From: a virus
DNA length: 29,941 nucleotides
Virus record (IMG/VR): IMGVR_UViG_3300024180_000023
Span: 1-29,941 of that record
Strand: one strand, 5' to 3'
In this document: piece after piece, positions 1 through 29,941 of the stretch
Numbering within the stretch: position 1 is the first letter of the stretch
Layout of the letters: the number at the start of each line of letters is the position of its first letter
Notes under the pieces: generated by a model
Told to the model about the DNA's origin: nothing
What the model saw: the letters and a program-made list of their open reading frames with translations, nothing else
The model's database searches: none
Made by a program: the position numbers and the translations under genes

Positions 1-288
1 GCTGCCAGCATCGGCAAACGATACGCCGCCAGGTTCACAATCCCAGCACGCGGATTGAAGGAAGCCAACTTCAGCGTGTTACAGCACACCAACATGCCAG
101 CGGTTCTCGTCGAGTGCTGTTTTCTGAGCAATGCAGAGGAGGCAAAGTGGATCTCCAGTGACGAGATACAACAGCAACATGCTGAGGCAATTGCTGATGG
201 AATCATTGACCACTTCGGGCCAGACAACAAACCAGCATTGACGCTAGAGCAGAGAGTTGCTAGAATTGAAAAGCATCTGAATTTATGA
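1..288 (+). CDS. N-acetylmuramoyl-L-alanine amidase (endolysin), C-terminal part
   Basis: The frame is open from base 1, so the gene is cut by the left edge and only its last 95 residues are visible. The stretch MPAVLVECCFLSN is the typical end of the Amidase_3 fold, where the Glu of VLVE is the catalytic glutamate; a helix with AEAIADGI follows, as in that family. These zinc amidases cut the bond between N-acetylmuramic acid and L-alanine in peptidoglycan. The last 20 residues (LEQRVARIEKHLNL) look like a short coiled coil. The stop overlaps the next gene by ATGA, and two membrane proteins follow, which fits a lysis cassette. The zinc-binding half lies outside the window. Confidence 0.85.
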   Translation, partial: AASIGKRYAARFTIPARGLKEANFSVLQHTNMPAVLVECCFLSNAEEAKWISSDEIQQQHAEAIADGIIDHFGPDNKPALTLEQRVARIEKHLNL

Positions 289-605
289 TTGATTATCTGA
301 CCTTACTTATCGTCATGCTTGGCTCATCCACTGTGGTGCTGTCAATCTTTGTTGCCGTTAAATTCAGGCAACAATCAAAACACCTCAAAAATGGCAGCAG
401 GAGTCTCAGTAAGGCACTTATGTGGCAGTTAATCGGTGAGGCATTGCTAGGTGCAGGAACGCTTGCTTTTGCTATGCTGGCATATCTTAACATGCTTCCA
501 ACCGTGCCAGTCGCAGTGCAGTCAGCAATGCGTCTTTTCATTTTCTCAGCAAGTGGGCTGACCACTATCCATCTTTATCTGACCACAACCCGCCTCAACA
601 AATAG
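285..605 (+). CDS. Small membrane protein, putative holin
   Basis: A 106-residue protein with three hydrophobic segments at about residues 4-24, 47-68 and 76-98, and a basic loop (RQQSKHLKNGSRSLSK) between the first two. Its start overlaps the amidase stop by four bases, so the two are probably translationally coupled. Size, three membrane spans and position beside an endolysin fit a class I holin, which would open the inner membrane to release the amidase. No specific holin family was recognised from sequence; the assignment rests on topology and context. Confidence 0.6.
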   Translation: MIDYLTLLIVMLGSSTVVLSIFVAVKFRQQSKHLKNGSRSLSKALMWQLIGEALLGAGTLAFAMLAYLNMLPTVPVAVQSAMRLFIFSASGLTTIHLYLTTTRLNK

Positions 606-607
606 CC

Positions 608-847
608 ATGTTTGACCCGTCCATTCTGGTTGAATATGGGGTGGCGGGTTTTGCCATAGGGTGCATCGTAGGTGTGTGCCGGTGGTTTCTCGCTGCGCTA
701 GAGAAGAAAGACAAACTTATCGGCACAATCGTTGGCAAGCATGAGGACCAGAGAGAGAAGGAAAGCGAGCGGCATGACAAGAGCTTCAACAGGCTCAGTG
801 ATGCAATCAACGATCTCACTGTCGAGATCGCGAGGAAGAAAGACTAA
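608..847 (+). CDS. Small membrane-anchored coiled-coil protein of the lysis cassette
   Basis: A 79-residue protein with one hydrophobic segment near residues 10-30 (VAGFAIGCIVGVCRWFLAAL), then a highly charged helical tail (KHEDQREKESERHDKSFNRL) likely to form a coiled coil. It begins two bases after the previous stop. The shape resembles BhlA/XhlA-type holin-associated proteins or an inner-membrane spanin, but no family signature is clear. An outer spanin lipoprotein was looked for in the next bases and not found. It probably works with the upstream holin-like protein in lysis. Confidence 0.55.
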   Translation: MFDPSILVEYGVAGFAIGCIVGVCRWFLAALEKKDKLIGTIVGKHEDQREKESERHDKSFNRLSDAINDLTVEIARKKD

Positions 848-939
848 AACCGCACACGCTTGGCTTGGCAATGCGCTTGAATCGCTGACGAAGGATCTGC
901 GAAAACGCGGTGATTAGCAGCGTTATTCACCGCACCCCC

Positions 940-966
940 AGCCTCCTTTTTACAGGGGGCTTTTTT
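940..966 (+). terminator. Rho-independent terminator after the lysis cassette
   Basis: A seven-base-pair stem AGCCTCC / GGGGGCT (940-946 with 955-961, one G-U pair) closes an 8-base loop and is followed directly by six T residues (961-966). It sits about 90 bases after the last lysis gene and before the promoter of the next small genes, so it separates late and early transcription. Confidence 0.85.
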
Positions 967-991
967 GTGCGTGAAAATAAATATACGATTC

Positions 992-1023
992 ATGTTGCAC
1001 TCAACATATTGATTATGTATCTT
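992..1023 (+). promoter_or_regulatory. Promoter candidate with overlapping inverted repeat
   Basis: A perfect inverted repeat ATGTTG-CACT-CAACAT lies at 992-1007. It overlaps a possible -35 hexamer TTGCAC (995-1000), which is 17 bases from a -10 candidate TATCTT (1018-1023). Both hexamers are only moderate matches to the sigma-70 consensus. The predicted transcript start is about three bases before the ATG at 1033. The repeat is a plausible operator. This directly follows the terminator at 940-966, where a new promoter is expected. Confidence 0.4.
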
Positions 1024-1032
1024 GTGGTCGTT

Positions 1033-1173
1033 ATGAAACACAAACACAGAACCGCAAGCATACTGGCGGCTATTGAATACCTAATCCGTAAGCAAAAGCT
1101 CAAGCCAGAAGAAGTCCAGAAGCTAATCATTAAAACAATACAAGATGAAACTGATAATCTACGCAATCTTTGA
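1033..1173 (+). CDS. Small helical protein of unknown function
   Basis: The ATG at 1033 gives a 46-residue basic protein, MKHKHRTASILAAIEYLIRK followed by a charged helix (KLKPEEVQKLIIKTIQDETD). An in-frame start further upstream at 910 would run through the terminator, so it was not used. There is no Shine-Dalgarno; the -10 candidate ends nine bases before the ATG. The protein is probably two helices. No family was recognised. Its end overlaps the next small gene. Confidence 0.5.
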   Translation: MKHKHRTASILAAIEYLIRKQKLKPEEVQKLIIKTIQDETDNLRNL

Positions 1174-1246
1174 AATCGCCACGGCACTTGCCATCATCGG
1201 AATCTTTGCCACCGCTTACATCATGGTGGCATCATCAACACAATAG
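1145..1246 (+). CDS. 33-residue single-span membrane peptide
   Basis: An ATG at 1145, inside the end of the previous gene in another frame, opens a 33-codon reading frame: MKLIIYAIFEIATALAIIGI followed by FATAYIMVASSTQ. Almost the whole peptide is hydrophobic and would cross the membrane once. It sits snugly between two neighbours (stop at 1246, next ATG at 1251), which supports a real gene despite its size. Function is unknown; short membrane peptides are common in phage early regions. Confidence 0.45.
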   Translation: MKLIIYAIFEIATALAIIGIFATAYIMVASSTQ

Positions 1247-1250
1247 AACA

Positions 1251-1439
1251 ATGGAAATATTATCATTACTGCTGCTACCAGTCATCCTCATACTAGGATT
1301 TCTCACGCTGTTCTTGCCTTGCTATGTTTACAGCATACACAAAAGCGCAAAGACACAGATTGAACTGCTGCGCCTCAATCTAGAAGCTCAGAATAACATC
1401 ATCAAGATCCTCTGGGATACACAACAGCAAAGCAAATAG
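1251..1439 (+). CDS. Small membrane protein with cytoplasmic helix
   Basis: 62 residues from the ATG at 1251. Residues 3-27 (ILSLLLLPVILILGFLTLFL and onward) are a strong membrane span, followed by a polar amphipathic helix (KSAKTQIELLRLNLEAQNN). An upstream in-frame TTG at 1170 is less likely, because it would overlap the whole 1145-1246 peptide. The next gene starts two bases after the stop. No family recognised. Confidence 0.55.
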   Translation: MEILSLLLLPVILILGFLTLFLPCYVYSIHKSAKTQIELLRLNLEAQNNIIKILWDTQQQSK

Positions 1440-1441
1440 CC

Positions 1442-1681
1442 ATGAACGTAGAGACAACAATATACGACGACAACGATGACCCAATCATCGTGACAGGATA
1501 CATCATTGAGGGCGTGAAGGGAATGCGCGATTACTACGGACAACTGGAGACCCCAGACGATCCAGATGAAATCGAAATCCACTCAGCCACTGACATCAAT
1601 GATGAAGAAATCGAACTCACAGACGCTCAACTCAAACACGCAGAAGAGCAGCTATGGGACAACGCAAGAATGAACCAATAA
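1442..1681 (+). CDS. Acidic hypothetical protein
   Basis: 79 residues, strongly acidic: runs such as DDNDDP, PDDPDEIEIHS and NDEEIELTD dominate. The N-terminal half could form a small beta domain (PIIVTGYIIEGVKG); the C-terminal part is helical. Small acidic phage proteins include DNA mimics and host-takeover inhibitors, but nothing here identifies one. It lies two bases after the upstream membrane protein and five bases before the next gene, in one tight rightward run. Confidence 0.6.
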   Translation: MNVETTIYDDNDDPIIVTGYIIEGVKGMRDYYGQLETPDDPDEIEIHSATDINDEEIELTDAQLKHAEEQLWDNARMNQ

Positions 1682-1685
1682 TAAT

Positions 1686-1826
1686 ATGGAACCAAAAGAA
1701 ACAACAACGCTAGACGCAATGGTAGCAGGATTAAACCTGCTATATGATGCAATGGAGACACCGCCAGCACCGCCAGCGGATGAAGAAGAAGAAACCGAAA
1801 CGAAGGAGAACAAATGGATACACTAG
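1686..1826 (+). CDS. Very small acidic protein
   Basis: A 46-codon frame from the ATG at 1686: an N-terminal helix (TLDAMVAGLNLLYDAMET), then a proline and glutamate-rich tail (PPAPPADEEEETETKENK). It overlaps the start of the next gene by 13 bases; that gene's Shine-Dalgarno (AAGGAG at 1803-1808) is inside this one. Coding is supported by placement and acidic bias only. Function unknown. Confidence 0.4.
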   Translation: MEPKETTTLDAMVAGLNLLYDAMETPPAPPADEEEETETKENKWIH

Positions 1827-1987
1827 AAAACATCTGCCAAGGTGGAGCAGTGAATGGTCACACGTTCAACATCAGCACAGCGGCAGTTCAGATCGGATAC
1901 AAGGATGGCTACTATCAAAAGTCAGCAATCAAGAATGCCGACGGGCAGACTGTGTGGCACTGGCATGAAGGAGATGATGATGAATAA
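1814..1987 (+). CDS. Small hypothetical protein
   Basis: 57 residues from the ATG at 1814, which has a good Shine-Dalgarno (AAGGAG, five-base spacing). The protein has an aromatic, beta-like middle (VQIGYKDGYYQKSAIKNADG, then QTVWHWHEGDDDE). The stop at 1985-1987 overlaps the start of the DnaA-like gene at 1980. No family recognised. Confidence 0.5.
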   Translation: MDTLENICQGGAVNGHTFNISTAAVQIGYKDGYYQKSAIKNADGQTVWHWHEGDDDE

Positions 1988-2267
1988 CGATGAACTCCAG
2001 CGAATCATCCTTGCTGCTGCCGCTGCCTTTGATGTTAACCCAATGGACATTGTGGAGGGCAGAAAGGGCAGCAAGAGCTTGATGTATGCCAGGGACGTTT
2101 GTGCATACTTACTGGCTGGCAAAATGCCTCGCGGTAAAATACCGAACCTCTTGGGCAGGAATAGCAAATACTATTATTACGGAGCAATCAAAAAAGTCCG
2201 CGCCAAGTGCCTGTCTGATCATGACTTCGAGATGAAGGTTTTGAATCTTGCTGCGCGTCTTGGTTAG
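1980..2267 (+). CDS. Stand-alone DnaA domain IV-like DNA-binding protein
   Basis: 95 residues from the ATG at 1980, chosen because GAAGGAG (1967-1973) lies six bases upstream; in-frame ATGs at 1965, 1974 and 1977 are alternatives. Residues 15-70 follow the layout of the C-terminal DNA-binding domain of the initiator DnaA: F-x-V-x-P-x-DIVEGRKGSK, then the helix YARDVCAYLLAG, then a GRNS turn and a helix GAIKKVRAK. The DnaA hallmark GRDHSTV is degenerate here (GRNSKYYYYG), so binding to ordinary DnaA boxes is doubtful. It may mark a phage origin or regulate transcription. It converges on, and overlaps by 80 bases, the helicase gene on the other strand. Confidence 0.6.
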   Translation: MNNDELQRIILAAAAAFDVNPMDIVEGRKGSKSLMYARDVCAYLLAGKMPRGKIPNLLGRNSKYYYYGAIKKVRAKCLSDHDFEMKVLNLAARLG

Positions 2268-3603
2268 CACGCTGAAGCATTCCAACTGATGCCATCAATG
2301 TGGACTGACCTTCGCTCTTGTTTTCAAGCGCACTAGCCACCACCCAGTCAATAGACTCAGCCGCCATGATGCGAAATATCTTGGCGGCTTTTCCTTGTCC
2401 AGTTCTAAGGATGCGAGCGTTCGTCTGCTCATACTGTTCGAGGCTATAAGTCAGAGACATCCACACAATGGTAGAGCATGAGTCTTGTATGCCGTCGATG
2501 CCGTGCGACAAGCTGGCGGGGTTGGCTACCCACACAGGTATCTTGCCAGCACGCCAATCATCCATGCGCGTCTCATCGAATGCCTGTGCCTCTGGGAACG
2601 CCTCAAGCAATGCTGACATCTCTGACTTGTAGCGTGTCAGCACCAGCACCGGTGAGTGCTTCTTGATGATCTTGGCTAGGGCTGCGTGCTTGGCTGTATG
2701 GAGATGGACGCTCTCGCCGTTCTCATCGTAGACACTGCCAGCGGTGAACTGCTGGAGCTTGTTGACAAGGGTGGCTGCGCTCTGTGCGTCCACGACTGTA
2801 TCATCAATGTCGATTACTAGCTGGCGCTCAAGTGCCTTGTATTGCTTCATAACCTTCGCTGGAAGCGTTACGTTCTCATCAATGACATTGCAGTCAGGTA
2901 TGTCCAGATGCTCTTCAGAACGGCGCACAAGACAAATGTCGGCAATGGCTGCGTTGATCTCCTGGTGGGCGTGCTGCTTGGGCGTGAAGTTGTATCCCAT
3001 GTAATCGCTGTCAAACCAGCGTGTCTTGAAATGCGTGATGAATTTGCCGAGTCTCGCGCCACCATCCAGCACTTTGAGCTGGTAAAACAAGTCCATTAAG
3101 CCATTCGGGCTGGGTGTGCCTGTGAGTCCGTGGACGCGCTTGAAGTGGGTGCGTGCCTTGATGACTGCCTTGGTGCGCTTAGAGTTGGCTTTGAGGCACG
3201 ATAGCTCGTCGATGAGCAGCGTGTCAACTGGCATATCCTTGCCAACGAACTCATCAAGGAAACCTTTCTTGCTGCCACGCCCGCTGACAAGCTCGAAGTT
3301 GATGAGGTAGATGTCAGCACTGCCGTCTAGCCACGCCTGCTTGCCTTCTTTTGTGCGTAGGTTGGCAACCTTAAAGTCGAAGCCCCAGCGTGCCACCTGG
3401 TCTGGCCATGTCACTGAGCACACACGCAGCGGTGCTATGATCAGCACGCCCTTAAAGTCGCCACGCTCGCGCAGTTGGTGGTATGCCTCAAGAGTGCAGG
3501 GGGTCTTGCCCAAGCCCATCCCGGCGAAGAGGGCGGCGTGTGGCGTGTCGCGCAGATGCTCAACCATGCCATGCTGGTATTCGAAGGGTTTAAAGGTGTT
3601 CAT
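2188..3603 (-). CDS. SNF2/DEAD-type superfamily 2 helicase
   Basis: 471 residues. Visible helicase motifs are an entry F-x-x-Q (7-10), Walker A GMGLGKT (28-34), Walker B-like LLIDELS (D132, E133; DEAH is replaced by DELS), motif III LTGTPSPNG (from 160) and motif VI QTNARILRTGQ (393-403). The short insert-free layout is that of phage SNF2-like helicases. It would use ATP to move on duplex DNA, probably in replication, recombination or protein removal. Its start overlaps the VRR-NUC gene by 14 bases, and such helicase plus VRR-NUC pairs are common in phage early operons. The last 27 codons are antisense to the DnaA-like gene. The C-terminal tail is polar and probably disordered. Confidence 0.88.
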   Translation of the reverse strand: MNTFKPFEYQHGMVEHLRDTPHAALFAGMGLGKTPCTLEAYHQLRERGDFKGVLIIAPLRVCSVTWPDQVARWGFDFKVANLRTKEGKQAWLDGSADIYLINFELVSGRGSKKGFLDEFVGKDMPVDTLLIDELSCLKANSKRTKAVIKARTHFKRVHGLTGTPSPNGLMDLFYQLKVLDGGARLGKFITHFKTRWFDSDYMGYNFTPKQHAHQEINAAIADICLVRRSEEHLDIPDCNVIDENVTLPAKVMKQYKALERQLVIDIDDTVVDAQSAATLVNKLQQFTAGSVYDENGESVHLHTAKHAALAKIIKKHSPVLVLTRYKSEMSALLEAFPEAQAFDETRMDDWRAGKIPVWVANPASLSHGIDGIQDSCSTIVWMSLTYSLEQYEQTNARILRTGQGKAAKIFRIMAAESIDWVVASALENKSEGQSTLMASVGMLQRANQDAQQDSKPSSRSHDQTGTWRGLF

Positions 3604-3865
3604 CTATAATTCGTTTTCCTTCTTCTACTGAGTCAACAACGTAGACCATATGCCCGCAGGCTTGTATCAGTCGGTGCTCATTCTTTTGCAGTGCCGACAC
3701 GATGCCTGTGGGCGTCTTAACTTCGATGAATATCACGCTGCGATCTGGCAGCAGGATCACCCTGTCTGGCACGCCTGCTCTGCCAGGGCTTGTGAACTTG
3801 TAGGCAATGCAGCCACGCAGCTTGGCGTGTTCGCATATCTTGCGCTCAATCTGTGCTTCGGTCAT
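3590..3865 (-). CDS. VRR-NUC domain nuclease
   Basis: 91 residues that are almost entirely the VRR-NUC fold, a compact PD-(D/E)XK nuclease. The core residues are visible: GVPDR (D34), then IFIEVK (E48 and K50), with KTPTG and a Q (QKNEHRLIQACGHMVYVV) after it. Stand-alone phage VRR-NUC proteins are reported to cut branched DNA such as Holliday-type structures. The gene overlaps the PAPS-reductase-like gene by four bases (ATGA) and the helicase by 14, so all three are probably on one leftward message. Confidence 0.88.
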   Translation of the reverse strand: MTEAQIERKICEHAKLRGCIAYKFTSPGRAGVPDRVILLPDRSVIFIEVKTPTGIVSALQKNEHRLIQACGHMVYVVDSVEEGKRIIDEHL

Positions 3866-5073
3866 GACATTTCAGCCTCTAAACGGCGCTTGGTTTTAAT
3901 GGATTTAAATTTTTCATAAGCTTCCGATTTTGGCTGTGTTTGGCCCAAACCCTTACAGTAGTAATCATTACGTAAAATGCAACGGGCCATTCGCTTCCAA
4001 CTTGGAGCCCAGCATTTTATCTCTAAATCATGTGGCGCTTGATCTGGAATAGAATCATAACCTCTTTGTTTCCAGCCTGCGATAAACTTAATAAACCTGT
4101 TGCTGTAATGTTGCCTCATTTTGACTGGCAGTGATTTAAGCAAAAAGTTGACATAACTTTCCCACGTGTGTTTGCCAGGCTTAGTGATGTCGTTAGCTCC
4201 ATTTATGTTACCTCTCTCTTGAACGTATAGAGATCCGCTGTTTACACCGCTGACCCTGTTAAGCAGTTTATACCATGTCATGGGCTCTAAAATGTGATAC
4301 AGCCACAAACCTTTCTTTTGATCATCGCCAAAAGGTTGACATAGTCTCTGATTGCTAAACTTAACTCCCGCCCTTGTCATCATATCATAAATTTTATTAT
4401 AAGACAGCTCTGGGTGCTTGAAGTGGTAGAGCCATATATCTTCAGTTCTCCAATCATAAATTGGGTAAGCATTATATAAGTGAGAGGAAACCTTAGTTGT
4501 CCACTTGTAGTTTTTGTGCATCAATCCGTTTTTCTGGGATGTTATTGCACGATAACGATGCAGGCTTTCGTCTGACCTTATTCCAATAAACGCAGCACAA
4601 GATTGATCCCCCGCATACCACTTGCCGAAAATAACCATTAGCTCTTCAAACTCCATTTTTGGAACATAGAAATCATATTGTGATAAATCTGCCGCTAATG
4701 CAGGCTTTTCTCTCACCCATAAGTCTTGCTTACTTTCGTCCCAACATACCCATTTCGGCTCAAAATCGCTCACAGCATTACGCAATAGCAACTCTCCGCA
4801 AAACCAGTGCAGGTCAATATGATCTTTGTATTCCTCAATGATTTCCTCGATATGGGTGATGGTTTCTGAATATTGAGCCTCCAGGTCAATAATAAGCAAC
4901 CCTACTTTCCTGTTTCTTTTTATAGCTTCAGCCATAACGAGATGAGTCATTACTGAGCTATCCTTACCACCAGAAAAACTAATGTATAATTTTTCAAAGT
5001 CGTCAAATGCCTTGGAAATCCTGTCCTTTGAACAATCCAATACACTTTTGTCTAAATATAGTTTTCGGCTCAT
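3862..5073 (-). CDS. PAPS reductase-like / DUF3440 protein (IbrA/YbdN type)
   Basis: 403 residues. The N-terminal ATP-pyrophosphatase loop SGGKDSS (34-40) is intact, and the extended C-terminal half (CQPFGDDQKKGLWLYHILEP region) is characteristic of the DUF3440 group that includes E. coli YbdN and IbrA. These proteins share the fold of PAPS reductase and of the DNA phosphorothioation enzyme DndC, so an adenylating or sulfur-linked reaction is possible; the true substrate is not known. The ParB-like partner lies one base upstream, the same pairing as IbrB/IbrA. This gene is clearly more AT-rich than the helicase block (24 G+C of 60 at 4501-4560 against 33 of 60 at 2521-2580), which suggests transfer. 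Confidence 0.82.
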   Translation of the reverse strand: MSRKLYLDKSVLDCSKDRISKAFDDFEKLYISFSGGKDSSVMTHLVMAEAIKRNRKVGLLIIDLEAQYSETITHIEEIIEEYKDHIDLHWFCGELLLRNAVSDFEPKWVCWDESKQDLWVREKPALAADLSQYDFYVPKMEFEELMVIFGKWYAGDQSCAAFIGIRSDESLHRYRAITSQKNGLMHKNYKWTTKVSSHLYNAYPIYDWRTEDIWLYHFKHPELSYNKIYDMMTRAGVKFSNQRLCQPFGDDQKKGLWLYHILEPMTWYKLLNRVSGVNSGSLYVQERGNINGANDITKPGKHTWESYVNFLLKSLPVKMRQHYSNRFIKFIAGWKQRGYDSIPDQAPHDLEIKCWAPSWKRMARCILRNDYYCKGLGQTQPKSEAYEKFKSIKTKRRLEAEMS

Positions 5074-5074
5074 A

Positions 5075-6205
5075 TTAGTATAGTTCTACTTGTTTGGAAA
5101 TGTTAGCTGCTTCGTCAAAATCAAGTTCAATTTGCTGGTGGTTGGCAAGCCATTTGTTCAAGTAGCACAATGCTGTTTCATCAGCAAGCTTCCGCGTCTC
5201 TTCATCTATGTCAAACCATGCACTGGAATACCTTGATGGCACACCTGACAAATAACACACAGCGGCTTGTCCAAGCCATGCAATTCTATTCATGGCTTTA
5301 TTGGTCAGATAATGCTCGCAAGAGTATTTCCATTCACGAATAATATTACTCAATGCTTCGCCAAACAGATTCTGATCGGACAGGATTCTTACAAACTCAT
5401 CTTTGCATTGCTGATGACTCCAACCATCTTTTGTGGTGGCGTAAAATCCCGCCTTGTAACATTCCCATTTTTCATATGTGTGAAAGATTCTGTCTGGATC
5501 ATTTGTGTTACCAGCTCTAAATGACTTGATGACCTCTTCGGGGATATCGTCAGTGATCGGCTCGAAAGACTCTGTGCTGTCTTCGGCTATCCAAGCCTTA
5601 CTAAAATCCTTGTCGCTGAATAAATTCTCAAGACCAGATATTTGGCACAACCTGAGAACTTCCTCTTCATCCATTCCTAGCTGTTTTGCTATGCGCTGAT
5701 TTGTCCAGTTGCGGTTTTTTAGTTCTATAACAATTTCACTCATGGCATCAACCTGGTGCTTTCCTCTGGCCCTGTTGTGTCTAATAGTGGAAGCTATCCT
5801 ATCATTCTTGCTGCTTTGCTCTTGCCTAATGTTAACAACAGGTAAAAAGCCTTTTATGCGCTTACTGACAATCTTTGATTCTTTACCTACCCTGTTACGG
5901 TGAAATCCGTCAATAACCTCAGTTTTTCCCTTTTCTGGATTGCTCCATGTGACAATCGGCTGCGTGTATCCATCGTTCATGATAGAAACCTCAAGCAACT
6001 CCATTTCAGGTGGGGCTACTTTGTTGGGATTGTAATCGTTGGCCACAACATTGTCACTAGCCTCCCATTTTACAAAATCAACAGGCTCATCTTTAAAGGG
6101 GCTGTTGTCATGTATAAACTCTCTCAGTTCATTAATATAGCTTACCTGTTCTGCCAAGCTCATTGGCTTTAGGTCTTTTAGTATGGTTTCTTTTATGTTT
6201 TTCAT
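5075..6205 (-). CDS. ParB/sulfiredoxin-domain protein (IbrB/YbdM type)
   Basis: 376 residues. Residues 40-125 form a ParB/sulfiredoxin-like domain: NDYNPNKVAPPEM, then the motif EVIDGFHRNRVG with DGFHR at 99-103, where classical ParB has GERR. A helix-turn-helix follows at about 168-192 (NQRIAKQLGMDEEEVLRLCQ). The rest is a helical C-terminal domain without a recognised name. ParB proteins bind DNA and use CTP; the IbrB branch is paired with DUF3440 proteins and is known mainly as a regulator. The stop is one base from the next gene's start. It shares the AT-rich composition of its partner. Confidence 0.78.
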   Translation of the reverse strand: MKNIKETILKDLKPMSLAEQVSYINELREFIHDNSPFKDEPVDFVKWEASDNVVANDYNPNKVAPPEMELLEVSIMNDGYTQPIVTWSNPEKGKTEVIDGFHRNRVGKESKIVSKRIKGFLPVVNIRQEQSSKNDRIASTIRHNRARGKHQVDAMSEIVIELKNRNWTNQRIAKQLGMDEEEVLRLCQISGLENLFSDKDFSKAWIAEDSTESFEPITDDIPEEVIKSFRAGNTNDPDRIFHTYEKWECYKAGFYATTKDGWSHQQCKDEFVRILSDQNLFGEALSNIIREWKYSCEHYLTNKAMNRIAWLGQAAVCYLSGVPSRYSSAWFDIDEETRKLADETALCYLNKWLANHQQIELDFDEAANISKQVELY

Positions 6206-6233
6206 TTTGATATAGTATAAAGGTATAATAATA

Positions 6234-6260
6234 CCCCCCGCCCCATTACAGGGCAGGAGG
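6234..6260 (-). terminator. Strong hairpin between ssDNA-binding and ParB-like genes
   Basis: Read leftward, CCTCCTGCCC pairs with GGGCGGGGGG (6260-6251 with 6243-6234, two G-U pairs) around a seven-base loop, a ten-pair GC-rich stem. The following bases are TATTATTATACC rather than an unbroken T run, so this may be a partial terminator or an attenuator that lowers expression of the downstream ParB/PAPS pair. A short inverted repeat GGTAT-AATA-ATACC (6222-6235) overlaps its tail. Confidence 0.5.
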
Positions 6261-6271
6261 CTGTAAGGTGA

Positions 6272-6823
6272 TTACAGACCGAACGTGTCTTTGACGTCTG
6301 CAACTGATACGTCGCTGGAGATGTCTTCGAAGTCAGATTCGACGTTGACGGATGATGCAACGAATGGCTCGCCCTTGGCGGCATACTGAACAGCTTCAAG
6401 GCTGGCGATGATGCGCTTGCCATAATTGTTGTTCATGCCCCAGAGGTCGAGCACCACGTTGACGTAGTCTCCACTTACTGGGCTGTCGAGGTCGCCCTCG
6501 GCTACCGGCTGGCGCTGGCGTCCTACGATGACAGGACGCTTCTTGTTGGCTCCGCTGATGATGACATTGTCTGTCCATCCATCGTAGCCTTTGTCGTTGC
6601 CGTCTTGGATCGGCAGCTTATCCGTTGGCATCTCGCTGCCGTTGAATTTCTCTGCCTCAATCTGGCGCACAACCTTCTTGAATGCTGCCAGGTTGGCTTT
6701 GCCATCCTCGGAGCTTGGATCAATGATGAATGATGCGCTGTACTTTGGGTCACCGTCAAACTTGCTGACAGCGGTGAAGAGATCGCAGAAGGACAGACGG
6801 ACGTTATTTAACTTTAACTTCAT
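6272..6823 (-). CDS. Phage single-stranded DNA-binding protein (DUF2815 type)
   Basis: 183 residues. The N-terminus MKLKLNNVRLSFCDLF and the KYSASFIIDP segment are typical of DUF2815, a family of phage proteins related to the T7 gp2.5 OB-fold ssDNA-binding proteins. The C-terminus is acidic (SDFEDISSDVSVADVKDTFGL), as expected for an SSB that recruits partners through its tail. It would coat single strands during replication and recombination. It lies between the DUF2800 nuclease and the helicase group, as in many phage early operons. A leader of 168 bases separates it from the DUF2800 gene; no Shine-Dalgarno is seen. Confidence 0.82.
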   Translation of the reverse strand: MKLKLNNVRLSFCDLFTAVSKFDGDPKYSASFIIDPSSEDGKANLAAFKKVVRQIEAEKFNGSEMPTDKLPIQDGNDKGYDGWTDNVIISGANKKRPVIVGRQRQPVAEGDLDSPVSGDYVNVVLDLWGMNNNYGKRIIASLEAVQYAAKGEPFVASSVNVESDFEDISSDVSVADVKDTFGL

Positions 6824-6991
6824 GATATGGTATATTTTCTATATTGGTTTTTGTCTCACTTAATTCTTGGTGGAGACTGCCCCTTGGCACCTTTTGATTG
6901 TGGAAAGTTATCGGCTTTTATGCGGTTACCGATATGGCGATGAAAATGACCAGGGGACAATGAATAAAACCCCGCCGCAATACCAGATTGT

Positions 6992-8017
6992 TTATTCAAG
7001 CACGTCGAAGTCGTTGGCTGGGTTGTATGCCTCGCCAGCCATTAGCTTGGGCTTGCCCTCTGGCTGTATCCAGCCCTTGACGTCTGGCGACAGCTTCAGT
7101 GCCTGTGTTGGCGTGATTGGCTTGCTGACAACAGCCTCTGTTGGCTCGATGCCGTTGGCTACCATCTCAGCCACTGGGTCAACGTCTTTGTCCCATGCTT
7201 TGGCTGCGCGTCTGCCTGTGGTGATGGATACGCCATTGATAGCCTCGCCAGCGTTGACTCGGCTGAATAATGATGCCTCGATGGCGTTGAGTGCTTTGGT
7301 GATTTGTGACTTGTGTGAGAATAGATATGCTTGCTTCTCGTCGCTGAGACGCACCATGTCGCCGGTGAGGTCTTCGAAGTTCTCAAGCAAGCTGGCGGTG
7401 TAGGCTTTGCAGAACGGCTTGCATGGACACCAGCGGCACGCATCTTCTGATGCTACCAGCTCATGTATGTAGTCGTTCATTGCTGCCTCTGCTTTGACGC
7501 CGATGACTGAGGCAAGCGCGTCTATCTGGTCAACAGAGAGTGACCATGACTTTGCCTCGTCATTCTGAATGATGGTCATGGTGAATGTCTCAGTTGATGT
7601 CATGCCCATGCCGTAAGCATAGATGGCAAGCTGCCAGTTGTTGACTGCATCGACGGGTATAGAACCTGTCTTTAAGTCAACCACGTGGACTGTGTCTTCG
7701 GTTCTGATAACGCAGTCAGCGTAACCATGCTCGTCTCTGCTGTAGAATAGTGGCACGCGAGCCTCTACGATCATCTCTGCGTCTTTCTGCGCTGCGAGCT
7801 GTCTACAGAAGCTGACATAGAACTGTGTTGCTTCACATGGCTCGCATTCTCCTTTGAGTGCTCGCTCTGCATTGTCGTGTAGCTCGGTTCCTAGGTTGGC
7901 TGCTTCGCTGCCCTCGTCTTTGGGGATGAGGTCACCGAGTCTCTTTTCTAGCGTCAAACTGCCAGGACAGGTTGACCATTTTCTGTAGCCGCTTGGGCTT
8001 GCTTTGGCGTGTTGCAT
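6992..8017 (-). CDS. DUF2800 RecB/Cas4-like PD-(D/E)XK nuclease
   Basis: 341 residues. The RecB-family nuclease motifs are visible: GTELHDNAE (H47), GYADCVI (D101), HVVDLKTG (D114 and K116), and NWQLAIYAYG (Q129) as the QxxxY motif. Four cysteines, C17 and the cluster at C194, C197 and C203 (with C199), are placed like the iron-sulfur cluster of Cas4/AddB nucleases. The opening SPSGYRKWSTCPGSL is the usual start of DUF2800. It is probably a 5'-to-3' exonuclease for phage recombination, working with the ssDNA-binding protein just downstream. The start lies nine bases after the stop of the small upstream gene. Confidence 0.88.
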   Translation of the reverse strand: MQHAKASPSGYRKWSTCPGSLTLEKRLGDLIPKDEGSEAANLGTELHDNAERALKGECEPCEATQFYVSFCRQLAAQKDAEMIVEARVPLFYSRDEHGYADCVIRTEDTVHVVDLKTGSIPVDAVNNWQLAIYAYGMGMTSTETFTMTIIQNDEAKSWSLSVDQIDALASVIGVKAEAAMNDYIHELVASEDACRWCPCKPFCKAYTASLLENFEDLTGDMVRLSDEKQAYLFSHKSQITKALNAIEASLFSRVNAGEAINGVSITTGRRAAKAWDKDVDPVAEMVANGIEPTEAVVSKPITPTQALKLSPDVKGWIQPEGKPKLMAGEAYNPANDFDVLE

Positions 8018-8025
8018 GGCGGTGA

Positions 8026-8205
8026 TTATTGAATGATTTTGTAAACCTCGCTGACTGTCAACGGCAACTTGCTTGATAATAAGTTGCGCAGTATGTCACG
8101 CTCATCAACTGCTTTGTTGTTGTCGTAAACTTTGTATGTTCGACGGCGAAGGTCGGCTGGCTTTGGCTTGTTTTTCTTGTTGTTTTTCATGATGTTTGGT
8201 CTCAT
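8026..8205 (-). CDS. Small basic protein, first gene of the leftward operon
   Basis: 59 residues from the ATG at 8205 (or 54 from the ATG at 8190). The N-terminus is very basic (KNNKKNKPKPADLRRRTYKV), and the rest is helical and ends in VSEVYKIIQ. The frame stays open far upstream to 8472, but that part crosses the promoter and is antisense to the helix-turn-helix gene, so it is not coding. The -10 box of the leftward promoter ends ten bases before the ATG at 8205, which implies an almost leaderless message. Function unknown; nucleic-acid binding is a guess from charge. Confidence 0.55.
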   Translation of the reverse strand: MRPNIMKNNKKNKPKPADLRRRTYKVYDNNKAVDERDILRNLLSSKLPLTVSEVYKIIQ

Positions 8206-8215
8206 TGACGTCCTC

Positions 8216-8243
8216 ATCATAACCAATCTGCAGACGATGTCAA
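8216..8243 (-). promoter_or_regulatory. Leftward early promoter
   Basis: On the minus strand, a perfect -35 TTGACA (8243-8238) is followed after 16 bases by TATGAT (8221-8216), five of six matches to TATAAT. The predicted start is near 8209, only a few bases before the ATG at 8205. The -35 forms one arm of the central dyad shared with the rightward promoter. Confidence 0.75.
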
Positions 8244-8256
8244 TATATATTTGACA
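8238..8256. promoter_or_regulatory. Operator-like dyad joining two divergent -35 boxes
   Basis: The 19 bases TGTCAATATATATTTGACA are an inverted repeat with six-base arms TGTCAA and TTGACA around a TATATAT centre. Each arm is the -35 hexamer of one promoter, leftward and rightward. A dimeric repressor bound here would shut both promoters at once. The natural candidate is the helix-turn-helix protein encoded at 8289. Confidence 0.6.
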
Positions 8257-8279
8257 CAAAATGCAAAATAGTTTATACA
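8251..8279 (+). promoter_or_regulatory. Rightward early promoter
   Basis: A perfect -35 TTGACA (8251-8256), a 17-base spacer and TATACA (8274-8279, five of six to consensus) make this the best sigma-70 promoter in the window. The predicted start near 8286 leaves only about three bases before the ATG at 8289. It would drive the regulator, nuclease and primase-helicase genes. Confidence 0.8.
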
Positions 8280-8288
8280 TGATGCACC

Positions 8289-8507
8289 ATGACACCGAAA
8301 CAGAAGAAGAAATCGTATTTGCTGGAGAAAATCCGTGTATTGATACTGATGGAAAAAGAGCCAGACTATAAGATTGCTGCACGCTGCGGAGTAGCACCAA
8401 GCACCATCTTAAACATTCGCAACAATAACCACGTGCCATCTGTGACACTCGCAGAGCACGTTTATGAGACACTCAGTGGAGGAAGCTTAAATGATTTTGA
8501 CCTGTGA
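8289..8507 (+). CDS. Cro-like helix-turn-helix regulator
   Basis: 72 residues. After a basic N-terminus (MTPKQKKKSYLLEKIRVLI) comes a clear helix-turn-helix: DYKIAARCGVAPSTILNIRN, where AARCGVAPST is the turn and the second helix would read DNA. It is the first gene of the rightward early operon and lies right beside the symmetric operator-like dyad, so it is likely to repress its own promoter and the opposite one. It resembles short Cro/C1-type proteins without a cleavage domain. The stop TGA overlaps the next gene's GTG start. Confidence 0.7.
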   Translation: MTPKQKKKSYLLEKIRVLILMEKEPDYKIAARCGVAPSTILNIRNNNHVPSVTLAEHVYETLSGGSLNDFDL

Positions 8508-8839
8508 GCGATCTCTACACATACAAAGCCACATGCGTTCGCGTATATGATGGAGACAGTGTGACGCTAGACATCCAGCTCGGCTTCAATATGGCAATGC
8601 TCAATCAGAAGATCCGACTCTTCGGCATTAATACGCCAGAGATACGCGGGGCAGAACGCCCACAGGGGCTGATTGCAGCGGCACGCTTGCGCGAGCTTAT
8701 TGAGGGCAAGGAGGTGATGCTACACAGTCACAAGGATCGCTCTGGTAAGTTCGGACGATGGCTCGGCACGATTTATATTGACGGAATCAACATCAACAAG
8801 CTATTGCTAGAAGAAGGCTTGGCAACAATTTATGAATAA
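8504..8839 (+). CDS. Staphylococcal nuclease-like (thermonuclease) protein
   Basis: 111 residues starting at the GTG at 8504, which overlaps the previous stop (GTGA). The SNase motifs are complete: VYDGDSV (D16, D18, calcium site), KIRLFGINTPEIRG (R38 and E46, matching R35 and E43 of the S. aureus enzyme) and KFGRWLG (R85, matching R87). These enzymes cut DNA and RNA with calcium. No signal peptide is present, so it should act in the cytoplasm, perhaps on host nucleic acid or in recombination. The next gene overlaps its end by eight bases. Confidence 0.88.
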   Translation: MSDLYTYKATCVRVYDGDSVTLDIQLGFNMAMLNQKIRLFGINTPEIRGAERPQGLIAAARLRELIEGKEVMLHSHKDRSGKFGRWLGTIYIDGININKLLLEEGLATIYE

Positions 8840-9110
8840 GAAACACAGACCAATAGCCTTTGGCGTCGCTGACGTTGAGCTGGCAGAGGAGTTAAGCATG
8901 GCATCATCCCAGCAAGTGGGTGGTGACCATTATAAGACAATGGCAATCCAGCCCGCTGAATACAGCCAGCGCAATGGGCTAAACTTTATTGAAGGGTGCG
9001 TGGTTAAATACGTGTCTAGGCATAGAAACAAAAACGGAGCAGAGGACATCAAGAAGGCGATACACTTCTTGAACCTGCTGATCGAAATCGAATACAATCA
9101 CAATGAATAA
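8832..9110 (+). CDS. DUF3310 protein
   Basis: 92 residues. The segment QQVGGDHYKTMAIQPAEYSQ followed by NGLNFIEGCVVKYVSRHRNK and AEDIKKAIHFLNLLIE is the full DUF3310 signature. DUF3310 proteins are widespread in phage early and nucleotide-metabolism clusters, sometimes labelled nucleotide kinase, but their activity is not established. It overlaps the nuclease gene by eight bases and the primase-helicase by eight, so the three are one operon. Confidence 0.85.
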   Translation: MNKKHRPIAFGVADVELAEELSMASSQQVGGDHYKTMAIQPAEYSQRNGLNFIEGCVVKYVSRHRNKNGAEDIKKAIHFLNLLIEIEYNHNE

Positions 9111-11094
9111 TACAACAACAATGAAAGAAACAATAAACGTAGGCATCCAACGCAACATCACTGACCCCAACTCACAAGTCGAATCTGTGCCGCTTCTTAG
9201 CGTGCTTGAGCAGATGATGACCAGTGAGAACTTGAAACGGCTGACTGATGATGTGCTGAATGCACCTAGCAAGGATGAACGCAGCAGGCTCAAGTTGAAG
9301 CTGCCGGCGGTGATCATCTCAGCAGACACGACATGCCGCAGGGTTTCACCAGATGACAAGCGCACAGGGCTGATTCTGATGGATCTGGACGGCGCAGACA
9401 ACCCAGACATTTCGCTGGATGAGATGTCAGCGATGGTGGAGAAGATGTGCGAGCAGCACGCCTATATAATAGGCTATTGCTTGTCACCTAGCTGGAAGGG
9501 GCTCAAGGTGCTCTGTGGCATTGATCCAGACATTAGCACGCATCAGCGTTCGTTTATGGCGCTGGAAAAGCAATTTTTAAAGGAGGGCATCATCGTTGAC
9601 CGCGCCTGCAAGGACGTGAAGCGGGTGAATTTCCTCTGTTACGATCCGTCCATCAAGACGACAATGATCGACCGCTTGAAGGCGTGGACAGGTGAGACTG
9701 TTGAGCCTGCACCGCTGAAGGAGCGCAAGCAATACCGTGCACCGAGCATCACTGGCAGCAGCTTATCTGCTGACGATGAGGCACAGCTATGCCTCCAACA
9801 TCTACACCCTGACATGGACTACGCCGACTGGGTAGCCGTTGGCATGGCTCTACACTCTCACGGGTGCAGTTGTGACGTGTGGGCTGGCTGGAGTGCTGGC
9901 GGTGAGTCGTATCGTCCAGGTGAATGCGAGCGCAAGTGGGCTGGCTTCAGCGGTGATGGCGTGACGTTAGCCACTGTGGTGAAGATGGCAACTGATGCTA
10001 ATGGTGGGCGCAATCCGCTGTTTATCAAGAGGGACAAGCTAAACGCCACATTTGAGGATTTCGACGTGATAAAAGACCCATACAGTGAGCCTGCTGATGA
10101 TGCAGACGACAAGCCAGCATTGCCTGCTGTCACTGATGCTGACTCGCTTGTGGCAGCATTCCCAGATAAGCCAGAACAGCTCATTGAGGGCGTCATTGGC
10201 CTAGGGGACAAGCTCATCCTGTCAGCATCGTCAAAAGCTGGCAAGACGTGGCTGATGTTGCATCTGGCGTATGCTGTGCAGAACGGTGACCAGTGGCTCG
10301 GCCATCAATGCAAGCAGGCTGACGTGCTATATGTCAACTTTGAGCTGACTGAGCCGTGGTTAGCTGAACGCTTCCGCATGATTACCAGAGATAAGCACTT
10401 CCAGCAACCACCAAGCATCCTTAACCTGCGTGGATACAACGTTGGCTGGGTGGAGTTGTCAGCACATATTAAGGCGCACATTGACGCATCAAGCAAGCAT
10501 TACGGGCTGATCATCCTCGACCCAATCTACAAGATGCTCGGTGACTGTGATGAGAACAGCAACGGTGACGTTGCCATGCTGCTGAACGCTCTGGAGCGTA
10601 TGGGACACGAAACGCAGACAGCCACAGCATTCAGCCACCACCACAGTAAAGGCAACAAGAGCGGCGTAGACGCCATTGAGCGCATGAGCGGTGCTGGCGT
10701 GTGGGGGCGAGAGCCTGATGCCATCATCGACCTTGTCAGCCATGAGGATGACAACTGCTATGTGGTGGATACTACTGCCAGAAACTTTGCCAAGCCTGCA
10801 AAGGTGGTGGTCAGATGCGAGTTCCCGAACTTCATTCCAGTCGAAGACAGCGACCCAGAGGCACTCAAGAAGCCTGGTGGAAGTGCCAAAAAGCTCACTG
10901 AGGCCAACGTGATTGACATGTGCAAGACGGTTCCGCTCGGCATTGAGAGGTCAAATCTGGTGAATAAGTTGCACGAATCATACAATGTGAGCAAGCAAAC
11001 GGCACGCTCCAGAATCAATGAGATGACGAAAAATGATAAATTGGAGGAAAAAGACAAGCTGATTACTGTGCCAGGTGATGATCAACCATTCTAG
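9103..11094 (+). CDS. Primase-helicase (BT4734/VirE-N-like, PriCT_2 and RepA-like AAA domains)
   Basis: 663 residues (or 657 from the ATG at 9121, which has the cleaner leader ACAACAACAATG). Residues about 20-195 resemble the BT4734/VirE N-terminal primase-like domain (TGLILMDLDG, SWKGLKVLC). A PriCT_2 domain follows at about 215-295 (DYADWVAVGMALHS, WAGFSGDGVTLATV). The second half is a RecA-like AAA_25 helicase: Walker A SSKAGKT (376-382), Walker B LIILDP (469-474) and FSHHHSKG (from 510). The end (SKQTARSRINEMTKNDKLEE) looks like a winged helix. It is the likely main replication protein, opening the origin and priming. A repeat-rich non-coding stretch follows directly, as expected for a replicon initiator. 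Confidence 0.82.
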   Translation: MNNTTTMKETINVGIQRNITDPNSQVESVPLLSVLEQMMTSENLKRLTDDVLNAPSKDERSRLKLKLPAVIISADTTCRRVSPDDKRTGLILMDLDGADNPDISLDEMSAMVEKMCEQHAYIIGYCLSPSWKGLKVLCGIDPDISTHQRSFMALEKQFLKEGIIVDRACKDVKRVNFLCYDPSIKTTMIDRLKAWTGETVEPAPLKERKQYRAPSITGSSLSADDEAQLCLQHLHPDMDYADWVAVGMALHSHGCSCDVWAGWSAGGESYRPGECERKWAGFSGDGVTLATVVKMATDANGGRNPLFIKRDKLNATFEDFDVIKDPYSEPADDADDKPALPAVTDADSLVAAFPDKPEQLIEGVIGLGDKLILSASSKAGKTWLMLHLAYAVQNGDQWLGHQCKQADVLYVNFELTEPWLAERFRMITRDKHFQQPPSILNLRGYNVGWVELSAHIKAHIDASSKHYGLIILDPIYKMLGDCDENSNGDVAMLLNALERMGHETQTATAFSHHHSKGNKSGVDAIERMSGAGVWGREPDAIIDLVSHEDDNCYVVDTTARNFAKPAKVVVRCEFPNFIPVEDSDPEALKKPGGSAKKLTEANVIDMCKTVPLGIERSNLVNKLHESYNVSKQTARSRINEMTKNDKLEEKDKLITVPGDDQPF

Positions 11095-11361
11095 AGCGAA
11101 AGTTCATTACGCAAAATGATTATAATAATGAACTTTCGCCTTTCGTTTTTCAATGATAAAGCTATATTACATAAGGAAAGAGAGCGAAAGTTCATTATCC
11201 CAAAAAGCTCATCCACAAGGGTCTCGGAGAGGGGGTGTGTGCTGCTAAAAGCACACCCCCGACCCCTCGCGAAAGAGAAAACGCAAAGTCAAATTTCCCT
11301 TAGAGGTTGCTTTCGTTTTTCGCTCAGATGACAAATGGACAAAAATGATAAATGACAAATG
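11093..11361. repeat. Repeat-rich non-coding stretch, possible replication origin
   Basis: Several repeat families lie within 270 bases. AGAGCGAAAGTTCATTA occurs twice exactly (11093-11109 and 11181-11197), with its reverse complement at 11126-11139. CTTTCGTTTTTC occurs at 11140-11151 and 11310-11321. A GC-rich hairpin GGGGGTGTG / CACACCCCC lies at 11231-11260. ATGACAAATG occurs at 11328-11337 and 11352-11361, with a one-mismatch copy at 11345-11354, like short iterons. An open frame at 11116-11331 runs through these repeats and has no coding signs. The position right after a RepA-like helicase gene fits an origin, but no function is shown. Confidence 0.45.
11096..11150 (+). terminator. Long inverted repeat with T-tract after the primase-helicase
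   Basis: Perfect 14-base arms GCGAAAGTTCATTA (11096-11109) and TAATGAACTTTCGC (11126-11139) flank a 16-base loop, two bases after the stop. CTTTCGTTTTTC follows (11140-11151). It could end the early message, though the T run is seven bases beyond the stem. The left arm recurs at 11181, so a protein-binding role is equally possible. Confidence 0.5.
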
Positions 11362-11366
11362 ACATC

Positions 11367-11395
11367 TTGACAATACTGGTCAATATGGCAATATC
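11367..11395 (+). promoter_or_regulatory. Promoter candidate upstream of the HNH leader
   Basis: A perfect -35 TTGACA (11367-11372) lies 17 bases from a weak -10 AATATC (11390-11395). The predicted start near 11402 is just before the structured leader at 11408. An inverted repeat TTGAC-AATACTG-GTCAA (11367-11383) covers the -35 and could be an operator using the same half-site letters as the dyad at 8238. Confidence 0.4.
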
Positions 11396-11407
11396 AGTCA
11401 TCAACCT

Positions 11408-11499
11408 GTTGCGGGCTGATAAATTACATTTCGCCTCACCTGGCATCCGAGCAGCCCGCAACGCTTCTCTTTAATTCGGATACTGGGTGAGGCATTTTT
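11408..11499 (+). ncRNA. Structured leader RNA, possible H-type pseudoknot with terminator-like end
   Basis: GCCTCACCTGGCATCCGA (11433-11450) pairs almost throughout with TCGGATACTGGGTGAGGC (11476-11493; one C-A mismatch, two G-U pairs), and ATTTTTA follows at 11494-11500. Within its loop, CAGCCCGCAAC (11452-11462) is the exact complement of GTTGCGGGCTG upstream (11408-11418). The order of the four arms is that of an H-type pseudoknot, with connecting loops of 14, 1 and 13 bases. The HNH start codon is at 11503. It may be an attenuator or riboswitch-like control element; no known RNA family was recognised. Confidence 0.55.
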
Positions 11500-11502
11500 A
11501 TT

Positions 11503-12051
11503 ATGACAAAGACATGCAATAAGTGCGGGGAAAATAAAGACACTAGTTTTTTCTATAAACACAAAACAGGCCGATTGGGTGTTGATGGTAGATGTAAGCC
11601 GTGCAGGGTTGGTGATGTGGTGGATTACCAAAAAAGAAATCCAGAAAAAACAAAACAACACAAGAGAAATACATACACAAGAAATAGTCGCAAATACAAA
11701 GACAGAGCGATTGCCTATGCTAAAATTAAATATGCCAATGATCCGGAGTTTAAGGTGACGCAAACCCTAAGGACTAGGTTGCGCCTCGCACTAAAAGGCA
11801 CGTGTAAAGCAGACACCACGAAGTCACTGCTTGGTTGCACCTACGAGGAGGCACGCGCACACATCGAGGCACAGTTCACTGAAGGCATGAGCTGGGACAA
11901 GATGGGGGTGCACGGCATCCACATAGACCACATCAGACCATGTGCTAGCTTCGATCTTACTGATCCAGAGCAGCAGCGTGAGTGCTTTCACTACACCAAC
12001 CTTCAACCACTATGGGCAAAGGACAATCTAAGGAAATCAGACAAGTGGTAA
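11503..12051 (+). CDS. HNH endonuclease with N-terminal zinc ribbon
   Basis: 182 residues. Four cysteines (C5, C8, C31, C34) form a zinc-ribbon-like N-terminus (CNKCGENKDTSFFYKHKTGR). A basic linker of about 60 residues follows, then the HNH core: H140-I-D-H143, IRPCASFDL, and N166 in TNLQPLWAKDNL. This layout is common among free-standing phage HNH homing endonucleases, which nick or cut DNA and spread themselves. Base composition changes within the gene: 18 G+C of 60 at 11641-11700 but 34 of 60 at 11881-11940, suggesting a mosaic. The gene is preceded by the structured leader, and its start codon sits three bases after the T run. Confidence 0.82.
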   Translation: MTKTCNKCGENKDTSFFYKHKTGRLGVDGRCKPCRVGDVVDYQKRNPEKTKQHKRNTYTRNSRKYKDRAIAYAKIKYANDPEFKVTQTLRTRLRLALKGTCKADTTKSLLGCTYEEARAHIEAQFTEGMSWDKMGVHGIHIDHIRPCASFDLTDPEQQRECFHYTNLQPLWAKDNLRKSDKW

Positions 12052-12104
12052 AAACATCACTTGATGGCTTGACTCCTGGCGGTGGTGGTGTAGTATGTTC
12101 GCTA

Positions 12105-12941
12105 ATGAAGATTTGCAACAAGTGTAAAACGAGCAAGCCGCTTGGTGAGTTTAATAAAAGCAAGCAAAGAGAAGACGGCAGACAGACAATGTGCAGGTGT
12201 TGCGCGAAGCAATACCGCGAAGCTAACAAGGATGCAATTGCAGCCTACCACAAGCAACACTACCAAACCAACAAGGAGGCAATTTTAGAGAGGCACAAGC
12301 AACACCACCAAACCAACAAGGACATAATCAACGAGAGAAAAAGGCAATACTACCAAACCAACAAGGAGACAATTTTAGAGAGGCATAAGCAATGGAACCA
12401 AGCCAACAAGGAGTATCGTGCAGAGAAAGCAAAGCAATACTACCAAGCCAACAAGGAATCGCTTACCGAGAAGCGGAAGCAACGCTATCAAGCCAACAAG
12501 GAGGCGGTTGCGGAGCAGGGCAAGAAATATAGAGAAGCCAACAAGGAGGCGGTCAAAAAAAAGAATAGGCGATACGCGAGAGGGCGCAGAGCCAAGGATA
12601 CTCTATTCAGACTAACTCAAAACATTAGAAGCTTGATTCGCCACTCACTCAGAAACGGCGGCTACAGCAAGACATCAAAAACCCATGAAATCCTCGGCTG
12701 CTCATTTGAAGAATACCAACAGCACATTGAGGCACAGTTCACAGATGGCATGAGCTGGGAGAGAATGAGTGAGATCCACATCGACCATCGGCTGCCTGTC
12801 TCAGCAGCAACCACAGAGGCAGAGATGCTTGCATTGAACCACCACCGCAACCTTCAGCCGCTGTGGAAGTCCGACAATCTGGCCAAGGGCAGCAGCTACT
12901 GCCCCAAGGAGCTGGCAGCTTACTTGGCTAAATATAAATGA
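12105..12941 (+). CDS. HNH endonuclease with eight 15-residue repeats
   Basis: 278 residues from the ATG at 12105, chosen because it places the cysteine motif C4-x2-C7 and C30/C33 at the N-terminus as in the upstream paralogue; an in-frame ATG at 11982 would overlap that gene. Residues 38-157 are eight tandem copies of a 15-residue unit like YQTNKEAILERHKQH, basic and helical. The HNH core follows: H225-I-D-H228, LPVSAATTEAEM, N249 in RNLQPLWKSDNL. The C-terminal domain is close to that of the gene before it, so the pair arose by duplication or repeated insertion. The repeats may act as a DNA-reading linker. Confidence 0.82.
   Translation: MKICNKCKTSKPLGEFNKSKQREDGRQTMCRCCAKQYREANKDAIAAYHKQHYQTNKEAILERHKQHHQTNKDIINERKRQYYQTNKETILERHKQWNQANKEYRAEKAKQYYQANKESLTEKRKQRYQANKEAVAEQGKKYREANKEAVKKKNRRYARGRRAKDTLFRLTQNIRSLIRHSLRNGGYSKTSKTHEILGCSFEEYQQHIEAQFTDGMSWERMSEIHIDHRLPVSAATTEAEMLALNHHRNLQPLWKSDNLAKGSSYCPKELAAYLAKYK
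12216..12575 (+). repeat. Eight tandem 45-base coding repeats
   Basis: The region encodes eight in-frame copies of a 15-residue unit with the core Y-Q-x-N-K-E/D. The codons for ANKGAG-type cores (CCAACAAGGA in most copies) are strongly conserved between copies at the DNA level, while the second half of each unit varies. This points to unequal recombination changing the copy number. Confidence 0.85.
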
Positions 12942-12950
12942 ATTATGTTC

Positions 12951-12978
12951 TTGAATAATTCTGATTTATCTTTACTAT
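12951..12978 (+). promoter_or_regulatory. Weak promoter candidate before the PD-(D/E)XK gene
   Basis: In a short AT-rich gap, TTGAAT (12951-12956) is 16 bases from TACTAT (12973-12978). TATATT at 12976-12981 is an alternative -10. The -10 ends ten bases before the ATG at 12989, the same spacing as at the other three promoter candidates with near-leaderless geometry. Confidence 0.3.
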
Positions 12979-12988
12979 ATTTCGCAAC

Positions 12989-13423
12989 ATGAGCAACTCA
13001 AGCGGAGACATCGCAGAAACCAGCTTCCTCGCTGAAGTATACAGGCGAGGATACAAGGCTTATTTACCATTTAGTCACGACACACGCACAGACATGGTCA
13101 TCAAGCGACCAGGACAGCGCATGATAGCTGTGCAGATTAAGAAAGGCACATTGCAAAAAGCGGAACCTCACCTCGCACAAGTGTGGAAGGCACTCGTTGG
13201 ATCATGCAAGACATCAAACAGGCTGGGCAACGGCAAGCCACGTTTCACTAAGTATAAGGCTTCGGCATTCGATATTATGGCGGTCTTTATACAAGAGGAG
13301 AATAAATGGGTTCTGCACCGGCTTGATGACATCGTTGGCAAAGCAAGCATCCGATGGAACAAGGAAAAGCACATTTCCGACAACTGGGATTTACTAGAAA
13401 ACTATAACACAACAACACCATGA
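12989..13423 (+). CDS. PD-(D/E)XK endonuclease of the intron-endonuclease type
   Basis: 144 residues. The N-terminal pattern is that of the PD-(D/E)XK family that includes the cyanobacterial group I intron enzyme I-Ssp6803I: GDIAETSFLAEVYRRGYKAY (E10), TRTDMVI (D35) and AVQIKKG (Q49, K51, where Q replaces the usual E/D as in part of this family). A Trp/Leu-rich C-terminus (KWVLHRLDDI) completes a compact single domain. With two HNH genes upstream it forms a nuclease island that has the look of homing elements. Its stop overlaps the next start by four bases. Confidence 0.75.
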   Translation: MSNSSGDIAETSFLAEVYRRGYKAYLPFSHDTRTDMVIKRPGQRMIAVQIKKGTLQKAEPHLAQVWKALVGSCKTSNRLGNGKPRFTKYKASAFDIMAVFIQEENKWVLHRLDDIVGKASIRWNKEKHISDNWDLLENYNTTTP

Positions 13424-13692
13424 GCATATTCTATGATTGGACACCGAATGAGATAGCGGCGATGCACCGAGCAACGGCAAAGTTGAGAGCGAGGCAACCT
13501 AAAGAAGCGAAGAAGCCAGAGCCAACAGGCATCAAGGGCTGCTACTACAGCACGCATCAAGGCGTTTATTTAATCAACACATACATTGAAGGGAAACGCG
13601 TCTATTGCGGTCTGCTGCATGAGTGGGACACTGACAAGGCTTATCGTATGCAATACGCTACAGAGCAGAAATTCAAAAAGAACACAAAATGA
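13420..13692 (+). CDS. AP2-like DNA-binding protein
   Basis: 90 residues. The part from residue 36 on (TGIKGCYYSTHQGVYLINTY, then IEGKRVYCGLLHEWDTDKAY) follows the AP2/ERF layout of three short strands and a helix: G-[IV]-x-G, a K-x-Y/C-G-x-x strand, then DKAYRMQYATEQKF as the helix. AP2 domains are often attached to phage HNH endonucleases as DNA-binding parts; here the domain is a separate small protein downstream of HNH genes. The N-terminal 35 residues are helical and basic. The assignment is by pattern only. Confidence 0.5.
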   Translation: MSIFYDWTPNEIAAMHRATAKLRARQPKEAKKPEPTGIKGCYYSTHQGVYLINTYIEGKRVYCGLLHEWDTDKAYRMQYATEQKFKKNTK

Positions 13693-14075
13693 TTAGTTAC
13701 GAGCCAATAGCAGTGGGCGAGGGTGATCTAGAGCTACACCAAGAGCGAGACAAGCACCAGCAGCGCAAGCAAGCACCTGTATTTAGCGGTGCAATCAATT
13801 ACTTTCCAGATGCGCTCTGGCAAGTCTCTGTATGTAGCAAGAAGGGCAACGAGCAGCACAATAAGGGCGAGCCACTGCACTGGGCAAGGGAGAAGTCAAC
13901 AGATGAGCCAGATGCGCTATTGCGTCACCTCATGCAGTATGAGCACATGGACGACGACGGCATCTTGCACGCAACGAAGGTGGCATGGCGAGCATTGGCA
14001 CTATTACAGCGCACACTAGAGGCAAGAGGAGAAGCACCATTGAGCGAGCACAATCACACACCAAGCGCATCATGA
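13689..14075 (+). CDS. dATP/dGTP diphosphohydrolase-like protein (DUF5664 type)
   Basis: 128 residues. The segment VFSGAINYFPDALWQVSVCS followed by KGNEQHNKGEPLHWAREKST and DALLRHLMQYEHMDDDGILH resembles the phage DUF5664 / dNTP-diphosphohydrolase N-terminal family: an all-helical MazG-like fold with acidic and histidine residues for metal and phosphate (E-P-D, RHL, H-A-T-K-V-A-W-R). Such proteins trim nucleotide pools, sometimes to favour modified bases. It overlaps both neighbours by four bases. Confidence 0.65.
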   Translation: MISYEPIAVGEGDLELHQERDKHQQRKQAPVFSGAINYFPDALWQVSVCSKKGNEQHNKGEPLHWAREKSTDEPDALLRHLMQYEHMDDDGILHATKVAWRALALLQRTLEARGEAPLSEHNHTPSAS

Positions 14076-14383
14076 ACGAACCATCAGTAGATTTCGTCTA
14101 CCCAGATGATGAGCTAACGCATGAGGAGAATCTCTATCGCGAGGCATCAAGGCGATTCATGCGAGTCATGAACCTCAAGGCAGACTATGTCGCCAACGCC
14201 AAGAACCCTGCATTAGCCAACTGGGCTACATCATACGCATTGGGGCTGGCAGTGTGTGAGGGCATGAGCATCACGGACAGGGCATGTCAGCTCAATGTGT
14301 CTCCCCAAGCCCTAAGTAAATCAATCAAAGCATTTCAATCAATTATAGGCATCAACACCAACGCATACACATATGGACATTAG
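14072..14383 (+). CDS. Helix-turn-helix protein
   Basis: 103 residues from the ATG at 14072, whose ATGA overlaps the previous stop; the longer frame from 13985 lies inside that gene. Near the C-terminus is a clear helix-turn-helix, MSITDRACQLNVSPQALSKS, preceded by a long helical region (ANWATSYALGLAVCEG). It could be a late-gene regulator, since it lies just upstream of the packaging genes, but this is inferred from position. The end overlaps the next gene by 11 bases. Confidence 0.6.
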   Translation: MNEPSVDFVYPDDELTHEENLYREASRRFMRVMNLKADYVANAKNPALANWATSYALGLAVCEGMSITDRACQLNVSPQALSKSIKAFQSIIGINTNAYTYGH

Positions 14384-14867
14384 TATCAATAACATCGACG
14401 ACACACTGCTGCACGCCATTAAAGAGGCACACATCGCAGCAGAGCAGACCACAATGTATGCACGCAACAACATGCAGACAGCAATCAACAGGCGCATCAT
14501 GTGTGCTGGCTTAGTTGAGAAGGCAAAGCAGATGCACAAGCAGGATCTCGCCGGCTTCTTGAGCAACGCAGACATCACAGGCGAACAAGTCAAAGCATAT
14601 CTCTCATTGCATGACGCAGCCAGCAAACGACCAGCACTGCATGACAAGCGACAGCTACAGCTCTGTGGAATACTGGAGGCAGCAGAGCGACCAGAGCAAC
14701 CGAAGCGAGAGCCAATGCCAGCAAGCGTGGTCAGATCAACGTCATCGTATGCAGGCAAACTCAACAGGACACTGGACAGAAGACCAGTCGAAGAGTGGCC
14801 AGCATCAGAGCGTGAACAAGTCAAGGACGTGCTGAAGCCTGTCGTCGAGTTCTACAATAGTCTATGA
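14373..14867 (+). CDS. Hypothetical helical protein
   Basis: 164 residues, mostly helical and polar, with a possible helical repeat in the first 90 residues (DTLLHAIKEAHIAAEQTTMY, then AINRRIMCAGLVEKAKQMHK). The C-terminal 60 residues are proline-rich and basic, then end in a short helix (EREQVKDVLKPVVEFYNSL). It starts inside the helix-turn-helix gene in another frame. No family was recognised. It is the last gene before the packaging operon. Confidence 0.55.
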   Translation: MDISINNIDDTLLHAIKEAHIAAEQTTMYARNNMQTAINRRIMCAGLVEKAKQMHKQDLAGFLSNADITGEQVKAYLSLHDAASKRPALHDKRQLQLCGILEAAERPEQPKREPMPASVVRSTSSYAGKLNRTLDRRPVEEWPASEREQVKDVLKPVVEFYNSL

Positions 14868-14969
14868 TTACACCACCCCCCACTAAGGAATCTCTTGCTG
14901 GGAAGAGCTGAACGCGGTCGTCTATACTTATTGTTAAAAAACGCCTCTTTTGCACAAATTAATTGTAAT

Positions 14970-15509
14970 ATGAAACAGCCCACCAAACTCACACAGCAAC
15001 AGCTTGCAGACGACTACAGTGTAAGCACAGCAACGCTTCGACGAGCGCGGGCAGATGGCGTTGATGTGCAGAACCGAGACGAGTTCGCAGACTACATCAT
15101 CAACACTAAAGCGAAGCGACCGCACGCATGGATCAATGGCATCCCGTGGGAACAGGACGAGCAACCAGAAACACCACACCTGGCGACGGAGGCAGAGCGC
15201 GACTTGATGGCACAGGTTCGCAACGCCACAGACTACAATGAGGCACGGACACTCAAGACCAAGATTGATGGCATCCACAAGCTGAGACAGATTGAGATTC
15301 TAGAAGGTGACTACATCCACAAGGACGAGGTCGTGAATGATATGACGAGAATCAGCGCATCCGTGGCAGCAGCGCATCGACAATGTCAAGCAGACTTGCC
15401 GGCGATGCTGGAAGGATTGACAGCAGCCGAGGGCAAGAAGAAGATACGCGAATACATGCTCCGCATTGACGGTATGCTCGCAGACGAAACCAGCAAACTT
15501 TACACATAG
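14970..15509 (+). CDS. Terminase small subunit-like DNA packaging protein
   Basis: 179 residues from the ATG at 14970; a longer frame from 14895 would run through the AT-rich leader. An N-terminal helix-turn-helix (LTQQQLADDYSVSTATLRRA), a middle rich in charged helices (ARTLKTKIDGIHKLRQIEIL) and a helical C-terminus match Nu1-type small terminase proteins, and its position upstream of the GpA-type large subunit fits. It would recognise the packaging site. The 102-base gap before it has a lone -10-like TATACT (14923-14928) without a matching -35, so the late promoter may need an activator. Confidence 0.7.
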   Translation: MKQPTKLTQQQLADDYSVSTATLRRARADGVDVQNRDEFADYIINTKAKRPHAWINGIPWEQDEQPETPHLATEAERDLMAQVRNATDYNEARTLKTKIDGIHKLRQIEILEGDYIHKDEVVNDMTRISASVAAAHRQCQADLPAMLEGLTAAEGKKKIREYMLRIDGMLADETSKLYT

Positions 15510-15513
15510 AACA

Positions 15514-15684
15514 ATGGGAAGTAAAACAGCACGCAATGAGATCACAAGGGATAAGATCAAGACCAAGCCACAGAATGACAAGTATGCTTCTGGCTGGGAA
15601 AGGATATTCGGTAAGAAGAAAACACAAGAGCAAGAACAAGATGAGCAAAGAGACAGAGACAGCGGAAGTGGTTGCGGTTCGTGA
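15514..15684 (+). CDS. Small basic hypothetical protein
   Basis: 56 residues from the ATG at 15514, four bases after the small terminase stop. It is basic and probably unstructured: SKTARNEITRDKIKTKPQND, then WERIFGKKKTQEQEQDEQRD. The motif SGWERIFGKK may be a short binding element. It overlaps the next gene by 44 bases in another frame. No family recognised; coding is supported by the tight spacing. Confidence 0.45.
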   Translation: MGSKTARNEITRDKIKTKPQNDKYASGWERIFGKKKTQEQEQDEQRDRDSGSGCGS

Positions 15685-15910
15685 TTGGAACGACTGGTGC
15701 TGGGACGTTTGCATCAGCTACAATCCGACCTTTGACACAGAGTGGCACAGCTCATGCCAGGCAATCCAGTTCCCACGCGACCGCAAGCCGGAGATTGGTG
15801 ACGTGATTGAATTCGTCGAGGATCAGATGGTGATTCATGAAGGCAGAGAAGTTGCCATCGACATCAGAGTGATACGCATGGACGAAGAGGGGAACATCTT
15901 TCTAGATTAA
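15641..15910 (+). CDS. Small hypothetical protein before the large terminase
   Basis: 89 residues from the ATG at 15641; in-frame starts further upstream exist (from 15536), but their product is low-complexity and basic. The protein looks like a small beta domain: Trp/Cys-rich DWNDWCWDVCISYNP, then GDVIEFVEDQMVIHEGREVA and IDIRVIRMDEEGNIFLD. The stop is directly followed by the large terminase ATG. It may be a packaging accessory, but that is context only. Confidence 0.5.
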   Translation: MSKETETAEVVAVRDWNDWCWDVCISYNPTFDTEWHSSCQAIQFPRDRKPEIGDVIEFVEDQMVIHEGREVAIDIRVIRMDEEGNIFLD

Positions 15911-17665
15911 ATGGGCATAGCACTTAAAGCATTCTGCAAAGCTATCACGCCACCAAGCGACATGAACGTCGTCGAGTGGGCGTGCAAGTATGTCAAGCTG
16001 CCACAGTCGGCACGAAGCCCAAACTTCGACATTGACTCGACGCCTTGGCTGCGTTGGCCGATGTTACAGATTGCAGATGATGAGAACAAAGAAATCATTG
16101 TCATGGCACCAGTCGGTAGTGGTAAGACAACCATGCTGGAAGGTGTGCTGCCGTGGATCATAGCCGAAGAACCTGGGCCAACGCTCATCACTATGCAGAC
16201 AGATGACGACGCACGCGCATGGGTGGACACACGATTTCATCCGTCATTGAAGACAAACGACAAGGTCGAGCCATTGCTGCCGACAGGCAAGAACCGTGGC
16301 AACTTCCGCAAGGGGGAAATTCTCTTTGCACACATGCCGCTTCACATCGGCGGTGCCAACCTTGCAAATCTTCAGAGCAAATCCATTCGCTGGGTTTATG
16401 GTGACGAAGTCTGGATATGGAAAGACGGCATGTTGGAAGAGGCACGCCGGCGAACTCACGACAGGTGGAACAGTCGCGTGGTTCTAGTCTCACAGGGTGG
16501 CAGCGAGGGAGACCAGTTTGATGGCGCATTTCAAGACGCATTGATTCACGACTATTGCTTCAAATGTCCATCATGCGACGAGCGACAGACGTATCAGTGG
16601 AAGCAAGTGAAGTTTAAGCACATCAAGAACGAAGCGGAAGAGTGGGATTGGGACGAGATCAAGAAGTCAGTGCATTACGAATGCGCCAACGAAGACTGCA
16701 AAGAAAAGTTTGAAGACAAAGCAGAAGTCAGACGCACACTGTCAGCAAGCGGAGAATACGTCAGCCGCAACAACAACGCCAAGCCAGGACGCATCGCGGC
16801 AACATACCCAGCAATGGCTGTGTGGTGGATTGACTGGAGCAAGCTGGTCATGGAGTGGATCACAGCACAGGACGCACGCAAGCGACTCAATCTTGCACCG
16901 ATGCGTCAGTTCATTCAGAAGCGACTTGCTCAGTCATGGGTTGAGCCAAATGAGACTGTCACGCTTAAAGGAGCAACAGACGCCTATCGCATGGCAGAGT
17001 ATTTTGACGGGCAGAAGTGGGAGTTTGAGAACTTCCGCTTTATGACAGTGGACGTCCAGCAAGATCACTTCTGGGTAGTCATCAGAGCATGGAGCATTGA
17101 AGGCAAAAGCCGTTTGCTGTATGAAGGCAAGATCGACGAATGGGAAGGTCTGCGAATGTTACGAGACAGAATGAAGGTGCCGAATCGTTGCGTCTTTGTT
17201 GATCGTGGCTATAGACCCGACACAGTAGCTTTAGAATGTCGCAAGTCAGTAACCGCAGACGATCCGAACCCGTGGAACTGCTTACTTGGTGAAGAGGCAA
17301 ATGGATACGCCACCAAGATTGGCAAGCGCAGAGTCATCAAACCGTTCTCCTCAATTCAACGAGCGAGAACCCACACAGGAGTTTATTATAAATATGTCAA
17401 GTTCTCAAACTTACTTGCAAAGGACACACTATCGGCACTCATGAGAGGCGAGGGCAACGGCTGGCAGATTGGCGTTGACCACAGCAAAGAGTATCTCAAG
17501 CAGATGCAGAACGAAGTCAAGCGCGAGGTTTCACCAGGCAAGTGGCGATACGTTGTCAGCAAGCCACACGTCGGCAACCACCTTTGGGATTGTGAGACAA
17601 TGCAGATCATCGCAGCCTCAATTTATAAAGTATTTGCCTTTGATGCACAAGTTGAAGCCGAATAG
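15911..17665 (+). CDS. Terminase large subunit, GpA family
   Basis: 584 residues. The ATPase half shows Walker A APVGSGKT (66-73) and Walker B-like WVYGDE (D165, E166). A zinc knuckle is formed by C216, C219, C222 and C258, C263 (YCFKCPSCDE and YECANEDC). The nuclease half begins with FMTVDVQQDHFWVV (D381), the first acidic residue of the RNase H-like site, and ends with HVGNHLWDCE. The length and order fit the GpA (lambda-type) terminases, which cut the concatemer and pump DNA into the prohead. It starts on the base after the previous stop. Confidence 0.92.
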   Translation: MGIALKAFCKAITPPSDMNVVEWACKYVKLPQSARSPNFDIDSTPWLRWPMLQIADDENKEIIVMAPVGSGKTTMLEGVLPWIIAEEPGPTLITMQTDDDARAWVDTRFHPSLKTNDKVEPLLPTGKNRGNFRKGEILFAHMPLHIGGANLANLQSKSIRWVYGDEVWIWKDGMLEEARRRTHDRWNSRVVLVSQGGSEGDQFDGAFQDALIHDYCFKCPSCDERQTYQWKQVKFKHIKNEAEEWDWDEIKKSVHYECANEDCKEKFEDKAEVRRTLSASGEYVSRNNNAKPGRIAATYPAMAVWWIDWSKLVMEWITAQDARKRLNLAPMRQFIQKRLAQSWVEPNETVTLKGATDAYRMAEYFDGQKWEFENFRFMTVDVQQDHFWVVIRAWSIEGKSRLLYEGKIDEWEGLRMLRDRMKVPNRCVFVDRGYRPDTVALECRKSVTADDPNPWNCLLGEEANGYATKIGKRRVIKPFSSIQRARTHTGVYYKYVKFSNLLAKDTLSALMRGEGNGWQIGVDHSKEYLKQMQNEVKREVSPGKWRYVVSKPHVGNHLWDCETMQIIAASIYKVFAFDAQVEAE

Positions 17666-17686
17666 TTGAAATGAAAGCCATTTGTA

Positions 17687-17959
17687 ATGGCTGCATCATC
17701 AAGATTCATACAATCGCTTCGTCGCTACGGCGCGAGAAGTGCAAAAAACAAAGCACGCATGGAAGCGTGGCTTGAGGACGCAATCGAAGAGATTGCAGCT
17801 AATAAAGGTTCTGACGTAGTTAGCGGCAGTGCCAATGGTGCATCGTTCTCATCAATGGCGAACATGACAAACTCTGAGTGGTTTAGCTGCTTGGACGAGG
17901 CATTACAGATGATTGACAAAGGAGTCAACTACACCGGCAAAAGTTTCGGACAATTTTAA
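17687..17959 (+). CDS. Small protein in the gpW (head-tail joining) position
   Basis: 90 residues between large terminase and portal, where lambda carries W. It has a basic helical N-terminus (RFIQSLRRYGARSAKNKARM), a glycine/serine-rich middle and a helix with W and L (NSEWFSCLDEALQMIDKG), which is broadly like gpW and related connector proteins. No firm sequence signature is visible, so position drives the assignment. The gap before it contains a copy of the AGTTGAAAT motif at the terminase stop. Confidence 0.5.
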   Translation: MAASSRFIQSLRRYGARSAKNKARMEAWLEDAIEEIAANKGSDVVSGSANGASFSSMANMTNSEWFSCLDEALQMIDKGVNYTGKSFGQF

Positions 17960-17960
17960 T

Positions 17961-19433
17961 ATGAGCATATTAGACAGCAACGGACGCCCGACCGAACACC
18001 AGCGCAAGCTAGTCAGCAGCAGCGACAGATACACACGCGGTGTTCCTTGGATGCCAGACTTTGCACGCGACCTAGATGACTTGTTCACACAGTCAGACCA
18101 TCGCGCGACCATGTCGCAGTCTCGCGTTATATTTTCAAACTTCGGAGTCCCTCGCGGTGCCATCATGCAGAAAGCTGATGGAGTAGTCGGCAGAGCATGG
18201 GAACCAGAATTTAAAGGCAAAGACAACGAGTTCGGCGACGCAGCAAAAGAATGGCTGCAAAGCTGGTTCAATGTCTGCGACGTGCAAGGCAACTTGCAAG
18301 ACTTCCGCACATCTTTAAAGATGAACAGCGTGGCAGTTGACCGAGATGGCGACGTCTTCATATTACTCACCGAGACAGAGTCTGGTTATCCACAGATTCA
18401 GCACATCCCAGCGCATAGAGTTGGCACACGCCAATCCAGCGTGAAAGAGGACATTCTACTTGTCGGCGCATATCGTGGCAACAGGATACGCAACGGAGTC
18501 GTTGAGAACCGCAACGGATCACCGGTCGCATACTGCGTGCTTGGTAACGAAGCAAGCGGCGACCAATACATTTCATCACAAGACATGGTGCACATTGCCG
18601 ACCCGCAATGGCACAATCAAGGCAGAGGCATCCCAGCACTGAGCCACGCGATTCATGAGCTTCGTAAGGCAAAGACATCACAAGAATGGGAATTGATGGC
18701 GCAGATGATGGTATCATCTCATGCACTCATTGAATACTCAGACACAGGTGGCGTTGACCTCGACGATCCAAGCGTAAGCCTCACCGGCGAAGTTGGCGAC
18801 TCTGACAGGCTTGCAGTTCAAAGCTATAGCGGAGGCATGGTGCGTCACTTTAAGAGCAACAGCGGCAGCAAGCTTGAGAGCATTGACCATTCAAGACCAG
18901 GTGATATGTGGGACAAGTTCCAAGATCGCATCATACGTGAGGCACTAGCAGGCATCCCGTGGCCCGTGGAGCTAGTATGGAAGGCTGAGAACGTCACAGG
19001 AACAACCATCAGAAACATCCAAGCACGCGCACGCTCCAGCGTTGAAGCGCGTCAAGACGTGCTACGCAGACCAGCTCGACGCATTGTTGGCTGGGCATTG
19101 TCTAAGGCAATCAAGCTCGGCTTGCTCCCAGCATCAGAAGACTGGTATCGCTGGGACTTCACAATGCCGCCAAAGCTTTCCATTGATCCACGCAACGACT
19201 CAAAAACACAAGCCGACGAATACAAGCTCGGTGCAGTCAACATGACTGGCATCTTGCAGGAGAAAGGCAAGACACACGCAGAGCATATCCGCGAGCGTTG
19301 TGCTGAGATTATTGAGCGCAAGACCATCAAAGAAGAATACGAAGCAAAGTTCGGCGTTGATATTGACGACCGCGAGTTGCAAATGTTGACACCTAACGAA
19401 CAACCAGACCAGACCAATGATCCCAACCAATAA
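17961..19433 (+). CDS. Portal protein (lambda family)
   Basis: 490 residues from the ATG at 17961, directly after the previous stop; an in-frame ATG at 17913 lies inside the previous gene. The sequence follows the lambda-type portal: RVIFSNFGVPRGAIMQKADG, VDRDGDVFILLTETESGYPQ, IQHIPAHRVGTRQSS, and the helical stem DMWDKFQDRIIREALAGIPW. Twelve copies would form the ring through which DNA enters and leaves the head and to which the tail attaches. It overlaps the protease gene by 17 bases. Confidence 0.9.
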   Translation: MSILDSNGRPTEHQRKLVSSSDRYTRGVPWMPDFARDLDDLFTQSDHRATMSQSRVIFSNFGVPRGAIMQKADGVVGRAWEPEFKGKDNEFGDAAKEWLQSWFNVCDVQGNLQDFRTSLKMNSVAVDRDGDVFILLTETESGYPQIQHIPAHRVGTRQSSVKEDILLVGAYRGNRIRNGVVENRNGSPVAYCVLGNEASGDQYISSQDMVHIADPQWHNQGRGIPALSHAIHELRKAKTSQEWELMAQMMVSSHALIEYSDTGGVDLDDPSVSLTGEVGDSDRLAVQSYSGGMVRHFKSNSGSKLESIDHSRPGDMWDKFQDRIIREALAGIPWPVELVWKAENVTGTTIRNIQARARSSVEARQDVLRRPARRIVGWALSKAIKLGLLPASEDWYRWDFTMPPKLSIDPRNDSKTQADEYKLGAVNMTGILQEKGKTHAEHIRERCAEIIERKTIKEEYEAKFGVDIDDRELQMLTPNEQPDQTNDPNQ

Positions 19434-20205
19434 CACATCTTTCTTACGAGGCGCATGGGCGATCACACGCCCAGGCATGTGTGCTCTACTTGAGAGCATC
19501 CGCACAGCAAAATCAGACATTGACTATGCTGATTTCTTTTCACCTCGCCAAGCACTCAGCGAAGACGAAGACGGCATCGCACACATCGACGTCAAGGGGG
19601 CATTGATTGACAATGCACCAGCTATATACGAGAAGATTGGCAGCACAGACTACCGCTCCATCATTGCAGAGGTTGACGCAGCGCAAGACTCAAAAGCTAT
19701 CTTGATGCGCGTTGACTCACCTGGCGGCACAGTCGCAGGACTAGAAGAGGCAAGCCAAGCAATCGCAGCATCAAGCGTGCCTGTGTTCGCATACTGCGAC
19801 GGCATGGCATGTAGTGCAGCCTATCACCTAGCAGCATCAGCAGCAGCTATCGTTGCCAGCCCATCAGCAGACGTCGGAAACATCGGCACCGTAATGGCGT
19901 GGATGGACGACGCAGAGCTAATGGAAGCAATGGGCTACAAGATGGAAGTGCTCACCAACGAAGGCGCAGACCTCAAAGGCACATTCCGCGACTCACCCAT
20001 GACAGACGCACAGCGTGAGTTCTTACAAGAAGAGATCAACGCACACGGCGAGCAGTTCCGCAATCACGTAGAGAGCAACCGCAGCGTTGATCCAGAAGTA
20101 TTCAGAGCAGGCTGGTATCAAGGCGACCGCGCACAAAGCCTCGGACTTGTTGACGCAATATCCTCTTACGAATACGCACGCCAAACCATCATCAAAGGAA
20201 TCTAA
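19417..20205 (+). CDS. S49-family prohead protease (ClpP/SppA fold)
   Basis: 262 residues. Motifs are RVDSPGGTVAG (SPGG at 101-104), CDGMACSAAYHLAASA with the probable nucleophile S133, and SADVGNIGTVM (from 150). The likely general base is K187 in EGADLKG, as in phage S49 proteases related to lambda gpC. It would cut the portal and scaffold during head maturation. It overlaps the portal by 17 bases. Unlike lambda, the scaffold is a separate downstream gene rather than nested in this frame. Confidence 0.9.
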   Translation: MIPTNNTSFLRGAWAITRPGMCALLESIRTAKSDIDYADFFSPRQALSEDEDGIAHIDVKGALIDNAPAIYEKIGSTDYRSIIAEVDAAQDSKAILMRVDSPGGTVAGLEEASQAIAASSVPVFAYCDGMACSAAYHLAASAAAIVASPSADVGNIGTVMAWMDDAELMEAMGYKMEVLTNEGADLKGTFRDSPMTDAQREFLQEEINAHGEQFRNHVESNRSVDPEVFRAGWYQGDRAQSLGLVDAISSYEYARQTIIKGI

Positions 20206-20248
20206 GTTGAAATCGCAACTAATAACATAACCAACAACCAAAAAAACT

Positions 20249-20698
20249 ATGGCACTTTTCAAAAATGACCACGACCTAAAAGATCAACTCGAAGCCACCA
20301 AGGCCGAGGTGACAGAGCACGAAGCGGTAATCGCACAACGCGAATCCGATATCATCAACATCACCGAGCAAATGGCAGAGGTTTCTGAGAGATTGGAAAC
20401 ACGCACCGCCGAGCTTGCTGAAGCAACCATCGAAAATGCCACCCTTACTGGCGAGCTTGAAGAGGTGAAAGCCGAACTCGCTGAAAGTAAGGAAGCACAA
20501 GAATCTTTTGAGGAAAAGGTAAGCAGCGCCGCACTTGCTCGTATGCAAGAGCTTGGCGTTTCTGAGCCAGTCGCAACCATCGCAGACGATGAGACCGACG
20601 ACCTTTACACACAATACACAAATCTTAAAGCCACCAACCCAGCAGCCGCTGGAGCGTTCTGGCGAGAGAACGAAGCCGCAATTAAGGCTTCGGTTTAA
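20249..20698 (+). CDS. Coiled-coil scaffold-like head protein
   Basis: 149 residues. Residues 8-95 are an acidic coiled coil (DQLEATKAEVTEHEAVIAQR and TRTAELAEATIENATLTGEL). A C-terminal helical part, DDLYTQYTNLKATNPAAAG, resembles the capsid-binding end of phage scaffolds. It lies between protease and capsid, where lambda has Nu3. It would guide prohead assembly and then be removed. The start has no Shine-Dalgarno and a leader rich in A and C (CAACCAAAAAAACTATG). Confidence 0.7.
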   Translation: MALFKNDHDLKDQLEATKAEVTEHEAVIAQRESDIINITEQMAEVSERLETRTAELAEATIENATLTGELEEVKAELAESKEAQESFEEKVSSAALARMQELGVSEPVATIADDETDDLYTQYTNLKATNPAAAGAFWRENEAAIKASV

Positions 20699-20728
20699 TC
20701 ACCAACAAACAAATAACAACATAATACT

Positions 20729-21619
20729 ATGGCCAACTCAATCACAGGCATCAACGACGATATCCTAGCACAATCCGTGCTTGAAGGATACACCACCGCA
20801 ATCGCACCTCTTACCGCATTCACTACTGATTTCAGTTCTGAAGCAGCACGCAGGGGCGAAAAAGTAAGCATCATGCGCGACAACACCGCCATCGACGCTG
20901 CACTCGATAAGACATCACACGGAGCATACACAGTGCAAGACGCTGACAGTGACTCCATCGAACTCACACTCGGACAGCCCAAGTATGTATCTTGGGGACT
21001 TGACGACGTAGAGATCGCCAGCTCAAGCATCCTTACTATGGAGAAGTTCGGTCGCCGTAAAGGTAACCTACTCGCCAAGACAGTGCTTCAAGACATCTGG
21101 TCTGAAATCACAAACGCCAACTTCGGTGCTGCAAGCTTCACAGGTTTGGCAAGCACATTCGACGAGGACGACGTTGCCGATGTTGCTGAAGATTGCGACA
21201 GCGCAGACTGGAACGACGACCGCTACTTAGTTCTGTCACCAGCCTACATCGCAGCACTTCGCAAAGCTGGTGCCATCAAGGACACAAGCGGCTTCGGATA
21301 CAACGCCATTCAAACTGGCGACATCCCAATGCTTCACGGCTTCAAGATCATCATGTCCAACGCAGTTCCAGCCAACGGTGAGAACCTGGTCGGATTCGCT
21401 ACAGACGGCAACGGCATCGCATCTGCATTCCGTTACCTCGCACCACAGCAGGGCCACAACTACAACCGTGCAGAGGCACTCGTTGGAGAAGGTGGAATCA
21501 CCCTTGGCTTGCGCGACTGGTATTCAGAGGACAGCGGAGTCCGCAAAAATATCATAGAGACGGTGTATGCTTTCGAAACCGGGATTTCCACCGGAGTCAA
21601 GCGCCTTGTATCTGCATAA
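20729..21619 (+). CDS. Major capsid protein
   Basis: 296 residues downstream of scaffold and upstream of connectors. The pattern fits a HK97-fold capsid protein: an N-terminal helix, a central sheet rich in charged turns, AYIAALRKAGAIKDTSG and a helix with PMLHGFKIIMSN, and an A-domain-like end with GLRDWYSEDSGVRKNII. No delta domain is evident, since the scaffold is separate. It should be the most abundant protein of the particle. The codon pattern is rich in C-ending codons, consistent with high expression. Leader ACATAATACTATGG has no Shine-Dalgarno. Confidence 0.85.
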   Translation: MANSITGINDDILAQSVLEGYTTAIAPLTAFTTDFSSEAARRGEKVSIMRDNTAIDAALDKTSHGAYTVQDADSDSIELTLGQPKYVSWGLDDVEIASSSILTMEKFGRRKGNLLAKTVLQDIWSEITNANFGAASFTGLASTFDEDDVADVAEDCDSADWNDDRYLVLSPAYIAALRKAGAIKDTSGFGYNAIQTGDIPMLHGFKIIMSNAVPANGENLVGFATDGNGIASAFRYLAPQQGHNYNRAEALVGEGGITLGLRDWYSEDSGVRKNIIETVYAFETGISTGVKRLVSA

Positions 21620-21635
21620 TTAACTACCTAGAATC

Positions 21636-21860
21636 ATGGCAAACTACGCACTATTGCTCGGCACAAAAGCCGACAAGACGACGCTGATCCAGAAGGGACA
21701 GCCTGTGGAAATCCGCAGACAGTTTAAGGACATGACAGCCGCTGATGGTTTTGATACCATCGAAGTTGTTGACAAGCACCTAGGGCAAATTCGCCTACGG
21801 AAGTTTGTTAAGCCTGTCGCCAAGAAGGCAGCCAAGAAGGCAGCCAAAAAGGAAAGTTAA
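21636..21860 (+). CDS. Small head protein with Lys/Ala-rich tail
   Basis: 74 residues. The first 58 may form a small beta domain (ALLLGTKADKTTLIQKGQPV, then TIEVVDKHLGQIRLRKFV). The end, VAKKAAKKAAKKES, is a lysine/alanine tail encoded by a 12-base tandem repeat (GCCAAGAAGGCA). The place after the capsid matches lambda FI or a small head-tail protein. The lysine tail could touch DNA. The gene is followed by a strong terminator. Confidence 0.55.
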   Translation: MANYALLLGTKADKTTLIQKGQPVEIRRQFKDMTAADGFDTIEVVDKHLGQIRLRKFVKPVAKKAAKKAAKKES

Positions 21861-21885
21861 GCAACCCTTACTCATAACACACCCC

Positions 21886-21925
21886 AGCGGGTCGTTCCTA
21901 CACACGGGGGCGACCCGCTTTTTTT
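21886..21925 (+). terminator. Strong intrinsic terminator after the capsid genes
   Basis: AGCGGGTCG (21886-21894) pairs perfectly with CGACCCGCT (21911-21919), a nine-pair stem with a 16-base loop, followed by a run of seven T residues (21919-21925). It lies inside the late operon between capsid and connector genes. It would lower tail-gene expression relative to capsid, unless antitermination lets polymerase through. Confidence 0.88.
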
Positions 21926-21931
21926 ATCATC

Positions 21932-22240
21932 ATGAACATCCAGAACAAAGTCAAAGCAGTCATGCAAAACGTTCTTGGGCAGCTAGGCGCCGAGAACATC
22001 ACCATAGCAAGCCGCACAGTCTCAGCAATACCAGCAGAGGTTGACGTTGACCGCGAGCTAATGGGAGGCAGCAGAGAAGAGCGAGAGATCAACTACCAGT
22101 TTCCAACCATCAAGGGATTGAAGCTCAAGAAGGGCATGGCAGTCAAAGCAGACGACCAGGACTGGAAGATAAGCAACTTTCAGCGAGGCAAGGCAATGAC
22201 CACCATCACGCTGATCGAACCGAACAGAGTAGAGGAATGA
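21932..22240 (+). CDS. Head-tail connector-like protein (FII position)
   Basis: 102 residues, helical N-terminus (MNIQNKVKAVMQNVLGQLGA) followed by strands (IKGLKLKKGMAVKADDQDWK, ISNFQRGKAMTTITLIEPNR). The layout, a helix then a small beta barrel, and the position resemble lambda gpFII-type head completion proteins. The stop overlaps the next start by four bases. The ATG is seven bases after the terminator's T run, so this message may start elsewhere or by read-through. Confidence 0.55.
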   Translation: MNIQNKVKAVMQNVLGQLGAENITIASRTVSAIPAEVDVDRELMGGSREEREINYQFPTIKGLKLKKGMAVKADDQDWKISNFQRGKAMTTITLIEPNRVEE

Positions 22241-23073
22241 TTTCAGTGGAGGTCGACAAGAAGGCAATGGCAGCTTTCGAGCATAACATGAAGCAACTTA
22301 TTGCTGTCACAAAAGAGCCTGTCGAAAACATCCTTCGCCAACAAGGGCGACTATTTGCCGTTGCCGCTGCAAACTACACAGAGCGAGCAACGCCTCCAGG
22401 TAAGGGGGCAACAGTCAAAAAAGCACAAGTCAAAGACATCAACGACTCGGTGCGTCGCATATACAAACCTGCAAAATGGGCTATTGGTTTGATCGCAAAA
22501 GAAATGGGCATCAAAGCCGGCAAGCGTTTTGAGGGTTACATCAGACGCAGAGATTCGGGACGCGCACAGATACTCATCAACAAAGCCAACCTATCAAAAT
22601 ACTACAAAGGCAGAGAGGTCAAAGTCATCACATGGGACGGAGGTGGCGCTCATACTCGATACATCAAGAAAAGAGGATCAGCACCCGTGCATCTGGTCTT
22701 TGAAGCCCCGCAAATAAAACGCTTCATCACCAGAAAGACAAAGAACATGGGCGAGGCAAAATCTGGATGGTCGAAGGCTGCTGAAATGCTCGGTGGCGTA
22801 GCTAATCCAACGAGAGGCATACCAGCATGGGCTAAAGCCAAGCATCACAGAACCAGAGGCTTTGGCAGGGTGCGAGGTCACGGCAGCAAAGCAGAGGTCA
22901 CCGTTGCTCACTATGGCAAATATGGATTCAGTAAAACATCAATGACGGGGCTATTCCGTCACAGAACCAACGTGATGGCAAAGGACATTGCAAAGCAAGT
23001 CAAGGCATCAAGCAGAGAAATGGCGAGCTTCAAACGCAAAACACTCAAGCGCATTCAATATATCACAAAGTAA
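22237..23073 (+). CDS. Minor tail/neck protein (gpZ position)
   Basis: 278 residues, basic, with a helical start (MISVEVDKKAMAAFEHNMKQ) and a core with many arginines and lysines (GYIRRRDSGRAQILINK). Position between the FII-like and U-like genes matches lambda Z, and the N-terminal helix pattern resembles HK97 gp10-type tail-joining proteins. The middle section KHHRTRGFGRVRGHGSKAEV is strongly basic. Family assignment is by order and shape, not by a clear motif. Confidence 0.55.
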   Translation: MISVEVDKKAMAAFEHNMKQLIAVTKEPVENILRQQGRLFAVAAANYTERATPPGKGATVKKAQVKDINDSVRRIYKPAKWAIGLIAKEMGIKAGKRFEGYIRRRDSGRAQILINKANLSKYYKGREVKVITWDGGGAHTRYIKKRGSAPVHLVFEAPQIKRFITRKTKNMGEAKSGWSKAAEMLGGVANPTRGIPAWAKAKHHRTRGFGRVRGHGSKAEVTVAHYGKYGFSKTSMTGLFRHRTNVMAKDIAKQVKASSREMASFKRKTLKRIQYITK

Positions 23074-23075
23074 AC

Positions 23076-23549
23076 ATGGCTATAATATCAAGAAAACCAA
23101 CAACCAGAAACGTCGAGACAGCAATCGTCAACCATCTCAAGAAAAAGGGAGCATTGAAGGGATGCGCCATAGTCGCAAAGGGAGACAGCACAGAGGCTCC
23201 ACCGAGTCTGCCTTGCATCATTGTGCATTGTCCATCTGCACCGCGTCACGCCGACATTATCGGCTTCTATGCGCGTGATGCGGAGGTTAGCGTGACACTC
23301 TACGCTGACAGCGAGCAGACACCCGAAGCAAAGTGCGAAACATACGCAGGCAACATGGAGCACTGCCTCGACTGGGTGGACGGATTGAAGAAGCAATTCA
23401 ACAAGCCAGGAAGTGGCAGAGACTACCGAAAGATTCGTGGAGTGTATCTGCATGAGATTATCGACTTTAGCACCGAATACGACACAGAGGGAACCAACTG
23501 GCAGCGAACTGTCAATATGACGCTCGTCGTTCAAGAGATAGATGAATAG
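23076..23549 (+). CDS. Tail terminator-like protein (gpU position)
   Basis: 157 residues with mixed alpha/beta pattern (VETAIVNHLKKKGALKGCAI; LPCIIVHCPSAP; ARDAEVSVTLYADSEQTPEA). An N-terminal helix followed by strands matches tail-terminator and minor-tail completion proteins such as lambda gpU. The position just before the tail-tube genes supports this. Two bases separate it from the previous gene. The stop carries the AGTTGAAAT motif. Cys residues are scattered without a metal-site pattern. Confidence 0.55.
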   Translation: MAIISRKPTTRNVETAIVNHLKKKGALKGCAIVAKGDSTEAPPSLPCIIVHCPSAPRHADIIGFYARDAEVSVTLYADSEQTPEAKCETYAGNMEHCLDWVDGLKKQFNKPGSGRDYRKIRGVYLHEIIDFSTEYDTEGTNWQRTVNMTLVVQEIDE

Positions 23550-23592
23550 TTGAAATGACGCTTATCAATAACAACCAATCACCCAATAAATT

Positions 23593-23958
23593 ATGGCAGC
23601 AGTAATCAAAGGAGAAACTTTCGTTTTCGGCATCGACTCAGGTGCAGTGACCAATGCGGTTCTCACATCAATCACATTCAACAACGAATTTGCCAACCAA
23701 GGCCAAGTTTTAAATGAAGACGGGCAGATCGTTCATGAGCGCATGGATGACCTACAGACCACAGGCAGCGCATCAATGCAGTTCACAGCATCAAACGACC
23801 GCGACCTTGCAGACACATTTGACACCTTCACTTATGACGGCGTGACTTACTGGATCACAGAGATCACCAAGAACAGAACCAACAACGGATTCGCTGAAAT
23901 GTCATTTAACTTTGAATACGTCGACCACACCACCAACGCAGCGGAGGTGCCAGTTTAA
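23593..23958 (+). CDS. Tail tube-like protein, first of two paralogues
   Basis: 121 residues, beta-rich, without Trp-rich cores: AAVIKGETFVFGIDSGAVTN, then QIVHERMDDLQTTGSASMQF and TNNGFAEMSFNFEYVDHT. It shares length and pattern with the next gene: a KG-x-x-V start, an ERMDD / KRMDD block, and a TNNGF-x-E-x-x-N block near the end. Both positions match the tail-tube gene V of lambda. Which one is the main tube subunit cannot be told. The 43-base gap before it starts with the AGTTGAAAT motif, and the leader lacks a Shine-Dalgarno. Confidence 0.6.
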   Translation: MAAVIKGETFVFGIDSGAVTNAVLTSITFNNEFANQGQVLNEDGQIVHERMDDLQTTGSASMQFTASNDRDLADTFDTFTYDGVTYWITEITKNRTNNGFAEMSFNFEYVDHTTNAAEVPV

Positions 23959-23977
23959 TCCTTAACCACTAAATATC

Positions 23978-24343
23978 ATGGCAGCAATCACCAAAGGAAC
24001 ACCCGTTTATGTATGGGGAACCAATGAAGCAATCACCAACGCAAACGTGACCAGCATCAGCACGACCAAATCTTATGGCAACGTGCAGAACGTCGTCAAC
24101 TTTAACGGCAACGAGATCGAGAAGCGTATGGATGACACCATCGAAACTGGCACAATGACGCTTCAATACGAGGCAGCATTCTCACCAGCAGCAGCAGGAA
24201 GCAACATCACCATTCCAGGTGCAGGGGCTTCAGGCGCTGACGTTGTGTTCTACATTACAGGAACAGCCGAGAGTCACACCAACAACGGCTTTCGTGAGAC
24301 GACATACAACGTCAAGAAGACTCAATACATTACATTGACGTAA
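23978..24343 (+). CDS. Tail tube-like protein, second paralogue
   Basis: 121 residues, same length as its neighbour and with shared blocks KRMDD (residues about 48-52) and TNNGFRETTYN near the C-terminus. It differs by a small insertion rich in alanine and glycine (FSPAAAGSNITIPGAGASGA). Tandem duplicates of this kind give either two tube-like proteins or one tube plus a spike-like copy. The start follows CTAAATATCATG without a Shine-Dalgarno. Confidence 0.6.
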   Translation: MAAITKGTPVYVWGTNEAITNANVTSISTTKSYGNVQNVVNFNGNEIEKRMDDTIETGTMTLQYEAAFSPAAAGSNITIPGAGASGADVVFYITGTAESHTNNGFRETTYNVKKTQYITLT

Positions 24344-24354
24344 TTAACAATGAG

Positions 24355-24999
24355 ATGGATGACAGATTCTTTAATGCCATAATCGGTGCCTCTGACCGCG
24401 TTTGTGGTTACGATATAACGGCACTGACACCTTGGCATTCTGTCATCCTATCAGCAATAGACTCGCCTGTGCTTAATCCCGAAAAGGATACAAGCGCGGG
24501 CGATTTGCTTTTATTCTTGAAAGTGGTTTCTTGTGAGTGGCCAAACATGCCCAATCTCAAAGCGAGATGGCGTGACATCATCTGGCATCGCAAACTAAAG
24601 AAGCGCAGCACGCTGTTGAAGGAACTCGCCAAGCTCAAGGTGTGGCTCAGTTGCCAACTATCAGCCCCAGAATTGTGGGCGAACGAATCAGAAGACAACA
24701 ACACAGGACGCTCACTGTCGACACCAAGCATGTTTGCGCTTGTCGTCAGCATGGTAAGCAAGGGCAACATCGACCTGGGTGCAGCATGGAACATGCGAAT
24801 CGCAGCGGCTCGCTGGTATGACGTAGCACTTGCAGAGATCAATGGTGCAGATTTGCGCGTTGCATACGAGGGCGAGGAGGATCAGTTACGAGAGCAGATC
24901 CAAGAAATCAGCGAAGACAAAGCGGTTGAGATCGCACAAAGAAATCTCAGTCCACAAGATTTCGAGAAATGGCACGAAGCATTCAAAAATAACAAGTAA
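24355..24999 (+). CDS. Tail assembly chaperone-position protein
   Basis: 214 residues between the tail-tube genes and the tape measure, where lambda has G and GT. It has a hydrophobic N-terminal half (DITALTPWHSVILSAIDSPV; GDLLLFLKVVSCEWPNMPNL) and an acidic helical end (EGEEDQLREQIQEISEDKAV). The chaperone call comes from position. A slippery heptamer with a second frame was looked for and not found, because the tape measure starts on the very next base. Confidence 0.55.
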   Translation: MDDRFFNAIIGASDRVCGYDITALTPWHSVILSAIDSPVLNPEKDTSAGDLLLFLKVVSCEWPNMPNLKARWRDIIWHRKLKKRSTLLKELAKLKVWLSCQLSAPELWANESEDNNTGRSLSTPSMFALVVSMVSKGNIDLGAAWNMRIAAARWYDVALAEINGADLRVAYEGEEDQLREQIQEISEDKAVEIAQRNLSPQDFEKWHEAFKNNK

Positions 25000-26457
25000 A
25001 TGGCAGCAGTATTTAAATTTAAGGCAGACGGCAGCGAATACACACGCGGGCTAAATAAAATGCGTGACCAGACGAAGAAGTTTTCCAGCTCAGTCAAGGG
25101 CGTTCTGGCGGGTGCTTTTGCTGGCTTCAGTATTGCAGGCATCAAGAACGTGCTCGATGGCATGGTGGAAATGAAGCGAGCAGCAGAGCGACTTGGTGTT
25201 GGCGTGGAGATGTTCCAAAAGTTATCTTATGCCGCAAAGCAAACAGGCGTTGACGCAGAGCGACTCGCTGACGCAATGAAAGACTTAGATGTCAAACTAC
25301 AGGACGGCATCATGCGCGGCGGTTCTTTTGCTGAACTAATTGAAGAGCTGGGTCTTGACATGAATGAGCTGGCAGCAATGGCACCAGATGAAAGAATGTT
25401 GGCATTTGCTGACGCAATACAAACAGCATCTGGGAGTTTAAGCCGATTCGGGGCTGATGAATTTGGCGACGCTATGTATGAGCTGCTACCACTTCTTGAG
25501 ATGGGCAGCGAAGGCATTCTGAAACTGGGAGATGATGCACAGACTATGAGTGCGCAACAAGCAGCAGCGGCAGAGCGAGCATCTAAATTAATAGACGGCA
25601 CCATTTCAAATATGATTTCACAGCTTGGCATCTGGCTCGCTAACGGCTTGCAGATGTTTGAATATTTTGTTACGGGAGCAACACAGGCAGCCATTGAAAT
25701 TGCCAACGTCTGGAAACCGCTCGGCAAAGTAATATTTGCAGCCATGAATCCTGCTACATGGTTGACCACAGGAAAAAAGGCACTCCAAGAACTACAGGAC
25801 GCGGCAGCCGGTGCTGGCGACAGGATTGGCGCAGCTATGGATGCAATCCTTGACAAGCAACTTGAGGAAGAAAAGCCAACCGAACCTGGTGGCATGACGG
25901 ATATAGAACGTGCGAGGTTGAAGGCAGAGCAAGACGCGGCAAAGAAGGCAGCAGATGCACAAGCAAAAGAGAAAGAAAGAATAAACAAACTCGACAAGCA
26001 AATTGCAGATGAGCAACAAAAAAGAAAAGAAAATGCGATGACGCTAGAGGAGAGACTAGCAGAAGCGACACGCAAACGAATAGAGCTGGAAAAGGAAGCT
26101 CAAAACATCGACCCTTTTTCAGAAGAGGGCACACAAAAGCAGCTAGAGCTAGAAAAATCACTAACTAAAGAGCAAGACCTACAGCAGAAAAGCGACGAGG
26201 ACTTAAAGCAGTTTTATGACAGCATTGAGATTCTGGATGGAAAAGATGGAGACGACGCAGACGACGCAGAACCCACACAAGCCAGCGTGATATCATCGCA
26301 ACTTGCAGCCATTGGTGGCGGTGGTGCTACAGCATCATTCACCAACGATCCAATTTTAAACGAGAACAAACGCCAATCAAACTTGCTTGAGCAACTGGTC
26401 AAGCTTCAAGGCGGCACACTAGAAGGCGGCGGCAACATACCAACCCCAGAACTATAA
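25000..26457 (+). CDS. Tape measure protein
   Basis: 485 residues. Its start FKADGSEYTRGLNKMRDQTK and the helical body (AAERLGVGVEMFQKLSYAAK; AADAQAKEKERINKLDKQIA) are typical of tape measure proteins. A hydrophobic stretch (ISNMISQLGIWLANGLQMFE and onward, about 205-260) can be a membrane-active segment. A charged coiled coil fills about 300-405. At roughly 1.5 angstrom per residue, the family rule would give a tail of about 70 nm. It begins directly after the previous stop. Confidence 0.85.
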   Translation: MAAVFKFKADGSEYTRGLNKMRDQTKKFSSSVKGVLAGAFAGFSIAGIKNVLDGMVEMKRAAERLGVGVEMFQKLSYAAKQTGVDAERLADAMKDLDVKLQDGIMRGGSFAELIEELGLDMNELAAMAPDERMLAFADAIQTASGSLSRFGADEFGDAMYELLPLLEMGSEGILKLGDDAQTMSAQQAAAAERASKLIDGTISNMISQLGIWLANGLQMFEYFVTGATQAAIEIANVWKPLGKVIFAAMNPATWLTTGKKALQELQDAAAGAGDRIGAAMDAILDKQLEEEKPTEPGGMTDIERARLKAEQDAAKKAADAQAKEKERINKLDKQIADEQQKRKENAMTLEERLAEATRKRIELEKEAQNIDPFSEEGTQKQLELEKSLTKEQDLQQKSDEDLKQFYDSIEILDGKDGDDADDAEPTQASVISSQLAAIGGGGATASFTNDPILNENKRQSNLLEQLVKLQGGTLEGGGNIPTPEL

Positions 26458-26463
26458 TTTATC

Positions 26464-27177
26464 ATGAGCAGAACCACAAAAGGCGACATTGATGGCGCAG
26501 TAATAATCCAGCCAGATCGCAGCATCAGCGAAAAGAACGACGGCACACTGGAGGGGCAAGTGATTTACAAGTGCGACCGCAGCAACATCTCCAGGCTTCC
26601 ACGCATCGGCACAACTCACCCAGACGACACTCGTCTTGAATGTTACAACATAAGCCGGACATACAACAGCAACGGGCTAGTGACAGCCACCGCGTCATTC
26701 TTCGGGCTTATCTCGTCAACGACAGACCCAGTCATCACATACTCTGGAGGGCAGAACAACGAAGCAATCACAACGCACCCAAACTTCACAGCGTTTGCTG
26801 GCACAGTTGATGCACCATTGAATGGCGCTATTTTCGAGACTGACACCAACGCGGCTGACTATGGCTCATTCATTGAGTTTGGCGGTGGCGAAGATCCAGA
26901 CGGCCCACAGTTCAGAGGTATAGAATATTACCTCACACCATCAACAATGATCACACTGTCATACTGGACGGATAAAGTGCCATCACTTAAAAACAGATTA
27001 AAGATTTACAGCAAAATCAGAGGCGTCAGCAGCGCCGAGCTAAAGGTGCCAAGCGACGTCGAGGACTTTCTATTGCTCGACACACCATACAGGCAAGTTG
27101 GAAGTTTTTATCAAGTCACAGAGCAGTATCTAGGAAGCGGCCCACGAGGCTGGAACGAAGTCGTATATAATGCCTAG
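26464..27177 (+). CDS. Tail tip-region structural protein
   Basis: 237 residues, mostly predicted beta (DGAVIIQPDRSISEKNDGTL; SRTYNSNGLVTATASFFGLI). It follows the tape measure, where phages carry distal tail or baseplate components. The DGTLEGQVIYKC segment looks like one strand pair of a tail-hub domain. No defined family was recognised. The last eight bases overlap the next gene. Confidence 0.55.
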   Translation: MSRTTKGDIDGAVIIQPDRSISEKNDGTLEGQVIYKCDRSNISRLPRIGTTHPDDTRLECYNISRTYNSNGLVTATASFFGLISSTTDPVITYSGGQNNEAITTHPNFTAFAGTVDAPLNGAIFETDTNAADYGSFIEFGGGEDPDGPQFRGIEYYLTPSTMITLSYWTDKVPSLKNRLKIYSKIRGVSSAELKVPSDVEDFLLLDTPYRQVGSFYQVTEQYLGSGPRGWNEVVYNA

Positions 27178-27811
27178 CAAGAAATACAACGGTAACTCAC
27201 CACTGGGGGGCACAAGGCTTGAGGGCTTTGCCGACGTCGAGCTGGAGGTTGCCAAGCGCAGCCCTAAGCAGTCACTGACGACAGGCTTGGTGCAGACGCA
27301 TAATGGAGCAATACACGCACCGAAGCGACGCAGACGCACAAGCAGAGGCACGGCAGCAACTGGTTGCGTCCCGTGGAAGCCCACCCTAGTCAACACAGGC
27401 ACGACAGAGGCGCCAAATTACAAGCTGCGGCTTGCGCCAGGCACAATCAATGGGGTCATCAACTCGGCGTGGAATGATCTAGTTGATGTCACCGACCCCG
27501 TGGATGCTGATGGTTTGAATTACATTATTGCCACGGTAACATTTACCGACAAGCAAGTGACATCTATCGACTACACGGTGAGCGGCACCCTTCCCGATGG
27601 CGACGAATTGAATCCAATCACAGAGGAATCACTGCCATCATCAATTAAAATCATCCTAGGAACCATCGTGGGACTCAAGCCGTGTATGGTTTGGAGCACT
27701 AATATTTCAATCAACAACATTGAGGTCTTCCAAGAAACAATCGCAAATCCTGCGGCAAATACAAAACCATACATTTCCTGGTATGGTTATCAAATCACTT
27801 CCACAAACTAG
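27170..27811 (+). CDS. Tail structural protein of unknown type
   Basis: 213 residues. The N-terminal part is basic (NGAIHAPKRRRRTSRGTAAT), and the rest is beta-rich (YIIATVTFTDKQVTSIDYTV; VGLKPCMVWSTNISINNIEV). It starts inside the previous gene with an eight-base overlap and ends two bases before the Ser/Thr-rich gene. Probably a tail-tip or fibre-base component; no motif proves it. Confidence 0.5.
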   Translation: MPSKKYNGNSPLGGTRLEGFADVELEVAKRSPKQSLTTGLVQTHNGAIHAPKRRRRTSRGTAATGCVPWKPTLVNTGTTEAPNYKLRLAPGTINGVINSAWNDLVDVTDPVDADGLNYIIATVTFTDKQVTSIDYTVSGTLPDGDELNPITEESLPSSIKIILGTIVGLKPCMVWSTNISINNIEVFQETIANPAANTKPYISWYGYQITSTN

Positions 27812-27813
27812 TA

Positions 27814-29697
27814 ATGCCATCAACCACGTCACAATACTATGAGGGGCAATACCCGCGCTATTGGTCATTAGTATATGGGTCAACATCGGGATTGAGTGAA
27901 CATACAGGGGTGACGCTAGGTAACACACAGGGGAGGACAGCTCAGCACAGCGGGACAACTGTTACATGGTCGGATGGCAATCAAGGCGCAACTTCCTCTG
28001 CTGCTTGGGCTGCGGGAACTTACACGACCACAAAAATTTCAACATCATCAGGGGAACCAACAATACAGACAAATACAAACTACTATGACTCAATAAGCAC
28101 TGGAGAAAAATTCACCACTAACGTCTGTTCCACTAGGACAATTACCACATCCAACACGGACCAAGCAAGCACTGAGCAATATCAAATGGCATATACTTAT
28201 ACAGCCAGCCGATACGACTACAACACAGCATCCACTATTGAGAACACACGGCAGGTGCCAGTTATTAACTCCGCCACCCTGAGCGGAACCAGAACTCGTG
28301 GTGTATATTATGGTAAGACAACCGTCGAATATAATACTGACGATGTTGTTGTCTACACGATTCCCAATGGATTCGGCGCCGTCCCTAGTATCTACCCAGT
28401 ATCAGCGGTGCTACAGGGAACCATCACCCGATCTGTTTTCGGGGGGTCGAGAGATGCGACCATCTTTGGATCGGTGACCACATCACAGGCAACGAGTTAC
28501 GAGACAAAAACCAAAACTCTAACAAGTGCCTCCCTGTCAAGCTTCACCTACGAAACAAACGGACAGGCATACACACACACCGCAGGATCGGTTTCTAAAT
28601 CTTATACAGATTCATATTTGGTGCACAAAACCCATGTTATATCTGCGGACACAAACACATACACCACAGAGATCATAGGGGAAACTGTTGTCACCACACA
28701 CACATCCACCTCAGCGATAGCACCAGGCTCCACAACTACATACACCACAGACACACCTCAAACAAACTATGGCACCACGGCATTTACTCGTTTTAGGAAC
28801 GCAGGCACAAGTCTGACGAAGCTAGATGCTCCAGATTTTTCAGGGCAAACATCAAAAACATCAGACAGCACAACCAATGTCGCTACATATGCGGGAACGG
28901 TGGGCTCTTGCGGCATTGTCCACGGTGGAATCAATGTCACAGTTATGACGCCAAACCTGCCTGATGGGTTTGTTGGCTTTGGATTCTCCTCCAATGCACA
29001 AAGTAGAGCCGTGTATAAAACAATCTCAGTGGGAACATCTGGATCATCATTTTCCAACATTGAAACTTCTGGCATAACCTCAGATCTAATTATCAAAAAA
29101 ATAGGCTCATACGGCGGCAAGCTGATTGTGACTGGCAAATGTGGATTGCCTGCCAACAACTCATCGAGATCACTCTCGTGGTATACCGACTCAACTACAC
29201 CAGAATTCGGCACTGCATCAACACTGGCGGGCACCCACGCCAGCACCTATACAGAAACTTATACCAATGCCAGCTCGACTTTGACATCCACTCTTACATC
29301 AACCGCGGGCATGTCGTTCCTTTTCTCATGCGTTTCTAGCATCACAGACAAAAATGACTTCGTTTCAATTCACCCACTGGAATCAACCAAGAAATATTTT
29401 CAAACCTATTATGCCAGCATCGGGCACCACGACGCGCTAACCAGGGACAGGACTCTGGTTTTCATGCCTGGTGATTACACATTCCACAAGACAATCGACG
29501 GGGTCTCGGCTGAGGTGGCTACCCACATCAGTGACGTGTGGTTCACCTCAATTATGCCAGACAGTGAGAACTGGTTAATTGAAAAGCAGGACGTGTATCA
29601 GTGCTACACGGTGAATGCTCCCAATCAAGGAGTCGTCCAGCATGACAGATTTTACAACGACTGGAACTATAATTGGCCACCACAAGAAATCATATGA
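27814..29697 (+). CDS. Ser/Thr-rich tail fibre or adhesin-like protein
   Basis: 627 residues. Ser plus Thr make up 35 of the first 100 residues, with many Tyr and Asn and few charged residues in long stretches (TTTKISTSSGEPTIQTNTNY). The last 150 residues are less repetitive and contain Trp-rich segments (VWFTSIMPDSENWLIEKQDV; DRFYNDWNYNWPPQEII). This composition suggests an extended beta fibre with a folded tip. Host binding is inferred from the last place in the tail gene order. The stop overlaps a glycosyltransferase-like gene by four bases, and the Ser/Thr content makes it a candidate target. Confidence 0.65.
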   Translation: MPSTTSQYYEGQYPRYWSLVYGSTSGLSEHTGVTLGNTQGRTAQHSGTTVTWSDGNQGATSSAAWAAGTYTTTKISTSSGEPTIQTNTNYYDSISTGEKFTTNVCSTRTITTSNTDQASTEQYQMAYTYTASRYDYNTASTIENTRQVPVINSATLSGTRTRGVYYGKTTVEYNTDDVVVYTIPNGFGAVPSIYPVSAVLQGTITRSVFGGSRDATIFGSVTTSQATSYETKTKTLTSASLSSFTYETNGQAYTHTAGSVSKSYTDSYLVHKTHVISADTNTYTTEIIGETVVTTHTSTSAIAPGSTTTYTTDTPQTNYGTTAFTRFRNAGTSLTKLDAPDFSGQTSKTSDSTTNVATYAGTVGSCGIVHGGINVTVMTPNLPDGFVGFGFSSNAQSRAVYKTISVGTSGSSFSNIETSGITSDLIIKKIGSYGGKLIVTGKCGLPANNSSRSLSWYTDSTTPEFGTASTLAGTHASTYTETYTNASSTLTSTLTSTAGMSFLFSCVSSITDKNDFVSIHPLESTKKYFQTYYASIGHHDALTRDRTLVFMPGDYTFHKTIDGVSAEVATHISDVWFTSIMPDSENWLIEKQDVYQCYTVNAPNQGVVQHDRFYNDWNYNWPPQEII

Positions 29698-29941
29698 AAC
29701 TAGCAATATACACATGCGGCACCGAGGGTTACACCTACGCCATGACAGCACAAGCAAGGCGCATTCAGAGTTGCGTGGCAGCCTGCGACCGTGACCTTGA
29801 ACTGCTGATCCTGGTTGTCGGAGACGGCTCAGATGGCAACACAGCAGCCATCAAAGAGTATGAGACACTCCTGCCACAAGCCAAGGTCGAGCTGTTACAT
29901 CACGACGGCTTGCAAGCAGGAGAAAAGAACTACGACAACGC
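29694..29941 (+). CDS. Glycosyltransferase-like protein, N-terminal part
   Basis: The gene runs off the right edge; 82 full codons are visible from the ATG at 29694, which overlaps the previous stop as ATGA. The start MKLAIYTCGTEGYTYAMTAQ and the strand-plus-acidic block LELLILVVGDGSDGNTAAI match the nucleotide-sugar binding start of GT-A fold transferases (compare the usual VVDDGSTD block of family 2). The LLHHDGLQAGEKNYDN segment continues the pattern (GxxAAxN in many members). Its coupling with the Ser/Thr-rich tail gene suggests it may sugar-modify that protein, but the acceptor is unknown. Confidence 0.6.
   Translation, partial: MKLAIYTCGTEGYTYAMTAQARRIQSCVAACDRDLELLILVVGDGSDGNTAAIKEYETLLPQAKVELLHHDGLQAGEKNYDN

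Follow-up and report, generated by a model that had tools for sequence, protein, structure and literature searches.

In order to establish whether the stretch directly in front of a phage HNH endonuclease gene is an RNA element, and what such an element would do there, we analysed the leader of one such gene in an IMG/VR virus record of 29,941 bases (hereafter the window) together with its relatives in other phages. Phages commonly carry freestanding endonuclease genes as mobile elements, and to our knowledge the controls described for such genes are simple hairpins, in T4-like phages. We find the RNA structure of the leader to be well supported. The leader is probably an on/off control element of a kind not described before, for which we favour the reading of a cis-acting transcription attenuator (probability roughly 0.55). 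A covarying kissing loop combined with a terminator, found in other phage groups as well as in unrelated phages of Bacteroidota, would represent a novel type of control.

The preliminary description of this locus had placed two interleaved stems ahead of the gene, and all of its coordinates proved correct to the base. The element GTTGCGGGCTG at 11408–11418 is the exact reverse complement of 11452–11462 (stem S1), whilst the near-perfect hairpin of 11433–11450 with 11476–11493 (H2) has 17 of its 18 positions paired, with two G-U pairs and one C-A mismatch. The loops of 14, 1 and 13 nt, and the T-rich run leading to the HNH ATG at 11503, were likewise as described. The features of the leader are as follows.

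11367–11372, plus strand: TTGACA, a −35-like box seen in the sequence, whose sole partner is a weak −10.
11389–11394, plus strand: CAATAT, a weak −10-like element, the counterpart of which in a related phage (L038) is TAATAT; each ends 6 nt before TCAACC.
11400–11420, plus strand: region of hairpin H1 (AUCA/UGAU in the folds), the loop of which contains GUUGCGG; its left end, 11400, is the left edge of the blastn homology with L038 and the predicted RNA 5′ end.
11408–11418, plus strand: 5′ strand of S1, GUUGCGGGCUG (that is, GTTGCGGGCTG), with a 7-nt core at 11408–11414.
11433–11450, plus strand: 5′ arm of H2, a terminator-like hairpin.
11452–11462, plus strand: 3′ strand of S1, CAGCCCGCAAC, within the H2 loop, with the 7-nt core CCGCAAC at 11456–11462.
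11476–11493, plus strand: 3′ arm of H2, which includes GGGUGAGG; the differences from L038 in this arm retain pairing.
11494–11502, plus strand: U-rich run AUUUUUAUU (T-rich DNA ATTTTTATT) between H2 and the start codon; a U-rich run is found in all relatives.
11503–12051, plus strand: endonuclease-VII-like HNH gene of 182 aa (P0001; phrog_1035, 1.8e-22), with relatives found by tblastn.

With an S1 core of GTTGCGG/CCGCAAC, the region 11402–11505 has a minimum free energy of −32.4 kcal/mol (z = −3.15), and 1 of 200 shuffles folded equally well. The downstream protein matched the phage endonuclease-VII-like HNH profile in PHROG, whilst a Pfam search returned 0 families and no RuvC-type domain was found. 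The promoter that had been proposed stood only in part: the TTGACA box is present, but its CAATAT partner is a poor −10 (3/6 positions, 16-nt spacing) and a sigma-70 consensus scan returned no promoter on the plus strand.

In 60 Markov copies of the window, four cases arose of two perfect stems, one of at least 11 bp and the other of at least 8 bp, that interleave. Chance would thus give such stems in about one of every fifteen 30-kb windows, and a single window is only suggestive. What lifts the leader above chance is its recurrence, both as the same leader in L038 and as the same arrangement upstream of 10 out of 90 related HNH genes.

The L038 leader is located at 6678–6783, ahead of that phage's own HNH gene; the N-terminal part of the L038 primase is 58 % identical to that of the window. 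Using blastn, DNA homology between the two phages was found to span 11400, near the expected RNA start, to 11525, just within the gene. Identity is 88 % across the leader; in the HNH gene it is 58 % (DNA), in the aligned part of the primase 65 % and in the exonuclease gene 79 %, and over the 300 bases upstream it is 43 %. S1 is the same in both phages, and H2 differs by three pair-keeping substitutions (U-A to U-G, G-U to G-C and G-C to G-U) and by a U inserted in the 5′ arm that is matched by an additional A in the 3′ arm. In a third relative, L037, an IrrE-like gene comes after the primase gene, and both the leader and the HNH gene are missing.

Several further features were seen in this neighbourhood. 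A conserved CCCCCCTACC...GGGGGGTAGG element lies directly before the IrrE-like gene in L037 and at 7419–7470 in L038, where it follows the HNH stop codon. The intergenic region after the primase gene of the window (11095–11364), which is common to L037, contains inverted GCGAAAGTTCATTA repeats, a G-rich hairpin near 11219–11262 that is retained in L037 and, just upstream of the leader, AAATGACA repeats; this region is possibly a replication origin.

Upstream regions of HNH relatives, gathered by protein similarity only (n = 90), were searched with a fixed detector that called hairpins of at least 13 bp ending in a T-run, provided that an internal segment of 7 nt or more had an exact complement in the DNA no more than 60 nt upstream. 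Ten regions were positive (the window's phage, L038, L197, L200, L202, L217, L244, L245, L246 and L250), every match adjoining the ORF start, and the element was absent from the remaining 80; across 40 Markov controls the mean was 0.33 and the maximum 1. The structured RNA of the preliminary description is therefore one that occurs repeatedly before HNH genes. A strict detector, demanding 7-nt loops on both hairpins, returned almost only the same loci, with one match over 914 kb in the null, whilst a loose complementarity scan was uninformative (203 real matches versus 256 in the null). Members form about four or five sequence groups, with several loci per group related to one another. As the sampling covered relatives of one HNH family, association with other genes (see phage Freya, below) is likely to be under-counted.

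Within the L197 group, H1 and H2 both have 7-nt loops that are perfect complements of each other, the pairs being GTTGCAG/CTGCAAC, ATTGCGG/CCGCAAT, GTGCGAG/CTCGCAC, GTACGAG/CTCGTAC and GTAGGAG/CTCCTAC. Over eight leaders of one group the kissing helix is 100 % paired, with changes on both sides at 5 of 7 pairs, and the H1 and H2 stems covary too. The covariation score was matched by 0 of 500 shuffles, and slid registers collapsed, none coming near. Seven distinct 7-mer pairs are all exact complements (1 of 5040 re-pairing permutations) in loci that had been picked for the presence of a complement; the fair test is the enrichment of 10 in 90, to which the covariation set adds the stems. Conservation or covariation of both helices across homologous leaders, a check that had been proposed at the outset, was thus observed. 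Furthermore, of the two strands it is the HNH-sense one that gives the better fold in 10 of 11 leaders (z from −2.1 to −6.2), and G-U pairs are more numerous on it in 11 of 11, as expected for an RNA read in the HNH direction. A covariance model of the L197-type leaders (R2) found one strong copy per record, at the HNH gene, in eight L197-type phage records; a model built from two leaders (R1) recovered only those two, because relatives share structure and not sequence. The folds of L197 and L200 contain a P1-like helix adjoining the H2 5′ arm, which is not general.

Other properties of this group were also recorded. L197, L200 and L202 have a consensus promoter (TTGACA-N16/17-TATAAT/TATAAA) on the strand opposite HNH that runs through the leader DNA, with its −35 within the upper stem of H2 and the whole spanning H2 and the linker; it apparently serves a leftward operon, and may explain part of the sequence conservation in these three. 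The H2 loops of L197-type leaders are mostly C-U-N-N-N-A-C, resembling tRNA anticodon loops. Upstream of the leader, L197 and L244 share a conserved non-coding stretch of ~110 nt (...ACAGAGGTCAAGGACGTTGCCTTCTGGCGATCAACCCAGCGGCGTCGG...) for which there was no Rfam match.

The element was also found in isolated phages. It was present in 1 of the 12 HNH-bearing phage records first examined, that of Flavobacterium phage vB_FspP_elemoA_10-9C, where it (CCGCCAAG/CTTGGCGG) lies directly ahead of the HNH gene, and in 0 of eight further regions. Five elemo records (four isolates) contain the leader, all of them HNH-bearing, and 63 sister records match the flanks only. Judged by the empty site, the promoter element, leader and HNH gene lie inside a single insertion right behind the preceding gene's stop codon, and an elemo phage has either both the leader and the HNH gene or neither. 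The suggestion that the RNA travels with the nuclease therefore holds for these phages, but not for the unrelated Polaribacter phage Freya, 11 records of which carry a leader 87–88 % identical to that of elemo directly before a gene for an MBL-fold metal-dependent hydrolase (phrog_392), beside recT. With isolated Flavobacterium and Polaribacter phages that have the leader and sister isolates that do not, the question is open to bench testing. Two pairs of H2 show compensatory double changes between elemo and Freya. In both, TATATTTG is found directly before H1 and fits TAHHTTTG, the −7 promoter element of Flavobacterium (PMC6847099); given an element of this type, the RNA start would fall at H1. 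A search of 395 Bacteroidota genomes for the elemo HNH protein gave no match at E ≤ 1e-8, which shows little.

These leaders also bear on the type of fold. The H-type pseudoknot first proposed is geometrically satisfied in the window, but in elemo and Freya just 2 nt lie between the S1 3′ strand and the closure of H2, too few, as a second bridging loop, for a coaxial H-type knot with the H2 stem. As such, a kissing-loop complex is a more apt description of the leader than a strict H-type pseudoknot, and it fits the whole set better; across relatives, S1 appears from the sequences to be a loop–loop helix between two hairpins with loops of ~7 nt.

According to the attenuator reading, RNA from a promoter just upstream of 11400 would fold H1 first and H2 second, and H2 with its U-run would form an intrinsic terminator between promoter and start codon. 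Many transcripts would then end near 11494–11502 as a structured RNA of ~95–100 nt, and nuclease mRNA is predicted to require read-through. Between them, the H1 and H2 loops would make a perfect 7- to 11-bp kissing helix, the making or breaking of which could alter terminator folding and thereby set nuclease expression; candidate signals are a metabolite, a protein such as the nuclease itself, or an RNA acting in trans. Four points of this scheme are our inference: that transcripts terminate at H2, in which direction expression is affected, that the kissing helix does the switching, and that a signal acts on it. What we observe is the order promoter–H1–H2–U-run–ORF in the members, covariation of all three helices, the strand that is read, the repeated occurrence ahead of HNH genes, the joint presence or absence in elemo phages, and a G+C-bearing hairpin with U-run between promoter and start codon in the window, L038, the L197-type leaders, L246, L248, elemo and Freya. 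In the window, the H2 loop is long (25 nt) and the U-run is broken by an A, so termination there may be inefficient; a simple terminator scan of the window did not report H2 with its U-run. S1 and the arms of H2 have no base in common, so the two are probably not a classical terminator/antiterminator pair.

It is doubtful, by comparison, that H2 acts as a translational lock which S1 strengthens or releases. Such a lock would account for the Shine–Dalgarno (SD)-like GGGUGAGG being paired in the 3′ arm of H2 (unpaired probability ≤ 0.015) and for H2 ending 9 nt ahead of the ATG, and has precedents in T4 (PMC3014915) as well as in the reduced initiation that mRNA structure causes in SD-less Flavobacterium (PMC6847099). 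However, the window's phage uses SD sequences little (most listed starts have none), and burial of GGGUGAGG is therefore weak evidence for a lock. In L197, L217, L244 and L248, moreover, the SD-like sequence comes after the U-run, outside H2, which therefore looks like a terminator and not an SD lock; the U-run that follows H2 throughout would be unneeded by a lock. The SD position outside H2, together with the little use of SD in the window's phage, favours transcription attenuation.

We also consider it unlikely that the actual product of the locus is a small phage RNA of ~100 nt, ended by a terminator of its own and acting in trans (for example on the nuclease protein or a host target), behind which the gene simply happens to lie. 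The leader is conserved far beyond the gene, both between two elemo isolates (100 % over 103 nt versus 61 % aa for the HNH proteins) and between the window and L038 (88 % versus 58 % nt), and Freya has the same leader before a different gene; these observations, and the terminator-like hairpin at the RNA end, would be in line with such a product. Nevertheless, the leader sits at an ORF start codon in all members found, and its loop sequences vary among groups, with no conserved trans-acting motif seen.

An ordinary terminator that shields the nuclease gene from upstream read-through, with S1 merely stabilizing it, is quite improbable: a terminator-like H2 just before a mobile gene and the lack of an evident ligand-binding core would suit it, but all members found show covariation of S1 with its complementarity kept exact, and in elemo and Freya the promoter element is upstream of H2, where a terminator would act on the gene's own transcript. 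DNA-level palindromes (an operator, recombination site or nuclease target), brought to mind by the perfect inverted repeat of the S1 arms and the adjoining nuclease gene, are extremely improbable, given that G-U pairs favour the sense strand, that minus-strand folds are weaker in 10 of 11, and that the U-run is on one strand only and in a fixed position directly before the ORF.

Tentatively, a wider reading is possible, that of an undescribed mobile class of phage RNA: a kissing-loop element with a built-in terminator that would move between phages with a nuclease gene or alone, sensing a signal or acting in trans. If true, the element would represent either a new class of riboswitch-like RNA or one that partners endonuclease-VII-like HNH enzymes.

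No known family had been recognised in the preliminary description, and a search of the window against Rfam 15 agreed, with no match at the gathering score; the leader and seven relative loci gave sub-threshold matches only, nothing being credible at relaxed thresholds. Searching viral contigs with degenerate DNA patterns returned only the window's phage and L038, the other matches being unrelated palindromes, and a genome-contig scan gave at least 120 stretches, with no leader relative among the matches listed. The window has GCCTCACC/GGTGAGGC and CCTGTTGC in common with L040-type terminators; by eye, the latter show no S1 partner, and the likeness was judged coincidental.

The leader nevertheless resembles several described systems in part. 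Hairpins before phage homing endonuclease genes (T4 I-TevI, Aeh1 mobE and T4 segB) hold expression low (PMC3014915), and the leader shares with them an inhibitory-looking RNA hairpin right before a phage endonuclease gene. Those hairpins bury the SD or AUG, whereas the leader ends in a U-run and its loop pairs with an upstream hairpin, and several members carry an SD-like sequence outside the hairpin. Type III toxin–antitoxin loci such as ToxIN and CptIN have the same order of promoter, pseudoknot-capable RNA, Rho-independent terminator and nuclease gene (PMC5086642). We rejected this assignment: all leaders inspected contain a single H1–H2 unit in place of tandem repeats, the knot's 3′ strand lies inside the terminator loop, and there is no ToxN, AbiQ, TenpN or CptN toxin, the proteins being HNH endonuclease-VII-like (in the window, 0 Pfam families and a PHROG match to endonuclease VII) or an MBL-fold hydrolase. 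HEARO/OMEGA RNA beside IscB is also a structured RNA directly upstream of an HNH-containing ORF, but the leader RNA is only ~100 nt, no HEARO covariance model matched it, and the 182-aa protein has no IscB-like RuvC plus HNH Pfam match. HEARO and a group I intron were both rejected, with neither an Rfam match nor a matching protein. The T4 gene 32 leader is likewise a phage 5′ leader with a pseudoknot near the start of a DNA-metabolism gene, but that pseudoknot is positioned ~67 nt upstream, where it nucleates the binding of protein, with no terminator involved. The RNAI and RNAII of ColE1 are kissing hairpins with fully complementary 7-nt loops; here, in contrast, both loops are in one RNA, and one belongs to a terminator-like hairpin.

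Finally, some observations concern the window at large. Most of its gene starts lack SD sequences, a pattern that suggests an SD-independent host, e.g. a member of Bacteroidota, for this phage, and its terminase is nearest to that of Verrucomicrobia phage P8625 (25 % identity). Directly after the first HNH gene lies a second (12105–12941), which has no leader, and the middle of which consists of diverged repeats of ~15 residues (YYQTNKE...-like), visible as self-matches spaced 45 bp apart.
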